In this document: positions 1 to 64,000 of the stretch, in pieces | How the letters are laid out: every line of letters begins with the position of its first letter | How positions within the stretch are numbered: the first letter of the stretch is position 1 | Origin: Halapricum salinum | GTDB taxonomy: Archaea; Halobacteriota; Halobacteria; Halobacteriales; Haloarculaceae | Length of the DNA stretch: 64,000 nt | NCBI RefSeq assembly: GCF_004799665.1 | Contig: NZ_CP031310.1 | Span: forward strand, 798,887-862,886 | Direction of reading: 5' to 3' | Program-made: the position numbers and the translations under genes | The notes under the pieces: model-generated | Databases searched by the model: none | The model's input: only the letters and a program-made list of their open reading frames with translations | Told to the model about the DNA's origin: nothing

Positions 1-453
1 AAGGCCCAGGCCGCTGGCGTCGACGACCACCTGGAGTTCATGCGCGGGGATGCGGGTCGGCTCCCGTTCCCGGACGACCACTTCGACGCCGTGCTCGCGA
101 TGCGATTTTTCCACCTGGCCGATACGCCGGCCTCCTATCTCAGCGAGATGCGCCGGGTCGCGAAGGACGTCGTCTTCTTCGACACATTCAACCGTTTCTC
201 GACGCGCTCGATCTACAACTGGGCACTCCCGATGGGCTCGCGGCTGTACTCCCGCTGGGAGGTCGGCCGCCTGCTCGACGAAGTTGGGCTGGATCTCGTC
301 TCCGACGACCACGACTTCGTCCTCCCCTACGGCTTCTATCGGCAGATCCCCAACCGGACGGCCTCGACGTTCCGCAAGATCGACACCGCGCTCGGCGGGC
401 TGCCGCTCGGTGGTCGGCTCGCCTCGGTTTCGTACTGGACCTGCCACGTTTGA
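1..453 (+). CDS. Class I SAM-dependent methyltransferase, 5'-truncated by the window edge
   Basis: The reading frame is open from base 1, so the start lies outside the window; 150 codons remain. The visible part begins after the SAM-binding glycine motif and contains the usual later elements of a methyltransferase-11 fold: an acidic stretch with FPDDHFDAVLAMRFFHL (about residues 25-40), then a strand reading VVFFDTFN. The substrate cannot be told. It is followed by a 76-base gap holding a small hairpin. The family call is moderately sure; the specific function is unknown. Confidence 0.7.
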   Translation, partial: KAQAAGVDDHLEFMRGDAGRLPFPDDHFDAVLAMRFFHLADTPASYLSEMRRVAKDVVFFDTFNRFSTRSIYNWALPMGSRLYSRWEVGRLLDEVGLDLVSDDHDFVLPYGFYRQIPNRTASTFRKIDTALGGLPLGGRLASVSYWTCHV

Positions 454-468
454 ATTCTCGGTCAGTTC

Positions 469-494
469 GTGTTTCTCGGAGACCGCGGAGACAC
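469..494 (+). terminator. Candidate 3' hairpin after the methyltransferase gene
   Basis: GTGTTTC (469-475) can pair with GAGACAC (488-494) through seven base pairs, one of them G-T, closing a 12-base loop. It starts 16 bases after the stop codon and sits before the start at 530. There is no convincing T-run immediately after it, so it could equally be a chance hairpin. Confidence 0.25.
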
Positions 495-529
495 AACACT
501 AACGTCACGGGCCGCCAACACCGTTTTTA

Positions 530-2104
530 ATGACGGATCTCGCCGATCTGGTCGACCGCTCGCTCGCCCCCTCGACCCGCCGGGAGTTCGACGAGCGCGT
601 CGACGAGCAGGCCGCGTTTCTGGAGGGGGAGTTCGCCGACGGCGCACTGGACAACGACGCGTTCGCGATCGGGCTGGAGATGGAAGTCTACGCCGTCGCC
701 GGCGAGGCGACGGACGCCGCCAAGGATGCAGGCGGCGCGACGGCACCGTGTTCGTCCTGTCGGCTCCACCAGATCCCGGGCAGCGTCTTCGAGGATACCG
801 ACGCTGTCAGCAAGGAACTGGGCTTGCACAACGCCGAGATCAACACCGACCCCAACGTCTTCGACGACGCCGGCCTGGCCGCCCAGGCGACTGCCATCGA
901 GATGGAGACCGAGAAGGCCCACGCCGCCGCCGGGGCCGAAGGCTGTGCGCTCGTGCTGGACGCGATGTGGACCGTCCCGCCCGACTCGGGATCGGTCGAA
1001 TACCTCTCGGCCACGACGGACGTCGAGGGCGTCCAACTGGCCTCGAACATGCGCAGCGATCCCCGCTACGTCGCCATCGACAACGACATCGTCGAGCGCG
1101 CGGGCGGCCAGATCGACTTTTCGGTGCCGGGCGCGGACATCGCCTTCCCGTCGATCCTCTTCGAGTCGCTGGCGACGTCGATCCAACCCCACCTCCAGAT
1201 CCCAGAGACGGCGAGCTTTCCGACCTACTACAACACCGCCATTCGGACGCTCGGCCCGCTGCTCGCGCTGGCGACGAACTCGCCGTTTCTGCCCGCCGAC
1301 GTCTACGGCGACGTCGAGGATCCCGGATCCCTCGTCGAGGACACGCACCACGAACTCCGGATCGCCGTCTTCGAGCAGTCGGTCAACGAGACCGCGAACC
1401 CGAAAGTGCGGGTGCCGGTCGACATCGACGACGTGACGGACGTGGTCGACCGCGTGGTCGCAGACGACGTGATCGCCCCGTTCCTCCGGGAGTGGATCGC
1501 CGAGGAGCCGCCGACGGCATACACCGACGACTACTGGGAGTTCGAGCACAAGCGCGGGACCTACTGGCGCTGGCTCCGCTGTGTCGTCGGCGGCGACCCC
1601 GTCGAGGGCGCCGGCGACGAGCGCTCCGTTCGGATCGAGTACCGGCCGCTGCCCACTCAGCCCACCGTCGACGACGTCGTGGGGCTGCAGGCGCTGACCG
1701 TCGGGCTGATCCGTGGACTCGTCGTGGCCGATCATCCCCTCGCCGAGCTGGAGTGGGGCGCCGCCGAGCGCTGCTTCTACGACGTCGCCCGCAACGGGCT
1801 GGAGGCTGACCTGGCGTGGATCGATGCGGATGGCGAGCGCACCAGCGACCCCGACGAGATCTTCGCCGAGGTCTTCGAGTACGCCGAACGCGGGCTCGAC
1901 GTGCAGGGGATCGACGACCCCGACGAGTACCTGGATCCCATCCGCGCACGCTGGAAAGCCGAGATGGCTCCGAGTGACTGGAAGAAGGCGCGGGTTCGGG
2001 AGTCGCTTGCGGACGGTGCGGATCTGGAGACCGCGATCACGGAGATGCAACGGGACTATATCGCCAAGAGTCGCGAGACTGAGTCCTTCGTCGAGTGGCT
2101 CTAG
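530..2104 (+). CDS. Glutamate-cysteine ligase-like (GCS2-type) protein
   Basis: A 524-residue acidic soluble protein. Features that suggest the glutamate-cysteine ligase/carboxylate-amine ligase fold are GLEMEVYAV (residues 48-56), resembling the N-terminal substrate/metal-binding strand, and LHNAEINTDP (about 99-108). Haloarchaea use gamma-glutamylcysteine as their main thiol, but the experimentally studied haloarchaeal GshA is shorter than this protein, so this may be a distinct paralogue acting on another amine. The ATG at 530 follows a T-rich stretch and gives the strongest coding start. Downstream lies the large inverted-repeat element, and the next gene runs convergently. Confidence 0.55.
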   Translation: MTDLADLVDRSLAPSTRREFDERVDEQAAFLEGEFADGALDNDAFAIGLEMEVYAVAGEATDAAKDAGGATAPCSSCRLHQIPGSVFEDTDAVSKELGLHNAEINTDPNVFDDAGLAAQATAIEMETEKAHAAAGAEGCALVLDAMWTVPPDSGSVEYLSATTDVEGVQLASNMRSDPRYVAIDNDIVERAGGQIDFSVPGADIAFPSILFESLATSIQPHLQIPETASFPTYYNTAIRTLGPLLALATNSPFLPADVYGDVEDPGSLVEDTHHELRIAVFEQSVNETANPKVRVPVDIDDVTDVVDRVVADDVIAPFLREWIAEEPPTAYTDDYWEFEHKRGTYWRWLRCVVGGDPVEGAGDERSVRIEYRPLPTQPTVDDVVGLQALTVGLIRGLVVADHPLAELEWGAAERCFYDVARNGLEADLAWIDADGERTSDPDEIFAEVFEYAERGLDVQGIDDPDEYLDPIRARWKAEMAPSDWKKARVRESLADGADLETAITEMQRDYIAKSRETESFVEWL

Positions 2105-2689
2105 GACGCTGTTTCTCTCGCTCTTTCGCTGAAAGACGATGCTGGCGCGCGCTGGCGAGACTTCACGTCGAGCCGAAACTGCGCGAGGGATGAGCGAGTG
2201 ACTGAAAGGAACGAGCGAATCGGCTGGGGAGGGTGTGGATGAATTCGGGTGGGACTGAGCCGAACGGTGTGAGGCGAAGGTCGAAAGACGAACGGAATGA
2301 GTCTTTCGGGACTGAAAGGGGCGACAGGCTCGGAGAGTGAGGCGAAGTAAGCACTGAGCGAACGAAGTGAGCGAAGCGCACAGCGAGCCGCAACCTCCGA
2401 GCCTGTCGGGGCTTTCTACGACTGCTTCACGGTGACCGCAACACCCAGAAAGCCCCCCGGACGCTACAGTCCCGCGACTCGCTGCGGTCCTCGCCTCACT
2501 CCGTTCGGCTGTGGTCCTTACGTCGTCGAGGTTCCTGTAGCGTCCGGCCCCTTTCAGACCCACCCACGGGACAGCAACCGCACCACATCCTCCCCAGCCG
2601 ATTCGCTCGTTCCCTACGGTCGCTCGCTCATCCCTCGCGTGCGTTCGTCGCGGTACGGGGACCGCGACAGCACGCGCCAGAATCTCTCT
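2105..2689. repeat. Composite inverted-repeat element, family A copy 1
   Basis: This convergent intergenic region is a nested palindrome. An outer stem CTGAAAGGGGC (2312-2322)/GCCCCTTTCAG (2547-2557) encloses three further stems: GACAGGCTCGG (2323-2333)/CCGAGCCTGTC (2397-2407), GGGGCTTTCT (2408-2417)/AGAAAGCCCC (2447-2456), and GGACGCTACAG (2459-2469)/CTGTAGCGTCC (2535-2545). Outside it the left flank (about 2140-2310) and right flank (about 2558-2690) are inverted relatives of each other, sharing stretches such as CTCCCCAGCCGATTCGCTCG in opposite orientation. A further hairpin CGAAAGAC/GTCTTTCG sits at 2282-2308. A second copy is at 11.1-11.5 kb. No protein gene is convincing here. Confidence 0.75.
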
Positions 2690-3733
2690 TCACTGTTCAC
2701 GAACACCGGTACCGGGACGATCGAGATCAGCAAGATTTGGCCGACCATCCACGAACGGCACACCCACGAAAGGATCCTCGGCGAGCAACAGCGAGCCGTC
2801 GAGATCCGCGTAGTCGGCGAGCGGCGAGCAATGCACGGCGGCCGCGAGCGAGGCGTTCGATTCGACCATACACCCGACCATGGTCTCCAGACCGTGCGCA
2901 GTCGCGGTTTCGAGCTGTCGCCGGAGCGCCCACGGACTCCCGCACTTGGCGATCTTGCCCACGACGATGTCGCACGTCCCGGCCACTCCCGGCACGTCCC
3001 CCGCGTCGACACAGCTCTCGTCGGCTGCGACCGGGATCGCACCGCGCTCGTGGACTTCCCGAAGCCCTTCCAAATTCCCGCCGGGCACGGGTTGTTCGAG
3101 GAACTCGACACCGAGGTCGGCCAGCCACCCACTCACCTCGACCGCCGTCTCGACGTCGTACCCGCCGTTGGCGTCGACCCGGATCGTCGCCTCGGGCACG
3201 GCCTCGCGCACGGCGGCCACGCGCTCGCGATCCGCCTCGGAATCGGTCCCGATCTTCAGTTTCAGGATCTTGAACCCCGAATCGACGCGATCGCGCGCCC
3301 GCTCGGCCATCGTTTCTGGAACTTCGACCCCCATCGAGTACGAGGTCACGGGCACCGCGTCGGGATCGAGTCCCCACTGCCGGTAAAGCGGAACCCCCAG
3401 TCGCGTACCAGCGAGATCCGCCAGCGCCGTCGTCGCCGCACTCTTCGCAGCTGTGTTTCCTTTGACGGTATTTTCGAGTCGCCGTTCGACGCGCTGGGCG
3501 GCGTGAGGATCGTCGACGTCTTCGACGACGGCCAGCAGATCGGGCAATATCTCGACGACTGTCTCGGCGGTCTCACCGTAGTACCGCGAAGGTGCGGCCG
3601 CACCGATCCCCTCGTTCTCACCGTCGCTGACCCGCACGACGACCGTCTCGGCGATTTGGGTCGTCTCCCGAGAGATCCGGAAGGTCTCGGCGAGGGGGAG
3701 TTCGTAGCGTTCGAACTCGGTTTCGAGGGTCAT
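2690..3733 (-). CDS. dgcA: Enolase-superfamily dipeptide epimerase / N-acetyl-D-glutamate racemase (DgcA-like)
   Basis: 347 residues with the enolase-superfamily layout: an N-terminal capping domain, then a barrel with KLK (158-160), VDANG (metal ligand D187), EQP (E213), ADES (D238) and a second-side lysine around 260-263. Alone it would be called an L-Ala-D/L-Glu-type epimerase. Its stop region overlaps the start of a DUF1611 gene by four bases (ATGA), and that pairing is the DgcN-DgcA module described for D-glutamate catabolism in marine bacteria and haloarchaea. There DgcN N-acetylates D-glutamate and DgcA racemises the product. Residues and pairing are seen; the substrate is inferred. 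Confidence 0.75.
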   Translation of the reverse strand: MTLETEFERYELPLAETFRISRETTQIAETVVVRVSDGENEGIGAAAPSRYYGETAETVVEILPDLLAVVEDVDDPHAAQRVERRLENTVKGNTAAKSAATTALADLAGTRLGVPLYRQWGLDPDAVPVTSYSMGVEVPETMAERARDRVDSGFKILKLKIGTDSEADRERVAAVREAVPEATIRVDANGGYDVETAVEVSGWLADLGVEFLEQPVPGGNLEGLREVHERGAIPVAADESCVDAGDVPGVAGTCDIVVGKIAKCGSPWALRRQLETATAHGLETMVGCMVESNASLAAAVHCSPLADYADLDGSLLLAEDPFVGVPFVDGRPNLADLDRPGTGVREQ

Positions 3734-4746
3734 ACCAGCGTGTCGAGCACCGCCGAAGCCTCGAAGCGGATAGGGTCGGTCGCCGGCGCGTCGATGGCCT
3801 CGGCGTAAGATTCGATGGCCTCCCGAGCCTGCTGGTCGTCGTCGATCCCCGACGTGTTCAACATTCCCGCGGCGACCGCACTCTCGGCCACCGGATCGGC
3901 GAAACGCTCGTACAGCGCGGCGTACTCCTCGGCCGGCGGGAGCGAGAACGACTCGTAGCCGTGGACGGCCTGCCGGCCGGCTTCGTGACAGAGGACCAGC
4001 TTCTCGGGCATCGAGCCGTGGACGATTCCGGCTGTGACGGCGGAGTATGCGGGATGGGCGAGCGCGCCCTGGCCCTCGACGAAGACCACGTCGTGATCCC
4101 CAACCGCCTGGACCATCCGCTCGACCGCACCAGCAGTGAAGTCGCTGATCGTCCGGTCGACGGCGATCCCCCAGCCCTCGATCAGGATCCCAGTCTGCCC
4201 AGTCGGGACGACCGCGGCGTCCAGCCCCTCCTCGCGTGCGGCCTCGCGCAACTCCATCGCCGCGGTCATCTTTCCCGTCGAGCAGTCCGTCCCGACTGCG
4301 AGGACGACCGTCGCGTCGACCTCGCGGGCCCGGGCCTCGCTGACGGTCAGATCGTCGGGCGGGTCGCGAACGTCGACCAGTTCGCAGTCGTGTTCGGCAG
4401 CCAGCCTCGCGAACTCCTCGTCCTCGTTGAGCTGGTAGTGCAGTCCCGCGTAGACGTCACAGCCGCGTTCGAGCGCGCCCCGGACGTCCGGCCGCCAGGA
4501 CGCCTCGAAGCCACCGCCGATCGGTGCGATCCCAACGATCAGGGCGTCGAACTCGGGTGCGTCCTCGACGCCGGCGACGATCGGCGCGTTGGGAATTCGG
4601 GGCTCGTCGAGATACTCACGGATCGAGTCACCAGCGCGGTCGCGGTCGAGGACGGCGACGACCTCCTGGTCGCCGTAGCGGAGAACGCCGACGGCGGTCT
4701 TCGCGCGCTCGGGAAATTGCTCGTGGGCGAGGATGGCGACGCGCAT
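3730..4746 (-). CDS. dgcN: DUF1611 family P-loop protein, D-glutamate N-acetyltransferase (DgcN-like)
   Basis: 338 residues. A Rossmann-like N-terminal half is followed by a P-loop domain with GTDCSTGKM (152-160) and VFVEGQGALAHPAY further on, the signature of DUF1611. The start at 4746 was chosen because family members begin MRVAIL and because a TATA-like box (about 4769-4779 on this strand) lies 27 bases upstream, as expected for a leaderless transcript. Upstream in-frame codons are open only because of high GC. It is translationally coupled to the epimerase gene that follows. The predicted role is acetylation of D-glutamate as the first step of its breakdown; older annotation links the family to cofactor or EPS genes. 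Confidence 0.75.
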   Translation of the reverse strand: MRVAILAHEQFPERAKTAVGVLRYGDQEVVAVLDRDRAGDSIREYLDEPRIPNAPIVAGVEDAPEFDALIVGIAPIGGGFEASWRPDVRGALERGCDVYAGLHYQLNEDEEFARLAAEHDCELVDVRDPPDDLTVSEARAREVDATVVLAVGTDCSTGKMTAAMELREAAREEGLDAAVVPTGQTGILIEGWGIAVDRTISDFTAGAVERMVQAVGDHDVVFVEGQGALAHPAYSAVTAGIVHGSMPEKLVLCHEAGRQAVHGYESFSLPPAEEYAALYERFADPVAESAVAAGMLNTSGIDDDQQAREAIESYAEAIDAPATDPIRFEASAVLDTLV

Positions 4747-4845
4747 ACCGGACCCTCGGCGTCTGCGGGCAAAAAGCTTCGAATCACTGCCAGCCTCTCT
4801 CACCTCGGGGCAAACTACTTTCCTGCCCGTCGAAAACGAGTGGCT

Positions 4846-5595
4846 ATGCCGTTCCCGAACTTCGAGGGGAAACACGACGCCCAGTCTGTCTTCACCCCCG
4901 AAGACCTGCTCGCTGGGGTCGAGGAGACGCTTCCGCCGGCGCTGGTCGTCTGCTATCAGGACGCCTTCTTCCGGGAGGTCGTCGAGACCTACACCGACGG
5001 GAACACGATCTCGGACGTCGGCATGGGCGATATCTACCGCGTGAACGACGACGTGGCCGTCATGGGCAACTTCGGTATCGGTGGACCGGCGACCGCGGGA
5101 CTGGTCGAAGAGAAATCCGAACTCGGCGTCGAGGCGTTCTGCATCCTCGGTGGTGCCGGCTGTCTCGACCCGTCGATCACGCCCGACCAGCCCGTGGTCG
5201 CCACGCGAGCCATCCGGGACGAGGGAGCCTCCTATCACTACCAGCCGCCGGAGGCCCCCGCCGAACCGAGCCCGGCGCTCGTCGACTCTCTCAATTCCGA
5301 ACTCGGCGCGGCGGGCCACCAGGTCGTCACCGGCTCTACCTGGACGACCGACGCGTTCTTCCGTGAGACCGTCCCGGAAGTCGAACACTACACCGAGCAG
5401 GGCGTCCTGACCGTCGAGATGGAAGCGGCGACGCTGTTTTCGGTCGCGGAGTACGTCGGCGTCGACGCCGCCGCGGTGTTCGCCATCGGCGACTACGTGA
5501 CGGCAGACGATCGAACCGTCCCCGAGGCGAGTCTCGGACTCCTGCCCGAGTTGTTCGAGCCGGTCGTCGGGACGCTTTCGGCCAGCGTTCGGTGA
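4846..5595 (+). CDS. Nucleoside phosphorylase (PNP/UDP family)
   Basis: 249 residues with the NP-1 fold: GIGGPATAGLVEE around residue 77-89 (phosphate/ribose pocket), LGGAGCL (101-107) and the sugar-binding EMEAATLF (191-198). It should catalyse reversible phosphorolysis of a purine nucleoside or uridine in the cytoplasm; the base cannot be decided. ATG 4846 lies about 28 bases after a TATA-like ACTACTTTCC. It is divergent from dgcN with a 99-base shared promoter region and is probably unrelated to it in function. Confidence 0.8.
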   Translation: MPFPNFEGKHDAQSVFTPEDLLAGVEETLPPALVVCYQDAFFREVVETYTDGNTISDVGMGDIYRVNDDVAVMGNFGIGGPATAGLVEEKSELGVEAFCILGGAGCLDPSITPDQPVVATRAIRDEGASYHYQPPEAPAEPSPALVDSLNSELGAAGHQVVTGSTWTTDAFFRETVPEVEHYTEQGVLTVEMEAATLFSVAEYVGVDAAAVFAIGDYVTADDRTVPEASLGLLPELFEPVVGTLSASVR

Positions 5596-5635
5596 GGTGC
5601 TTCAGGGCGCTCTCGGCCTGTGTCCGGGACGGAGA

Positions 5636-6532
5636 TTAGATCCCGTACAGCGTGACGGTCCAAAACGAGTCGAAAGCGCTGTCGAGGGCCGCCTCTGGCT
5701 CGCCGGTGGCGTCGACAGCGGCGGTCGCGTCGGCTTCACGCGAGACTTCGTGCAGGACGCTCGACTCGCCGACGACGAACAGCGGCGCGTCTTCGGGACG
5801 TTCCTCCAGGGCCGCCCGACAGCGCTCCAGATGAGAGTCGATCTGACCCTCGCGGATGCGCTCGAACCGCGACTGTGAGAACCCGCCCTTGGAGTGTTTG
5901 CTCTTGAGGTCGCTGTCGAAGCCGTGGAAGGCTGTCTGTTCGCCACCCTCGTAGACGCCCATCGCGAACAGGTCCGAGCGGACGAGTGCGAGCGTGTATT
6001 CGCCCGTGGGTTCGAGCCACGACCGCTGGAGTTCGACGCCGTCGCTCCACGTGCTGAAGGCCTCGGGTGAGTTCGGCAGGTCGAACGCCGCCGAGACGAG
6101 CCCGGCGTCGTCGGCGACCGCCAGACAGGGAGCGGCCCGCGAGACCAGTGTCGCCCGTTCGCCGAAGGCCTCTCTGACTGGCTGTGGGATCTCCCGGCCG
6201 TCGGTGAGCACGGCCGTCAAGACGCTCTCGGGCCCACTGTCGATCGATTCGAGGCGATCGAGGATCCGCGAGAGACGGACGCCGGAGACCTCCTCGCGGC
6301 GGCGATAGTCGAGGGTATGTTCCTCGCCCTGGAGGCGTTCGACGCGGTCCTCGAGTTGGGTGATCCGGTCTTCGAGTTCGTTCACGCGGCGCTCGGCGTC
6401 CTGTCTGTCCGTCACGGCCTCCTTGCGACGGCGCTGTTCGGCTTCCAACTGTTCTTCGAGCGACTGTTTCTCGGCTTCGAGCGTCTCGATCCGCTCTTTG
6501 AGGGCGGCGCGGCCGAGCAACTCGTCGAGCAT
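5636..6532 (-). CDS. Vms1/ANKZF1-type peptidyl-tRNA hydrolase (archaeal VLRF1 protein)
   Basis: 298 residues. Residues 8-70 form a long charged coiled coil. The rest is a release-factor-like VLRF1 domain containing GGFSQSRFER (216-225), where the Gln of the GGxxQ loop matches the catalytic position of eukaryotic Vms1. Known relatives cut nascent chains from peptidyl-tRNA on split, stalled 50S/60S subunits (ribosome-associated quality control). The start at 6532 is supported by a TTTAAG box at 6557-6562 on this strand, about 28 bases upstream, giving a leaderless mRNA. The gene ends facing the nucleoside phosphorylase. Confidence 0.8.
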   Translation of the reverse strand: MLDELLGRAALKERIETLEAEKQSLEEQLEAEQRRRKEAVTDRQDAERRVNELEDRITQLEDRVERLQGEEHTLDYRRREEVSGVRLSRILDRLESIDSGPESVLTAVLTDGREIPQPVREAFGERATLVSRAAPCLAVADDAGLVSAAFDLPNSPEAFSTWSDGVELQRSWLEPTGEYTLALVRSDLFAMGVYEGGEQTAFHGFDSDLKSKHSKGGFSQSRFERIREGQIDSHLERCRAALEERPEDAPLFVVGESSVLHEVSREADATAAVDATGEPEAALDSAFDSFWTVTLYGI

Positions 6533-6556
6533 GAGCGAACCCGCGTCGCGGAGGGG

Positions 6557-6562
6557 CTTAAA
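6557..6562 (-). promoter_or_regulatory. TATA-like box of the Vms1 gene
   Basis: TTTAAG on the minus strand, centred about 28 bases from the ATG at 6532. It overlaps the last codons of the upstream small gene, so the two genes can be transcribed separately. Confidence 0.5.
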
Positions 6563-6920
6563 TCCCGGTCTGACCGGGCACCGACGCTTCGATATCGAGC
6601 AACTGGACGGCCCGGTCGGCTTTCGCCAGGAACACCTCCCGGAGGGCGGGCGGGTTGCGGATGCGCGAGTCTGCGTCGACGATCTCCGGCGGAACGGCCA
6701 GCGTGTCGGCCGGCACACCCCCCTCACCGTGGACGGGGAAGTGACGCGTCCCCAGTTTCATTACCAGCGGGAGATCTGTCCGTGATACCCCTGTCTCTTC
6801 GGCGTACAACTGCGTGGAGACCTGTTCGTACTGCTCGCGACACATCGCTGGTGAGCCCTCGTCCTGTGGCTCGACGTACAACCGCCCGAGGTAGTACCCC
6901 CGGGAGAACTGTTCGAACAT
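6558..6920 (-). CDS. Small conserved haloarchaeal protein (DUF5802-like)
   Basis: 120 residues, soluble, beginning MFEQFSRGYYLGRLYVEP. I recall this start as typical of a haloarchaeal family of unknown function (DUF5802), but cannot verify it here. It contains a single cysteine in MCREQYEQV and no known catalytic motif. It sits upstream of the Vms1 gene in the same direction, ending 25 bases before that start, so cotranscription or a separate internal promoter are both possible. Coding is supported by acidic composition and codon use. Confidence 0.6.
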   Translation of the reverse strand: MFEQFSRGYYLGRLYVEPQDEGSPAMCREQYEQVSTQLYAEETGVSRTDLPLVMKLGTRHFPVHGEGGVPADTLAVPPEIVDADSRIRNPPALREVFLAKADRAVQLLDIEASVPGQTGI

Positions 6921-7147
6921 ACTGTGCGTGTGGATGTCTCACACGACGACTGATAAGTGTTCCGCGCAACGTTTGTGTCGGCGGACAATTCCAGCAGTGA
7001 CTGACCCCGCCGACGAAGAAGAACACGGTCATACATTGAGAGCGAGATTTAAACGCTGATTCGCGATCTAGGCTCGTCTCGACAGGATTTGAACGGTTCG
7101 AACGAAAGTTCGGGTTTTTATTGGGGAGGGAAGTAGTGTGTGGTACG

Positions 7148-8065
7148 ATGGGTGCCCGGCAGCGAGTCACGATCCTGGCGGTGGTGCTGGTAGCGGTCGC
7201 CGGGATGGTCGCACCGGCGATCGCTGCACAGGAGACTGCGCCGCCAGGCCCCGATCCGGTAGAACCGACGTCGGATGCTCCACTCACAGACGCTTTCGTA
7301 GTCGAGACGACCACGAACGAGACGACCGACCAGGCGACAAACGAGAGCGAAAACGAGACCGCGCCGCTGGGGAGCCAGATCAGCGCGTTCATGCAGTCGT
7401 CCTCGGTGACGGCCGACGAGAGCGTCGAGAGTGGGATGTGGCAGGCCCGGTTCGAGACGGCCAATCAATCGAACCAGTCGACGATGATCGATCGACGGAC
7501 GGGAGTTCTGGAGACGCGATTGGATGAGCTACGAGGCGAGCTGACGACGCTGAACACTTCGGAGACGCCCGGACTGACCGACGTCAGTCACGCGGGCCGG
7601 GTGGCCTCGTTGACGGCTCGGATCAACGCGCTCGAATCGACGCTCAACCAAACGTCCACTGTCGCGGCCGAGGCTGGGGTCAACCATACCAGACTCGACC
7701 GACTCAGGGAGAACGCCTCGGCGCTGAACGGCCGAGCAGTCTCGGAGATCGCTCGTGGCCTCACTGTCGTCGAGAATCCAGGCCGTGGCCCGCCCGAAGA
7801 TCGGGGGCCACCGGGCGATCGAAACCCCGGGAACGGCGAGGGGCCGGGAAACGACCAGGGCCCGCCAGCGAACGGTAACGAGTCCGAAAGCGGTGACGAC
7901 CCACCCGCTGAGCCAGGGCCGCCTGCTGAACCCGGGCCACCGAAGGAAGACGAACCAGGAAACGGGCAAGATCCGTCGAGCGGCAACGGGCCACCACACG
8001 ACGCAGACGAGAAGGATGCAGGGAGCGAGGGATCAGGCCCACCCGGGACCGTCTCCGGGCCCTAG
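7148..8065 (+). CDS. Secreted protein with Pro/Gly-rich C-terminal tail
   Basis: 305 residues. Residues 1-27 form a Sec signal peptide ending AIAA. The mature protein is rich in Thr/Asn/Ser with many N-glycosylation sequons, has two short helical stretches with coiled-coil character (about 110-205), and ends in a roughly 95-residue low-complexity tail of PGP, GPP and GNG repeats. That architecture recurs in exported haloarchaeal proteins of unknown function. ATG 7148 is preferred over a TTG 27 bases upstream because a T-rich TATA-like box (7113-7120) then sits at a leaderless distance. The next gene is a DNA-binding regulator in the same direction. Confidence 0.6.
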   Translation: MGARQRVTILAVVLVAVAGMVAPAIAAQETAPPGPDPVEPTSDAPLTDAFVVETTTNETTDQATNESENETAPLGSQISAFMQSSSVTADESVESGMWQARFETANQSNQSTMIDRRTGVLETRLDELRGELTTLNTSETPGLTDVSHAGRVASLTARINALESTLNQTSTVAAEAGVNHTRLDRLRENASALNGRAVSEIARGLTVVENPGRGPPEDRGPPGDRNPGNGEGPGNDQGPPANGNESESGDDPPAEPGPPAEPGPPKEDEPGNGQDPSSGNGPPHDADEKDAGSEGSGPPGTVSGP

Positions 8066-8154
8066 AACGAGGTCACGGGAGTCCGCTCGTGATAATGCTG
8101 ACATCCAGACGCTATTCGCTATCCAACGTCAGTTCCGTCCCCGCCCCCGATATC

Positions 8155-8185
8155 GTTATATACGAAGAGCAGTTACGTTAGGTAA
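8155..8185 (+). promoter_or_regulatory. TATA box plus dyad at the start of the ArsR-type gene
   Basis: GTTATATA (8155-8162) lies about 27 bases before ATG 8186. The imperfect palindrome TTACGTTAGGTAA (8173-8185; TTAC and GTAA arms) touches the start codon and covers the predicted transcription start. A repressor bound there would block initiation, so autoregulation by the encoded winged-helix protein is plausible. Confidence 0.5.
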
Positions 8186-8839
8186 ATGGACTCCGCCGAA
8201 CTGCTGGACCTCCTCGGGAACGCCAACCGGCGGCGGATCCTCCGACTGCTGGCTCGCAAGCCGTGTTACGTCACGGAGATTAGCGAGTACCTGGGCGTGA
8301 GTCCCAAGGCCGTCATCGACCACCTGCGAAAACTCGAATCCGCGGGGCTGATCGAGAGTCGCGTCGACGAACAGCGCCGGAAGTATTTCTATATCTCGCG
8401 CGGGTTCCGTCTGGAGGTGGCAGTGTCGCCCTATGACTTCGGGACAAAGAGCGCCTACCCCGCGAGTTCGGGACTGGACCTGACGAGCTGTCGACACCTC
8501 TCGATCGACGTCGAACCGACCGAAACGTCGGATCTGTCCGCACTGGCGGCCGACCTCAGGCGGTTCGAACGACTTCGAAACGAACTGTCGCTGGCCCAGC
8601 GGTGGGTGCAGGGTCGGCTGACCGACGTCATGGAACAACTCGGCGAGGCAGTCGACGACGGCGATTCCCGTCTGACGGTCGAAATCCTGCTCGAACTGGC
8701 CGACGGAAGCGCGAGCGCACAGGCGCTGAGCCGCCGGGTCGACGCGCCGCCGCCGCTGGTCGAGGAACTGTTGCGATTGCTCGCCTCGCGTGGCGTCGTC
8801 GAGCGGCAGGACGACGAGTGGGCGCTGGCAGACGTCTAG
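8186..8839 (+). CDS. ArsR-like winged-helix transcriptional regulator with C-terminal second HTH
   Basis: 217 residues. Residues 1-75 are a classic ArsR/MarR-like winged helix (LLGNANRRRILRLLA, then VSPKAVIDHLRKLESAGLI as recognition helix, then the wing). A middle segment contains one cysteine (about residue 103) and no obvious metal site. The last about 55 residues look like a second winged helix (DAPPPLVEELLRLLASRGVV). The architecture suits a sensor-type repressor. It follows the secreted-protein gene by 120 bases with its own TATA box, and may control itself through the dyad at 8173-8185. The ligand is unknown. Confidence 0.75.
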   Translation: MDSAELLDLLGNANRRRILRLLARKPCYVTEISEYLGVSPKAVIDHLRKLESAGLIESRVDEQRRKYFYISRGFRLEVAVSPYDFGTKSAYPASSGLDLTSCRHLSIDVEPTETSDLSALAADLRRFERLRNELSLAQRWVQGRLTDVMEQLGEAVDDGDSRLTVEILLELADGSASAQALSRRVDAPPPLVEELLRLLASRGVVERQDDEWALADV

Positions 8840-9393
8840 ATCTCTTTGGTCAGCCCCGAGCGGAAGTCCCGCCCGAAGTAGTAGCCAGCGACGCCAGCGA
8901 GGGCGCTCGCGCCGGCGCCGAGTGCGATCATCGGAGCGCCGACACCGAGTAATGTCAGCGTCAGGTTGCTGAGCAACGCCGTGATCGCGCCAGTGAACAG
9001 CGTCGCGGTCACGACCTCGAAGTAGTGACGCTCGCTGCTGCCGGCGCCGAGTGCGAACCCGGCTCCGAGGACGCCGAGCAGTCCCCCGATGTTGTCCGGG
9101 AGTATCGGGATGAATCCACCGGCGAGAAACGAGAAGACGACTGTCAATACGAGCGTGAGGGTGAACGCCTCGACCGAGAAGAGACTGCCGAGACGGTCGC
9201 TGATCCGGCCCCGAATCCCGCCACCGCTGTCGGTCTGGGTGGCCGGGCCCTCTTCGACAGCCCCGACGTCCGAGCCGAACTCGGTCCCGAACTCCGAGCT
9301 GAAGTCCGACTGGACGCCTGTCTCGTCCAGCGTCGGATCGAGATCGGCACTGACGTCCCGGTCACGGGTCCGCTGATCCGTTCGCTCGGCCAT
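8836..9393 (-). CDS. Small membrane protein, DUF456-like
   Basis: 185 residues. An acidic, disordered N-terminus (about 60 residues) precedes four hydrophobic segments rich in Gly/Ala/Leu, with the DUF456-like pattern FLAGGFIPILPDNIGGLLGVLGAG. The start at 9393 is chosen over 9420 because an AAAAAACCC box at 9420-9428 on this strand then fits a leaderless promoter. The stop overlaps the end of the convergent regulator gene by four bases. Function unknown. Confidence 0.55.
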   Translation of the reverse strand: MAERTDQRTRDRDVSADLDPTLDETGVQSDFSSEFGTEFGSDVGAVEEGPATQTDSGGGIRGRISDRLGSLFSVEAFTLTLVLTVVFSFLAGGFIPILPDNIGGLLGVLGAGFALGAGSSERHYFEVVTATLFTGAITALLSNLTLTLLGVGAPMIALGAGASALAGVAGYYFGRDFRSGLTKEI

Positions 9394-9506
9394 ACAATCC
9401 TGTCGTCTCTCCAGGGACATGGGTTTTTTCCTCGTGTTCAGGAGTGGTAGATCTCGCGCCCGTTCGAAAAGATGGTTTCAAGTCCGGGCGAGCGGTATCG
9501 AGATCC

Positions 9507-10751
9507 ATGAACCCAGGCGATCGGATCCGCGTCGACCGCGGCGAGCAGTCCTACGACGGTGTCGTGCTGCCCTCCTCGACGCCCCAGCACCTCGTGGTGA
9601 AACTCGACAGCGGCTACAACGTCGGTGTCGACCGCGACGCTGCCGAGATCGAAATACTCGACGAAGACGTCTACGACGTCGAGAGTGCCCAGACCGAGCA
9701 GAGCCAGTCGGAGATCACCTTCGACGAAGATCTCCCGACCGTGTCGCTCATCTCCACCGGCGGCACGATCGCCTCGACGGTCGACTATCGGACCGGAGCC
9801 GTCACGGCACAGTTCGACGCCGAGGACGTTCTCCGGGCCGTGCCCGAACTCGCCGGCATGGCCAACTACCGCGGGCGCGTCGTCGCGAACATCCTCTCTG
9901 AGAACATGACGCCCGACGTCTGGCAGGATCTCGCGCAGGCAATCTACGAGGAGATCGAGGCCGGCGCGGACGGCGTCGTCGTCATGCACGGCACCGACAC
10001 CATGCAGTTTTCGGCGAGCGCGATGGCGTTCATGCTCGATTCGCCCGTACCGATCGTCTTCACCGGCAGCCAGCGCTCTGCGGATCGGCCCTCCTCGGAC
10101 AACGTGATGAACGCCGTCTGCGCCGTCGAGACCGCGACGAGCGACGCCGCCGAGGTCATGATCTGCATGCACGCCGACGAAAGTGACGACGCCTGTGCGC
10201 TCCACCGCGGGACCCGCGTCCGGAAGAATCACACCTCCCGCCGGGACGCCTTCGAGACCGTCGGCGCGAAACCGCTCGGAGAAGTCGACTACGACACTCG
10301 CGAGGTCTCGTTCCGCCGCGAGTATCGCGAGCGCGGCACGGTCGACCTCGCACTTCACGACGACATCGAAACCGACGTCGAACTCGTGAAGTTCACGCCC
10401 GGTTGTGATCCCGCGGTACTCGAAGTCTTCGACGACAAGGCGGGAATCGTGCTGGAGGGCACGGGATTAGGGCACGTCAACACCGACTGGATCGAGTACG
10501 TCGACGACCTCACGAGTTCGGGGACCGACGTCGTCATGACCAGCCAGTGTCTCGAAGGGCGGGTCTGTGATCGCGTCTACGATACAGGTCGTGACCTGCT
10601 CGACGCCGGCGTCATCGAAGGCGAGGACATGCTGCCCGGGACGGCCAAGGTCAAACTGATGTGGGCGCTTTCGAACGCCGAGGACATTCCCGAGACGATG
10701 GGGACGAGTCTAGCTGGCGAGATTCAGGATCGGTCTGTTCCGTGGACCTGA
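9507..10751 (+). CDS. gatD: Glu-tRNA(Gln) amidotransferase subunit D
   Basis: 414 residues, matching the family length. An N-terminal barrel-like AnsA-adjacent domain (1-75) precedes an L-asparaginase-type amidase domain with TGGTIAS (84-90, catalytic Thr) and HGTDTM (161-166, second Thr-Asp site). GatD releases ammonia from glutamine or asparagine for GatE, which converts Glu-tRNA(Gln) to Gln-tRNA(Gln) in archaea. No gatE lies nearby. ATG 9507 begins MNPGDRIRV as in orthologues; an upstream in-frame GTG is not needed. Confidence 0.9.
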   Translation: MNPGDRIRVDRGEQSYDGVVLPSSTPQHLVVKLDSGYNVGVDRDAAEIEILDEDVYDVESAQTEQSQSEITFDEDLPTVSLISTGGTIASTVDYRTGAVTAQFDAEDVLRAVPELAGMANYRGRVVANILSENMTPDVWQDLAQAIYEEIEAGADGVVVMHGTDTMQFSASAMAFMLDSPVPIVFTGSQRSADRPSSDNVMNAVCAVETATSDAAEVMICMHADESDDACALHRGTRVRKNHTSRRDAFETVGAKPLGEVDYDTREVSFRREYRERGTVDLALHDDIETDVELVKFTPGCDPAVLEVFDDKAGIVLEGTGLGHVNTDWIEYVDDLTSSGTDVVMTSQCLEGRVCDRVYDTGRDLLDAGVIEGEDMLPGTAKVKLMWALSNAEDIPETMGTSLAGEIQDRSVPWT

Positions 10752-10771
10752 CGCGGATCGTTCGTACTGTC

Positions 10772-11098
10772 TCACCAGAACGCTTCGAGTGTGCGCTCGA
10801 CGAGCCGTGATTCGGCGCGCCGAAGCAGTGTCGAGGCAGTCGAGACGGCACAGTCGAGTTCACGCGCCACAGTTTCGATGTCGCCGGTCCGCGGGACCTC
10901 GTAATAGCCGACTTCGCGTGCGGCCTCGACAGCTTCTCGCTGGCGATCCGTCAGCGGCGTGGTCACGGCACGGTCGTACGAGCCGACGTCCAGAACCTCG
11001 ACGTCGAGGAGACGTACGCTGCCGGCGTGTGCTATCGCGCCGTGGCGCAGAAACCCTGACCGGGATGGCTGTATGAATAGTGAGAGGGTGTTCGGCAT
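10772..11098 (-). pseudogene. 5'-truncated bacterio-opsin-activator (HTH_10) regulator
   Basis: 108 residues remain. The C-terminal half is a good HTH_10 domain (LTDRQREAVEAAREVGYYEVP, then DIETVARELDCAVSTASTLLRRAE). Full-length members are about 210-220 residues with an N-terminal sensory or beta-rich domain, which is missing here. The coding signal stops at about 11098, exactly where repeat family A copy 2 begins, so the truncation and the repeat are probably connected. It could still be expressed as a stand-alone DNA-binding domain. Confidence 0.55.
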
Positions 11099-11574
11099 GC
11101 GCTAGCTCGCTCTCCGTAGCGAGCCCCAACCAGAGAGGGACCGGAGGTCCCTCAAGCAGTCGACGCACAGCGCCGACGACTCCGAGCCTGTCGGGGCTTT
11201 CTGAGTGTTCTCCACGGTATCGTCCCAGAAAGCCCCCGGACGCTCGACTCGGGGGACTCGCTGCGCTCCTCGCCTCGCTACGCTCGGCTGCGGTGCTTAC
11301 GTCGTCCGCCATCGTCGAGCGTCCGGCCCCTTTCAGTCCTGAAAGACTCGCGACGCTCGTCTTTCAACCCTCGCCTCACTTCGTTCGGCTCAGTCCCACC
11401 CACAGCACCACACCCTCCCCAGCCGACTCCCTCACTCGCGGCGCTCGTTCGGTCGTCCCTCGCACGCCGCCGCCTCGCGATGAAACGCGAGCCAGCGCGC
11501 GCCACATCGTCTGGATCATCGTGTTCGATATCTAGAGAGCAATCTTTGAGTAGCCCCCCCTCCACCCATCGGCA
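11099..11574. repeat. Composite inverted-repeat element, family A copy 2
   Basis: The 476 bases between the truncated regulator and pyrF repeat much of the element at 2.1-2.7 kb. Conserved parts are CCGAGCCTGTC (11182-11192), the stem GGGGCTTTCT (11193-11202)/AGAAAGCCCC (11227-11236), the stem GGACGCTCGA (11238-11247)/TCGAGCGTCC (11315-11324), GCCCCTTTCAG, and GAAAGAC/GTCTTTC. The third stem differs from copy 1 on both arms in a compensating way. The left part instead carries hairpins GCTCGCT/AGCGAGC (11105-11124) and GAGGGACC/GGTCCCTC (11135-11153). The pyrF promoter must lie within the last 50 bases. Confidence 0.75.
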
Positions 11575-12408
11575 ATGACCTTCTTCGACCGACTCGCCGA
11601 CCGAATCGAGACGGTAGATAGCGTCGTCTCGGTCGGCCTCGACCCCGACCCAGGCCGCCTGCCCGAGCACGTCGCCGAGGCCGACCTGCCGCGCTGGCAG
11701 TTCAACAGGCGAATCATCGACGCGACCCACGAACACGCCGCCTGCTACAAGCCAAATGCGGCCTTCTACGAAGACGGAGACGGCTGGCGTGCACTCGAAG
11801 AGACCATCGCCTACGCCCACGGGAAGGGGGTCCCGGTCCTGCTCGACGCCAAGCGAGGAGACATCGGCAACACGGCCCGCCAGTACGCCAGCGCGCTCGA
11901 TTCAGGCGGCCTGGACGCCGACGCGATCACCGTCAACCCCTACATGGGCCGCGATTCCCTGGAGCCGTTCCTCCAGCGTGAGCAGAAGGGCGTGTTCGTG
12001 CTCTGTCGGACCTCGAATCCTGGCGGTGCAGACCTCCAGAATCTCGAACTCGACTCCGGGGAGCCACTCTACGAGCGCGTCGCCGCCGTCGCGGACCTGT
12101 GGAACGCCAATGGAAACGTCGGGCTCGTCGTCGGCGCGACCAACCCCGAAGAGCTCGAAGCGATCCGCGATGTCGTCCCGGACATCCCCTTCCTCGTTCC
12201 AGGCGTCGGGGCCCAGGGCGGGGACGCCGAGGCGGCCGTCGAGCACGGACTGGCCGACCGCAGTGCGGGGGTCGACGTCGGCCTCGTGAACTCCTCGCGG
12301 GGAATCATCTTCGCGGGCGAGGACGCCCAACGCGGCGAGCAGGCGTACTTCCGGGCCGCCGGGCAGGCCGCCAAGCAGCTCAAACGGCGGCTCAACCAGT
12401 TCCGATAG
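11575..12408 (+). CDS. pyrF: Orotidine 5'-phosphate decarboxylase (type 2)
   Basis: 277 residues with the decarboxylase signature DAKRGDIGNTA (91-101; catalytic Lys93 and Asp96), the substrate strand SVGLDPD near the N-terminus and a phosphate-binding VPGVGAQGGD near residue 210. Length and motifs place it in the longer type 2 subfamily. It makes UMP from OMP in pyrimidine synthesis. ATG 11575 gives the expected N-terminus. A Yip1-like membrane gene follows 53 bases later in the same direction. Confidence 0.93.
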   Translation: MTFFDRLADRIETVDSVVSVGLDPDPGRLPEHVAEADLPRWQFNRRIIDATHEHAACYKPNAAFYEDGDGWRALEETIAYAHGKGVPVLLDAKRGDIGNTARQYASALDSGGLDADAITVNPYMGRDSLEPFLQREQKGVFVLCRTSNPGGADLQNLELDSGEPLYERVAAVADLWNANGNVGLVVGATNPEELEAIRDVVPDIPFLVPGVGAQGGDAEAAVEHGLADRSAGVDVGLVNSSRGIIFAGEDAQRGEQAYFRAAGQAAKQLKRRLNQFR

Positions 12409-12461
12409 CGCGAACCCGGTAACGCGAGGATTTTTGCCGACCCCAGACGACCACCCAGCCA

Positions 12462-13145
12462 GTGCCACTGCGACAGTTGCTGGTCGACCCAGCAGGATTT
12501 TTCGCGGCCGAACGGGACACGTGGCTCGGCGCCGGGCTGGCAGTCGGAACGCTCTGTCTGCTCGCGCTCGCGAGTCTTCTCGTCCCCATCGCAATCCTCG
12601 TGAGCACAGGGAAAGATCTGGGTATCGCCGAGTCGTTTCCCGCAGTGCGGTACGTCGCCGGCGAGGCGGCGTTCGTCCTCGACGGGCGCTCGCTGGGCGT
12701 TCTCGCCGTCGTCACGCTCGCACCGGTCCCGATCGTCGCCGGCTTCGCGCTGTGCTTTCACCTGCTGTCCTGGCCCGTCGCCTCGCGAGGATCGCTCGGC
12801 GAGACGGCCCGCGTCACCGCCTGGGGGGCGCTCCCACTGGCGATCGCCAACGCCCTGACCCTGGTGGGGACGCTGCTCGTGATCCCCCAGACGGTCGACG
12901 ACCTGGGGTACGCCTACGTCACGCTCACTGGGCGGACGATCGTCCAGCACTCAGACCCGACCCTCGTGTTGCTCCTGGCGAACCTCCTCGGAGTCGCCTG
13001 CGTCTGCTGGGCTGCCGTGGTCTGGATACGTGGACTCGAACGCGTCCGCGGCTGTTCGATGTGGCAGGCAGCCCTCGTCGTTGGTATCCCAGTCGCGCTC
13101 GCAGTTGCGATCAACGCCCCGAACCTGCTGTACGGCTTTCTCTAG
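12462..13145 (+). CDS. Yip1-domain-like polytopic membrane protein
   Basis: 227 residues, GTG start. About five hydrophobic helices are visible (near 25-47, 75-105, 118-145, 165-185, 205-225), with an amphipathic N-terminus PLRQLLVDPAGFF that is typical of archaeal YIP1-family proteins. These have no assigned biochemical role in archaea; eukaryotic relatives act in membrane traffic. It lies downstream of pyrF and ends overlapping the convergent zinc-finger gene by four bases. Confidence 0.6.
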   Translation: MPLRQLLVDPAGFFAAERDTWLGAGLAVGTLCLLALASLLVPIAILVSTGKDLGIAESFPAVRYVAGEAAFVLDGRSLGVLAVVTLAPVPIVAGFALCFHLLSWPVASRGSLGETARVTAWGALPLAIANALTLVGTLLVIPQTVDDLGYAYVTLTGRTIVQHSDPTLVLLLANLLGVACVCWAAVVWIRGLERVRGCSMWQAALVVGIPVALAVAINAPNLLYGFL

Positions 13146-13336
13146 AGTTGGAACGTGTCGAAATCCTCGCCTTCGCTGGGTTCGTGCTCTTGCGACGGCC
13201 CCCTCGCGGGCGCACACCGCATGCAAGCTCCGAACTCCTCGTCGAAGTGCTTCTCACAGACGACCGCCCCACACTGTGGGCAACTGTACTCGGCCGTCCG
13301 GTTCTCGCAAATCTCACAGAGGCCCGTGACGCTCAT
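13142..13336 (-). CDS. Small zinc-finger protein (HIT/B-box-like)
   Basis: 64 residues. The N-terminal 41 hold eight possible zinc ligands in HIT-finger order: C7, C10, C19, C22, C27, H30, C38, C41, followed by an acidic tail ending DFDTFQL. Start 13336 (MSVTGLCEIC) is preferred to an ATG five codons upstream because CCTAAACG at 13359-13366 on this strand then lies about 25 bases away. Probably binds two zinc ions and a protein or nucleic-acid partner; function unknown. Confidence 0.7.
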   Translation of the reverse strand: MSVTGLCEICENRTAEYSCPQCGAVVCEKHFDEEFGACMRCAPARGPSQEHEPSEGEDFDTFQL

Positions 13337-13418
13337 GGCAGTCGATAGCACACGAGAGCGTTTAGGCTTTGGCTGCCGGCGGCGAGACGCTTACGGGACT
13401 GGCGACCCAAGGCGAGTC

Positions 13419-14024
13419 GTGGACGAATCGCGGCTCCTGCTCGGGATGGCAGCAGTGTTCGCCGGGACGACGGTCCTCTTTGCGATGTTCGGGATCGTCT
13501 ACAGTCCCGTCTTGCTCGTCGTAGCCGCGCTGTTCGGCGTCGTGACGTACCTCTTCTGGACACATGGCACCGGCCGACTGGCCGCTCGCGTCTACGAGCG
13601 CGTCGAGCGCCAGGCCGCCAGTAACGCTGGAGGGAAACGTCGACGAACTACCGACCAGCGCCGTGGATCCGGCAGCCGTCAGCGCCGCGCTGGCGACGGC
13701 GGCTTCGGGGCCGGTCCACGCGAGGAGTGGATTCCACCAGGAGAGCGCCGTCGCGGTAGCCAGCGCGGGCGACAGCAATCAGATCCGAGCCAGCGCCGTC
13801 GAGAAACTGGCCGAGACCCGCGCGGCCGCGCGCCGCGTAGTTCCGACGGGCCGACTGCCGCCGAGGCCTACCGGACGCTCGGACTCGATCCCGACGCCGA
13901 CCAGCAGGCGATCAAGCAGGCCTACCGCAAGAAAGTCAAGACCGTTCATCCCGACACCGACGGTGGCGACGAGGAGCGATTCAAAGAAGTCAAAGCCGCC
14001 TACGAACGACTCAGTGAGGACTGA
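13419..14024 (+). CDS. Membrane-anchored J-domain (DnaJ-like) protein
   Basis: 201 residues with a GTG start. Two hydrophobic helices (about 6-27 and 29-47) anchor the protein. A roughly 95-residue Arg/Gly/Gln-rich basic linker follows, unusual for a haloarchaeal protein, then a C-terminal J domain (about 148-201) with HPD at 177-179. The J domain should stimulate DnaK ATPase, so the protein could recruit Hsp70 to the inner face of the membrane. An alternative ATG at 13335 would overlap the divergent zinc-finger start and adds a poorly coding N-terminus. Confidence 0.7.
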   Translation: MDESRLLLGMAAVFAGTTVLFAMFGIVYSPVLLVVAALFGVVTYLFWTHGTGRLAARVYERVERQAASNAGGKRRRTTDQRRGSGSRQRRAGDGGFGAGPREEWIPPGERRRGSQRGRQQSDPSQRRRETGRDPRGRAPRSSDGPTAAEAYRTLGLDPDADQQAIKQAYRKKVKTVHPDTDGGDEERFKEVKAAYERLSED

Positions 14025-14036
14025 CCGAAACCGAAA

Positions 14037-14657
14037 TCAGTCGAAGCTTCCGCGGAAAGTGAGGTCCTCGAGCGACTTCCGGTCGCTCGGCTGTTCCCGT
14101 TCCTGCAACTCCTCGGGCAGTGTCTCGGCATCGGCGCGCTGGCCGACCGCGACCATCGCCTCGGCGTCGAACTCCTCGGCTGGCACGTCGAGCGTGTCGT
14201 GGATCGATCCCCAGTCGAAGCCGGCCATCGGGTGGACCGCCAACTCGCGCCGCGTGGCCTCCAGCGCGAAGTTCTGCCACGCAGCGCCCGTATCGAACGA
14301 CCGCGTCGTGGCTTCCTCGCCGTTGTGTTCGAGCGTCCGCTTCGAAAAGAGGGCCACGAGCGCGCCCGCGTCCTCGGCCCACGTCCGGTTGGCGTCGTTC
14401 AGCAGTCCGAGCAGCGTCTCGAAAGTCTCGTCCTCGCGTGTCGCGTAGACGAACCGCCAGTGCTGGTTGTTGAACGCCGAGGGCGCCCAGCGGGCAGCCT
14501 CGAACAGCGCGAACAGTTCCTCCTCGTCGACGACCTCGCCCGTCATCGCCCGCGGCGACCAGCGATTGACGAACAGCGGATCGACGTCGTGCTCGCGTGT
14601 TCGGTGTTCGGCGACCTCGTCTCGAAGCTCGGCGACCTGTCGGTGTTGCTGTTGCAT
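14037..14657 (-). CDS. Nitroreductase-family flavoprotein
   Basis: 206 residues. NRWSPRAMTGEVVDEEELFALFEAARW-type N-terminal helix (split here only by description), APSAFNNQHWRFVYA (FMN contacts) and GAAWQNFALEATR are the standard nitroreductase landmarks. It should use FMN and NAD(P)H to reduce a quinone-, nitro- or enoate-type substrate as a dimer. It converges on the J-domain gene with a 12-base gap. Substrate unknown. Confidence 0.85.
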   Translation of the reverse strand: MQQQHRQVAELRDEVAEHRTREHDVDPLFVNRWSPRAMTGEVVDEEELFALFEAARWAPSAFNNQHWRFVYATREDETFETLLGLLNDANRTWAEDAGALVALFSKRTLEHNGEEATTRSFDTGAAWQNFALEATRRELAVHPMAGFDWGSIHDTLDVPAEEFDAEAMVAVGQRADAETLPEELQEREQPSDRKSLEDLTFRGSFD

Positions 14658-14784
14658 CAGTTTCTCCTACGGTCTCCACCTACATGTATTGAGTTAGACA
14701 ATAGTGTTACCGGGTGACGTCGATACCAGTGGGATAGAGCATAGCACGGTCTGCTCGAATCTTCGCTCGAACGATCAGAGGTGC

Positions 14785-14807
14785 GTCGCTCGCGAGTTGC
14801 GAGCGAC
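14785..14807. other. Nine-base-pair hairpin beside the tRNA-like fragment
   Basis: GTCGCTCGC (14785-14793) and GCGAGCGAC (14799-14807) form a perfect stem with a five-base loop. It lies directly left of the partial tRNA-Ala 3' copy, so it may mark the far end of the HicBA islet. No T-run follows, so a terminator role is doubtful. Confidence 0.35.
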
Positions 14808-14811
14808 AGTA

Positions 14812-14836
14812 AATATGGACTCGCGGGGATTTGAAG
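14812..14836 (-). repeat. Copy of the tRNA-Ala 3' end (att-like direct repeat)
   Basis: Positions 14812-14836 match 15634-15658 at all but two of the first 24 positions. In tRNA terms this is the last part of the T loop, the T stem and the acceptor 3' strand of tRNA-Ala, plus about four bases of downstream flank, in the same orientation. The 5' part of the tRNA is absent. Such a partial 3' duplication is what integration at a tRNA gene leaves behind. It may be an attachment-site relic bounding the HicBA segment. Confidence 0.5.
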
Positions 14837-14907
14837 ATTACACGAAATCGTACACGGTTGTGCGTGTGCCGAAAGCTTATCTGCGAAGTCGGCCCTAATT
14901 TGGAGTA

Positions 14908-15180
14908 ATGGCGAGCTCCACGCGCGACCCCGATGCTGATCACGAGGACGAGATCAGAATGTGGCGAGGGGACGACGGGTGGGTCATCACCGATATCGAG
15001 ACTGGCGTCACGACGCAGGGTGAGACTCGCGAGGAAGCGCTGGAGATGCTCGACGAAGCCGTCGCGCTTCACAAGGGGGAGATTGGACGGGAACCCACCG
15101 ATGAAGAACTCCGGGAACTCGGTATCGACCCGGAAGACAACACGACCGGTGACGCCGAACTCCCGGACTTTATACAATAG
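14908..15180 (+). CDS. hicB: HicB-like antitoxin
   Basis: 90 residues. An acidic N-terminus leads into the partial RNase-H-like HicB fold: beta strands around MWRGDDGWVITDIETGVTT, then GETREEALEMLDEAVALH, the hallmark HicB helix. It should bind and mask the adjacent toxin and probably repress the operon. A TATA-like GCTTATCT (about 14874-14881) lies upstream. The stop codon abuts the hicA ATG with no gap. Confidence 0.8.
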   Translation: MASSTRDPDADHEDEIRMWRGDDGWVITDIETGVTTQGETREEALEMLDEAVALHKGEIGREPTDEELRELGIDPEDNTTGDAELPDFIQ

Positions 15181-15432
15181 ATGGGGCGACGAACGTTCTC
15201 CGGCATGGAGGTCGTGAAGGCGCTGGTAAACGTCGGCGGCTTCGAATGGCGACGGATGAACGGTGACCACGCCCAGTTGTACTACGAGCATCCGACCAAC
15301 GAAGACGACAGGCGACAGGTCACTGTCCCGCTGCACGACGAACTCCGGACCGGGGCGTTGCGAAATATCGCCGAGAGTGCCGGAGCCAACGACTTCGAAG
15401 CCTTCTGTGAGTGGATCGACCATCACGCATGA
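15181..15432 (+). CDS. hicA: HicA-like mRNA interferase toxin
   Basis: 83 residues with a dsRBD-like HicA fold: FSGMEVVKALVNVGGFEWRR, then MNGDHAQLYY where His is the expected catalytic residue, then VTVPLHDELRTGALRNIAESA. HicA toxins cleave mRNA independently of the ribosome and are neutralised by HicB. Gene order here is antitoxin then toxin, directly abutting. Together the pair occupies a short islet between tRNA-Ala and a duplicated tRNA 3' fragment. Confidence 0.85.
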   Translation: MGRRTFSGMEVVKALVNVGGFEWRRMNGDHAQLYYEHPTNEDDRRQVTVPLHDELRTGALRNIAESAGANDFEAFCEWIDHHA

Positions 15433-15486
15433 AACCACTCCGCTATCAGGTGGTTCGATCTATGCATGTATACGTGGTATCACGCA

Positions 15487-15571
15487 GCGAGCCGAAGGCT
15501 CGCGAGGAAACCCGAAGGAGGAAGAAGCGGTAGTGGACCACCGAAAGACCCACTCCGTTCGTCTTTCGAGC
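15487..15571. repeat. Hairpin pair related to repeat family A
   Basis: Between hicA and tRNA-Ala lie GCGAGCC GAA GGCTCGC (15487-15503) and a CGAAAGAC/GTCTTTCG hairpin (about 15541-15571). The second hairpin, including the TCCGTTCGTCTTTCG side, is the same module found in family A at 2282-2308 and, slightly changed, at about 11342-11371. This is probably a fragment of the same dispersed element. Confidence 0.5.
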
Positions 15572-15637
15572 TCTCACTCGCTCACGGGACGCTGGCACAC
15601 GCTACGCGGTGCTCGCCGAGTTGTTCGCGAGAGAATA

Positions 15638-15709
15638 TGGACCGGCGGGGATTTGAACCCCGGGCCTCTTCCTTGCGAAGGAAGCGATCTGCCACTGATC
15701 TACCGGCCC
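15638..15709 (-). tRNA. tRNA-Ala (anticodon CGC)
   Basis: 72 bases folding into a full cloverleaf: acceptor GGGCCGG/CCGGTCC containing the G3-U70 wobble that identifies alanine tRNAs, D stem GATC/GATC, anticodon stem CTTCC/GGAAG with loop TTCGCAA (anticodon CGC, reads GCG), T stem CGGGG/CCCCG with TTCAAAT loop, discriminator A. CCA is not encoded and there is no intron. Its 3' end faces the HicBA islet. Confidence 0.95.
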
Positions 15710-15818
15710 GCGTATCATATCCCACGAAACGCAGGCGTTTGAATGAACCGATTCCCCCTGCGCGTGAGACGCATCGAAAGACGAGTCGTCCGACCGTCAC
15801 ACTCGCGGCGGCGAGTGC

Positions 15819-16127
15819 TCAGTCCTCGAGGACGATTTCGATGGAGACGTCGTTCGGGACCTGAATGCGCATCAGCTGGCGCAGCGCCCGTTCGTCGGCG
15901 TCGATGTCGATCAGCCGCTTGTGGACGCGCATCTCCCAGTGTTCCCACGTCGCGGTCCCCTCACCGTCGGGGGACTTGCGAGTGGGCACTTCCAGCGTCT
16001 TGGTCGGCAGCGGGACGGGCCCGCTGAGCTTGACGCCGGTCTTGTTCGCGATCTCGCGAACGTCGTCGCAGATGTCGTCCAGATCCTCGGGACTGGTGCC
16101 CGCGAGTCGAACGCGTGCTTGCTGCAT
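15819..16127 (-). CDS. rpsJ: 30S ribosomal protein S10
   Basis: 102 residues, the archaeal length. The S10 core is clear: [40 protein letters not shown] and [16 protein letters not shown] at the C-terminus. Its start overlaps the EF-1A stop by one base (TAATG), so the two are translationally coupled. This EF-1A to S10 order is the conserved archaeal str-type arrangement. Confidence 0.97.
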
Positions 16128-17398
16128 TATTCGCGCTCGGTGACGCTCAGGACCTTCCCTGCCGCGATGGTCTGACCCATGTCACGGATGGCGAAGGAAC
16201 CGAGCTCCGGAATCTCGCTGGACGGCTCGATGCTGAGCGGCTTCTGCGGTCGGACGGTCACGACTGCAGCGTCACCCGACTGGATGAAGTCGGGGTTCTC
16301 CTCGGCGACCTCGCCGGAGGAGGGGTCGATCTTCTTGTCGATGGACTCGACGGTACAGGCGACCTGTGCCGTGTGGGCGTGGAAGACCGGCGTGTAGCCG
16401 GCGGTGATCACGCTGGGGTGCTGCATGACGACGATCTGGGCCTGGAAGGTTTCCGCGACCGTCGGCGGGTCGTCGGCCGGACCACAGACGTCACCGCGTC
16501 GGATGTCGTCCTTACCGATGCCACGAACGTTGAACCCGACGTTGTCACCGGGGCCCGCGCTCGGGACTTCCTCGTGGTGCATCTCGACGGTCTTGACCTC
16601 GCCGCCGACATCGCTGGGCTGGAAGCTCACGTTGTCGCCGGGGGACATCGTCCCCGTCTCGATCCGTCCGACCGGGACAGTCCCGATACCGGAGATCGTG
16701 TAGACGTCCTGGATGGGGAGTCGCAGCGGCGCGTCCGTCGGCGGCTGGGGCTCCGGCAGGTTGTTGAGCGCTTCCAGCAGGGTATCGCCATCGTACCAGG
16801 GTGTGTTCTCCGAGGTTTCGGAAACGTTGTCGCCCTCGAAGGCGGAGGTCGGAATGAAGCTCGCGTCGTCGGTGTCGAACGCGACCTGCTTGAGCAGCTG
16901 CTTGACCTCTTCGACGACCGACTTGTAGTCGGATTCGCTGTAGTCGACGAGGTCCATCTTGTTGACGGCGACGATGAGCTCGTCGATACCCAGCGTCTTC
17001 GAGAGGAAGACGTGTTCCTGAGTCTGCGGCTGCACACCGTCGTCGGCCGCGACGACGAGCACAGCGTTGTCGGCCTGGCTCGCGCCAGTGATCATGTTCT
17101 TGACGAAGTCGCGGTGGCCCGGACAGTCGACGATGGTGAAGTAGTACTCGTCGGTGTCGAACTCCTGGTGGGCGATGTCGATGGTGACACCGCGCTCTCG
17201 CTCTTCGGCGAGGTTGTCCATGACGTAGGCGAACTCGAAGCCGCCTTTGCCCTTCTCTTCGGCTTCCTCTCGGTACTGCTCGATGACGTGCTCCGGCACG
17301 CTCCCTGTCTCGAACAGGAGGCGGCCGACCATCGTACTCTTTCCGTGGTCAACGTGGCCGATTACGGCCAGGTTCTGGTGCGGTTTGTCCTCACTCAT
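16127..17398 (-). CDS. tuf: Translation elongation factor EF-1 alpha
   Basis: 423 residues. The GTPase motifs are intact: GHVDHGKS (14-21), the DCPGH switch II motif, and NKMD in the base-recognition loop; domains II and III follow. It delivers aminoacyl-tRNA to the ribosomal A site. Start 17398 gives the conserved [26 protein letters not shown] box at 17447-17456 on this strand predicts a leader of roughly 20-25 bases, longer than most genes here. rpsJ follows with a one-base overlap. Confidence 0.97.
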
Positions 17399-17446
17399 TG
17401 GTATCTCACGCGCAGAGGCGCTGTGTCGGAATCTTTCGGCAGAAGC

Positions 17447-17456
17447 AATTAAAACC
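17447..17456 (-). promoter_or_regulatory. TATA box of the EF-1A/rpsJ operon
   Basis: GGTTTTAATT on the minus strand, the most AT-rich stretch in a 198-base intergenic region, about 50 bases before the EF-1A ATG. Confidence 0.5.
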
Positions 17457-17596
17457 GTTTCGATACGCCGCAGGATCGATCCCGACGCTGTCTTGCGTTT
17501 TGGCAACTGGTGTCACGCCCGGTGCACGATTGGCGTCGCTGACGGGCCAACGTCGAAAAAACGGATCAAGTGCACGGAGCGGAAAGGGCGGTCCAG

Positions 17597-18544
17597 CTAT
17601 TCGAGGCGACCGACGTCCGCCAGCACCGCTGTCGCCGTCTCGGGACCTCCTGCGCCACGACCGCTGACGTTCAGCCGGCCGGCGTTCTCGGTTTCGAGCT
17701 GGACGATGTTGCGGGTTCCGTCGGGCGCGAGGTCGCTATCCCGGGGGACGAGCCGCGGTCCGACCCGGACTTCACCACCGGACACCTCGCCGATCAGGCG
17801 GATCGTCCGACCGTCTTCCTGGGCGAGTTCGAGCGCGCTCGGCGGGATATCCTCGATTCCTTCGACGATCGCGTCGTCGAGCGTGTACTCGCGCGCGCCC
17901 TGGGAGAGTACGTTCGCGACGATGACACACTTCAGCGCGGCGTCGGTCCCCTCGACGTCGAAGGAGGGATCGGCTTCGGCGACGCCCAGATCCTGGGCTT
18001 CCGCGAGCACGTGCTCGTACCCTAATCCTTCGGCTGCCATCCGCGAGAGGATGAAGTTCGCCGTGCCATTCAAAATGCCGCGCGCGGCCGAGATTTTTCC
18101 TGGGCCGTAATCTTCGATCGTCGAGAGCACGGGAATGGCGCCGCCGACGGTCGCCTCGAAGCGAACCTCGCCGTCGCTCTCGGCGGCGAGAGCCATCACG
18201 TCGGCGTACCGTTCGGCGACCGGGCCCTTGTTCGCGAGCACGACGTGTCGATCCCGCTCCAGGGCGGCCTTAACGTGGCCGAAACCGGGCTGGGCGTCGC
18301 CCAGCGTCGTCGGCGTCGCCTCGACGAGGACGTCGTAGTCGGCCTCCAGCGCCGCCTCGGGGTCGGCCGTGCCGACAGCCCCCTCCGCCTCCTTGCGGTC
18401 GAGGACGGCCGCGACATCGAGTCCGTCTGGATCGACCGCGGCCGAAGAAGAGTCGGCCATGGCGGTGACGCGATGGCCGTAGTCACTGGCGAGGTCGGCG
18501 ACGGATCGGCCGACGACGCCCGAGCCGACGATGGTGAGATCCAT
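17597..18544 (-). CDS. hom: Homoserine dehydrogenase
   Basis: 315 residues. N-terminal Rossmann domain with GSGVVG (7-12), then VLANKGP and the catalytic-domain sequence GGAIPVLST...GILNGTANFILSRM, the homoserine dehydrogenase signature. It reduces aspartate semialdehyde to homoserine on the route to threonine and methionine. It lacks a fused C-terminal ACT domain; instead the gene just upstream, overlapping by one base, encodes a separate ACT protein that may supply feedback control. thrC is 7 kb away. Confidence 0.93.
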   Translation of the reverse strand: MDLTIVGSGVVGRSVADLASDYGHRVTAMADSSSAAVDPDGLDVAAVLDRKEAEGAVGTADPEAALEADYDVLVEATPTTLGDAQPGFGHVKAALERDRHVVLANKGPVAERYADVMALAAESDGEVRFEATVGGAIPVLSTIEDYGPGKISAARGILNGTANFILSRMAAEGLGYEHVLAEAQDLGVAEADPSFDVEGTDAALKCVIVANVLSQGAREYTLDDAIVEGIEDIPPSALELAQEDGRTIRLIGEVSGGEVRVGPRLVPRDSDLAPDGTRNIVQLETENAGRLNVSGRGAGGPETATAVLADVGRLE

Positions 18545-19077
18545 CAGGCCTCACCCCCTGCTGCGAGCGGCTCGATGACACGGAGGTCCTTCTCGTCGGC
18601 GACCACCCGGACGGCCGACAGCGTCGACTCGACCGACCCCTGCTCGGTCGCGAGCCGGACCCGCGCACTGGAGACGTCGTCGGCGCCCTTCGGTGCGGAG
18701 AGCGAGAGATCGGTGACTCGGCCCTCGGTCTCGTCGCGCAGGCGCGAGAGCGTATCCGAGAGGTCGGTGTTGACCAGGTGCCCTATCAGGACGACAGTGA
18801 GTTCGGCGCTGTAGCGTTCCTGGCCGGCCTGGATGACGTTGACGCCGGCGTCCTGAAGAGCGTTGACGATATCGTCGAAGCGTTCGGGCGTCGCTTCCAG
18901 ATCGACCTCGACGGGGATGTGTCCCCGGGGTGTGACGTTGCCACGCTCGTGGAAGATCGAGAGGAGATTCCCGCCGTTGTTGGCGATCGGTTCCAGAGCT
19001 CGCAGGAGTTCGCCGGGCTCGTCGACGAGCTCCAGCCGGACTGTGTAGGCCCGGACCGTCTCCGCACGGTCGCTCAT
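18544..19077 (-). CDS. ACT-domain regulatory protein
   Basis: 177 residues. An N-terminal ACT domain (about 9-85; VRLELVDEPGELLRALEPIA, then GNLLSIFHERGN) should bind an amino acid. The C-terminal half is a second alpha/beta region. It is translationally coupled to homoserine dehydrogenase by a one-base overlap, so it is likely to be the threonine- or methionine-sensing subunit of that enzyme; this is inferred from context. Confidence 0.8.
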   Translation of the reverse strand: MSDRAETVRAYTVRLELVDEPGELLRALEPIANNGGNLLSIFHERGNVTPRGHIPVEVDLEATPERFDDIVNALQDAGVNVIQAGQERYSAELTVVLIGHLVNTDLSDTLSRLRDETEGRVTDLSLSAPKGADDVSSARVRLATEQGSVESTLSAVRVVADEKDLRVIEPLAAGGEA

Positions 19078-19163
19078 CGGTCCATCACCCCGAGAGAGGC
19101 AACGCTCATAGTGTGCGTCACTGACGCCGCTCGCCTATAAGAAACCAGCCATTCGAGCCGGAT

Positions 19164-20057
19164 TCAGGACGCTTCCTGCTGGCTGATCGCCGTGTCGACC
19201 CACGGCGGACGCTCGACAGTGACCTCGCCCGTGGACAACGAGAACGTGACCCGTCGTTCGATCGTTCCGGTGACGCCGTCTTCAGTCGCAGTGACGCGGA
19301 CCCGGACCGACGCCTCGTGGACGAGACCACGCTCGTCGACGATCACGGTCCCCTCTGCGATATCGACTGTCCCGTTCTCGGGGATCTGACTCTGGTTCAC
19401 CGCCGTGAGTTCGTAGCGGACCAGCGTGCGATCATCGCGTTCGACCGCCGCGACTGGCTCGTACGAACCGATGCGGAAGACCTCCCGCAGGTCGGAGCCG
19501 AACTGGACGCTCTGATCGAACGGCTGGGCGTCGCGGACGCGATACTCGGTTTCGTCGTTCTGGACGAGTCGGGAGACGGTGGTGGTGCCGTTGTTGTAGC
19601 CGGCGCTCTCGCGGCGTTGCGGGGACTCCTGTCGGTTCGAGAACTCGACCAGGGAGGTCAAGATTCGCTGCTCGTCGGCGTCGACCCGGACCGTCACGTT
19701 CTCGGTGTAGCGTCCGGATCGATTCGCCGTTCCCTCCCAGGTCGTCCCGTTGTACTGTCCGGTGAAGTCGAGGCCGGTCAGTGCGTCGTTGTGGGCCGCG
19801 ATCAGCGCCGTCGTGTTGGAGATGCCGTCGGCGCTCGTGCCGGGTGGATAGCTGACCTCCGAGAGCGGGATCGACGTCCCGGTTCTGGTAGGGGTAGCCG
19901 TCTCCGTACTATCTGGGGTCGCTCCAGTGGTCGATATCGGCTGGGCGACGGTGCTGTCGGTCGGCTCGTCGCTGGGCGTGTCGGTCCCGCCGCCGCTACA
20001 GCCCGCGAGCACGAGCAGGACCGAGAGCGCGATCGCGACGACAACGCGGTTCGACAT
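19164..20057 (-). CDS. Haloarchaeal lipoprotein of unknown function
   Basis: 297 residues. A signal peptide ends in the lipobox LAGC (cysteine at about 19), followed by a roughly 65-residue Thr/Ser/Pro-rich linker and a beta-rich domain (about 85-297) with a repeated pattern of Arg/Thr strands. It resembles the large haloarchaeal lipoprotein families built like LolA/LppX lipid carriers, but I cannot prove that. It should be tethered to the outer face of the membrane. Confidence 0.65.
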   Translation of the reverse strand: MSNRVVVAIALSVLLVLAGCSGGGTDTPSDEPTDSTVAQPISTTGATPDSTETATPTRTGTSIPLSEVSYPPGTSADGISNTTALIAAHNDALTGLDFTGQYNGTTWEGTANRSGRYTENVTVRVDADEQRILTSLVEFSNRQESPQRRESAGYNNGTTTVSRLVQNDETEYRVRDAQPFDQSVQFGSDLREVFRIGSYEPVAAVERDDRTLVRYELTAVNQSQIPENGTVDIAEGTVIVDERGLVHEASVRVRVTATEDGVTGTIERRVTFSLSTGEVTVERPPWVDTAISQQEAS

Positions 20058-20110
20058 ATCTGATACTGTGTTCGAACTCAGAAATAGCTAGGCGACGTGA
20101 AACGTGTCGA

Positions 20111-21382
20111 TCAGATGAACTGGAACAGCGTCGCGACCAGCAGGCCGACCCACAGGAGAAGCCCGGAGACCAACAATCGGTTCAGCCGACGCTCGCGAGT
20201 CGCCCGCTTTGCCGCACCGCCGGCGATCAACCCGAGCGCGAGGATGATACCCGTCCGCTGGACGACGATCTCGATGGGCAAGACCTCGACGCCGAGATAG
20301 CCGTAATCGAGCAGGAACGCGATCCCGAGCGCCCCGGAGGCGGTCACAGCCGCGTCCATTCGGCGAGTCAATCGATGTGAGAAGACGTAAGTCACGATGG
20401 GGATGCCCAGCGAGATGAACGGGTACAGCACCGCGGCGATGGCGTGCATCGAGAGATCGGTGGACCACTCCAGGAGGATACCACCGGCGCGCACGCCGAG
20501 GACGATCGCGACGATACTCAGCATCAGCAGTGCCTGCTGGACGCTGAGGCGGCCTCGGATTCGTCGCACTCGTGCCCGGTCGACCGACGTGAGTCGGCGT
20601 CGCCAGACGTCACGCATCGAGATCCAGCCGACCAGCAACCCAGGAAGCGTGATCGTCAACTCGACGAAGGTCGCCCAGCCATCGGCGTCCGAGCGGTCAC
20701 CGTTCGAGAGATAGGCCCGCCAGACGACATCGACATTCTCCAGGGACATGAACTCCTGTTCGACCTGTCGCTGGCCCTCTTCGACGCCGTCGACGGCGTG
20801 TCTGAGCGTGAACCAGTCGAAGTGTTCCGTGTGGACCTGCATCGCGACCCACGGCTCCTCCTCGGGCACTGGCGACTCGTAGAGCCTGATGTGGGTCCGG
20901 TGGCCGTAGTAGTCACCGTTGTGAAGCTGGTCGGTCTCGCGGATCCACTCACCATCGGTCCACGGGTCGCCGGTTCCGTCGTAGACGTAGGCGTACCGGG
21001 CCGTCCCGGTGGTCTCCCCCCAGTCGATGGCGGTGTTCGAGAGGTTGATCTGCCGCGGGAACGGATCCTCGGGATCGGCGTGCATATCGGCTGGATCCGT
21101 CTGGTTCCAGGTCGACTCGCCACTGGACTTGAGCGCCGTGACGACGGTGTCGGCGTCCGCGCGTACGACGACGTTTATCGGGCTCCGCTCGCGGAATCCC
21201 TTCGAAGGACTCAGGTAGTTCCAGACGCCGCTCTCGTCGCCTTCGAACCGATACAGTTGTCGTTCGCCGGAGTCGGGTTCCGGCGCGTTCTGGATGGCTG
21301 GCTCCGTGAAGACCACGAAGATTCCCCCGAAGACGAGCGCCAGCGCCAGCACCGTCGCGGCGATGACGGCTGTCCGTCGCAT
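20111..21382 (-). CDS. Multispanning membrane protein with large extracytoplasmic domain
   Basis: 423 residues. One N-terminal helix (about 5-27) is followed by a roughly 210-residue polar domain rich in aromatic residues, then about six helices (from 243 to the C-terminus) separated by basic loops such as MRDVWRRRL and RATRERRLNRL. Start 21382 (MRRTAVIAATVLALAL) gives a proper signal-anchor; upstream codons add a Cys/His-rich stretch that looks non-coding. No family is recognised. Confidence 0.6.
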   Translation of the reverse strand: MRRTAVIAATVLALALVFGGIFVVFTEPAIQNAPEPDSGERQLYRFEGDESGVWNYLSPSKGFRERSPINVVVRADADTVVTALKSSGESTWNQTDPADMHADPEDPFPRQINLSNTAIDWGETTGTARYAYVYDGTGDPWTDGEWIRETDQLHNGDYYGHRTHIRLYESPVPEEEPWVAMQVHTEHFDWFTLRHAVDGVEEGQRQVEQEFMSLENVDVVWRAYLSNGDRSDADGWATFVELTITLPGLLVGWISMRDVWRRRLTSVDRARVRRIRGRLSVQQALLMLSIVAIVLGVRAGGILLEWSTDLSMHAIAAVLYPFISLGIPIVTYVFSHRLTRRMDAAVTASGALGIAFLLDYGYLGVEVLPIEIVVQRTGIILALGLIAGGAAKRATRERRLNRLLVSGLLLWVGLLVATLFQFI

Positions 21383-21538
21383 ATTCCCTACCCAGGAAGT
21401 CCAGTGACATGTCTCTGGTGGTCGTTCGTGCGTGCAGTACACTGGATTCTATCGAGATAGTATCGTGTTAAACGAATAAACTATTGTGAAAATGATTACC
21501 TTTATTGTTCCGCCATAATACCTGGACGTGGGGGCACG

Positions 21539-22978
21539 ATGACAGACCATAGCAGGCGGTCCTTCCTGCGCCGAACGGCGGCGGGGGCAGGGGTAGTCGC
21601 GGGCCTGACAGCCGCGAGCACCGCCACGGCAGCGACGTACAGTATCGACACGAACCTCTCGAGCGACGCGTCCATCTCGGGAGCGGAACTGGACGACGCC
21701 ATCGCGGCAGTCAGTCCAGGGAGCCCGCTCGTGGGCCTCGGAGACACGTTCATCGAGATGCAACATCAGACCGGCGTCAACGCCGTCTATCAGGCTGCTC
21801 ACGCGGCCTGGGAATCGGCGTGGGGGACTTCCTCGATCGCCCAGTCGAAGTACAACATCTACGGCTGGTCGGCCTACGACTCCTGTCCGAGCAGTTGTGC
21901 GAAGACGTTCGACTCCTTCGCAGCGTGCGTGAAGTTCGTCATCCCACAGATCAAGGATCTGTACCTCGAACCCGGCGGGACCTACTACGAGGGCGCGACC
22001 CTCCGGGGGATGAACGTCAACTACGCGACCGACCCGAACTGGGCGGAGGGCATCGCGGGCGTGATGAACTCACTGGCTGATCACCTCGACCTCTCGGGCG
22101 GCTCGCCGAAATTCGAGACCGGCCAGCGCGTCGCGACCACGGCCGACCTCTCGGTTCGGGCAGGTGCAGGAACGAACGACGAGCGGATCACGGTCATCCC
22201 CGCCGGCGGCGCGGGCTACGTCCGGGGCGGCCCGGTCGAGGCCGACGGCTACACCTGGTTCAAAGTCGGCTACAACGCCGGCTACGAGGGGTGGTCGGCC
22301 GCACCGTGGCTAGCCACTGCGCCGCTCGACACGACGAAGTTCGACATCGGTCAGCGCGTCCACGCGACGACGGCGCTGAACGTCCGGGCCGCCGCCGGAC
22401 TCGAGTACGACGTCGAGGCCACAGTGGGAGCCGACACCGGCGGCTGGATCAAAAACGGCATCATCACCAGCGACGGCTACACCTGGTGGGACGTCGCCTG
22501 GGACGACGGCTCGCGTGGCTGGTCGGTCCAGAAGTACGTCGAGGCCGGCGACGGGGCCGACGGCGACTTCGTCTGGCCCGTCTCGGGACCGATCACGGCC
22601 AACTACTACGACCAGCGAAGCTACGGCTATCACAGTTCGATCGACGTCGCGGCCGACCGCTGGACGCCGATCGGCGCGGCCCGCAAGGGCACGGTCAGCA
22701 ACGTCCTGACGCTCGATGCCGGCGGTCGATCGGTGTTCGTCGACCACGGCGCGGGGTATCAGACCCGCTACATGCACCTGGTCGACTGGAACGTCTCGGA
22801 AGGTCAGGAAGTCACCCGCGGCGACACCGTCGGCTACGTCGGTTCGACCGGTCACTCGACCGGTCCGCACCTGCACTTCGAGGTGGAACGCTACGGCGAG
22901 AACCAGTACATCCCCGGTGCAGAGGGCGCGTCGGTGAGCAAGGGCGAGCCGATCAACTACGAGTACGACGGGTTGTGA
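21539..22978 (+). CDS. Tat-exported murein hydrolase-like protein: glucosaminidase + 2 SH3b + M23 peptidase
   Basis: 479 residues. Residues 1-32 are a twin-arginine signal (SRRSFLRR, then a hydrophobic stretch ending STATA). Residues about 50-185 resemble a bacterial flagellar-type N-acetylglucosaminidase/endo-glucosaminidase with candidate catalytic Glu92 in AAWESAWGTS. Two SH3b domains follow (about 193-262 and 268-335). The C-terminus (about 345-479) is an M23/LytM metallopeptidase with H365xxxD369, H413 and HLH 444-446, all metal and catalytic positions intact. Haloarchaea have no peptidoglycan, so the target is probably a bacterial wall (competition or feeding). No immunity gene is apparent or needed. 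Confidence 0.8.
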   Translation: MTDHSRRSFLRRTAAGAGVVAGLTAASTATAATYSIDTNLSSDASISGAELDDAIAAVSPGSPLVGLGDTFIEMQHQTGVNAVYQAAHAAWESAWGTSSIAQSKYNIYGWSAYDSCPSSCAKTFDSFAACVKFVIPQIKDLYLEPGGTYYEGATLRGMNVNYATDPNWAEGIAGVMNSLADHLDLSGGSPKFETGQRVATTADLSVRAGAGTNDERITVIPAGGAGYVRGGPVEADGYTWFKVGYNAGYEGWSAAPWLATAPLDTTKFDIGQRVHATTALNVRAAAGLEYDVEATVGADTGGWIKNGIITSDGYTWWDVAWDDGSRGWSVQKYVEAGDGADGDFVWPVSGPITANYYDQRSYGYHSSIDVAADRWTPIGAARKGTVSNVLTLDAGGRSVFVDHGAGYQTRYMHLVDWNVSEGQEVTRGDTVGYVGSTGHSTGPHLHFEVERYGENQYIPGAEGASVSKGEPINYEYDGL

Positions 22979-23415
22979 CGGGCATCGGCCGACCGCGACC
23001 GCCGAGAGTCACCAGAACCGTACACCAGCGCGTCGGCTCACGTAATCACTACCCCATATTTTCTCGGATTGAAATAGAATTATTTAACAATGATGAGCGA
23101 AAAGAGCAGAGTGCGTCCAGTGGCCGGACGTGCAGGGAGTCGCGTGCTGCGTGGACTCTGCTCAGTTCCCACACCCACATCTGTCAGGAAACGCGTGGCA
23201 GTACAACCCACCTCCGGCGCTGAACGCACGACGTCTCGCCTGCGGACCGCAACGATCCAGCCACCACCCACCACCCATCGTCGTTCCGTTGGGCGAGCCG
23301 ACACCCGTCAGCGTCCCACTTTCGACGGTCACCCACGACTGACGCTGGCGGTTCTCCTCTCCCGTCTGTCCCTTCGATCAAAAGAGTGATAGTGACCGCT
23401 AGGAGAGAGTCAGCT
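22979..23415. other. Gene-poor intergenic region
   Basis: The 437 bases begin with an unusually AT-rich patch (about 23050-23092), then become C-rich. Short open frames exist on both strands, but none has acidic composition, a leaderless promoter at the right distance, or a recognisable motif. I see no tRNA and no strong hairpin. Confidence 0.5.
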
Positions 23416-23637
23416 ATGTACGAAACGCTCTCGGAAATCGTTCCGGAACTGCTCTACGCTGTTCTCGCGAGTGCACTGACGCTGCTCGGGCTGTTCGTCG
23501 AAAACACCGGCATTCAGACTCTCGGCAGTGGAGACACGACGATGGGGCTCTGGATGACTGCCGTGGGGATCGTCGCGCTGTACGCCGGGTTCAAGCTCGC
23601 TCGCGAAAAAGTCGTGCCCGGTCTCCGGGCAGCCTGA
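23416..23637 (+). CDS. Small two-helix membrane protein
   Basis: 73 residues with two hydrophobic helices (about 10-31 and 44-62) and a short basic tail. The ATG at 23416 gives MYETLSEIVPELLYA. Many haloarchaea carry proteins of this size and shape of unknown role. It stands alone between a gene-poor gap and the lipoate-ligase-like gene. Confidence 0.5.
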   Translation: MYETLSEIVPELLYAVLASALTLLGLFVENTGIQTLGSGDTTMGLWMTAVGIVALYAGFKLAREKVVPGLRAA

Positions 23638-23757
23638 TCGTCGTCGACCACCGCAGCATTCTTTTTGGCGTTCTCCACGAGCAAGACCTGAACCTCGTAT
23701 CGAGTCGGTCTGGAAGATTCACACAAACGTTTCCTCGGAAGAGCACCCAGCAACAGT

Positions 23758-24408
23758 ATGGAGATTCGGCGCGGCCGTGCAGCGACGCCCGAAGCCGACC
23801 AGGGCGCGACCGAGGCAATCGTGACCGCGGCCGCCAGCGAGCGCGAGCCACTCGCTCGCGTGTGGCAGCCCCATCGGCAAGTCGCGTTCGGCCGCCGCGA
23901 CGCTCGAAGCGATGGCTACGAGCAGGCCATGGAAGCCGCCGAACAGCACGGCTTTCCGGCGACGAGCCGGGATGTCGGGGGGCGAGCAGTCGCGTTCGCC
24001 GGCGAGACGGTCGCGTTCGTCCACGCGATCCCGGTCGAGAACGGCCGCGAGACGATTCAACAGCGCTACGACGACGCCACCGCGCTCCTTCGGGACGTCC
24101 TCATCGACCTCGGCGTCGACGCGCAGCCGGGCGAACCCCCAAACTCGTTCTGCCCTGGCAGCCACTCGCTGCAGGCTGAAGGGAAGATCGCCGGACTGGC
24201 TCAGCGCGTCCGGACGGACGTCGCCGTCGTCGCTGGCGTCGTCCTCACGAACGATCACGACGCCGTCGCCGCCGTCCTCGAACCCGTCTACGACCGCCTG
24301 GGAGTGGCGTTCGACCCGAAATCAGTAGGGAGCGTCGAGGCTGCCGGCGGGCCGGACGATCCCGCAGTCGTCGCCGACACGATCGCCGAGGCGCTGGCTA
24401 CGTGCTAA
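23758..24408 (+). CDS. Lipoate/octanoate-protein ligase-like (BPL/LplA fold) protein
   Basis: 216 residues with the biotin/lipoate ligase fold: VWQPHRQVAFGRRDA, TSRDVGGRAVAFAGETVAFV, and EGKIAGLAQRV, whose Lys is the conserved ligand-carboxylate contact. It should attach or transfer lipoate/octanoate to an E2 or GcvH protein. At 216 residues it matches the large LplA subunit without the accessory domain. ATG 23758 starts MEIRRGRAATPEAD. The following gene is convergent and broken. Confidence 0.75.
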   Translation: MEIRRGRAATPEADQGATEAIVTAAASEREPLARVWQPHRQVAFGRRDARSDGYEQAMEAAEQHGFPATSRDVGGRAVAFAGETVAFVHAIPVENGRETIQQRYDDATALLRDVLIDLGVDAQPGEPPNSFCPGSHSLQAEGKIAGLAQRVRTDVAVVAGVVLTNDHDAVAAVLEPVYDRLGVAFDPKSVGSVEAAGGPDDPAVVADTIAEALATC

Positions 24409-24838
24409 CTATTCTGCATTCGCGTAGTGTCTCGCCGCGTCCTCGATCTCGCCCCGTTCCCAGAGGAAGTAGCCGTACTCTGTCTGGACGATCGAATCCG
24501 ATCCCCAAAGGTCCAGCGCGCGCTGGAAATGTTGTTCGGCGCGGGTCCCACAGTGACTGCTCGATCGCCCGTTCGAAACGACTCAGCGCCGCCTCGCGTT
24601 TGCCCTTGCGCAAGAGATACGCCGCCCGCTCGAACTCGGCAGCGGCCTCCTCGAGGTTCTCCAGCACCGGGAGCGAGTAGCCGCTGCTCGCACCCGCGCC
24701 AGCAGAATCGGCGTCGTGCGTCCATTCGAGCCCGACCGAGACCCTGACGCGGTCGCCGTCAGTCGCCCGAAGGTCGACCGAGACATCTTCGGGAGCCGAC
24801 AGCGCCGAGCCGCGGCCGTCGGGGCGGGTGTGTTCAAG
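24409..24838 (-). pseudogene. Frameshifted TPR-like protein gene
   Basis: Two minus-strand frames together make one plausible protein. The 5' part contains VSVDLRATDGDRVRVSVGLE, then LENLEEAAAEFERAAYLLR and EAALSRFERAIEQSL. After a one-base phase change at about 24536-24552 the sense continues as AEQHFQRALDLWGS and TEYGYFLWERGEIEDAARHY to a stop at 24409. The helices look like tetratricopeptide-type repeats. At the 5' end the frame meets a TAG before any good start codon. Either a decayed gene with two lesions or one genuine lesion plus a mis-set start; a sequencing error cannot be excluded. Confidence 0.6.
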
Positions 24839-24897
24839 CTATTCCGGGCGCGGACGGAACCACGGCCCTTTTTCTCCCTGCCCCCGTTCGTCCGACA

Positions 24898-26157
24898 ATG
24901 ACCCACCTGCAACTCGACGAACCCGTCCCAGGGGAGGCCGACGACGGCGTCTGGCTCACCTGTATCGAATGCGGGGCCACGTTCGCCCCCTTCGAGGCGG
25001 TCCGCTACACCTGCGACGACTGCGACGGCCTGCTGGAAGTCCGCTACGCCGACCTGCCGACCTTCGAAGACTTCGACTCGGAAGCCCCCGCCGACGGCGT
25101 CTGGCGCTACAGCGCCGCCCTGCCCTTCGAGGAAGGTGTCTCGCTGCCCGAAGGCGGGACACCACTGCACGAGGTCCCCCGACTGGAAGACGACATCGGC
25201 GTCGCACGCCTCCGGGTGAAACACGAGGGAATGAACCCCACGGGGTCGTTCAAGGATCGCGGCATGACCGTGGGTGTCCGCGTCGCCGAGGAAGTCGGCG
25301 TCTCTCGGCTCGCCTGCGCCTCGACGGGCAACACCTCCGCCGCGCTCTCCGCGTACGGTGCTCGCGCCGGACTCGAAACGCTGGTCTTGCTGCCGGCGGG
25401 CAAAGTCGCCGCGGGCAAGGTCGCCCAGGCCAGCCTCCACGGCGCACGCATCCTCGAAGTCGACGGCAACTTCGATCGCTGTCTCGACATCGTCCAGGAT
25501 CTCGCGGATCGAGGCGAGGCCTACCTCCTGAACTCGCTCAACCCCTTCCGCCTGGAGGGCCAGAAGACGATCGGACTGGAGATTCTGGAGCGGTTCGAAG
25601 TCGACGAGGGGACCTACCCCGACCGGATCGTCCTTCCCGTAGGCAACGCGGGCAACACCGCCGCGCTGTACAAGTGCTTCCGCGAACTCGTGCAGTCGGG
25701 CGCGCTGGACGAGGATGCTGTGCCGAAGCTCACCGGCGTCCAGGCCGAACAGTCGGCACCGATGGTCGAGGCCATCGAGAACGGCTGGGACCACGTCGAG
25801 CGCTGGGACCACGTCGAGACTCGCGCGACCGCGATCCGGATCGGCAACCCCGTCAACGCCCCGAAAGCGCTCCCGGGCATCCGCGAGACTGGCGGGACGG
25901 CCGTCGCCGTCAGCGACGAGCAGATCACCGCGGCCCAGCGCGACCTCGCCGAGGAAGGCGTCGGCGTCGAACCCGCCTCCGCTGCCTCCATCGCGGGCCT
26001 GCGAAAGCTCCGCGAGCAGGGCGTCGTCGACGCGGACGAACAGGTCGTCTGTCTCACGACGGGCCACCTCCTCAAAGACCCCGACGCCGCGGCCGAGGCC
26101 GGCAGCGAACCCGAGCCAGTCCCGGACGACACCGACGCCGTACTGGATCGGCTGTGA
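24898..26157 (+). CDS. thrC: Threonine synthase
   Basis: 419 residues. An N-terminal zinc ribbon (C22, C25, C39, C42) precedes the PLP fold type II domain with NPTGSFKDRG (PLP Lys119), ASTGNTSAALSAYGARAG and the phosphate-binding glycine loop PVGNAGNTAAL. It makes threonine from O-phosphohomoserine. An 18-base tandem duplication at 25785-25818 gives the repeated WDHVE-R-WDHVE segment, adding about six residues to a surface loop. The acidic C-terminal tail is typical of halophiles. Confidence 0.93.
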   Translation: MTHLQLDEPVPGEADDGVWLTCIECGATFAPFEAVRYTCDDCDGLLEVRYADLPTFEDFDSEAPADGVWRYSAALPFEEGVSLPEGGTPLHEVPRLEDDIGVARLRVKHEGMNPTGSFKDRGMTVGVRVAEEVGVSRLACASTGNTSAALSAYGARAGLETLVLLPAGKVAAGKVAQASLHGARILEVDGNFDRCLDIVQDLADRGEAYLLNSLNPFRLEGQKTIGLEILERFEVDEGTYPDRIVLPVGNAGNTAALYKCFRELVQSGALDEDAVPKLTGVQAEQSAPMVEAIENGWDHVERWDHVETRATAIRIGNPVNAPKALPGIRETGGTAVAVSDEQITAAQRDLAEEGVGVEPASAASIAGLRKLREQGVVDADEQVVCLTTGHLLKDPDAAAEAGSEPEPVPDDTDAVLDRL

Positions 26158-26255
26158 GGCCGATCCACACCCGCTGTGATCGAGCACCTCTCCTCGTAGC
26201 GCGCTGACGTGCGTCTGACGGGCCTTTATGCGACCGAATGACACACCTAGGGAGC

Positions 26256-26528
26256 ATGGCGGCTCAACACGGACACCAGGGGGACGACGAGCGAGTCGAC
26301 AGTGTCGCGCTCGCGGACCGACGAGAGGCAGATTCCGAGCGTGACGCTCGCGTCGCCGAGTTAGAGGCGGCACTCGACCGGAGAGACGAGCAGGTACAGG
26401 CACTGATCGATCAGTACGAACACCTCCTCGCGACCCGGGAACGGTTACGACGGGACGCCGGAGACAGCGAGTTCGTCTGGACGGACGACCGCGACGGATC
26501 GACGACGTTACTCGATCGACTGCGCTGA
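26256..26528 (+). CDS. Small coiled-coil protein
   Basis: 90 residues, very polar, with an uninterrupted helix of Arg/Glu heptads (about 20-75: AELEAALDRRDEQVQALIDQY). The ATG at 26256 is preferred to 26238 because a CTTTAT box at 26224-26229 then fits a leaderless start. No family recognised. It converges on the histidine kinase with no overlap. Confidence 0.5.
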   Translation: MAAQHGHQGDDERVDSVALADRREADSERDARVAELEAALDRRDEQVQALIDQYEHLLATRERLRRDAGDSEFVWTDDRDGSTTLLDRLR

Positions 26529-26529
26529 T

Positions 26530-28398
26530 CTATCGATTCCGCTCGGCCGATTCTTCGAGCGACTCGATCGCCGCTCCGGTGACGTCGAACCGTGCGCCGC
26601 CCTCGTCGCTCTCGCCGGCCTCGATCGTCCAGCCGTGGGCTTCCGCGATCGTCGAGACGATGTACAGCCCGTAACCGGTGCCGTCGGCGTCCTCGGAGTA
26701 ACCCATCTCGAAGATCTGCTCGCGAATCTCGGGATCGACTCCAGGGCCGTCGTCAGAGACGTAAAAGCCGTCGCCAGCATCGCGGACGCCGACGCGAACC
26801 GTCACGTCCGACCGGCCGTGCTCGATCGCGTTCCGAAAGAGGTTCTCGAACAACTCGACCAGTCGATTGCGGTCGGCGGCAACGACACCCGAGGAGTCGA
26901 CATCGAGCGTCGCCTCGGGCGATTTGACGACCTGCCAGGCGTCTCTGGCGGCTGCGCCGACCGAGACGAACTCCGTCTCGCCGACGACTTTGCCCTTACG
27001 GGCGAGGGTGAGTAGCGCCTCGATCAGCCGATCCATGCGTTCGAGGGCGTTCTTGATCCGGACGACGTTGTCCGATTCGGTCTCCTCGTCGACGAGTTCG
27101 GCCGCGGCACTCGCGACGTTCAGCGGATTGCGCAGGTCGTGGCTGACGATGCTCGCGAACTCCTCCAACCGTTCGTTCTGCCGTTCGAGTTCGCGCTCGC
27201 GTTCTGCTCGGTCGAGTGCCGCCTCGACGTTCGACGCCAGGATGTGTGCCAGATCGATCCCGAAGTCGGTGAACACGTCCGCGTCGGCAGACAGCCCGAG
27301 CGCGCCGTGTTCCCCCAGCGGGAGAATCGCCGCCGTCAGGTCGTCGGCCGTCGACTTTCCGTTGGTCTCCGCTGCGGTGACGTACTGCGGATCGCCCATC
27401 TCGAACGCCCGCGTGTAGTACCGCTCGTACTGCTCGAAGAGGTCGCCGTCGGCGGCCGCACTCTCTTCGGGGACGCCCTGCAGTACGCCGTCCGATCGCA
27501 GGGCCATCTGGATGTGTGAGAACACCGGGATATCGGCCGTCAGGTTCCGTGCGACCCGTCCGATATCGGCCCGCGATTCGGCCCGGACGAGCTCGCGGCT
27601 GGCCTCGTGGACCTCCCGGACCATCTGTTCCTGGCGTTTCTCCTCGGTGACGTCACGGCTCGAACCGACGATCCCGATCGGTTCGCCGTCCTCGTCGTAG
27701 CGGGGCGCTTTCGTGATACTCATCCAGCGCGGCCGGCCCTTCTCGTCGATCCAGTGGTCGATCCGGTTGACTGTCGGCTCCCCGCTGTCCATCAGCGCCT
27801 GCTCTTCCTCGTAGGTCTCGCGGGCGGTCTGGGGGTCGAGCACCTCGTAATCGGTCAGCCCGACCAGTTCCTCGCGGTCGAAACCGTACTCACGGGCCGT
27901 TGCCGCACTCATCGCCTCGAATCGGCCCGCGTCGTCCTTGAGAAAGATGTGATGCGGGTAGTACTCCAGCAACGAGTTCAGGAGGTCGGGATCGGACTGG
28001 AAGTGCGTCTCCATTCCGGCGGCGTGTCTGAACTGCCGGTAGATCAACTCCGCTCGATCGGGCGTCGTCGAAACCACGGTCGCACCGGCGTCGATCGCAC
28101 GCTTGAGACAGGCGTGATCGCAGTCGATCGAGTAGATGGCGACTGGAACCGACAGCCGCTCGGTCGCGTCAAGGTAGTTCTCGACGCCGTCGACGCCTTC
28201 GTCGGCGTCGTTCAGCGGGGGCGCGTCCAAGACGATAGCCAGATCGAACGCTCCATCGGCAGCCGCCACCAGGTCCTCGACGGTGGTCGTCTCGACGGGA
28301 TAGTCGAGTTCCGCAAGGACTGACGCGACCGACGAAAGCCGGCCATCTTCGTCGACGAAAACGATGGACAACGACTCGACTGACGGCTCAACACCCAT
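26530..28398 (-). CDS. Sensor histidine kinase with receiver-like, PAS and GAF domains
   Basis: 622 residues, no membrane segment. Order: a receiver-like fold (about 10-128) that keeps FVDED but lacks a clear phosphoacceptor at the usual place, a PAS domain (about 138-255), a GAF domain (about 265-395), a HisKA dimerisation helix with SHDLRNPL (His420), and a HATPase domain with NLFRNAIEHG and DDGPGVD. It should autophosphorylate in response to a cytoplasmic cue. No response regulator is adjacent, which is common for haloarchaeal kinases. Confidence 0.88.
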   Translation of the reverse strand: MGVEPSVESLSIVFVDEDGRLSSVASVLAELDYPVETTTVEDLVAAADGAFDLAIVLDAPPLNDADEGVDGVENYLDATERLSVPVAIYSIDCDHACLKRAIDAGATVVSTTPDRAELIYRQFRHAAGMETHFQSDPDLLNSLLEYYPHHIFLKDDAGRFEAMSAATAREYGFDREELVGLTDYEVLDPQTARETYEEEQALMDSGEPTVNRIDHWIDEKGRPRWMSITKAPRYDEDGEPIGIVGSSRDVTEEKRQEQMVREVHEASRELVRAESRADIGRVARNLTADIPVFSHIQMALRSDGVLQGVPEESAAADGDLFEQYERYYTRAFEMGDPQYVTAAETNGKSTADDLTAAILPLGEHGALGLSADADVFTDFGIDLAHILASNVEAALDRAERERELERQNERLEEFASIVSHDLRNPLNVASAAAELVDEETESDNVVRIKNALERMDRLIEALLTLARKGKVVGETEFVSVGAAARDAWQVVKSPEATLDVDSSGVVAADRNRLVELFENLFRNAIEHGRSDVTVRVGVRDAGDGFYVSDDGPGVDPEIREQIFEMGYSEDADGTGYGLYIVSTIAEAHGWTIEAGESDEGGARFDVTGAAIESLEESAERNR

Positions 28399-28438
28399 TG
28401 TGACTCGCTCTATCCCACCCTACACGCGCAGGCAAAAA

Positions 28439-28457
28439 ATACTATCCCCCAAAGTAT
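28439..28457. promoter_or_regulatory. Dyad in the histidine kinase promoter region
   Basis: ATACT (28439-28443) and AGTAT (28453-28457) form an inverted repeat over a C-rich spacer, next to an AAAAAAT stretch that reads as a TATA-like box for the kinase gene. It lies about 40 bases before the kinase ATG and 16 bases after the serA stop, so it may be an operator or a short terminator. Confidence 0.3.
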
Positions 28458-28473
28458 CAGGGGAGAGAATCGG

Positions 28474-30063
28474 TCATTCGCCGTTGTCCAGCGAGATATA
28501 CGTCGTCTCGATGATCCGTTCGTCGGCGTGCAACTCCTCGATGAGTTCGTCGCTCGGCGCCGAATCGAGGTTGTACACCGTCAGCGCCTCGCCGCCCAGC
28601 GCCTCCCGCCCGTTGAACATGCCGGCGATGTTGACGTCGTAGTCACCGAACAGCGTCCCAATGAACCCGATGACGCCGGGTGTGTCGTCGTTCCTGACCA
28701 CGAGCATGTGGCCGTGGGGCACTGCCTCGACGCGGTGGCCCTGGATGCGGACGATCCGCGGGTCGTCGTCCGCGAACTGCGTGCTCTCGACGGCAACTGT
28801 GCGTTCGCCGTCGCTGACCTCGACGGTCAGCAGGCTGTTGAAGTCCTCGATCTGTCGCGTCTTGGACTCGGTGACCTCGACACCGCGCTCCTCGGCGATC
28901 CGCTCGGCGTTGATCGTGTTGGCCTGCCACTCCAGGGGCGCGAACACGCCCTGCAGCGCGCTCGCGGTGACGACGTCGACTGTCTCCTCGGCCAGTTCGC
29001 CAGCGTAGGTTACCTCGACGCTCTCGACGTGGCCGCCCAGCAACTGCATCGCGATCTTGCCGGCCGTCTCGGCCAGTTCCACGTACGGCCGGATCGTCGG
29101 ATAGACGTCCTCACCGAACGACGGCGCGTTCACCGCGTTGCTCACGACGTTTCCTTCGAAGGCAGCGATCACCTGTTCGGCGATGCTGATCGAGACGTTC
29201 TGTTTCGCGGACTCGGTGCTGGCGGCGATATGCGGCGTGACGATCACGTCGTCGACGCCCAGCAGTGGGTTGTCCGGCTCGACCGGCTCCTCCTCGAAGA
29301 CGTCGACGGCCGCGCCGTAGAGGATCTCGTCCTCGACGGCCTCGGCCAGTGCTGCCTCGTCGACTAGCCCGCCGCGAGCGCAGTTGATGAGGTATCCGTC
29401 TTCGAGTTCCGCCAGCAGATCCTCGTCGACGATCTGCTCGGTCTCGGCGGTCTTTGGCGTGTGCAGCGAGACGAAGTCGGCTTGCCGGAAGCACGTCTCG
29501 ATGTCCGCGACCAGTTCGACACCCAGCTGGCGGGCTCGCTCCTCGCTCAGGTAGGGATCGTACGCCACCAGATCCATCTCCAGATTCCCGAGGCGTTTGG
29601 CGACCTCCTGGCCGATCCGGCCCAGTCCGACCACGCCGAGGGTCTTGCCGTTGAACTCGCTCCCGAGGATGTCGCTCTTGGCCCAGTAGCCGTCTTTGAG
29701 CTGCATGTGGCCCTGTGGAATCTTCCGCGCCGTGGCGAAGGCCATCGCGACCGTGTGCTCGGCAGTCGCGCGGACGTTGCTCTCCGGTGCGTTGGCGACG
29801 ACGACCCCCCGGTCGGTCGCGGCCTCGACGTCGACGTTGTCCACCCCGACGCCCGCCCGCCCGACGATGACCAGTTCCGGTGCCGCATCGAGCAGTTCGG
29901 CGTCGACGGTCGTCTCCGAGCGGACGATCACCGCGTGAGCGCCCGCGACCGCCTCTAGCAACTCTCCACGTTCGGCGTCGACGACCGTCTCGACGTCGTG
30001 GCCGGCCTGTCGCAAGCGTGCCAGCCCCGCGTCGTCGACGGCGTCCGTGACTACGACGTTCAT
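28474..30063 (-). CDS. serA: D-3-phosphoglycerate dehydrogenase
   Basis: 529 residues, the long form. N-terminal and Rossmann domains with GLGRIG (147-152) and the 2-hydroxyacid dehydrogenase motifs, an intervening ASB-type domain (about 315-450), and a C-terminal ACT domain (about 455-529; VVRNDDTPGVIGFIGTLFG) for serine feedback. It oxidises 3-phosphoglycerate in serine synthesis. Start 30063 (MNVVVTDAVDDAGL) matches orthologues; upstream in-frame residues are not conserved-looking. Its upstream side abuts repeat family B. Confidence 0.93.
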   Translation of the reverse strand: MNVVVTDAVDDAGLARLRQAGHDVETVVDAERGELLEAVAGAHAVIVRSETTVDAELLDAAPELVIVGRAGVGVDNVDVEAATDRGVVVANAPESNVRATAEHTVAMAFATARKIPQGHMQLKDGYWAKSDILGSEFNGKTLGVVGLGRIGQEVAKRLGNLEMDLVAYDPYLSEERARQLGVELVADIETCFRQADFVSLHTPKTAETEQIVDEDLLAELEDGYLINCARGGLVDEAALAEAVEDEILYGAAVDVFEEEPVEPDNPLLGVDDVIVTPHIAASTESAKQNVSISIAEQVIAAFEGNVVSNAVNAPSFGEDVYPTIRPYVELAETAGKIAMQLLGGHVESVEVTYAGELAEETVDVVTASALQGVFAPLEWQANTINAERIAEERGVEVTESKTRQIEDFNSLLTVEVSDGERTVAVESTQFADDDPRIVRIQGHRVEAVPHGHMLVVRNDDTPGVIGFIGTLFGDYDVNIAGMFNGREALGGEALTVYNLDSAPSDELIEELHADERIIETTYISLDNGE

Positions 30064-30104
30064 ATCTGTCGTGACTTCCCCGCCGGGCATAACGCTTACC
30101 TTAC

Positions 30105-30290
30105 CACTTTTTCCGCCTCGGGCGTCCTCGCGCGCTCTACAAAGCGCGCTGCGGGCACCCTGCGGCGCAAAAACTTGGGGAAAAAGGCCGGAATCGCCTT
30201 ATCAGGGCGATTCCGGGGAAACGGCGGCCTGGTGGCCGCCGTATGCTGGTGGTGGCCGCGACCGCAATGTCGGTAACATCACCGGGACCA
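30105..30290. repeat. Dispersed hairpin repeat, family B copy 1
   Basis: The serA/HSDR_N intergenic region holds two strong hairpins: GCGCGCT (30130-30136)/AGCGCGC (30143-30149) with a six-base loop, and CCGGAATCGCC (30188-30198)/GGCGATTCCGG (30206-30216) with a seven-base loop. The linking sequence GCGGGCACC...AAAAACTTGGGGAAAAAG is shared with copy 2 near 54.5 kb in the opposite orientation. Shared sequence extends on both sides (TCGGGCGTCCTCGCG before, GTATGCTGG...CCGCGACCGC after). Confidence 0.75.
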
Positions 30291-30357
30291 ATTCCAATTT
30301 ATCCTGGGCCAGTTTTTCCACCATCTTATAAATAGGTGCGTTGTTGAACATTTACCA

Positions 30358-31527
30358 ATGGATCGTCAAGAGATCGATGAGTACGTACGTCGCAGCCAGC
30401 AACTCATCGAATCCTCACCGCAGATGGACGAGGAGAATACGAAAGTCAAACTCGTTCAACCGTTTCTCGAATTACTTGGATGGGATCTCTACTCTACTGA
30501 AGTGTCGCTCGAATATACTATACCAATGGCCTCTGGCAGCACTCACGTAGATTATGCACTCCTTGTCGGAGACTCACCTGTAGTCTTTGTCGAAGCAAAG
30601 CCGGTTCGATCAAATCTCACTGATACCGAAGTGCAACAGCTTCGGAGTTACATGAGGCAGGAACTCGGCGTTGACTGGGGGATTCTGACGAACGGTAAAT
30701 CGTTCGAAGTTCTGACCAAGAACCGCCACCAAAATGATGGTGAGGAGGTTTCCGTCGTTCAGTTTGATCTTGATGACCTCGTCGAGAACCCGGAAGTCTT
30801 GGAATTGCTGACGAAAGAGTCGATACGCTCCGGGAAGTCTGACGAGGTAGCCGAACAGGTCGCCCAGACGAACCGAGCAATCCGACGCCTGCAAGAAAAC
30901 GAAGATCAAGTCACTGAATCTGTCACGGAGGCCATCGAGAGTGAGGTGGGTGAGGTAACTGTCGATCTTGAAGAACAGTCTCGCGAGTTTGTGCAAAATC
31001 TCGTCTCGGTACTTCGTGAACAGCGCCATTTCGTCAGCGAGGAACCGCCGGGAGAAACGGAAGAATCAGAGACTTCTTCTGAAGAGATTGAGCCGCTAAG
31101 GAACCGAGTAGCTGGGAAGATTGCCCGGAATGAAATCAAAGGTAACGACAACGCACGTCTGGCAGTGTTTCCAACAAAAAAATCAGGGCTTCCTTTCCTG
31201 ATAGAGAACGAAGCGTGGGGATTCGTTCGAGTTGGAAGCGAGTTCGATTACATAGCGATGTACGTTACCGGAGATGTCCGAAAAGTGAGGTATTTCGCGA
31301 AGGTGAAAGACATCGTAGATCCTGACGAGGCCAACTTAGCGCGGGAGCCGGAAGACTACCAAGATGGAGCCAAAATCTCAGAAGGCAAGAAAGTAATCAG
31401 GTTCGAACCCGGATCGCTCTACGAACTTGAGGATCCAGTCCCGTACGAGACCGCCTATCCACAGTCACTCCAGTATTCTACAATCGGGGCATTCCGGACT
31501 GCGGACACAACAGACGATATGCTCTGA
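30358..31527 (+). CDS. Orphan HSDR_N-type restriction endonuclease-like protein
   Basis: 389 residues. The N-terminal about 150 residues match the type I restriction HsdR N-terminal nuclease fold: VKLVQPFLELLGWD, then D65 in THVDYALLV, then VEAK (E79, K81), forming a PD-(D/E)xK site, and the QLRSYMR helix. No helicase domain, methylase or specificity subunit is present here. The middle is a charged coiled coil (170-245); the C-terminal about 120 residues (ARLAVFPTKKSGLPFLIENEAWG onward, shown in part) form an unassigned beta-rich domain. Base composition is visibly more AT-rich than its neighbours, suggesting transfer. Possible defence gene. Confidence 0.7.
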   Translation: MDRQEIDEYVRRSQQLIESSPQMDEENTKVKLVQPFLELLGWDLYSTEVSLEYTIPMASGSTHVDYALLVGDSPVVFVEAKPVRSNLTDTEVQQLRSYMRQELGVDWGILTNGKSFEVLTKNRHQNDGEEVSVVQFDLDDLVENPEVLELLTKESIRSGKSDEVAEQVAQTNRAIRRLQENEDQVTESVTEAIESEVGEVTVDLEEQSREFVQNLVSVLREQRHFVSEEPPGETEESETSSEEIEPLRNRVAGKIARNEIKGNDNARLAVFPTKKSGLPFLIENEAWGFVRVGSEFDYIAMYVTGDVRKVRYFAKVKDIVDPDEANLAREPEDYQDGAKISEGKKVIRFEPGSLYELEDPVPYETAYPQSLQYSTIGAFRTADTTDDML

Positions 31528-31553
31528 TTTATTGAATTTCGTTCAAAACACCA

Positions 31554-32300
31554 TCACACCATCGAACAGGTCGTCTCGACGACGTAGTCCTCCCCATCGA
31601 CCTCGACCACTTGCTGGACGTACTCCGTCCGGGCCGAGCGCTCGGGGTCGCAGTCGACGCCAGTCTCTTGCTCGGACGCGCCCGCGCAGTCGACTATCCG
31701 TCCATCGGGGAGGACGAGCGTCTCCGCGCCGTCGCGGTCGAGGACGGCATAGGACTGGTCCCACTCGGGGATGGCGTGGACAGTGGCGATTCCGCCGTCG
31801 ACCGGGGTCCGCGCGACGATCCGCCCGACGACACCCCCCTCGAAGACGTGCGGAAGCAGGGTCATCGCTTCTTCGAGGTCGGACTCGGTGAAGGTTTTGA
31901 GGCAGACCGCGGGATCGAGTGCGAAATCGTCGAGCGCGAGGTCGATTCCGACTGCGTCGAGCGCGTCGAAGAGTGCGGGTTCGACGGTCTCGCGGAAGGC
32001 CTCCCGAACGTCGCCGAGGTCCTCGTAGTCCGCTCTCAGGGCAGCGCGAGCCTCCTCGGTGTCGACTTCGGCGAGGACGCCGTCGACGGTCTCGGCCACG
32101 CCGCCGGCCAGCGCGTCGCTGGCGAGGAGATCACGGCGTGAGGTCTCGCTGCCCTCGCCTCGGAGGTCCGAGGTCGCGGCCATCGTCTCGACACAGCCCC
32201 CACCGTCGACGATCTCGTTGAGCGTGTTCCGGTACTCTTCGTACTCGCCCTCGTCGGTCATGCCAGCCGGTACGTGCCCGTGGTATTTTAGTTCGTACAT
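31554..32300 (-). CDS. Conserved haloarchaeal protein of unknown function
   Basis: 248 residues, strongly acidic, no membrane helix. It begins MYELKYHGHVPAG, which reads as a strand-turn; a central helical part (about 60-150) is followed by beta strands containing three cysteines and ending ETTCSMV. High-GC composition contrasts with the AT-richer genes on both sides, so this is probably native sequence. Start 32300 is preferred; an in-frame ATG at 32354 would add 18 residues. Confidence 0.5.
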   Translation of the reverse strand: MYELKYHGHVPAGMTDEGEYEEYRNTLNEIVDGGGCVETMAATSDLRGEGSETSRRDLLASDALAGGVAETVDGVLAEVDTEEARAALRADYEDLGDVREAFRETVEPALFDALDAVGIDLALDDFALDPAVCLKTFTESDLEEAMTLLPHVFEGGVVGRIVARTPVDGGIATVHAIPEWDQSYAVLDRDGAETLVLPDGRIVDCAGASEQETGVDCDPERSARTEYVQQVVEVDGEDYVVETTCSMV

Positions 32301-32384
32301 TTCGACGCCGAAGCAACTCTGGTGGCTCGGGTCCCGAAGCGCTGCGTAGAGCAAGTGGGCGTCAACTAGACGGTGCGATGTGCG

Positions 32385-32816
32385 TTATTTTCCCCATCCG
32401 ACGGCGAGCAGTAACTGCCGCTCAATTTTAGGGACGAATATGAACACAGAGACTACGCCCAGGGACACCACGCCTGCGAGTATTGGTTTCGGATCTACCG
32501 GGTAGCCCAGATAGTACGACAGTACAATTCCCCAAATCGCGACTACTCCTAAAACAGCCATTATCCCGAGACTCAGCAATCCACCGAGTACACCGGCAGC
32601 CCACTGAATCTTAGGCGACGATGGGAATGGATCTGGGGGTGGTGGTTGGACGTGTCGAATCCAGTCAGCGTGCTTCGAATGTACTGACTCATCGTAGGCG
32701 TTCCCAAATAATTCCTTGAGGCCTGCGATAGTCACAACTACCCACATTATCCCCCAAACTTGCTGAACAACCAGCGGCCCCCATTCGATGAGTCGAGCAA
32801 TCATCGATGTCATCAT
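32385..32816 (-). CDS. Small polytopic membrane protein in AT-richer DNA
   Basis: 143 residues from the ATG at 32816, with about four hydrophobic segments (near 8-38, 75-108, 112-132) and a proline-rich loop QPPPPDPFPSSP. TTTATTAA at about 32838-32845 on this strand fits a TATA box 27 bases upstream; the frame is also open to a TTG at 32900. Composition is AT-richer than average here, like the HSDR_N gene 1.3 kb away. Function unknown; likely part of the same acquired patch. Confidence 0.5.
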   Translation of the reverse strand: MMTSMIARLIEWGPLVVQQVWGIMWVVVTIAGLKELFGNAYDESVHSKHADWIRHVQPPPPDPFPSSPKIQWAAGVLGGLLSLGIMAVLGVVAIWGIVLSYYLGYPVDPKPILAGVVSLGVVSVFIFVPKIERQLLLAVGWGK

Positions 32817-33075
32817 CGGTATCACGCCAGCCAGTTTAATAAATGCACGTTCTAGATTGATATATCCATTTCCACCCCATACATCTCTGTCTCGAACCAA
32901 CGCGTGTCAGGGAAATGCGCTGGGTGCAAAAGACCCATACGGGAAGGATAGTTTCGGACCCGACCGAACGTGTCAGCGATAGCGACGACGGACTTATGAC
33001 CCATGCTACCGATTCTCTTCTGGTATAGCACAGTCGACGAATGCGGGGGGCTGATGACGACGACAACAGAGACAT

Positions 33076-33849
33076 ATGGACGACACCGACGCTGTCGAGA
33101 CACTCACACGATTCGGATTGACGACCTACGAAGCACGGGTCTTTCTGGGACTACAGAAACTGGGGAACGGAACCGCAAGCGACGTCGCGGAGGTGACAGA
33201 CGTCCCGCGCTCGCAGGTGTACGGGGCTGCGGAATCGCTCGAAGAGCGACGACTCCTGCGGGCACTCCAGACCAGACCGACAGTCTACGAGCCGGTCGAC
33301 ATCGAGACGGCCGAGACACGGCTGCTCGAACAGTTCGAGGCTGCAGGCCGGGAGCTGTTCGGCTACCTCGACGACGTCCAGCGAGCCGAAGACGAGGGCG
33401 GGGAGGTCAGCGAGGCGCTGTGGACGATCCGCGGTCGCGAGCAGGTCTCCCAGCGGGTCGCCGAGTTGATCGGCGACGCCGAGGATCGAGTCCTCTACGG
33501 GGCCGCCCGCGAGCCGATGTACGACGCACAGATCCGCGCAGCGCTAGAGGGGGCCACCGACGACGGCATCGTCCCGGTCGTGATGAGCACGAGCGAGCCG
33601 TTCCTGGACGAACTCGACGAGAAGGCGGTCCAGACGATCCACGAACCGGACGAGCACATCCCGCCGAGCACGTCGCGGGTGCTGATGGTCGACGACGACA
33701 CGCTCCTGCTGGGGATGGTCACCGACCGCGGTGGCGGTGATGAACGGGAGATCGCCCTCTGGAGCGCCGAGACGACCTCCGCGGCCGTACTCATGCGACT
33801 GATCGTCGAGTTGTTCCAGACCGATCCGATATCGCTGGGCGGGGCCTAG
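33076..33849 (+). CDS. TrmB-family transcriptional regulator
   Basis: 257 residues. N-terminal winged helix (TRFGLTTYEARVFLGLQKL, then VPRSQVYGAAESLEERRLL) with the TrmB arrangement, a helical linker (about 80-120), then a sensor domain of the phospholipase-D-like/TrmB type (WTIRGREQVSQRVAELIGDA). TrmB proteins are usually sugar-responsive repressors or activators. The secreted alpha-amylase starts 44 bases downstream in the same direction, so it is the obvious candidate target. Confidence 0.8.
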   Translation: MDDTDAVETLTRFGLTTYEARVFLGLQKLGNGTASDVAEVTDVPRSQVYGAAESLEERRLLRALQTRPTVYEPVDIETAETRLLEQFEAAGRELFGYLDDVQRAEDEGGEVSEALWTIRGREQVSQRVAELIGDAEDRVLYGAAREPMYDAQIRAALEGATDDGIVPVVMSTSEPFLDELDEKAVQTIHEPDEHIPPSTSRVLMVDDDTLLLGMVTDRGGGDEREIALWSAETTSAAVLMRLIVELFQTDPISLGGA

Positions 33850-33852
33850 CTC

Positions 33853-33861
33853 ATATATTAA
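33853..33861 (+). promoter_or_regulatory. TATA box of the alpha-amylase gene
   Basis: ATATATTAA, about 37 bases before ATG 33894, directly after the regulator stop codon. It implies a separate amylase transcript with a leader of about ten bases. Confidence 0.5.
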
Positions 33862-33893
33862 TCCTTATCAATACCACCCACTACCGGCCGGGT

Positions 33894-36044
33894 ATGGGAC
33901 AGTCTGGCAACGACGACGTTCCCGAGTGGGTGACTCGACGGCGGCTGCTCGCCGCCACCGGATTCGCCGGAATCGGCGCACTCGCCGGGTGTACAGGCGA
34001 CGGCGGAGACGGAACCGACACGCCGACGTCGACGACCGACGGACCGGCCGACGGGACGACGACCACGACGACGTCGGTCCCCCCGGGAGAGTTGCTCGGG
34101 CCAGCGGACCTCCCGGAAGCGGATATCCGCAGTTCTCATCATCCGGGTCCGCCGCGGTTCACCAGCGTCGGCGCGACGCCGCTGGGCGAACTCCTGCACG
34201 GCGAAGGGACGAACACCAACCTCTCGCCGCTCGACGTCGAGTTATCAGGCGTCGACGGCGACCTCGCGCCGTTCGATCCCGACAGGGACGCCTCCTACAG
34301 CTGGTCGGTCGCCGATTCGCCCTCCGGGTCGAGTGCCGGAACTGGCGACACACCCGTCATCCACTTCGAGCCGGACGTTCCGGGCGAGTACACGCTCGAA
34401 CTAGACGCGCCTGACGGTACCCACGAACTCACAGTCAGGGCCTTCCCCGAGGAGAGTCAAGACGATCCGCAGCCACGGGTGACGCTCACCGCCGAACAAG
34501 ACAGTGATCAGTTCGTTCTCGAAGCAGACGCCGAGCCAAGCCCCGAGGGCGACAACACGGTCGAAGATCTCGACGTCGAGTTCTACGTCGACGACCGCGA
34601 TACCCTCGACGGCTCGCTGTCGGTCGACGGTCACACCGCGACCGTCCCCGTCGACGCCGTTTCCGACACCGCCCGGATCCACGCCGTCGCCATCGGCGAC
34701 CGCCACAGCGTCGCCGACTACGTCAGCCTGGAGTCGGACGGGTCGACCGCGCATCCGAACGATCCGCCGTCGTGGGTCGAAGATTCCGTCATCTACGAGA
34801 TCTTCGTCCGGCGCTTCGACGACGACGTGACCTTCCAGACCATCGAGGACCGACTGGACTACCTCGACGAACTGGGGGTCGACGCGCTCTGGCTGACACC
34901 GATGCTCGAATCACACAGCCACAGCAATCCCGGCGTGCCCGGCGGCCCGCACGGCTACGACATAAAGGACTACTTCGAGGCCGCCGACGCGCTGGGCAGC
35001 AACGAGGACTACCAGTCGCTGGTCGACGCCTGTCACGAGCGGGACATCAAGGTCATCTTCGACATGGTGATCAATCACACCGCGCGCGAGCATCCCTATT
35101 TCCAGGCCGCGAAGATCGGGACTGGTACCGACGACGCCGGCCAGGAGTTCTACCGCCAGCTCTACGAGTGGGAGTTCGGCAGCACGGCGCTGACCTACGC
35201 CTACTGGCAGGGCATCCCGGTCGTCGACTACGACTCGCTCGCGCTGCGGTCGTGGCTACTTGCCGTGATCGACCACTGGCAGGAAGTCGTCGACGGCTTC
35301 CGGTGTGACGTCGCCTGGGGCGTCCCCCGAAGCTTCTGGAAGAACGTCCGCGACCGCGTGAAAGCCCGTGACGAGGAGTTCCTCCTGCTGGACGAAACCG
35401 TCCCGTGGCACAGCGACTTCGCCGAAGCCCAATTCGACGCCCACTTCGACTACGGTTTCAACGAGACGGTGCGGGCGATCGGCCGCGGCGAGGAGGACGC
35501 GAGCGCCGTCAACGACGTCCTCGACGACCGGGACGCGATGGGCTATCCCGACCACACGACGTTCTTCAACTACGTCGAGAACCACGACATGAGTCGGTTC
35601 CTGTCGATCGGCGACAAAGCCTCCCAGATGGCCGCCGGCGCGGCGACGTTCACGCTCCCGGGCGCACCCATGATCTACTACGGTCAGGAGACCGGCGTCG
35701 GCGACCAGCGCGGCACGATGAACTGGGACAGCATCGACGAGGACCTCAAGGCCCACTACGAGAACCTCGTGAGTGCCCGCAAGTCGGTTCCTGAACTGGC
35801 CTCGGCCGCCGACACCCAGCCGGTCGAACTCGACGACCAGCCCGACGGTGTCGTCGCCTACGCTCGCCAGGGCGAAGACGGCCAGGTCCTGGTCGTGCTA
35901 CACTTCGAGTCCGGCTCGGCGACCGTCTCACTGCCGGCTGGCGTCGAGACGACCGACCTGCTGACCGACAGCGACGTCGCCGATGGGTCGGGCGTCAGCG
36001 TCGACAGCGCGGTCGTCCTGCGAGCCGACGACGCGTCGTTCTAA
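33894..36044 (+). CDS. Tat-exported lipoprotein alpha-amylase (GH13)
   Basis: 716 residues. The N-terminus combines a twin-arginine motif (TRRRLL) with a lipobox (ALAGC at about residue 33), predicting a folded, membrane-tethered extracellular enzyme. A Thr-rich linker and a beta domain (about 70-290) precede the GH13 barrel with LTPMLESHSHSN, DMVINH, GFRCDVAW (nucleophile Asp472), LLDETV (acid/base Glu501) and ENHDM (Asp565). All catalytic residues are present. It should cut starch or glycogen outside the cell. A TrmB-type regulator lies just upstream. Confidence 0.9.
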   Translation: MGQSGNDDVPEWVTRRRLLAATGFAGIGALAGCTGDGGDGTDTPTSTTDGPADGTTTTTTSVPPGELLGPADLPEADIRSSHHPGPPRFTSVGATPLGELLHGEGTNTNLSPLDVELSGVDGDLAPFDPDRDASYSWSVADSPSGSSAGTGDTPVIHFEPDVPGEYTLELDAPDGTHELTVRAFPEESQDDPQPRVTLTAEQDSDQFVLEADAEPSPEGDNTVEDLDVEFYVDDRDTLDGSLSVDGHTATVPVDAVSDTARIHAVAIGDRHSVADYVSLESDGSTAHPNDPPSWVEDSVIYEIFVRRFDDDVTFQTIEDRLDYLDELGVDALWLTPMLESHSHSNPGVPGGPHGYDIKDYFEAADALGSNEDYQSLVDACHERDIKVIFDMVINHTAREHPYFQAAKIGTGTDDAGQEFYRQLYEWEFGSTALTYAYWQGIPVVDYDSLALRSWLLAVIDHWQEVVDGFRCDVAWGVPRSFWKNVRDRVKARDEEFLLLDETVPWHSDFAEAQFDAHFDYGFNETVRAIGRGEEDASAVNDVLDDRDAMGYPDHTTFFNYVENHDMSRFLSIGDKASQMAAGAATFTLPGAPMIYYGQETGVGDQRGTMNWDSIDEDLKAHYENLVSARKSVPELASAADTQPVELDDQPDGVVAYARQGEDGQVLVVLHFESGSATVSLPAGVETTDLLTDSDVADGSGVSVDSAVVLRADDASF

Positions 36045-36093
36045 CGCTGACGCACCGCTGTCGAGACGCTCTTTTGGAATCGACGGCGACTGC

Positions 36094-36264
36094 CTACCGC
36101 CACTCGGGAAGCGCAGCGGCGTCTTCGAGTGGCAGTGTTACGAAGGCGTCGTCGCGCGTGATATCGGCGAGAATGAACGTGTCGCCCGTGGAACCGTGTT
36201 CGACCGAGGCCATGACCTCGGCGTCCTCAGCGACTGCCGCGACAGCCTCCGTCTCCTGCGACAT
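36094..36264 (-). CDS. 56-residue acidic microprotein
   Basis: A short minus-strand gene: MSQETEAVAAVAEDAEVMAS at the start, then GDTFILADITRDDAFVTLP and a C-terminal ALPEWR. Composition is acidic and GC3-rich as in real genes here. GTTTATGTAGG at about 36283-36292 gives a TATA box at leaderless distance. I recall similar small haloarchaeal proteins ending in a Leu-Pro-Glu-Trp motif (DUF7556-like), but that is from memory. Convergent with the amylase gene. Confidence 0.65.
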   Translation of the reverse strand: MSQETEAVAAVAEDAEVMASVEHGSTGDTFILADITRDDAFVTLPLEDAAALPEWR

Positions 36265-36350
36265 GTTTGGTAATCTGTATCACTCCTACATAAACGTGCC
36301 GGAAACCAGGCGATTGCGTCGGGGTAGCGTCAGACACACATACGTTATCT

Positions 36351-36362
36351 GTTAATATTAAC
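36351..36362. promoter_or_regulatory. Perfect 12-base palindrome upstream of the CBS/glyS operon
   Basis: GTTAATATTAAC is a perfect palindrome in the 166-base divergent region between the microprotein and the CBS-domain gene, 69 bases before ATG 36431. It could be a regulator site or a bidirectional TATA element. Confidence 0.35.
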
Positions 36363-36430
36363 CCGTATGGGTCGCTCTCTCATCCAATGTGTAAGGTCTT
36401 AGTACGTGGGGGCGGGAGTAGTGGGCATAT

Positions 36431-37279
36431 ATGAACGTCGCAGACGCCATGACGCCACGCGAGGACGTCGTGACGGTAGAGATCCCCGGCACCCGAGACG
36501 ACGTGCTCGAATACCTGCAGGAGCGGACCTTCTCGTCTGTTCCAGTCATCAAGGAAACCGAGGACGGCGAGGAGTTTCGCGGGATCGTCTCCCGCGACGC
36601 GCTGATCGACCGACCCGACGAGGACCAGCTCGCGCTGCTGGTCGAGGAGGTCCCGACCATCACCGCCGACGCCTCGATCCAGGACGCCGCGCGCCTGATG
36701 GTCGAGGAGAACGAGCGCCGCGTGCCGGTCGTCGACGGCCGACTGGAGGGAATCGTCACGATCACCGACGTCATCCGCGCGATCGCCGAGGGCAAAGTCG
36801 AGGGCGACGTGCCGGTCGGCGATCTCGCGCGCCGGGACGTCAACTGCGTCTACGCTGGGACGCCGCTGCCGGTCGCCGAACGCGAGCTTTCGCATGCCGA
36901 CGTCCCCTACGGCGTCGTGCTCGACGACGAGAGTGAACTCTGCGGCATGCTCACCGAAGTCGACATCATCGACGTCGCCCAGGTCGTCGAAGGCGAAGCC
37001 GACACCGGCGAGTCTATCGCCGACGACGACAGCGACTGGAAGTGGGAGAGCGTCAAGGCAGTCGGCAACCGCTACATGCCGACCCGCAACGTCGAGATTC
37101 CAGCCGAACCCGTCAGCGAGTTCATGACCGCCGATCTGCTGACCGTCAACAAACGCCGGACGGCCAAGGAAGTCGCCCGGATGATGCTCAACAACGACAT
37201 CGAACAGATCCCGCTCCTCTCAGGCGATTCCCTCGTAGGCATCGTTCGAGACATCGATCTGCTGGAGGCGCTCGTATGA
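36431..37279 (+). CDS. Four-CBS-domain protein
   Basis: 282 residues made of two Bateman modules: CBS motifs near VADAMTPREDVVTVEIPGT, EVPTITADASIQDAARLMVE, VPVGDLARRDVNCVYAG and EFMTADLLTVNKRRTAKEV. CBS pairs bind adenine nucleotides or related ligands and act as energy or ion sensors. The stop overlaps the glyS start by four bases (ATGA), so it is translationally coupled to glycyl-tRNA synthetase. The biological link between them is unknown. Confidence 0.9.
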   Translation: MNVADAMTPREDVVTVEIPGTRDDVLEYLQERTFSSVPVIKETEDGEEFRGIVSRDALIDRPDEDQLALLVEEVPTITADASIQDAARLMVEENERRVPVVDGRLEGIVTITDVIRAIAEGKVEGDVPVGDLARRDVNCVYAGTPLPVAERELSHADVPYGVVLDDESELCGMLTEVDIIDVAQVVEGEADTGESIADDDSDWKWESVKAVGNRYMPTRNVEIPAEPVSEFMTADLLTVNKRRTAKEVARMMLNNDIEQIPLLSGDSLVGIVRDIDLLEALV

Positions 37280-39033
37280 GCGGGGGGAACCCAGTCGTCG
37301 AACTGGCGAAGCGACGCGGGTTCTTCCTCCAGTCGGCCGGCGCGTACGGTGGCGTCTCGGGCTTTTACACGTTCGGTCCGCAGGGCGCGGCCCTCAAGCA
37401 AAATATCGAGGACACCTGGCGCGAGCGGTTCACGATCCAGGAAGGTAACATGGAAGTCGACGCCCCGACCGTGATGCCCGAACCCGTCTTCGAGGCCTCG
37501 GGCCACCTCGATGGGTTCGACGACATGCTCGTGGAGTGTCCCGAGTGCGGCGAGTCCCACCGCGCCGACCACATCGTCGAGGACAACACCGACATCGAGG
37601 AGGCCGAGTCCCTACCGATCGAGGAGGTCGAGGAGATCGTCGCCGAGTACGAACTCGTCTGTCCGACCTGCGGCGCCGGCCTAGCCGGGCAAGCGATCCA
37701 GGACTTCAACCTCATGTTCGAGACGAACATCGGCCCAGGTTCGTCCTCGCCGGGCTATCTGCGACCCGAGACCGCCCAGGGGATCTTCGTCGAGTTTCCA
37801 CAACTCGCGGAGTACGCCCGCAACCAGTTGCCCTTTGGCGTCACCCAGATCGGCCGCGCGTATCGCAACGAGATCAGCCCCCGGAAGTCCCTCCTGCGAG
37901 TGCGGGAGTTCACCCAGGCCGAACTCGAACTGTTCGTCGACCCCGAGGAAGACGAACCCGACATCTCGGCCGTCGCCGACGTCGAGGCACCGTTCTACCC
38001 CGCCAGCGAGCAGGAGGGCGACGACGGCGAGATTACCGAGGCCACCGTGGGCGAGGTCCTGGAGGAGGGCGTCGTCGGCGATCCCTGGATCGCCTACTAC
38101 CTCGGGATCGCAAAACAGTGGTACGAGTCGATCGGCGTCGACATGGATCGGTTCCGCTTCCGACAGCACCTCCCCGGCGAACTCGCACACTACGCCGCCG
38201 ATTGCTGGGACGCCGAGGCCGAGGTCGACGGCGACTGGATCGAACTCGCCGGCTTTGCCTACCGTGGTGACTACGACCTCAGCAAGCACGCCGAACACTC
38301 CGACGAGGAGTTCACCGTGTTCAAGCAGTACGACGAACCGATCACCGTCGAGAGAGCCACTGTGGACCCGGACATGAGCTACCTCGGGCCGGAGTTCGGC
38401 GGTGACGCCGCTGCGGTCGCCGACGCACTCGAAGTACTGGCCGAACGGAATCCGGATGCATTCGACGGCGAGGACGTCACCGTCGAGGTCGACGGTGCGT
38501 CCTACACCGTCCCGGTCGAGAGGGCCGGCTTCGCGGTCGAGGAAGTCACCGAGAGCGGCGAGCACATCACGCCCCACGTCGTCGAACCGTCGCTCGGGAT
38601 CGACCGGGCGCTGTACACGGCGCTCGATCACTGCTACCGGGAGGACGAGATCGACGGCGAGGAGCGTACGTTCCTGCAACTCCCGCCCGAGGTCGCACCG
38701 ACCACAGTGGGCGTCTTCCCGCTGATGGATCGGGACGGCCTCGCAGAGAACGCACAGGAGGTCGTCGACGACCTCCGGGCGGCGGGCCTGTCGGTCACCT
38801 ACGACGACTCGGGTGCGATCGGTCGGCGCTACCGCCGCCAGGACGAGGTCGGCACGCCGTTCTGTGTTACCGTCGACTACGACACGCTCGGTGACGGCGA
38901 CGATCCTGATCTGGAAGGGACAGTGACCGTCCGCGAACGGGACACGACCGCCCAGCGCCGCGTCCCGATCGACGCGCTGGCCGAGACGCTGACCGAGTTG
39001 CGGGACGGCGACCGACACTTCGACGACCTCTAA
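37276..39033 (+). CDS. glyS: Glycyl-tRNA synthetase
   Basis: 585 residues, archaeal/eukaryal dimeric class II type. Motif 1 region KRRGFFLQSAGAYGGVSGFY, a zinc ribbon (CPEC at about 84-87 and CPTC at about 128-131), RPETAQGIF, motif 2 near QIGRAYRNEISPR, motif 3 near EPSLGIDRAL, and a C-terminal anticodon-binding domain (about 465-585). The start ATG at 37276 overlaps the CBS gene. It charges tRNA-Gly. Confidence 0.95.
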   Translation: MSGGNPVVELAKRRGFFLQSAGAYGGVSGFYTFGPQGAALKQNIEDTWRERFTIQEGNMEVDAPTVMPEPVFEASGHLDGFDDMLVECPECGESHRADHIVEDNTDIEEAESLPIEEVEEIVAEYELVCPTCGAGLAGQAIQDFNLMFETNIGPGSSSPGYLRPETAQGIFVEFPQLAEYARNQLPFGVTQIGRAYRNEISPRKSLLRVREFTQAELELFVDPEEDEPDISAVADVEAPFYPASEQEGDDGEITEATVGEVLEEGVVGDPWIAYYLGIAKQWYESIGVDMDRFRFRQHLPGELAHYAADCWDAEAEVDGDWIELAGFAYRGDYDLSKHAEHSDEEFTVFKQYDEPITVERATVDPDMSYLGPEFGGDAAAVADALEVLAERNPDAFDGEDVTVEVDGASYTVPVERAGFAVEEVTESGEHITPHVVEPSLGIDRALYTALDHCYREDEIDGEERTFLQLPPEVAPTTVGVFPLMDRDGLAENAQEVVDDLRAAGLSVTYDDSGAIGRRYRRQDEVGTPFCVTVDYDTLGDGDDPDLEGTVTVRERDTTAQRRVPIDALAETLTELRDGDRHFDDL

Positions 39034-39035
39034 CC

Positions 39036-39650
39036 GTGCGCGGGATTCTGGAAGGGATGGAGTCGGAGATAGCCCGCCGCGTGGTCCACGCCAGCGGCAG
39101 CCTCCTCCCGCTGGCGTACGTCGCGGGCCTGCTCACCTGGCGACACGTCCAGTTGCTGGTCACGGCTGGCTGTGCGCTCGCGGTCGCCCTGGAGGTGATC
39201 CGCCTGATCGTCGGCCTGGAGTGGTGGATCTACGACCACCTCACTCGCGAGTACGAGGAGGACAACCTCGCCGGCTACGCGCTGGCACTGATCAGCGTCA
39301 CGATCGTCGTCTTCGCCGTCGAGCCGGCGATCGCGGTCCCGTCGATCCTCATGCTCACGCTCGGTGACCCTATCAGCGGACTGCTCGGCTCGGGCGACTC
39401 GGAAGTGCTCGGCGATCCCGGGACCTTCGAGGTGATCCGCAAACGCGGCTCCGTACTCGGAATCATGTTCGGCGTCTGTACCGCGATCGCGCTGCCATTT
39501 GTCACGCCGATCGCGGCAGTCGTCGGCGGCGCGGCGGCGATGCTCGCCGACGGACTCAAGCCCGTGATTGCCACCTATGTCATCGACGACAATCTCACGA
39601 TTCCGCTGGCCGCGGCGGGCGCGATCTGGGTGACGCTGGCGTTGCTGTGA
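39036..39650 (+). CDS. Dolichol-kinase/CTP-transferase-like membrane protein
   Basis: 204 residues, GTG start two bases after glyS, with about six hydrophobic helices. LTLGDPISGLLG and the basic FEVIRKRGSVLG with following small-residue helices match the family that includes dolichol kinase and phosphatidate/CDP-archaeol cytidylyltransferases. It probably phosphorylates a polyprenol with CTP for glycosylation or lipid recycling. Specific substrate not provable here. Likely cotranscribed with glyS. Confidence 0.7.
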   Translation: MRGILEGMESEIARRVVHASGSLLPLAYVAGLLTWRHVQLLVTAGCALAVALEVIRLIVGLEWWIYDHLTREYEEDNLAGYALALISVTIVVFAVEPAIAVPSILMLTLGDPISGLLGSGDSEVLGDPGTFEVIRKRGSVLGIMFGVCTAIALPFVTPIAAVVGGAAAMLADGLKPVIATYVIDDNLTIPLAAAGAIWVTLALL

Positions 39651-39726
39651 GCGGCGCAGCCATCCGACTGCCGTCTCGCGGTCGCCACCACGTTTTTTTG
39701 ACTGGGCGGCGACAACATCGACCGCC

Positions 39727-39891
39727 ATGACGACCACTGCGCTCGCACTGATCGAAGTACTGGGCGTGGAACTGGGTCTCGGCGCGGTCCTCGGTGGCGG
39801 CCTCGTGACACTGCTCGTGGTCTTCGGGGTCCTGTACCTGCTGGGCGGCGAGGAGATCCTGCTGGCAGCCGGGCTAGAACTACTCGATTGA
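39727..39891 (+). CDS. 54-residue hydrophobic microprotein (GEEIL family)
   Basis: A short gene starting MTTTALALIEVLG, with one long hydrophobic helix (about 18-40) and an acidic tail GGEEILLAAGLELLD. A related tail (GGEEILVEAGPELLD) ends another tiny reading frame at 40745. The two flank the coiled-coil gene. A stretch of T residues (39691-39697) lies about 30 bases before the ATG. No known family recognised. Confidence 0.55.
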   Translation: MTTTALALIEVLGVELGLGAVLGGGLVTLLVVFGVLYLLGGEEILLAAGLELLD

Positions 39892-39949
39892 GGATCGTCT
39901 CTCGACCAGGTGGCTCTCGAAAAGCGTTCCCGGCTGGGGTAACGACGAC

Positions 39950-40519
39950 TCAGGCGTCGTCGAACGTCTCCCACTCGGCGTCGGTTCCCAGGATATCCAT
40001 GAGCTGAGTGACCATCGACTGCAGTTCGTCGATCTGCTGATGCTGTTGATCGATCTGGTGCAGTTGATCGTCGATCTGCTGGCGCTGTTCGTCAATCTGG
40101 TGCTGTTTGTCCTCGAGTTGCTGCTGGAGATGGGTGATCTGATCTCCCTGTTCCCCGATCTGTGCCTGTTGGTCTTCGATCTGTGCCTGTTGCTCCTCGA
40201 TCCGCTGGCGCTGTTGCTCGACTGTCTCCTGGAGTTCCTCGACGTCCGAGCGACTTTCCTCGTGCTTGTGGCCGACCTTCTCGACTTTCGTCGAGAGTCC
40301 CTCCATCGCCTCGGAGAGATGTGTGATGTCTTCGTCGGTCGCGAGTCCGTGCTGTTGGGGCTCGCGCAGCATCTCTCTGTTCGTGACGATGGCGTCGGAG
40401 ACGCTCTCACACCCGTCCGGGAGTGCGAGTGTCAGTGCTGGTGGGCCTGCCGAATGCTCTGACTCGGCGTGTTCGTCCTGTTCGACATCCGGGTTCGACT
40501 CTCGTGGCTCGCTGCTCAT
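39950..40519 (-). CDS. Gln-rich coiled-coil protein
   Basis: 189 residues. An acidic N-terminal part (about 1-85) contains a conserved-looking LTLALPDGCESVSDAIVTN. Residues about 85-170 form one long coiled coil made of short repeats such as QQRQRIEEQQAQIEDQQ and HQIDQQHQQID, with Gln in about every third place and Ile/Leu at core positions. A polar Gln core is unusual in haloarchaea. Possible roles are scaffolding or filament formation; none proven. Confidence 0.6.
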   Translation of the reverse strand: MSSEPRESNPDVEQDEHAESEHSAGPPALTLALPDGCESVSDAIVTNREMLREPQQHGLATDEDITHLSEAMEGLSTKVEKVGHKHEESRSDVEELQETVEQQRQRIEEQQAQIEDQQAQIGEQGDQITHLQQQLEDKQHQIDEQRQQIDDQLHQIDQQHQQIDELQSMVTQLMDILGTDAEWETFDDA

Positions 40520-40664
40520 GGTAACGACCCTGTTCCGAAGGGAGATAAACTACCGTCAGACAATGAATTCTCGATTGGTACTATCAGACTTCAATTATTT
40601 ATGGGGTAGAAAAGTGCCCCCGGACCGACTGGCAAGTCCCGGGTGGCGGTCGAACCCATCAATC

Positions 40665-40745
40665 GTGTTGATCGTGCTGGCCGTCCTGTACTTCCTGGGC
40701 GGTGAGGAGATTCTGGTCGAAGCCGGCCCGGAGCTACTGGACTGA
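40665..40745 (+). CDS. Second GEEIL microprotein (start uncertain)
   Basis: The last 26 codons read as a hydrophobic helix (LIVLAVLYFL) followed by GGEEILVEAGPELLD, closely like the end of the 54-residue protein at 39891. A TATA-like ATTATTTA lies at 40594-40601. GTG 40665 gives the minimal protein; GTG 40614 or ATG 40563 would extend it with non-homologous residues. It may be a functional paralogue or a truncated duplicate. Confidence 0.4.
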   Translation: MLIVLAVLYFLGGEEILVEAGPELLD

Positions 40746-40818
40746 TCCCCCGTCGGGGCAGCGGTTTTTCGAGCGCCGATCCGACAGCTACAGGACTCCA
40801 GGCCCCGGTGGCCGAACC

Positions 40819-41514
40819 ATGCCGCCGTACGGCGAGAACGAGCGGACGCTGTCGGTGATCAACCGCTTCGAGGACGCTGTGGGATGGCTGGTCCATCCCG
40901 AGGAGACGCTCGCTCGTGCGAGCCATGCGCTCGAAACCGAGGACGGACTCTGGGTCGTCGACCCGCTTGACGCACCGGGGCTGGACGACCTGTTGGCCGA
41001 GTACGGCGAAGTCGCCGGCGTCGTCGTCTGTTCGAGCTGGCACGCGCGCGACGCAGGCGGTATCGCGACCCGGCACGATGTCCCGGTCTCGATACCGCAG
41101 TGGATCGAACGCGTGCCCGAGCGAGTCGACGCCCCAGTAGAGCGGATCGGCTGTCCGATCGGCGAGTTCGAATGCCGGCCGACGACCCCGCTGCCGAGCT
41201 GGCAGGAGGCGATTCTGTGGCGCGAGCGCGACGGGACGCTGTACGTCCCCGAGTCGATGGGGACGGCCGGGCACTTTCTGGTCGGCGACGAACGACTGGG
41301 CGTCTCGATCTATCGACGGCTGCTTCCGCCGCGGACAGCGCTCGCCGACATCGAGCCCGAGCGCGTGCTCGTCGGGCACGGCGAAGGGATCGTCGAGGAC
41401 GCGACCGACGAACTCGACGTAGCGCTGCGGACGGCCCGGAAGCGAGCGCCCCGTGCGTTCGCGGCTCACGCGGCGGCGGCGATCCGCTCGCTGTGGGCAT
41501 CACGGCGACACTGA
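40819..41514 (+). CDS. Degenerate metallo-beta-lactamase-fold protein
   Basis: 231 residues. The strand order resembles the MBL fold (DGLWVVDPLDAPGLDDLLAEY, VAGVVVCSSWHARDAGGIA, GHFLVGDERLG, RVLVGHGEGI), but the HxHxDH motif is reduced to SSWHARD, so metal hydrolase activity is uncertain. A cytoplasmic binding or lactonase-like role is possible. ATG 40819 begins MPPYGENERTLSVINRF. It converges on the SAM hydrolase gene. Confidence 0.6.
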   Translation: MPPYGENERTLSVINRFEDAVGWLVHPEETLARASHALETEDGLWVVDPLDAPGLDDLLAEYGEVAGVVVCSSWHARDAGGIATRHDVPVSIPQWIERVPERVDAPVERIGCPIGEFECRPTTPLPSWQEAILWRERDGTLYVPESMGTAGHFLVGDERLGVSIYRRLLPPRTALADIEPERVLVGHGEGIVEDATDELDVALRTARKRAPRAFAAHAAAAIRSLWASRRH

Positions 41515-41545
41515 AGAGAGAATCGAGGTCACGAGGCCGAGAGGG

Positions 41546-42304
41546 TCAGGTCCAGCGCAGCCGAATTCGTGATCCTGGACTCACCGAGAAACGCTCGTCG
41601 CCGCGGCCCTGGTTCACGGCGAGTTCGACGTTGCCGTGGCTGCCGACCGTCACGAGGCGGCTCCCGGTGTCGACCTCGGCGTAGGTCCGGCGCGCCGGGG
41701 CCCAGACGCCGTTGACGGTCACGTCCGTGTCGAACTGAGCCTGGAGATACCGGCCGGGGATGTTCGTGATCACGTTCCCGAAACTATCGACGACGAGGGC
41801 CTTACCCGTGATTCCGTCCTCGCGTTCGATCAGCTCCGGGAACGTCAGATCGACGTACTCCTCGGTCGGTTCGAACTGTTCGTGGGTCTCGAACCCGGCG
41901 ACACCGGCCTCGTGGACGGTCGCCGCGGCGGGCGCGAAGACGTCCCGGCCGTGGAACGTGACGCTGCCGGGGTCGTCGTAGTCGATCTCGAAGACCTCGA
42001 AGTCGTCGGCGAGCGCCCGGGCGGCCGGAACGAGCACGCCGTTGTCCGGGCCGACGAGCGCGTGCTCACCGGCGCGGATGGCCAGCGCGGCCCGTTCGGT
42101 TCCCACCCCAGGATCGACGACGACGCAGTGGACTGCCGGCGGAAAGTACGGCAGGACCTCGCGCAGCCAGAACGCCGCGGCCTCGACGTTCTGCCGGGGG
42201 AAGTCGTGGGCGACGTCGACAATCCGGGCGTCCGATCGCTGGAGGACGACGCCTTTCATCGCCGCAGGATAGGGCGAGCCGAAGTCAGAACTGAGCGTGA
42301 TCAT
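41546..42304 (-). CDS. SAM hydrolase (SAM hydroxide adenosyltransferase, DUF62 family)
   Basis: 252 residues with the family landmarks ITLSSDFG at the N-terminus, ARIVDVAHDFPRQNV, VVVDPGVGTER, GPDNGVL and VVDSFGNVITNI. Characterised archaeal relatives hydrolyse S-adenosylmethionine to adenosine and methionine; bacterial relatives include fluorinase and chlorinase, whose halide-site residues I cannot judge. It precedes the NMN adenylyltransferase with a 53-base gap, both on the minus strand. Confidence 0.88.
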   Translation of the reverse strand: MITLSSDFGSPYPAAMKGVVLQRSDARIVDVAHDFPRQNVEAAAFWLREVLPYFPPAVHCVVVDPGVGTERAALAIRAGEHALVGPDNGVLVPAARALADDFEVFEIDYDDPGSVTFHGRDVFAPAAATVHEAGVAGFETHEQFEPTEEYVDLTFPELIEREDGITGKALVVDSFGNVITNIPGRYLQAQFDTDVTVNGVWAPARRTYAEVDTGSRLVTVGSHGNVELAVNQGRGDERFSVSPGSRIRLRWT

Positions 42305-42357
42305 CGATCGCGAGTTGGGACGGCAACGGCTTCAATCTCGGGACAACGCGGGCTGGA

Positions 42358-42912
42358 CTACCGATCGTCCTCGCCGGCTTCCCAGCGCTCGGCCACGTCC
42401 TCTTGAACGACGGTCCGAAGCCGCTGGAGACCGTTGCACTCATGGATGACCTCGACGACCGGATCGGGAACGCGGTCTTCCCACTCTCTGCCCTCGATCA
42501 TGCGCTGGCGGATATCCGTTCCCTCGAGGCGGCCGCGGTCGAACATCCCCGACTGGTGGACTTCGACGCCCCGCTCTTCGAACAGCCGGACGACCAGCGG
42601 GTTGTTCGAGTAGACGACGTCGAATTCAGGGCACATGCTCTGGACGTGGCCGACCCAGACGGCGTTGCGGTCGATGTCGACGATGGGGACGACGTAGGTG
42701 ACGAGGTCGTGGTCGCGCTCGAACTCGGCGATCGACTTGGTGAGCATCATGATGCGCTCACCGGCAGTAAAGGGGTTGTGCTCGGTGTGGGAGGCGTCGG
42801 CGCTCCCGATCCCGACCACGAGTTCCTCTACCTCCGTGGCGATCTGTTCGATCATCGCGTGGTGACCGTCGTGATACGGCTGGAAGCGGCCGATGTAGAA
42901 CCCGCGAGTCAT
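42358..42912 (-). CDS. nadM: Nicotinamide-nucleotide adenylyltransferase
   Basis: 184 residues. GRFQPYHDGHH (8-18) holds the HxGH-type nucleotidyltransferase motif, and the C-terminal GTDIRQRM supplies the second ATP site. It converts NMN and ATP to NAD. Start 42912 is set by the conserved MTRGFYIGRFQP and by the TATA-like box at about 42938-42949 on this strand. Confidence 0.93.
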   Translation of the reverse strand: MTRGFYIGRFQPYHDGHHAMIEQIATEVEELVVGIGSADASHTEHNPFTAGERIMMLTKSIAEFERDHDLVTYVVPIVDIDRNAVWVGHVQSMCPEFDVVYSNNPLVVRLFEERGVEVHQSGMFDRGRLEGTDIRQRMIEGREWEDRVPDPVVEVIHECNGLQRLRTVVQEDVAERWEAGEDDR

Positions 42913-42937
42913 GTCCCTACTGCCGAACTCGGAGCCG

Positions 42938-42949
42938 TATTTTAAAAAA
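42938..42949 (-). promoter_or_regulatory. TATA box of nadM
   Basis: CTTTTTTAAAAT on the minus strand, centred about 30 bases before the nadM ATG, predicting a leaderless or nearly leaderless transcript. Confidence 0.55.
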
Positions 42950-43122
42950 GCCGCCGTGTCTAGCAGGTAGTCAACACTACCGGACACCTATACCCACCGA
43001 GAAGCCGGATATCCGGCGATTCAGCCAGTCTTCCACCGAGACGAGAGCGGCCCGAAGACGGATAGAGGGGAGAAAGTATATCAGTCGACAGACCCTGAGA
43101 AACGGGCACAGAACCGACTCAA

Positions 43123-45357
43123 ATGAGCGACCACAACGATACCGACGACACCCCCGACGCCGACCGGGACGAGGCGGCCACGTCGGCTGACAGCGAGTCA
43201 GAGCGGGCCGTCCAGGACGAGGAGGCGCAGTCGTCTCCGCCGGCGGCCAGCGGCGGAGGTGAAGATACCGCGGGTGCGGACGACGAGCCAACCATCGAGG
43301 GACTCCTCGACGGCGACGAGCCAGTCGAGGCCGATTCCGCGACGGGCGGCGAATCGGACCCTGCCACCAACGGCGACGCGGACGCCACCGACGACGATGA
43401 GAGCCCATCCACCGCAGACGACGACCTCGGCAGCGACGTCACCGTCGACGGCGAGGAGTCGTTCGAGGGCGACGAGGACGATATCCTCGGTGGCCTCAAC
43501 GTAAAGACGACCGAGGAAATCGAAGTTCCCGACCGACTGGTCGATCAGGTCATCGGCCAGGACCACGCCCGGGACATCGTCAAGAAGGCGGCCAAACAGC
43601 GCCGCCACGTGATGATGATCGGCTCGCCCGGGACCGGGAAGTCGATGCTCGCCAAGGCGATGAGCCAGCTCCTCCCCAAAGAGGATCTGCAGGACGTGCT
43701 GGTCTATCACAACCCGGACGACGGCAACGAGCCGAAAGTCCGGACCGTGCCCGCCGGCAAGGGCGAACAGATCGTCGACGCCCACAAAGAGGAGGCGCGC
43801 AAGCGCAACCAGATGCGGTCGTTTTTGATGTGGATCATCATCGCGATTGTCATCGGCTACGCGCTGTTCTTTGCAGGAAGCCTCCTGCTCGGCATCCTCG
43901 CGGCCGGGATCATCTATCTCGCCTTCCGCTACGGGGCCCGTGGCAGCGACGCCATGATCCCCAATCTGCTGGTCAACGCCTCCGGCCAGCAGACCGCGCC
44001 CTTCGAGGACGCGACCGGTGCCCACGCCGGTGCGCTGCTGGGCGACGTCCGCCACGACCCCTTCCAGTCCGGTGGCATGGAGACCCCGAGCCACGACCGC
44101 GTCGAGGCCGGGGCCATCCACAAGGCCAACAAGGGCGTGCTGTTCATCGACGAGATGAACACGCTGGACATCCGCTCCCAGCAGAAGCTGATGACCGCGA
44201 TTCAGGAGGGTGAGTTCTCCATCACGGGCCAGTCCGAGCGCTCCTCGGGCGCCATGGTCCAGACCGAACCCGTCCCGACGGACTTCATCATGGTCGCGGC
44301 CGGGAACCTCGACGCCATGGAGAACATGCACCCCGCCCTGCGCTCGCGGATCAAGGGCTACGGGTACGAGGTGTACATGGACGACACCATCGAGGACGAA
44401 CCGGAGATGCGCCGCAAGTACGCCCGGTTCGTCGCCCAGGAAGTCGAGAAGGACGGCCGCCTGCCCCACTTCACCGAGAACGCCGTCGAGGAGGTCATCC
44501 TCGAAGCCCGCCGCCGCGCCGGTCGAAAGGGCCACCTCACCCTCAAACTGCGTGACCTCGGTGGCCTCGTCCGCGTCGCTGGTGACATCGCCCGCGCCGA
44601 GGACAAGGAGTACACCACCCGCGAGGACGTCCTCCAGGCCAAACGCCGCTCGCGCTCGATCGAACAGCAGCTCGCGGACAACTACATCGAGCGCCGCAAG
44701 GACTACGAGCTCACCGTCAGCGAGGGCAGCGTGATCGGCCGCGTCAACGGCCTCGCAGTGATGGGCGAGGATTCGGGCATCGTCATGCCCGTCATGGCCG
44801 AAGTCACGCCCAGCCAGGGTCCCGGCGAGGTCATCGCCACCGGGAAACTGCAGGAGATCGCCGAAGAAGCGGTCCAGAACGTCAGCGCGATCATCAAGAA
44901 GTTCTCCGACGAGGACATCTCCGAGAAGGACATCCACATCCAGTTCGTCCAGTCCTACGAGGGCGTCGAAGGTGACTCCGCGTCCGTGACTGTGGCGACC
45001 GCGGTCATCTCCGCACTCGAAGACGTCCCCGTCGAACAGGACGTCGCCATGACCGGCTCGCTGTCGGTTCGCGGTGACGTGCTCCCCGTGGGCGGTGTGA
45101 CCCACAAGATCGAGGCCGCCGCCAAGGCCGGCATCGACCGGGTCATCATCCCCGCGGCCAACGAGCAAGACGTCATGATCGAAGACGAGTACAAAGAGCA
45201 GATCGAGATCATCCCGGTCCAGCACCTCTCTGAAGTGCTGGAAGTCGCCCTCGCGGGCGAACCGGAGAAGGACTCGCTGGTCGACCGCCTGAAGTCCATC
45301 ACGGGACAGGCCCTGGAACGCCAGGTCGGCCGCAGCGGCTCGCCAAGCCCCAACTAG
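43123..45357 (+). CDS. lon: Membrane-anchored archaeal Lon protease (LonB)
   Basis: 744 residues. An acidic disordered N-terminus (about 1-125) precedes an AAA+ domain with Walker A GSPGTGKS (167-174). Two transmembrane helices are inserted in it (about 234-270), anchoring the ring at the membrane as in other LonB proteins. The C-terminal protease domain has the Ser619-Lys662 dyad (GDSAS; THKIEAA). LonB is the essential membrane protease of haloarchaea and controls carotenoid and lipid enzymes. The next gene starts on the very next base. Confidence 0.95.
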   Translation: MSDHNDTDDTPDADRDEAATSADSESERAVQDEEAQSSPPAASGGGEDTAGADDEPTIEGLLDGDEPVEADSATGGESDPATNGDADATDDDESPSTADDDLGSDVTVDGEESFEGDEDDILGGLNVKTTEEIEVPDRLVDQVIGQDHARDIVKKAAKQRRHVMMIGSPGTGKSMLAKAMSQLLPKEDLQDVLVYHNPDDGNEPKVRTVPAGKGEQIVDAHKEEARKRNQMRSFLMWIIIAIVIGYALFFAGSLLLGILAAGIIYLAFRYGARGSDAMIPNLLVNASGQQTAPFEDATGAHAGALLGDVRHDPFQSGGMETPSHDRVEAGAIHKANKGVLFIDEMNTLDIRSQQKLMTAIQEGEFSITGQSERSSGAMVQTEPVPTDFIMVAAGNLDAMENMHPALRSRIKGYGYEVYMDDTIEDEPEMRRKYARFVAQEVEKDGRLPHFTENAVEEVILEARRRAGRKGHLTLKLRDLGGLVRVAGDIARAEDKEYTTREDVLQAKRRSRSIEQQLADNYIERRKDYELTVSEGSVIGRVNGLAVMGEDSGIVMPVMAEVTPSQGPGEVIATGKLQEIAEEAVQNVSAIIKKFSDEDISEKDIHIQFVQSYEGVEGDSASVTVATAVISALEDVPVEQDVAMTGSLSVRGDVLPVGGVTHKIEAAAKAGIDRVIIPAANEQDVMIEDEYKEQIEIIPVQHLSEVLEVALAGEPEKDSLVDRLKSITGQALERQVGRSGSPSPN

Positions 45358-46149
45358 ATGGCCCCCCAGTGGGCCGCCTTCGTCGGGCTCACTGGTCTCG
45401 TTCTGACCGCGTTTCTCGGACTCGCGTGGATCTCACAGCAACTCATCACCGAACAGCTCCCGCTCTCCGAGCAGGTCACTCCAGCCGGCGTCGATCCCAG
45501 TATCTCTTCGACACCACAGCCCGTCTCGACGTCGACCGCGACATCTCCAGCAGGGGTGCAGTCGGTCTCGACCGGCGCGTTGCTCGCAAACGTCGCCGTC
45601 ACGCAGGGACTGTTCGGCGTGGTGCTGGTCGGCGGCGCGGCCGGCTTCGCCATCCCGGCGTGGGCGTTCGGACTCGGGAACGACGCCCTCACACTCACGA
45701 ATCTGGGGTGGGGTGTCGGACTCGGCGTCGGCCTGTGGCTGGCCAGCGAGTTCGGCAGTCGCGTCGTCGACGCCGCCGGGATCGAGTACGACGAGGGGCT
45801 CCGCGAGCTACTCGCACCCGACTCCCGGGGCGGCTGGGTCGTCCTCCTCGGGCTCGTGCTGCCCGTCATCGCCGGCGTCGAGGAACTGGTCTTTCGCGGC
45901 GCGGCCATCGGCGTCGTCGCCGCCGGACTGAACGTCTCGCCGTGGACGATGGCCGTCGTTTCCTCGTTCGGATTCGCGATGGGCCACGGCGCGCAGGGCC
46001 GGGCAGGTATCGTCGTCACTGGCATGTTAGGATTCGTGCTGGCGACGGCCTACGTACTCACGGGGAGTCTCCTGACGGTAATCGTCGCGCACTACCTCGT
46101 CAACGCCCTGGAGTTCGTCGTCCACGAGGGACTGGGAATCGCAGAGTAG
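45358..46149 (+). CDS. CPBP-family intramembrane metalloprotease
   Basis: 263 residues, about six hydrophobic helices. The CPBP (Abi) motifs are present: GVEELVFRGAA with the EExxxR arrangement, FGFAMGHG and HYLVNALEF. Relatives cleave within membranes (CAAX-prenyl or bacteriocin-maturation type). The ATG follows the lonB stop without any gap, so the pair is almost certainly one transcript, coupling an ATP-dependent and an intramembrane protease. Confidence 0.85.
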   Translation: MAPQWAAFVGLTGLVLTAFLGLAWISQQLITEQLPLSEQVTPAGVDPSISSTPQPVSTSTATSPAGVQSVSTGALLANVAVTQGLFGVVLVGGAAGFAIPAWAFGLGNDALTLTNLGWGVGLGVGLWLASEFGSRVVDAAGIEYDEGLRELLAPDSRGGWVVLLGLVLPVIAGVEELVFRGAAIGVVAAGLNVSPWTMAVVSSFGFAMGHGAQGRAGIVVTGMLGFVLATAYVLTGSLLTVIVAHYLVNALEFVVHEGLGIAE

Positions 46150-46170
46150 AAGCGTCGACCGACGCGCGGC

Positions 46171-46632
46171 CTATAGCCGTTCGACCTTTCTGAGTTGCTG
46201 GACGACGCCCGGCGGCGCACCGCTGGGGCCGTCCCTGACGCGATGATCCGGGATGAGAAGCGGCGCGGGATTTGCGTCCAGCGCCGTCCGCACCTGCCGT
46301 CGGTCGTCGTCGTCCTCGGGGTCGAGTCCGGCAGTCATCCGCGTCAGTTGCTCGACGCTGACCTGCTCACCGTAGGGGATCTCCCGAACGGCTTCGAGCA
46401 CTTTTCGCTGGTCGGTCGGCACGGTGAGCGCGACCGTCACGTCCGCGAAGCCGTCGTCTTCGCCCTCAAGATACGCCTCGATCCGGTCGAGTAGCGGGTG
46501 ATCGGTCCCCGCCTCCGCGTCCGGTGTCCCTGGAAACGACACGGCGAGGACGCGCTCGCCGGCGGCCCCGATCTGAACGTAGCGGTCGAGTAGGTCCGAT
46601 TCACGTGCGTAGATCCCGGCAGCGTCGGTCAT
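46171..46632 (-). CDS. Alkyltransferase-like (MGMT-family) protein lacking the reactive cysteine
   Basis: 153 residues. The C-terminal DNA-binding domain of O6-alkylguanine transferases is clear (KVLEAVREIPYGEQVSVEQL, then LLIPDHRVRDG). The PCHR motif reads PDHR, with Asp129 in place of the methyl-accepting cysteine. Known alkyltransferase-like proteins also lack that Cys (often Trp) and flag lesions for nucleotide excision repair. The expected role is lesion recognition, not direct repair. Confidence 0.75.
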   Translation of the reverse strand: MTDAAGIYARESDLLDRYVQIGAAGERVLAVSFPGTPDAEAGTDHPLLDRIEAYLEGEDDGFADVTVALTVPTDQRKVLEAVREIPYGEQVSVEQLTRMTAGLDPEDDDDRRQVRTALDANPAPLLIPDHRVRDGPSGAPPGVVQQLRKVERL

Positions 46633-46675
46633 GTCTGGGTGGTCGAGCGTGACGGACTTGAAGCTGGCCGTGAAC

Positions 46676-47056
46676 CTATTCTTGGGTCAGTGCATCGAGC
46701 GGCGCAGGCTGTGTCGTGAGGTGCGTGTCTTCGAACCCGCTCGAATACTTCAGCCCGTAGCCGACCGCGCGGTCGGCGCCGATGTGGCCGGCCCAGATCA
46801 GCGCGAGGAGGACAGCCATCGAGACGTCGGCATATATTCCTGCCCCGCCGAGCGCGGCCGGGAGAACGTACGTGTGGGCAGTGTTGTAGCTCAGTGCGCC
46901 GACCTTCGGCCCGGCGAGATAGCCGACCATCGCCAGGTCCGGCGCGAGCGCGAGCACGACCAGCAGCCACCACGGGCCGCCGAGGGTGAAATAGACGGCG
47001 AGCGCGCCGGCGAAGACAGCCAGTCCTTCCAGACGAAGGTAGGTTCGCGGTTCCAT
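46676..47056 (-). CDS. DUF4260-like small membrane protein
   Basis: 126 residues with about four hydrophobic helices (from residue 10 to 95) and the pattern LAPDLAMVGYLAGPKVGALSY, then YNTAHTY and WAGHIGADRAVGYGLKY, which I associate with DUF4260. The ATG at 47056 (MEPRTYLRLEGL) is preferred; the frame is open further upstream, where it would run into the HMG-CoA reductase gene on the other strand. Function unknown. Confidence 0.65.
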   Translation of the reverse strand: MEPRTYLRLEGLAVFAGALAVYFTLGGPWWLLVVLALAPDLAMVGYLAGPKVGALSYNTAHTYVLPAALGGAGIYADVSMAVLLALIWAGHIGADRAVGYGLKYSSGFEDTHLTTQPAPLDALTQE

Positions 47057-47135
47057 AGCGACCGACTCGGTTTCGATCGGGAAAGAGCCACCGCCAAGAG
47101 CAACGCTTAGGGTGGCGGGGCTGTCACCTGCTGGC

Positions 47136-48347
47136 ATGCCGAGTGCACAAGAGCTCGCGGATCGTGTCGAATCAGGCGACCTCCGTCTGTACGAACTCCA
47201 GGATCACGCCGACCCCAAGACGGCCGCCGAGGCCCGTCGACTGCTGTTGAAAGAGGAGACCGACGCCGACCTCGACACCGTCGCGGACTTCTCGTTCCCG
47301 GCCGAGCGCGCCGACCCCAACATCGAGAACATGATCGGGGCCGCCCAGATCCCGATGGGCGTCGCCGGGCCGGTCCCGGTCGACGGCTCCGCGGCCGACG
47401 ACGACTTCTACGTCCCCCTCGCGACGACAGAGGGGGCGCTCGTCGCCAGCGTCAACCGCGGCATGGCCGCCATCCGCGACGCCGGCGGGGCGAACGCGGA
47501 AGTCCTGAAGTACGGGATCACCCGCGCGCCCGTGTTCTCCGTCGCCGACGTCAAGGAGGCCGCCGACGTCGTCGAGTGGGTCGAGGACAACGAAGACCAG
47601 ATCGAGGAGGTCGCAAACGCCACCGATCCCCACATCGAGTACCAGGAAGTGACACCGTACGTCGTTGGCGACAACGTCTACCTGCGCCTGCACTACGACA
47701 CCGGCGACGCGATGGGGATGAACATGGTGACCATCGCCTCCCGGTCGGTCGCCGAACTGATCGAGGACGAGACCCCCGCCTCGCTCGTCGCGGTCTCGGG
47801 CAACCTCTGTAACGACAAGAAGCCCGCCGCCATCAACGCCGTCGAGGGGCGGGGCTACACCGTCGCCGCCGACGTCTTCCTGCCCAGCGACGTGGTGGAG
47901 GACCGCTTCGGGACGACCGCCGAGGCCATCGCCGAGGTCAACACCCGCAAGAACCTCGTCGGGAGCGCGAAAGCCGGGGCGCTGGGATTCAACGCCCACG
48001 TCGCGAACATCCTCGGCGCGGCGTTCCTCGCGCTGGGCCAGGACGAGGCCCACGTCGTCGACGGCTCGAACGCCATCACCAGCGTCGAGGCGCGCGACGA
48101 CGGGCTGTACGCCTCCGTGACCTTCTCGTCGCTCCCAGTCGGGACTGTCGGCGGCGGGACCGGCCTGCCGACCCAGAGCGAAGCCCTGGACGTGCTCGGC
48201 CTCGCAGGCGGCGGCGACCCCGTCGGCACCAACGGCGACGCGCTGGCGGAAGTGATCGCGAGCGCGGGCCTCGCTGGTGAACTCTCACTGCTGGGTGCGC
48301 TGGCAGGTCGACACCTCGCCAGCGCGCACGAGGAACACGGGCGGTAG
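47136..48347 (+). CDS. hmgA: HMG-CoA reductase, copy 1
   Basis: 403 residues, class I archaeal form. The catalytic set is intact: Glu in TTEGALVASVNRG, Asp in GDAMGMNM, Lys in CNDKKPAAINA, and the C-terminal His in GRHLASAHEEHGR. It makes mevalonate, the committed step to archaeal isoprenoid lipids, carotenoids and quinones. A near-equal-length paralogue follows 295 bases downstream in the same direction. ATG 47136 gives MPSAQELADRVESGD. Confidence 0.95.
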   Translation: MPSAQELADRVESGDLRLYELQDHADPKTAAEARRLLLKEETDADLDTVADFSFPAERADPNIENMIGAAQIPMGVAGPVPVDGSAADDDFYVPLATTEGALVASVNRGMAAIRDAGGANAEVLKYGITRAPVFSVADVKEAADVVEWVEDNEDQIEEVANATDPHIEYQEVTPYVVGDNVYLRLHYDTGDAMGMNMVTIASRSVAELIEDETPASLVAVSGNLCNDKKPAAINAVEGRGYTVAADVFLPSDVVEDRFGTTAEAIAEVNTRKNLVGSAKAGALGFNAHVANILGAAFLALGQDEAHVVDGSNAITSVEARDDGLYASVTFSSLPVGTVGGGTGLPTQSEALDVLGLAGGGDPVGTNGDALAEVIASAGLAGELSLLGALAGRHLASAHEEHGR

Positions 48348-48642
48348 ACCCGTCCCGACGGCTGTACCGACCAGCCCGCCGTCCCGGGAAAGGTGATATA
48401 TTTACTGCCGGTGGCGTACCATCATTCAAAAAAGGCCGAACAGTCGGGGGTGTACGTACTCTGCCTTGACTGCCATACCTACGTGTAGGTGGCACTTCCG
48501 ACCCTGTCTACCGATGGCCCCGACATCCGTGTCTGACATGACTCCGTGGGGGTCGCGGGTGTCACCACACTTCTCACGGGAACGAGACGGAATCGGTCGG
48601 TGATAGAGTAACTGTTAGGCGTCTCGGCGGCCTGGCTCCAGT
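48348..48642 (+). other. Spacer between the two HMG-CoA reductase genes
   Basis: 295 bases with an AT-rich GATATATTTAC (about 48393-48403) that could be a promoter and a second AT-rich patch AGAGTAACTG (about 48604-48613) placed about 30-40 bases before the second ATG. The second gene therefore probably has its own promoter. No coding sequence is seen. Confidence 0.4.
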
Positions 48643-49854
48643 ATGACCGACGCCGCGACCCTCGCCGCACGCGTCCGGGACGGCGACCTCCGCCTGTACG
48701 AACTCGAAGACCACGCCGACGCCGCCACCGCCGCCGCGGCCCGCCGCCATCTCCTGGCCGAAGAAGTCGGTGCCGACCTCGACACCATCGCAGACTACGC
48801 CTTCGACGCCGCTGTAGCCGACGCCAATGTCGAGAACATGATCGGTGCGACCCAGATCCCGCTCGCGATCGCCGGTCCGCTTCCGATCGACGGCGAATGC
48901 ACGAGCGACGCCGTCTATCTGCCGCTCGCGACCACCGAGGGAGCCCTGGTGGCCAGCGTCAACCGCGGTGCGGCAGCGATCCGGGACGCCGGTGAAGCGA
49001 GTACACGGGTCCTCAAGCGCGGGATGACGCGCGCACCGGTCTTCTCGGTCGCGAACGTCGAAGAGGCGGCCGCAGTCGCAGACTGGGTCCGGGCCAGTTT
49101 CGACGACCTCGCCGCCGCGGCCGAGTCGACGACCAGCCACGGCGAACTACAGGAGGTGACCCCCTACGTCGTCGGCGACAGCGTCTTCCTTCGGTTTTCA
49201 TACGACACCAAAGACGCGATGGGGATGAACATGGCGACGATCGCGACCCGCGCGGCCGCTGAAGTCGTCGAAGAAGAGACGCCGGCGTCGCTGGTCGCAG
49301 TCTCGGGCAACCTCTGTACCGACAAGAAGCCCGCCGCCATCAACGCCATTCAGGGCCGGGGCCGATCCGTGGCCGCCGACGTCTTCCTCCCCAGTGAGGT
49401 GGTCGAGGCCCGCTTCGGGACGACCGCCGAGGCCATCGCCGAAGTCAACACCCGCAAGAATCTGATCGGGAGTGCCAAGGCCGCGAGTTTCGGCTTCAAC
49501 GCCCACGTCGCCAACGTCGTCGCCGCCGCCTTCCTCGCGACGGGCCAGGATATCGCCCAGGTCGTCGAGGGAGCCAACGCGATCACCAGCGTCGAGGCCC
49601 GCGAATCAGGGCTGTACGCCTCGGTGACGCTGCCCTCACTCGCGGTCGGGACCGTCGGCGGCGGGACGAAACTACCCACTCAGTCCGAGGCCCTCGACAT
49701 CCTTGGGATCGCGGGCGGTGGCGATCCGCCCGGCAGCAACGGCGACGCGCTGGCGGAGGTCGTCGCCGCCGGCGCGCTCGCTGGCGAACTCTCGCTCCTG
49801 GGGGCGCTCGCCGGCCGGCACCTCGCCAGTGCCCACGCCGAGCACGGCCGCTGA
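48643..49854 (+). CDS. HMG-CoA reductase, copy 2 (tandem paralogue)
   Basis: 403 residues, the same length as copy 1 and alignable without visible gaps. All four catalytic positions are kept (TTEGALVASVNRG; KDAMGMNM; CTDKKPAAINA; GRHLASAHAEHGR). Differences cluster in the N-terminal half (for example about residues 5-70 and 130-165), so this is an old or diverging duplicate rather than a recent copy. Haloarchaea usually have one hmgA. Possible explanations are dosage or different regulation. Confidence 0.92.
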   Translation: MTDAATLAARVRDGDLRLYELEDHADAATAAAARRHLLAEEVGADLDTIADYAFDAAVADANVENMIGATQIPLAIAGPLPIDGECTSDAVYLPLATTEGALVASVNRGAAAIRDAGEASTRVLKRGMTRAPVFSVANVEEAAAVADWVRASFDDLAAAAESTTSHGELQEVTPYVVGDSVFLRFSYDTKDAMGMNMATIATRAAAEVVEEETPASLVAVSGNLCTDKKPAAINAIQGRGRSVAADVFLPSEVVEARFGTTAEAIAEVNTRKNLIGSAKAASFGFNAHVANVVAAAFLATGQDIAQVVEGANAITSVEARESGLYASVTLPSLAVGTVGGGTKLPTQSEALDILGIAGGGDPPGSNGDALAEVVAAGALAGELSLLGALAGRHLASAHAEHGR

Positions 49855-49859
49855 GCAGG

Positions 49860-50222
49860 TCACTCCTCGCCCACGTAGTCGAAACTCTCGGCGAGAACGA
49901 TCACCCCACCGACGCCGATTCCGAGGACACCGATGGCGAAGGGGATCAACGCGGGCGTGACGAGATAGGAGACGCCGAGAAAGATCGCACCGACGCCGGC
50001 CAGAATCTCGCCCATGCCGCGGTGGGTGTCCTCGATACGGAGGTGGCCGACGCCGACGCCGGCAAAGCCCGCGCCGACCAGCCCCATCGCAGCCACGCCG
50101 AGGTCCGCGTCACCGACGGTGAGCGGGCCGACGAAGCCGTTGGCGACGACGACGACTCCGGCGAAGACGCCGAAGAGGCTGCTCAACAGATCGAGCCACA
50201 CCCGCTGGTTCGAGGCGCTCAT
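49860..50222 (-). CDS. Small four-helix membrane protein
   Basis: 120 residues with about four Gly/Val/Ala-rich helices and the pattern LDLLSSLFGVFAGVVVVANG and AIFLGVSYLVTPALIPFAIG. Loosely resembles DUF308-type proteins. It converges on the second HMG-CoA reductase with a five-base gap. The neighbouring gene upstream encodes another small membrane protein of similar build. Function unknown. Confidence 0.55.
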   Translation of the reverse strand: MSASNQRVWLDLLSSLFGVFAGVVVVANGFVGPLTVGDADLGVAAMGLVGAGFAGVGVGHLRIEDTHRGMGEILAGVGAIFLGVSYLVTPALIPFAIGVLGIGVGGVIVLAESFDYVGEE

Positions 50223-50264
50223 CGACCGAATCCTCGCGAGCCACGGGCTTGAGAATGGCGGTCC

Positions 50265-50684
50265 CTAGCCGGCTTCGCCGTCACCTTCGAGTTCCGTCGC
50301 GGGTTCTTCGCTCGCCGAGAGGAGGTCCGCGACGAGGGCGAGCTGATAGCCGCCGCTGGCCAGTACCGCGAAGGCGCCGGCGGCGACGAACAGCCGCTCG
50401 GACGAGCCGTAGGGCGCGAGCAACGCCAGGACGATCCCGGCCCCGGTCACGAGATGGCCGACGCCGCGCTTGGGAATGCCGAGCGCGACGATGTCGTAGA
50501 GGCCGGCGATCCCATAGGCGAACGCACCGACCACGAGAACGGCCACGACCAGCGTCCCGGTGAGCGCTTCGAGGCTGTCGGTGAGGACCAGACCCACAAG
50601 CGCCAGCCCGAGCAAGAGGCCACCGACTGCTGCACCGGCACCGAGTACCAGATCGCGACGACTATCGGAAAGTGTCGATGCCAT
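50265..50684 (-). CDS. Small membrane protein
   Basis: 139 residues with four hydrophobic helices (about 12-35, 42-66, 75-95, 100-122) and an acidic tail. ATG 50684 (MASTLSDSRRDLVLGAG) is the natural start; the frame stays open upstream into the next gene's antisense reading. The similar gene at 49860-50222 is 42 bases downstream, so the two may form an operon of related proteins. Confidence 0.55.
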   Translation of the reverse strand: MASTLSDSRRDLVLGAGAAVGGLLLGLALVGLVLTDSLEALTGTLVVAVLVVGAFAYGIAGLYDIVALGIPKRGVGHLVTGAGIVLALLAPYGSSERLFVAAGAFAVLASGGYQLALVADLLSASEEPATELEGDGEAG

Positions 50685-50754
50685 TGTCGGCCCTTCGACG
50701 CGAAAGCATTTGATACTGCCGGCTGTCTCCGAACGGCCGCGACCGGGCTGCTCG

Positions 50755-51279
50755 TCAGAGCAACCGATACGTCCCACGGGACTCCGAGACCTCACCGGCC
50801 CGGACGAGCTTTTCCAGGGCGCGCTCGACGTACTCGGTGTCGACGCCGTGTTCGCTCGCGTACGCGAGGACATCCTCAGTCGTCGGCTCCTCGAGTTCGG
50901 CCAGGGCGTCCCTGACGACCTGCTTGCGGCTCCGGGAGCCGCCCTGTCCGCGCTCGGCGCGCTCTCCGGCAGCGGTCGCCTCCTCGGGGTCGATCCCACT
51001 GGCTTCGAGATAGTCGGCGTCGTCGACCCCCGCCTCGTCGAGGTAGGTCTCCATGGTCGCGAAGTCGTCGAGGTCGGCGAAGGCCTCGGCCTGGCCCTGG
51101 CGTTTCGCCAGCATGGCGGCCCGGACCTGCTTTGCGTGGTCGGGGTCCTCGGTCGAGACGAACTGCTTGAGCCGGGCGAATTGCTTCCGGCTCCCACAGC
51201 GAGGGCACTGGGTGGTCTCGGGCCGGCCCTCGACGACCCAGAGCGCGCTGCAGTCGCTACACCCCACGACGGCGTACAT
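50755..51279 (-). CDS. Zinc-ribbon plus winged-helix protein (DUF5817-like)
   Basis: 174 residues. An N-terminal zinc ribbon (C7, C10, C25, C28; VVGCSDCSALWVVEG) is followed by an Arg/Lys-containing helix, an acidic segment (about 75-115) and a C-terminal winged-helix-like domain (VVRDALAELEEPTTEDVLAYA, then YVERALEKLVRAGEV). The layout suggests a nucleic-acid binding or transcription-linked protein. ATG 51279 is chosen over an upstream in-frame start because MYAVVGC begins the domain. Confidence 0.65.
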   Translation of the reverse strand: MYAVVGCSDCSALWVVEGRPETTQCPRCGSRKQFARLKQFVSTEDPDHAKQVRAAMLAKRQGQAEAFADLDDFATMETYLDEAGVDDADYLEASGIDPEEATAAGERAERGQGGSRSRKQVVRDALAELEEPTTEDVLAYASEHGVDTEYVERALEKLVRAGEVSESRGTYRLL

Positions 51280-51353
51280 ACCCGAGCGTAGACGGCCGGC
51301 GTCAAGAAAGCGTCGGGCCATCGCTTAAGTCCGTGCCGGGAGTCGATCCGGTT

Positions 51354-51692
51354 ATGCAGACAGCCGCACCAGCCGACGGCGAGACGGTCGAGGTCGTCGA
51401 CGGCGTCCACCTCACACAGCTCGGCGCGGGCGAGCAGATGAGCGTCCAGCACTTCCACATCGAACCCGGCGCGACAGTTCCCGAACACAGCCACGAGCAC
51501 GAACAGGCCGGCTACGTCACGCGCGGAACGTTTACGTTCGTCATCGACGACGAGGAGTTCGTCATCAGCCCAGGCGAATCCTACGTCATCCCCGGTGGCG
51601 TCCCCCACGAGGCCGAAAACAGGAGCGACGTCCCGGTCGACGGAATCGACGTCTTCAGTCCGCCCCGAACCGACCCCGACTGGATGGACTAG
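51354..51692 (+). CDS. Cupin-domain protein
   Basis: 112 residues forming a single cupin barrel: HSHEHEQAGYV (first cupin motif with His/His/Glu metal ligands) and PGESYVIPGGVPHEAE (second motif with His). It may be a small metal-dependent enzyme or sensor. A CTTAAGT box at about 51323-51329 lies 27 bases before the ATG at 51354. Its stop overlaps the end of the next, convergent gene by four bases. Confidence 0.8.
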   Translation: MQTAAPADGETVEVVDGVHLTQLGAGEQMSVQHFHIEPGATVPEHSHEHEQAGYVTRGTFTFVIDDEEFVISPGESYVIPGGVPHEAENRSDVPVDGIDVFSPPRTDPDWMD

Positions 51693-52408
51693 ACGTCTTC
51701 GGCGTCCGGAGACGGCTGCTCGTCGCGGACGAGCCGGGCACAGTAGCGGATGTCGGCCTCCGGATCGACGAGGTGAGTCCGACGACAGAAGGCGTCGACC
51801 GGCTCGCCAGTCGTGGCGACGAACTCGCCGCCGTCGAGCAGTCGCTCGGACTGCTCGAAACTGCCCAGGTGCTCGCCGTCCCAGATGTATCGCGTCCGGA
51901 TTCTGAGACTGCCGTCCGACTCGCTACAGAAGAACGACCGCTCGACACGAGCCTCGCCGGCCTCGTGCACACCCTCGTACTGCAATGCTGCACCGTCCTC
52001 GATTTCGACTGCGGTCGCCGGCTGGAAGGTCGAGGTGACGTCGGCGTCGGGGACCGGATCCCGACCCTCGGCGGCGGTCCCGTCGAGACAGAACTCGATA
52101 TCGTCCTTGCGGTGCAGATAGTGGTGGTCTTCACAGAACGCCAGCAGTTCCTGACCTGTGTGTCGCACTCGCCGGCCATCGTCTTCGAGCAGCCAGCTCT
52201 CGTCGACGGTCGTCACCGTCTCCTCGCCGTCGACGTAGGCCGTCTCGACCGCCAGCACGCCTTCCGAGAGGTAGTAGGTTCGCTCGATTGTCGCGTAGCC
52301 GTACTGGTGAGTCCCCCGAAAGAGGGGGTCGCCGTCGGCAGCAGCCACCCGGGGGCGCAACTGCTCGAAGTCCGATCGAACTGCCGACAGCGGCACGTCG
52401 ACACCCAT
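51689..52408 (-). CDS. Conserved haloarchaeal protein of unknown function
   Basis: 239 residues, acidic, beta-rich, with five cysteines, including FCEDHHYLH and FCRRTHLVD. These two segments look like an internal repeat, each holding Cys plus His. The two halves (about 1-120 and 121-239) may be duplicated domains. A GTTTTTGC box at about 52432-52439 on this strand supports the ATG at 52408. No family recognised; a metal-binding role is only a guess. Confidence 0.5.
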   Translation of the reverse strand: MGVDVPLSAVRSDFEQLRPRVAAADGDPLFRGTHQYGYATIERTYYLSEGVLAVETAYVDGEETVTTVDESWLLEDDGRRVRHTGQELLAFCEDHHYLHRKDDIEFCLDGTAAEGRDPVPDADVTSTFQPATAVEIEDGAALQYEGVHEAGEARVERSFFCSESDGSLRIRTRYIWDGEHLGSFEQSERLLDGGEFVATTGEPVDAFCRRTHLVDPEADIRYCARLVRDEQPSPDAEDV

Positions 52409-52450
52409 CACTCTCTTCTGGGCGGTCGAGGAGCAAAAACTACCCGGCTC

Positions 52451-52882
52451 TCACAGTTCCGTGCGCATCTCGACGTGCGGGATCCCTGCTTCTTCGAACT
52501 CCTCGCCGACCTGCTCGTACCCGACCCGCGCGTAGAACGGCGCGGCCCGCGTCTGGGAATGAAGGACGAGCCGGTCGACGCCTTCCTCGCGAGCGATCTC
52601 CTCGATGCGACCCATGATCGCACGGCCAAGTCCCCCGTCGCGGTAGTCGGCCAGCACCGCGATTCGCTCGACTTTACCCGTCCGGTCGTCGAGTGTGCGG
52701 AATCGACCTGCACCGACCGGCTCGCCGTCGTCGTAGGCCGCGAGGTGGATCGCCGTCTCGTCGTGTTCGTCGACCTCGATCTCGGGGTCGACGCCTTGCT
52801 CCTCGACGAAGACCGTCTTCCGAACGGTGAGGGCGTCCTCGTAGATCGACTCCGAGCGGCCGACGCGGATCTCCCGCTGCAT
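52451..52882 (-). CDS. GNAT-family N-acetyltransferase (ElaA-like)
   Basis: 143 residues with the GNAT core: VGAGRFRTLDDRTGKVERIAV (strands 3-4), then ADYRDGGLGRAIMGRIEEIA holding the acetyl-CoA loop R/GxxGxG/A, then FYARVGYEQVGEEFEEAGIPHVEM, which is characteristic of the ElaA subfamily. The acceptor is unknown. ATG 52882 gives MQREIRVGR. Divergent from the aminopeptidase gene with an 81-base gap. Confidence 0.85.
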   Translation of the reverse strand: MQREIRVGRSESIYEDALTVRKTVFVEEQGVDPEIEVDEHDETAIHLAAYDDGEPVGAGRFRTLDDRTGKVERIAVLADYRDGGLGRAIMGRIEEIAREEGVDRLVLHSQTRAAPFYARVGYEQVGEEFEEAGIPHVEMRTEL

Positions 52883-52963
52883 AGTCGTCGGTATGGGCCT
52901 CGGGCTGAAGAGCGTGACTCTCCGGGCGAAAATAGTTAGCCCACGCCGCCCGAGGGTGGGGAT

Positions 52964-54052
52964 ATGGACCCACGAATCCGTGAACACGCCGAGATCATCG
53001 TCAACCACTCCATCGACTGCGAAGACGGCGATCACGTCGTTATCGACGCCCACCCCGTCGCAGAGGACCTCACGACCGCCCTCGTCGAGGCCGTCGCCGA
53101 CGTCGGCGGGCACCCGCTCGTGATTCAGGAACGGCTCGGCCAGCGCTTCCGCCGGGCGTATCTCAACAACTACGACGGTGAGTTCGAGACGCCCGAACAC
53201 ACCGGCGCCCTCTACGAGGCGATGGACGCCTACATCGCGATCAAGGGCAGCGACAACGAGACACAACTGAGCGACGTCGACACTGAAACCAAGGCCGACT
53301 ACGAGCGTGCCTACGAACCGGTGAGAGAGACGCGCCTGAACAAACCCTGGAACCTCACGCTCTACCCCGCGCCCGCCAACGCCCAGGTGGCCGAGATGGC
53401 CACCGAGGAGTACGAGAACTTCGTCTGGGACGCCATCCTCAAAGACTGGGACGCCGTGCGCGAACACCAGCAGGAGATGGCCGACCGACTCACCGAGGCC
53501 GAAGACGTCCGCATCGTCTCGGGCGACACCCTGGACGTGACGATGTCCGTCGAAGGCAACAAAACCCTCAACGACTACGGCGAGGCCAACCTCCCCGGCG
53601 GCGAGGTCTTCACCGCGCCCAAAAAGTACAGCGTCGAGGGCGAGGCGTACTTCGACATCCCGATCTACCACGAGGGTCACGAGATCGCCGGCGCACACCT
53701 GGTTTTCGAGGACGGGAAAGTCGTCGAGCACAGCGCCGAGAAGAACGAGGACTATCTGACGGACATCCTCGACACGGACGAGGGCGCTCGGTACCTGGGC
53801 GAGCTCGGCATCGGGATGAACCGCGACATCGACCGCTTCACGCGGAACATCCTGTTCGACGAGAAGATGGGCGACACCGTCCACATGGCCGTCGGCCGGG
53901 CCTACCCCGAGACGGTGGGTGAGGACAACGAGCAGAATTCCTCGGCCGTGCACGTCGACATGATCGCGGACATGAGCGAGAATTCCTACATCGAACTCGA
54001 CGGCGAGGTCGTGCAGCGCGACGGTGCGTTCTGGTTCGAAGACGACTTCTGA
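52964..54052 (+). CDS. M29-family aminopeptidase
   Basis: 362 residues. The family's metal-binding landmarks are visible: NLPGGEVFTAP (Glu ligand), a YFDIPIYHEGHEI segment, LGELGIGMN, and VHVDMI (His and Asp ligands) near the C-terminus. It should remove N-terminal residues from peptides in the cytoplasm as a dimer with two Zn/Co ions. ATG 52964 begins MDPRIREHAEIIV. Confidence 0.9.
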   Translation: MDPRIREHAEIIVNHSIDCEDGDHVVIDAHPVAEDLTTALVEAVADVGGHPLVIQERLGQRFRRAYLNNYDGEFETPEHTGALYEAMDAYIAIKGSDNETQLSDVDTETKADYERAYEPVRETRLNKPWNLTLYPAPANAQVAEMATEEYENFVWDAILKDWDAVREHQQEMADRLTEAEDVRIVSGDTLDVTMSVEGNKTLNDYGEANLPGGEVFTAPKKYSVEGEAYFDIPIYHEGHEIAGAHLVFEDGKVVEHSAEKNEDYLTDILDTDEGARYLGELGIGMNRDIDRFTRNILFDEKMGDTVHMAVGRAYPETVGEDNEQNSSAVHVDMIADMSENSYIELDGEVVQRDGAFWFEDDF

Positions 54053-54129
54053 GTTCCCGGTGCTGCCAGTTTCACGTCCCGTGGTACCGAACGACACACA
54101 TTACTCATAGTGGTCCCTTACGCACACCC

Positions 54130-54426
54130 ATGGAGGGACTCCTCTGGCTGGCGTTCACCCTCGTGCTCTCCGTCTTGCCGTCACTGCTGTTTCTGGGACT
54201 GTGGCGCGGACTGATGGCGTTGCGGGACGACGAACTGGTCCAGCGACTCGACGCGGAACACTTCCCGGAGACGACGATCGCCCCGCGGCCGACGTTTCTC
54301 GGCAAGGATATCGAGGCTGTGTTGTCGATTCGAGGGCCGAGAGGTGGCTCGGAGTGCCCGAACTGCGGTGCGCAGAGCGCCAGCGGCGTGGACTACTGTG
54401 AGCAGTGTCTGGGCAGCGTCGAGTGA
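54130..54426 (+). CDS. Membrane-anchored zinc-ribbon protein
   Basis: 98 residues. One hydrophobic helix (about 4-27) is followed by a basic/acidic linker and a C-terminal zinc ribbon with C76, C79, C90, C93 (CPNCG...YCEQC). This design is common among haloarchaeal proteins of unknown role (zinc-ribbon domain facing the cytoplasm). The repeat element of family B follows the stop codon. Confidence 0.7.
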   Translation: MEGLLWLAFTLVLSVLPSLLFLGLWRGLMALRDDELVQRLDAEHFPETTIAPRPTFLGKDIEAVLSIRGPRGGSECPNCGAQSASGVDYCEQCLGSVE

Positions 54427-54435
54427 GAAAGTGTT

Positions 54436-54650
54436 CGAACCGCGGTCGCGGTCCAGCATACACCGACCACAGGGAGGCGTTTTTCCGTCAGAGCGAAGCT
54501 CTGACGACGTCAACGTCGTTACACACCGTTGACCACCGGAATCGCCCTCGCAAGGCGATTCCGGCTTTTTCCCCAAGTTTTTCTCGCGAGCGGTGCCCGC
54601 AGCGAGCGCGTTCATGCGCTCGCGAGGACACCCGAGCGAGAAAAAGTGGT
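54436..54650. repeat. Dispersed hairpin repeat, family B copy 2 (inverted)
   Basis: Reverse-complement relative of 30105-30290. It has CCGGAATCGCC (54536-54546)/GGCGATTCCGG (54554-54564) with a seven-base loop, followed by CTTTTTCCCC, and CGAGCGC (54603-54609)/GCGCTCG (54616-54622) with a six-base loop. Compared with copy 1 the second stem has changed on both arms. Read on the + strand, the first hairpin plus T-run looks like an intrinsic terminator for the zinc-ribbon gene. The element ends directly at the EF-2 stop codon. Confidence 0.75.
54536..54569 (+). terminator. Hairpin with T-run
   Basis: The 11-base-pair stem at 54536-54564 is followed by CTTTTT at 54564-54569, a terminator-like layout for + strand transcripts leaving the zinc-ribbon gene at 54426. 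It is part of repeat family B, so termination may be a side function of the repeat. Confidence 0.4.
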
Positions 54651-56837
54651 TTAGAAGTAGTCGATCATCTCGGGCAGTTCCTGCTTCATGCCCTTGCGCT
54701 CGCGGATCTCGGCAATCTTCTCCGGCTGGAGGTTGTCGGCCATGACGCGGAAGCCGGCGTTCTCGGTGTTCCAGGAGGCGCGGCCTTCCGTGGCCGAGCG
54801 GATGTCACTGGAGAAGCCGATCATCTCGTCGACGGGCGCGATGCCCTCGACGACCATGAGGTCGCCTTCCTGGTACATGTCGTCGACGCGGCCACGGCGG
54901 CCCTGGATCTCACCCGATGCGGCGCCCATGTGCTCGTTAGGGACGTCGATACGGACGTCCTGAATCGGTTCGAGCAGGCGGATCTCGGCGTCCATCAGGG
55001 CGTTGTGGACGGCCTGGCGGACGGCCGGGATGACCTGGGCGGGACCGCGGTGGATGGCGTCCTCGTGCAGGCGTGCGTCGTGCAGGCGGATGAGCGACCC
55101 CTGAACCGGCTCGTTGGCCAGCGGGCCGTCGTCGAGGGCCTCTTCGAGGCCTTCGATGACGAGCTCCATCGTCTCGTTGAGGTGCTGGATCCCCTTCGTG
55201 TCGTCGATGAAGATGTTGGTGCCGTGGATGTGCTCGACTTCCTGGGAGGTGTCCTTGTCGAGGCCGGCGTCCTGGAGCGCTTCGCGGCGTTCCAGTTCGG
55301 GCATGTCCATGCTGGCCTCGCCGAGCTTGATCGTCTCGACGATGTCCTCGTCGAGGGGTTCGACGGTGATGTAAAAGCGGTTGTGGCGGTTCGGCGAGAT
55401 ACCCTCGACCTCGCGGCTCGAACTCTGGGGGGCCTCGCGGTAGACGACGATCGGTTCACCGGTGGTGATCGGAATGCCCTGGTTGCGCTCGATACGCTGG
55501 CCGATGACTTCGAGGTGGAGTTCACCCTGCCCGGAGATGAGGTGCTCACCGGTGTCCTCGTTGATCTCGATCTGGATCGTCGGGTCTTCCTTGGCGACCT
55601 GCTGGAGCGTCTGGATGAGCTTCGGCAGATCGTCCATCGACTGTGCCTCGACGGATTTGGTGATGACTGGCTCGGAGATGTGCTCGATAGACTCGAACGG
55701 CGTCATCTCGACGCTACTGACCGTGGAGCCGGCAATGGCGTCCTTGAGGCCGGTGACGGCGGCGATGTTCCCCGCGGGGACTTTCTCGACTTCCTCGCGT
55801 TCGCCACCCATGTAGATACCGACGCTCTGGACGCGGTTTTTGCCCGCAGTCCCGGAGACGTACAGCTCCTGGCCCTTTTCGAGGGTGCCCGAGAAGACAC
55901 GGCCGGCGGCGATTTCGCCGGCGTGAGGGTCGATACCGATGTCGGTGACCATCAGGACGACTTCGCCGTTCTCGTCGACCAGACGCATGTCCTCGGCGAG
56001 TTCGGATTCGTCGTCACCACGCCAGATGCGCGGCACGCGCATCGGCTGGGCATCGATGGGGTTCGGGAAGTGCTCACAGACCATGTCGAGCACGACATCG
56101 CTGAGCGGCGTCCGCTCGTGGAGTTCCTGGCGTTTGTCGGCGCGTTCGAGCTCCATGATTTCGCCGAAGTCCATCCCGGTGCGCTGCATCGAGGGCATCG
56201 AGACACCCCACTTGTACAGCGCCGACCCGAAGCCGACCGTGCCGTCCTCGACGGAGACGGTCCAGTCGTCGATGTCGTCCATCTCCTCGGTCATGCCGCG
56301 GATGAGTTCGTTGACGTCGCGGATGACGGCCAGGAGACGCTCCTGCATCTCCTCGGGCCCTTCCTGGAGCTCGGAGATGAGGCGGTCGACCTTGTTGATG
56401 AACAGGGTCGGTTTGACACCCTCGCGGAGTGCCTGTCGCAGCACCGTCTCAGTCTGAGGCATGGCCCCTTCGACGGCGTCCACGACGACGAGCGCGCCGT
56501 CGACGGCGCGCATCGCTCGCGTGACGTCCCCGCCGAAGTCGACGTGGCCGGGGGTGTCGATGAGGTTGATGAGGTGGTTGGTGTCCTCGTACTCGTGGGT
56601 CATCGAGACGTTGGCCGCGTCGATGGTGATCCCGCGTTCCTGTTCGTCTTCCTCGGTGTCCATCATCAGCTTCGTCGCCTCGCCTTCGTCGGCGATCATG
56701 CCGGCACCGGCGAGGAGATTGTCTGTCAGCGTCGTCTTGCCGTGGTCGACGTGAGCAGCGATGGCGATGTTCCGGATGTTCTCCGGCTTGTCCATCAGTG
56801 TCTCACATTCCTGGACAATTTTCTTGCGTCGGCCCAT
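54651..56837 (-). CDS. fusA: Translation elongation factor EF-2
   Basis: 728 residues. G-domain motifs AHVDHGKT (28-35), DTPGHVDF and NKVDR are intact, and [13 protein letters not shown] near residue 600 contains the His modified to diphthamide. It drives translocation on the ribosome. The conserved start [12 protein letters not shown] fixes the ATG at 56837; the frame is open for another 222 codons upstream, but only because GC-rich repeats lack stops there. A CTTTTGAC box at about 56862-56870 on this strand fits the promoter. Confidence 0.97.
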
Positions 56838-56874
56838 TATGCGCGTCTCTACCGGAAGGAGGGTCAAAAGGGTA

Positions 56875-57108
56875 GTGTTTCGGCCTGAGGGCGACGGTTC
56901 AGAGCCCGAAGGCCGAAGCTCGGGAGGCGCCGAGGGAACGAGGCGTCTCCAGGTGTTTCCGCGTGAGCGCGACGATTGGAGCGCGAACGCGGAAGCTCGG
57001 CAGGGAGCGAGCCTGTCGAGCGGACTGCCGGTGTTTCCGCGTGAGTGCGCTATACAGGCGCACGAACGTCGAAGCCCGGTGGAGACGACCGGAAAGGAGC
57101 TATGCGTT
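56875..57108 (+). repeat. Three tandem 78-base structured units
   Basis: Units start at 56875, 56953 and 57031, exactly 78 apart, each opening GTGTTTC. In every unit an outer stem, the trinucleotide TGA, an inner stem, GAA and the outer stem partner follow in order: CGGCC-TGA-GGGC/GCCC-GAA-GGCCG; CCGCG-TGA-GCGC/GCGC-GAA-CGCGG; CCGCG-TGA-GTGCGC/GCGCAC-GAA-CGTCG (weaker outer stem). A second short hairpin follows each (for example CTCGG/CCGAG, GCTCG/CGAGC, CCGGT/ACCGG). As RNA from the + strand, UGA/GAA makes a U-A pair plus tandem sheared G-A pairs. Stem bases vary with compensation while the internal loop stays constant. Confidence 0.7.
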
Positions 57109-57149
57109 CCCAAACAGTCATACGTCTCTGCCCCGTGTGACCAACACAC

Positions 57150-57902
57150 ATGGACATACGGGTCACAGGCGACGGCCCGGCAGAACCGTTCCTCGGTGCG
57201 GCGAGCCTCTTCGAGACCGAGCACGACCTCCAACAGCAGGTCCACATCGAGATCAGGGAGGATCCGGACGAGCGGACGCGGGTCAGCCACGACGACGACA
57301 CACACCGACTGGTCATCTCCCGGCAGGCAGCCACGAGCGCGATGGCCCGCGAACTCGCATTGCACGAGTTCGGGCACATGCGTCACCACGAAGACGGCCA
57401 CCCCTCGCACGTCCAGTCCCTGGAAGAAGTGCTCTTTCTGGCGCTGACGGGCCGCAGCGTCGAGCGGCGGAAAGTGACACACTGCTATCAGATAGCCAAC
57501 CACGTCAAGGACATCTACGCCGACGACCTCTGGATCGGGCTAGCACCGACTGAAAAGCTCGTTCGATTCTTCGAGTCGACGCTGGCGGCGGCGGTCGCGG
57601 ATCGACCGACTGCCACGTCCCCAGCGTGGAAACGGCTGACTCCTGCTGCCGATCCCGACATCACCGCCGTCAACGCCGCGTTCGCGCTGGCGCTGTGTGA
57701 GCGCCACGACCTCCTCGACCGCGGTCATCGGATCTACGAACTCGCCAGGGTGGCCGCCCGGGACGCCCCCGAGGTCGGCTTCGAGACGTTCAAACACCGG
57801 TTTCGGGCGCTCGATCCCGAGCCCGACGAGAGCGACTACCGCAAGTCGATGGTCGAGATTACCCGCGAGTACGTCCTGGGTGGCGAGCAGGCCGCGGATT
57901 GA
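57150..57902 (+). CDS. DUF5781-like protein with an HEFGH motif
   Basis: 250 residues. HEFGH (72-76) in an [13 protein letters not shown] context is the zinc-metallopeptidase HExxH form, and a Glu-rich helix ([10 protein letters not shown]) follows about 15 residues later as a possible third-ligand region. The rest is helical and acidic. I associate it with haloarchaeal DUF5781 from memory. No signal peptide, so it would act in the cytoplasm. It lies downstream of the tandem structured units, in the direction their RNA would be transcribed. Confidence 0.65.
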
Positions 57903-57911
57903 ACACGAGCG

Positions 57912-58988
57912 TCAAGAGTCGTCGCTGTCGACATCGTCGTCTTCGTCTCCATCTTCGTCCTCGACGTGATCGACGGGATCGGTCGACGGGAATCCCTCGT
58001 CTTTGAGGTTGTCGACGACCGAGCGACCGCTGTCGTCGACCGTCCAGTCGTGAGCGTGTGGTTCGTGGCCGTCGAAGACCTCGTGGACCATCTTCACACC
58101 ATCCGAGAGCGTCTCCAGGCCGTAGCCGCCTTCGAGGACGAACCCGAGACCGGCGTCGATGCGATCACAGAGGTCTCGCAGGTAGGCGGTCTGGAGGCCG
58201 TAGCCGTCGGTCGTGACGACCATCCGTGAGATCGGATCGTGCTCGTGAGCGTCGAAGCCGGCGCTGACGAGCAGCAAGTCGGGATCGAAGTCCGCGATCG
58301 AGGGTCCGATCACCTCCTCCAGTGCGGCCATGTACTCGGCGTCGCCACAGCCGGGCGGGAACGGGACGTTCAGCGTCGTCATCTCGCCGCCGTCCTCGCC
58401 TGTTTCACCGAGTGCGCCCGTCCCCGGATACAGTCCTTCTTCGTGGATCGAGGCGTAGAAGACGTCCCCGCGATCGTAGAAGATGTCCTGCGTGCCGTTG
58501 CCGTGATGCACGTCCCAGTCGAGGATCGCCACGCGGTCGGCGCCGCCGACATCGAGGGCGTGCTGGGCGGCGACGGCGACGTTGTTGATGAAACAGAATC
58601 CCATCGCGTCGTCCTCGACGGCGTGGTGACCCGGCGGTCGTCCGAGCGCGAACGGCGTCTGTCGGCCGTCAGCGCCGTCGAGAGCGGCTTCGGCGGCCCA
58701 CTGGGCCAGTCCGGCCGCGGCGAGCGCGGCGTCCCAGGTCTCCTCGACGGCGACGGTGTCGGCGTCCCAGTGGCCGCCGCCGTCGGCACAGAATTCGCGG
58801 ATCTCTTCGACGTAGTCGGCGTCGTGGACTGCGAACACCGCCCCCTCACCCGCGGCGTCGGCCGCGACGTACTCGACGTTGTGACACTTCGAGAGCGTGC
58901 GCTTGATCGCCCGCAGACGGTCGGGACTCTCGGGGTGGCGCGCGCCGGTGTCGTGTTCGAGGCAGATGTCGCGGTAGCCAAACCTCAT
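57912..58988 (-). CDS. Histone deacetylase-family amidohydrolase
   Basis: 358 residues. Class I/II deacetylase motifs are complete: RPPGHHA (His121/His122), GFCFINNVA, DWDVHHGNG (zinc ligands Asp159 and His161) and SAGFDAHEHDP (third zinc ligand), then a glycine loop EGGYGLE. The last about 25 residues are almost all Asp/Glu. Its start overlaps the histone stop by four bases, so both are made from one mRNA. Substrates could be acetylated lysine on the histone or other proteins, or acetylpolyamines. Confidence 0.93.
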   Translation of the reverse strand: MRFGYRDICLEHDTGARHPESPDRLRAIKRTLSKCHNVEYVAADAAGEGAVFAVHDADYVEEIREFCADGGGHWDADTVAVEETWDAALAAAGLAQWAAEAALDGADGRQTPFALGRPPGHHAVEDDAMGFCFINNVAVAAQHALDVGGADRVAILDWDVHHGNGTQDIFYDRGDVFYASIHEEGLYPGTGALGETGEDGGEMTTLNVPFPPGCGDAEYMAALEEVIGPSIADFDPDLLLVSAGFDAHEHDPISRMVVTTDGYGLQTAYLRDLCDRIDAGLGFVLEGGYGLETLSDGVKMVHEVFDGHEPHAHDWTVDDSGRSVVDNLKDEGFPSTDPVDHVEDEDGDEDDDVDSDDS

Positions 58989-59425
58989 TCAAAGTACGGC
59001 CTGAGTTCGTCGTAACATTCGATGTCGTCGTCCTTAACAGTGCGGCGTCCGGCGTGGCGGGCCAGCAGCGCGGCCGCGGCGGCGACGGTATCTGCTTCGG
59101 CCTCGAGAATCGACGCGAGCGCGACGCGAGCGTCCATCGCCACCCGATAGCGGTCGTCGATGTCGAGGCGTGCGATCCGGTCGACAGGTGCGATCGGCAA
59201 CTGCAGCGTGTCGGGATCAGGAACCTCGTCGACGCCGAAGTCCGCTGCCATCAGTGTCTTGCGGCCGTCCTCGCTCGCCCGCGCTGCTGCCTCGACCGCC
59301 AACCCAGCCCCACGGTCCTGAATCCGTTCGGTGAGTGCTTCGGTCGCGTCCGACCCGACCCGAAGCGAGCCGGCGTTTCGACGGATGATCGAATCCACCG
59401 GCGTAAACGGTAACTCGACGCTCAT
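58985..59425 (-). CDS. Archaeal histone (fused tandem histone folds)
   Basis: 146 residues made of two histone-fold repeats (about 1-67 and 75-146), each starting PFTPVDSIIRRNAG-like or PIAPVDRIARLD and ending in a helix with KTLMAADF or RTVKDDDI. The doublet is the haloarchaeal form and is much more acidic than methanogen histones. Haloarchaeal histones appear to act more like transcription factors than packaging proteins. ATG 59425 follows a TATA-like CTTAAG; the deacetylase gene overlaps its end. Confidence 0.93.
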   Translation of the reverse strand: MSVELPFTPVDSIIRRNAGSLRVGSDATEALTERIQDRGAGLAVEAAARASEDGRKTLMAADFGVDEVPDPDTLQLPIAPVDRIARLDIDDRYRVAMDARVALASILEAEADTVAAAAALLARHAGRRTVKDDDIECYDELRPYFE

Positions 59426-59430
59426 ACGCC

Positions 59431-59457
59431 ACATCGGGGCCGATGTCGGCTTAAGGG
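59431..59457 (-). promoter_or_regulatory. Histone operon promoter with dyad operator
   Basis: ACATCGG (59431-59437) and CCGATGT (59440-59446) form a perfect seven-base inverted repeat with a two-base spacer. It lies between a CTTAAG-type TATA box (about 59450-59456, read on the minus strand) and the ATG at 59425, over the predicted transcription start. That is a repressor-type position. Confidence 0.5.
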
Positions 59458-59499
59458 TTTCCTCATGGTGGTTCCTGTAGGTCTGTTTCGGGGTAACTC

Positions 59500-60930
59500 T
59501 CAGAGGATCTCGTCGGCCTCCAGTCGGTCACCCTGGCGGTGACCCCGGAGCGTGACCTGCTGACCCAGCTGGACACTCGCGTCTGTCTCGACGTTGATGG
59601 TCTCCTCGCCGTCGTCGACGATCACCGGATCGCCCGTCTGGACGACCGTCCCCGTAATCTCGACTTTTTCGACGGTCTCAGCGACCGCGTCGTCGCTGGA
59701 CGAAGACGCCTCGGTTCCACTCTCGGACGCGGAGTCGCTACTCGCTCCACCGCCGCCCTCGGCGAACGCGTCCAGTCCGGCGCTCTGGTCCCCACCGCCG
59801 CCGCTGCTCGATCCGGCTGTCGCGCCGTCGTCGAGCACGACGACCGTCGCACCCCAGCCAGCGGAGGCTTCCAGATCGTCCTGCCAGCCGTCTTGAATCT
59901 CGGCGTCGGCGACGAACACCTCGTCGCCCGGCCCGAGGTCGGTGTCGGCCTTCTCACCCCACAGCGCCACGCGGATGTCGCCGGTGTCGTCCTGCACGCG
60001 GATATTTCGAACCTGGCCCTCGCTCCCGTCGTCGCGGTCGAACGTCCGTTTCGGGTCGACTGAACGGACGACGCCACCGATGTCGACAGTCGTCTCGATC
60101 TCGACGCTGTCGATCGGGTCAGTCTCGGGGCTGAAGTCGATCTCGTCGTCGATCTCCTCGACTGCGCCGCGGTCGCCGACGTGCAGTTCGAGGGAGCCGT
60201 CGCGCTCGCGGACGTAGCCGTCGACGACCTCGACCGCCGTGCCGGTGTCGAGTTCCTCGGCGCGGTCGGCCTGCTCGTCCCACAGCGTCACGCGAATTCG
60301 TCCGGTCTCGTCGCCCAGCGAGAGGTTCGAGACCCGCCCTTCCGAGCCGTCGTCACGGTCGAAGGTTCGGATCGATTCGGTCCCGAGGACGATCCCGCGG
60401 GCGTCGACGTCCGATTGGCCCATCGAAAGCGAGTCGATCGAACTCGTCCCGCCGATCTCGACGTCGATTTCGGCGTCATCGTCGGGTTCGGCCTTGTCGA
60501 CGCTGACTTCCAGGCCGTTGTAGCCGTCTTTCGGGCGACCCTTGATCCGCAGGACTTGCCCGACTTCGAGACTGCCCTCGTCGATCGAGCCGGCCTGTTC
60601 GTCCCAGAAGGCAAGCCGGACCGACCCGGTCTCGTCGGCGGCCTCGACGTTGATGACCATCCCGTCGTCGTCCTCGCCGTCGCGTTCGAAGGTCCGGAGG
60701 TCACCGATCGACGTGACCTTCGCGAGGAATTTGACTTCCTCCATGCCGCTCTCGATGTCGGCGATCGAATTGACCTCGTTCTCGCTCAGTTCGTGCGCGA
60801 TGAGCATCGCCGCCGTCTCCTCGTCGGCGAGGCCCCCCATCTGTTCGACTTTCTGCTCGACGGCCTCCCTGAAGTCCTCCTCGGAGACGTCGGCGTCGAG
60901 ATCCTCGTAGACGTCCTCGATCGCACCCAT
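59500..60930 (-). CDS. RPA-family single-stranded DNA-binding protein
   Basis: 476 residues with three central OB folds (about 65-160, 168-258, 270-365), each carrying the VRLAFWDEQA / IRVTLWDEQA / IRVALWGEKA strand, then a Gly/Ser-rich acidic linker (about 370-420) and a small fourth OB-like domain at the C-terminus. No zinc finger is seen. This matches the haloarchaeal RPA2-type protein that coats ssDNA in replication and repair. ATG 60930 has a GTTTAAAC box about 30 bases upstream. It sits beside the histone operon. Confidence 0.88.
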   Translation of the reverse strand: MGAIEDVYEDLDADVSEEDFREAVEQKVEQMGGLADEETAAMLIAHELSENEVNSIADIESGMEEVKFLAKVTSIGDLRTFERDGEDDDGMVINVEAADETGSVRLAFWDEQAGSIDEGSLEVGQVLRIKGRPKDGYNGLEVSVDKAEPDDDAEIDVEIGGTSSIDSLSMGQSDVDARGIVLGTESIRTFDRDDGSEGRVSNLSLGDETGRIRVTLWDEQADRAEELDTGTAVEVVDGYVRERDGSLELHVGDRGAVEEIDDEIDFSPETDPIDSVEIETTVDIGGVVRSVDPKRTFDRDDGSEGQVRNIRVQDDTGDIRVALWGEKADTDLGPGDEVFVADAEIQDGWQDDLEASAGWGATVVVLDDGATAGSSSGGGGDQSAGLDAFAEGGGGASSDSASESGTEASSSSDDAVAETVEKVEITGTVVQTGDPVIVDDGEETINVETDASVQLGQQVTLRGHRQGDRLEADEIL

Positions 60931-60984
60931 ATCTATGCCGTGTTCACGTCTGGATCGCGTTTAAACAATACGGTCGCCGATTCG

Positions 60985-61500
60985 CTACCGCATCACGTCG
61001 GCGACGGCCCCCGGGTTCGTGCCTCCGTGTTCGACCACGACGCGACCGGGAAGGCCGCCGATGAACCCGAGACTCGCGCGGTACTCGGCCTGGCCGAGAC
61101 ACTGCTCGCACATCTGGTTCGTCGACTCGACGCCGATCACGACCGTGAGCGTGTCGCTCGTGTCGTCGTAGTCGACGCTCGACAGCGTGGCAGTGTGACA
61201 CGGATTGTTCGCCGCGATCACGCCCTCGATCGCGACCGAGCCATCACCAGAGGCGAAACCGACGGTCGCCGATCCGTCTGGAGTCCCGCAGCTCGTCTCC
61301 TCGGTTGCGATCGACTGGCCGACAAGCTGTGGCTGGGTCCCCGAGGTGGTCTCGATCGTCTGCTCCGACGTCGACGTGCCAATCGCCCCGTCGTCGGTCG
61401 GCGTCGAGCCGTTCTCGTCAGTCTCCCCAGTCCTCCCACATCCCGCGAGGCTGATCGTCGCAGCGACCCCACAACCCCCGAGGAACGTCCGTCTATCCAT
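60985..61500 (-). CDS. Tat-type lipoprotein of unknown function
   Basis: 171 residues. MDRRTFLGG is a twin-arginine start, and ISLAGC places a lipobox cysteine at about 21. A Thr/Ser-rich linker leads to a small beta domain (about 65-171) with four cysteines, including NQMCEQC, that could form disulfides or bind metal. It should be anchored on the outer membrane face. Start 61500 is set by the signal sequence. Confidence 0.65.
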   Translation of the reverse strand: MDRRTFLGGCGVAATISLAGCGRTGETDENGSTPTDDGAIGTSTSEQTIETTSGTQPQLVGQSIATEETSCGTPDGSATVGFASGDGSVAIEGVIAANNPCHTATLSSVDYDDTSDTLTVVIGVESTNQMCEQCLGQAEYRASLGFIGGLPGRVVVEHGGTNPGAVADVMR

Positions 61501-61637
61501 GTTTCGACAACGGTGAGAGAGCAAAAAGGTCTATCGGAGCGGCAATTACCCCTGTTTTTCGAGGCTGGTGTCACGCCGTGTCGTGGTGGTGGTCGAATCG
61601 TAACCCCTTTAGTCGACACCGGAGTACTGAGAGATGA

Positions 61638-61710
61638 GTCCGGGTAGGGTAGTGGACTATCCTCTTGGCTTGCGGAGCCAGGGACCAGCGTTCAAATCGC
61701 TGTCCGGACG
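61638..61710 (+). tRNA. tRNA-Arg (anticodon GCG)
   Basis: 73 bases with a full cloverleaf: acceptor GTCCGGG/TCCGGAC, D stem GGGT/ATCC, anticodon stem TTGGC/GCCAG around loop TTGCGGA (anticodon GCG, reads CGC), T stem CAGCG/CGCTG with TTCAAAT, discriminator G. CCA is not encoded. A lone tnpB gene starts 142 bases downstream, on the 3' side. Confidence 0.93.
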
Positions 61711-61734
61711 TTCACTTCGTTCACGTCCGACGTG

Positions 61735-61750
61735 CCTCACGGTCGCGTGA
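61735..61750 (+). terminator. Short hairpin downstream of tRNA-Arg
   Basis: CTCACG and CGTGAG form a six-base-pair stem with a GTCG loop about 25 bases after the tRNA. It may assist 3' processing or termination. No T-run follows directly. Confidence 0.3.
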
Positions 61751-61819
61751 GACGGTGTCCAGGCGTGTTCCACCGTTTCAGTTTCGCTAGAGTAGCCTGT
61801 GCGCTTCGCTCGAGCTGAC

Positions 61820-61828
61820 ATTTATATA
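61820..61828 (+). promoter_or_regulatory. TATA box of tnpB
   Basis: ATTTATATA lies about 28 bases before the GTG start at 61852, giving a leaderless tnpB mRNA. Confidence 0.5.
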
Positions 61829-61851
61829 CGAGTTCGGCCCACCCGATTGTA

Positions 61852-63087
61852 GTGGCCGACTATCACCACCGGACGGCGATCACGCGCCTGGAGACCACCG
61901 ATCGACAAGCGGCACGGCTAGAACACACGATCGCCGAATATCAGCGAGCAGCGAACATCGCCGTCGATGCCGGCCACGAAATCGGGGAACGACGGAAGAC
62001 GAGATTACAGGCACGTGTTTACGAAGACATCCGTGAGGGGACTGAGCTCGCGAGTCAACATGCAATTCTCGCGATTCACCAAGCCGCCGAGGCACTCCGC
62101 GGTGTCCATCAGTTGCGAGCGCACGGTCGCTCACCCTCGAAGCCGAAATTCACCAGCCCGACTGTAACCTACGATTCGCGTACGATGACGGTCGACAGAG
62201 ACGACGAATCGGTGTCGTTGACTACCACAGATCGTCGAATCCAGTGTCGCCTCGTCTTGCCCACAGATGACGACGGATATCAACAGCAGTATCTCTACAG
62301 CGACGAGTGGGAACTAACAGAATCAACACTGACCGCGCGTGACGGCGACTACTTTCTTCATCTGGGTTTTCGAACGGAGGCTACCGACGATACCACCGAG
62401 TGCGGAACGGTACTCGGGGTCGATCTCGGTATCGAAAACCTCGCCGTGACCTCAACGGCACAGTTCGTATCCGGTCGAGAACTGACACATGAACATCGAG
62501 AGTTCGAGAAAGTGAGTGGTGGACTCCAACAGACTGGAACACAGTCTGCCCACCGTACGTACGTCAAACGCGGAAGCGCCCAAGCGCGATTCAACAGGGA
62601 CTATCTCCATCGTGTCTCGAACAAGATTGTGCACGAGGCAGTCGAATACGGGTGTACACACATCGCGTTCGAAGATCTGAGATACATCCGTGAAGGCATG
62701 CCCGGGAGACGAAAGTTCCATCAATGGGCGCACCGACAACTGGTCCGATGCGTCGAGTACAAGGCTAGAGCGGAGGCTATAGAAGTGGTCTTCGTCGAGC
62801 CAGCGAACACCTCACGACGATGCAGCGAGTGCGGATATACAAGCTCTGCGAATAGAATTGAGCGTGATCTCTTCGAATGCCAAGATTGCGGGAGCGAAGC
62901 CAATGCCGATTACAATGCGGCGAAAAACGTCGGCTTACGATACGTCCGTTCCGGGCAACAGACTTCGGGACGGACGGGCGACAGTCGACTCGCCCTGAAG
63001 TCGGGGACTGTGCATCCTGATTCGGGATTCGTCCAATACGGATCACAGGACACCGACAAGTCTACACCGTCGGAAGCGACATCGTGA
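61852..63087 (+). CDS. tnpB: TnpB (IS200/IS605-type RNA-guided nuclease), lone copy
   Basis: 411 residues, GTG start. RuvC residues are all present: Asp191 in LGVDLG, Glu274 in FEDLRYI, Asp353 in ADYNAAKN; a zinc finger C324/C327/C343/C346 lies between the last two. TnpB uses a guide RNA made from the transposon's 3' end to cut DNA next to a short TAM. No tnpA is nearby, so this is an IS1341-type element that cannot move by itself. The stretch around the stop codon is where the guide RNA would be encoded. Confidence 0.93.
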   Translation: MADYHHRTAITRLETTDRQAARLEHTIAEYQRAANIAVDAGHEIGERRKTRLQARVYEDIREGTELASQHAILAIHQAAEALRGVHQLRAHGRSPSKPKFTSPTVTYDSRTMTVDRDDESVSLTTTDRRIQCRLVLPTDDDGYQQQYLYSDEWELTESTLTARDGDYFLHLGFRTEATDDTTECGTVLGVDLGIENLAVTSTAQFVSGRELTHEHREFEKVSGGLQQTGTQSAHRTYVKRGSAQARFNRDYLHRVSNKIVHEAVEYGCTHIAFEDLRYIREGMPGRRKFHQWAHRQLVRCVEYKARAEAIEVVFVEPANTSRRCSECGYTSSANRIERDLFECQDCGSEANADYNAAKNVGLRYVRSGQQTSGRTGDSRLALKSGTVHPDSGFVQYGSQDTDKSTPSEATS

Positions 63088-63180
63088 GCGAGTAGGTGTC
63101 GACAGTCGATATCTCCGTCAGGACGTCTTTACAGACGACGGCCCCCGCACAGTGGTAACTGTACGAGCACGAAAGCACCA
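63030..63180 (+). ncRNA. Predicted TnpB guide RNA (omega/reRNA) region
   Basis: By analogy with studied TnpB elements, the scaffold RNA overlaps the last part of tnpB and its 3' end carries about 16-20 guide bases from the flanking DNA. Overlapping transcripts at tnpB 3' ends are known in haloarchaea. I see no direct fold evidence strong enough to set exact borders. Confidence 0.35.
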
Positions 63181-63206
63181 TCCGGCTGGACCACCAACAC
63201 CGGCGT

Positions 63207-63818
63207 ATGGACGCCCATCTCCGGGCCGGGATCGCGATCTACAACACCGGGCACTATCACGCCGCCCACGACGCCTGGGAGGCCCACTGGCTGGACATGC
63301 CTCCAGGCGACGACCGGGACTTGCTTCAGGGGCTGATCCAGTTCACCGCCGCCGTCCATCACACGACGACCGACAACTGTGATGGCGCGCGTGGCCTCGC
63401 CGGGAGCGCCCAGACCTATCTCGACGGCCTCGGGGGCGTCTACCAGCAGGTCGCGCTCGATCCGATTCTGCGGTATCTCGCGGCCCTGGAACGCGATCCC
63501 GAACGCGTCGGCGCAACTCCACCACCCCCGATCGAGTATGACGAGCGCGCGATCGATCTGGAGTCACTCGACCTTCCTGCGACTGGCGTGGCGGCGACAA
63601 TTCTGGCCGAGGAGTTGGGGTACGACGAGGCGACGATCGAGCAGGCAGTCGCGTACGCTCGTGCGGACGTGGCTGCTGGGGAGGCGACGAGTCCGTTCGT
63701 GACACTGGTGTTCGACTTCGTTCGTGACGACGAACACCGGGCAATCGTCGCTCAGCGACTGACCGAACACGTCAGGCGGCGACAGCACCGAGAATCAGAC
63801 GTCGAGAATCTGTTTTGA
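63207..63818 (+). CDS. DUF309-family protein
   Basis: 203 residues, all helical. The DUF309 signature is at the N-terminus: AIYNTGHYHAAHDAWEAHWL, then LLQGLIQFTAAVHH, with conserved His, Glu and Trp residues lining a pocket. The C-terminal half (about 115-203) is an extra acidic helical region. Biochemical role unknown. It lies downstream of the tnpB element and is probably native sequence. Confidence 0.8.
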   Translation: MDAHLRAGIAIYNTGHYHAAHDAWEAHWLDMPPGDDRDLLQGLIQFTAAVHHTTTDNCDGARGLAGSAQTYLDGLGGVYQQVALDPILRYLAALERDPERVGATPPPPIEYDERAIDLESLDLPATGVAATILAEELGYDEATIEQAVAYARADVAAGEATSPFVTLVFDFVRDDEHRAIVAQRLTEHVRRRQHRESDVENLF

Positions 63819-63851
63819 TCGGGTGTGCGCGGGTCGCACCACGGATCGGGA

Positions 63852-64000
63852 TCAGACGGCCGGCGCGGGTTTTTTATTTGGGCTTTCCAGGCGCGTCTCC
63901 CTGGCGATTTCGAGCATCTCCTCGACCGAGGGGCAGTCCTGGCGGGTCGCGCCGCTGTAGATCTGCCCCACGGTGGGTTCGTCACCGTAGGTCTCGACGA
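63852..64000 (-). CDS. C-terminal fragment of an unrecognised gene (cut by the window end)
   Basis: The minus-strand frame is open from the window edge to a TGA at 63852-63854. The roughly 48 residues include TYGDEPTVGQIYSGATRQDC and EEMLEIARETRLESP, then a short Lys/Pro tail. Codon use is typical of real genes here. Too little remains to name the protein. It converges on the DUF309 gene. Confidence 0.6.
   Translation of the reverse strand, partial: VETYGDEPTVGQIYSGATRQDCPSVEEMLEIARETRLESPNKKPAPAV

Follow-up and report, generated by a model that had tools for sequence, protein, structure and literature searches.

In a 64,000-nucleotide window of the Halapricum salinum genome, three two-hairpin units stand in tandem at the promoter of elongation factor EF-2. 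We consider this feature, with a probability of about two in three, a tandem array of a haloarchaeal dispersed palindromic repeat, similar to REP and Rickettsia palindromic elements (RPE), rather than an EF-2-specific RNA. The repeat family occurs in most Halobacteriales genomes and can be searched by a precise structural signature. Evidence points to its insertion into genes in frame, with corresponding empty sites, and its tendency to form arrays at one promoter is unexplained. Apparently, the family has not been described before: no published description was found in the papers searched, with most subscription journals outside that scope. It also calls for caution, as covariation and strand bias in archaeal intergenic DNA need not imply a non-coding RNA.

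At the sequence level, GTGTTTC boxes begin at 56875, 56953, and 57031, spaced by exactly 78, and two hairpins alternate between them (Table 1). The initial annotation had reported these three units, the order of their stems around TGA and GAA, and a weaker third unit, all of which we found; in the third unit, hairpin A is kept and hairpin B is cut to a stub. The annotation took the UGA/GAA loop as the conserved element. The loop is present, but the conserved foot is longer than noted: GTTTC...GAAGC in hairpin A and TCG...CGG in hairpin B. The placement between EF-2 (-) and a 'HEFGH' protein gene (+) was also right, the neighbours being aEF-2 and a DUF5781 protein. No open reading frame accounting for the repeat was found, so a protein-coding explanation fails. 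Positions 56800-57160 match no Rfam family up to E=5, and no second array of the same kind came up when 464 kb of this genome were scanned for clusters of strong hairpins.

Table 1. Coordinates of the array, its neighbours, and a probable further copy in the window
Feature	Position	Strand	Evidence or remark
Probable further family copy, 3' of tRNA-Ala	15540..15592	-	R3 28.8 bits, E 0.0023
Elongation factor aEF-2	54651..56837	-	TIGR00490, 1004.8 bits
EF-2 promoter region: CTTTTGA TATA-like box, then GAAACAC box (+ strand AGTGTTTC)	56863..56881	-	putative promoter role
Tandem array of three two-hairpin units (period 78), third truncated	56875..57092	+	
Hairpin A1: GTTTC-CGGCC-UGA/GAA-GGGC...GAAGC	56877..56919	+	
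Hairpin B1 (foot TC/GG)	56920..56953	+	
Hairpin A2	56955..56996	+	
Hairpin B2	56997..57031	+	A2+B2: unit matched independently by R3 (56953-57032, 31.4 bits; E 7e-4, 464 kb of this genome searched)
Hairpin A3	57033..57075	+	
Hairpin B3, short remnant (CCGG...CCGG)	57076..57092	+	
DUF5781 protein ('HEFGH' protein)	57150..57902	+	PF19093

The units fold, and they do so as the + strand, in line with what the initial annotation had proposed. The RNA minimum free energy of 56860-57120 was -140.4 kcal/mol on the + strand (z -7.35; 0/200 shuffles as low) and -106.7 kcal/mol (z -4.08) on the - strand. When folded as single-stranded DNA, the + strand was again better (-67.4 vs. -58.2). The stem changes had been described as compensated, and this was confirmed on 30 EF-2 hairpins A: the covariation score was 0.409 vs. 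0.139 for shuffled data, with 74 double changes vs. 22, and ten pairs changed on both sides with pairing kept. The UGA/GAA motif, previously called constant, is so only in part, with G-A/A-G in 22/30 hairpins, both positions Watson-Crick in 7/30, and one intermediate. Foot pair 4-45 of hairpin A is a U-G wobble in 29/30, and the foot of hairpin B also carries a fixed wobble. In two-hairpin EF-2 units (n=20; covariation 0.355 vs. 0.126 shuffled), U-G was present at both feet in 20/20, and hairpin B displayed its own tandem G-A (18/20 and 17/20), closed by a covarying pair. Outside the fixed feet, the curated hairpins contained 12 G-T mismatches vs. 1 A-C (binomial p = 0.003). The mismatch bias and the covariation point to a folded + strand, compatible with RNA or single-stranded DNA alike.

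To compare the locus across haloarchaea, EF-2 upstream regions were gathered from about 110 genomes of several families. BLASTN on 146 genomes of the family of H. salinum gave strong matches directly upstream of EF-2. In several haloarchaeal families, arrays of one to several units begin at the same EF-2 promoter box (AGTGTTTC), with the common start AAAAGGGTAGTGTTTC. The box, which doubles as the 5' foot of hairpin A1, is retained also in haloarchaea and families without the array. The CTTTTGA motif lies on the - strand about 26-32 nt upstream of the EF-2 ATG and is a plausible TATA box of EF-2. Array size ranges from none to several units and differs among close relatives, and the unit period is nearly constant (77-80). 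The stems of the first hairpin are wholly unlike among congeneric species (CGGCC, CCGCG, CGTGG) with EF-2 proteins about 93-96% identical over the compared stretches; at the sequence level, this looks like replacement of units and not stepwise compensation. The array is kept beside EF-2 in three loci (L011, L024, and L025) where the fetched stretch showed no adjacent DUF5781 gene, which makes a leader of DUF5781 unlikely.

The EF-2 hairpins are interrupted by other mobile elements in L022 (genome G063), L025 (G072), and L057 (G136), and the inserts comprise a transposase-bearing insertion and small inverted-repeat elements. Other changes were seen at this locus. In L061 (G120), a 137-bp double unit is repeated nearly exactly in tandem at 673-1135 and thereby enlarges the array, and in L235 (G045) another repeat (GAAGCGTGTCAAAGACACGCGAACACGGAAACGAGCGGTGGGGTGGTGGATGCGTTG) occupies the EF-2 upstream region from about 980, in about seven tandem copies. 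In the window, a hairpin at 54485-54507 (TCGTCAGAGCTTCGCTCTGACGG), 3' of the EF-2 stop, looks like hairpin B of the family.

Covariance models and a search of haloarchaeal genomes, the check suggested with the initial annotation, gave covarying pairs and homologous arrays in other genomes, together with a family dispersed beyond EF-2. The hairpin A model retrieved similar units at two genes, sufD and one for a redoxin, in each case at the 3' end, and the two-hairpin model retrieved weaker copies in many haloarchaeal families. We built a further covariance model, R3, from 25 aligned copies, none from EF-2. These dispersed copies presented a covariation of 0.419 vs. 0.131 shuffled; in 25/25, the U-G foot was found in both hairpins and both G-A positions of hairpin A were non-Watson-Crick. 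At E<=0.001, R3 matched at least 263/293 Halobacteriales genomes (about 90%) and at least 11 copies in this genome; these counts are lower bounds, with at most 18 candidates per genome scored, and the covariance-model E-values are rough, given the short calibration. In 244 kb of control DNA from other archaea and bacteria, R3 gave no match at E<=1. Besides the second unit of the array studied here (Table 1), R3 matched EF-2 units of other genomes. Since the model was built without EF-2 units, these matches argue for the dispersed repeat.

The family unit is about 51-80 nt long and consists of two hairpins, A from G[TC]GT to GGC and B from TCG to CGG, with the constant linkers CGGYGT and GCTCG. 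The stem between foot and tip varies freely if paired, and a tandem G-A motif is usual near the tip of each hairpin. By a simple ORF method, 20/25 classified copies were intergenic, and most copies are located past the ends of genes. In 14/20 of the intergenic copies, the neighbour is a convergent gene whose 3' end the copy faces, and the copy would be antisense to its mRNA; thus, the copies are unlikely to be transcribed consistently in sense. About ten copies or more are present in one genome of family f17, inferred to be Haladaptataceae-like from the promoter match of L155 alone, and several of these lie 40-100 nt beyond stop codons. Other double hairpins were observed in this genome. Two hairpin pairs that resemble each other, GAGCCGAACG...GTCTTTCGGGACTGAAAGGGG and a near variant of it, lie at 2257-2310 and 11338-11391 of the window, within an apparent larger repeated element, and a double hairpin after GAAAAAGG (CCGGAATCGCC...GGCGATTCCGG, then ACGGCG...) has two copies, at 30187-30240 of the window and at L258:13233-13290.

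Signs of insertion were found at several sites. Within the Kae1 gene (TIGR03722), a 57-nt copy lies in frame in several genomes of family f7 (among them G296, G397, and G429) and adds the peptide ...GVSASNASGGSSDERSESDG... to the protein. The Kae1 site is empty in four genomes of the same genus as G296 (G314, G389, G445, and G446), and so, as read from these genomes, the repeat is both present and absent at one site. The Kae1 copy in G336 (L378) has 10-bp direct repeats (CGACGGCGTC) on both sides, and the one in G449 is decayed. For copies beside tRNA genes, the tRNA 3' end is repeated on both flanks. The Kae1 presence and absence, the repeats flanking the tRNA copies, and the mobile elements inside EF-2 hairpins further favour a dispersed repeat at EF-2.

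We infer that the repeat is, or was, a non-autonomous mobile element that moves via a single-stranded hairpin. The + strand of the DNA would fold when single-stranded, on the lagging strand for instance, and a putative enzyme would recognise it through its structure plus the constant feet. Insertion would take place at sites like CGACGGYGT, and the inserted element would be flanked by two copies of the site. The EF-2 array could have grown by repeated insertion or by unit duplication from the promoter-proximal GTGTTTC box, used as the first foot, and its effect on EF-2 would most likely be neutral tolerance upstream of the core promoter. Some findings stand against the dispersed repeat. EF-2 units are 77-80 nt long vs. 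51-67 nt for most dispersed copies, the better ones reach just 25-35 bits with R3, and the first EF-2 box reads TAGTGT instead of CGGTGT. At EF-2 itself, no insertion event was seen, and mobility there is putative.

Regarding known systems, the closest features are those of bacterial REPs and their BIME clusters, which are also small, palindromic, dispersed, and mostly intergenic, often near gene ends and sometimes within genes; they form clusters or arrays and are targets for other mobile elements (PMC3733652). With its many copies, mostly extragenic, the haloarchaeal palindrome shares the basic definition of a REP. Insertion of mobile elements into bacterial REPs has likewise been reported (PMC1525189). 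However, the repeat reported here is archaeal and joins two hairpins that differ from each other and keep the same order; its feet are paired, with a U-G wobble, and its tips carry tandem G-A. CGTC REPs carry an unpaired CGTC/TGTC tag, A-T first pairs, and a CCA tail, without a linked RAYT (Y1/HUH) transposase, and GTAG REPs carry an unpaired GTAG tag (PMC3733652). In our copies, GTC is paired with GGC in 25/25, the stems do not start with A-T, and there is no CCA tail. Thus, we assign the repeat to neither the GTAG nor the CGTC REPs. No haloarchaeal name occurs in the text of a REP survey from 2025 (PMC12306157). Rickettsia palindromic elements are also found in frame in conserved protein genes and add a short peptide; the Kae1 copy does the same in a conserved gene with homologues that lack it. 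In contrast to them, this repeat is haloarchaeal and mostly intergenic, and the likeness is one of features. The nearest haloarchaeal elements, compared by description only, are the PATEs and SMRs of Haloquadratum walsbyi, which are non-autonomous, with palindromes near the ends of PATEs (PMC3119063). Small repeats of this species insert into near-terminal palindromes (PMC3119063). Unlike the repeat studied here, PATEs are related to IS605-type elements and make no target duplication, and a core-deleted 52-bp form exists (PMC3119063).

Several other explanations were weighed. One keeps the spread but lets the host target supply one hairpin arm, by pairing-guided targeting of single-stranded DNA or by inverted copying of the target on insertion. 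In purH (...HRCFRHD-stop), sufD, and the redoxin gene, the last codons of the host gene themselves form the 5' arm of the first hairpin and pair with its 3' arm, so that either the site was picked by complementarity or the arm was copied from the host. These host-codon arms, the tRNA 3' end as outer arm, and a central linker strand (...GGCTCG...) complementary to the target on both sides speak for this explanation, and the pairing with host codons, not predicted by a mobile element of fixed sequence, counts against the dispersed repeat as we favour it. We hold a target-supplied arm to be rather unlikely. Transcription of the array from the + strand into a structured RNA that acts on translation or EF-2, either as a small RNA or as a protein sponge, is unlikely too. 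It would fit the strong + strand fold, the fixed U-G wobble, the tandem G-A pairs that switch as a block to Watson-Crick, and the position beside EF-2 conserved in several families. CsrB/RsmZ-type sponge RNAs are multi-hairpin strings, and the array shares with them a string of similar hairpins, although here many copies are dispersed in the genome. The covarying structure expected of a non-coding RNA is present, and equally fits single-stranded DNA, which would also explain the strand bias. Moreover, the same architecture occurs at hundreds of loci without a common transcriptional orientation, unit number varies from none to several among close relatives, and Rfam is silent. An RNA specific to EF-2 was initially preferred, as BLASTN and the hairpin A model were strong only at EF-2 in the genome's own family, and it was dropped with the related units at sufD, the redoxin gene, purH, tRNA genes, and Kae1. 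Thus, from the initial annotation, the covarying, strand-specific fold with tandem G-A is supported, and the non-coding RNA or leader particular to EF-2 is not.

The array could also act as regulatory DNA, with repeated GAAACAC boxes upstream of the EF-2 TATA binding an activator or setting local supercoiling, and the hairpins as cruciforms. The first box lies within a promoter region kept in the sampled families, the array begins exactly at a box, and the period hardly varies; yet most haloarchaea sampled have the box without the array, the 3' foot is GAAGC and not GAAAC, so the DNA site is not symmetric, and the dispersed copies are not upstream of a shared gene set. We regard this role as doubtful. 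Terminators of divergent (antisense) transcription from the EF-2 promoter seem more doubtful still. The hairpins read away from EF-2, hairpins are able to terminate transcription in Haloferax (PMC7237163), and TTTTT follows many copies in one Haladaptataceae-like genome, but the EF-2 units have no U-tract, the intergenic termination motif of Haloferax is a T stretch (PMC7237163), and copies inside coding genes would be harmful. Finally, a CRISPR-like array has next to no chance of being correct. The five-base feet of hairpin A (GTTTC...GAAGC) are identical to those of haloarchaeal CRISPR repeats, wobble included. The genomic distribution disagrees, since G002, G062, G063, G064, and G138 have arrays without such a CRISPR repeat; in addition, a CRISPR array would have unique spacers between identical repeats, whereas here the 'repeats' of a single array vary and conserved hairpins take the place of 'spacers'. 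A lone CRISPR-type repeat (GTTTCAGACGGACCCTCGTGGGGTTGAAGC) occurs in this genome at L262:1875-1904 (G000:C1:201875-201904), with no array of that repeat, and one variant copy is present in each of G001 and G004, of the same genus; it is possibly a solo, CreA-like repeat.
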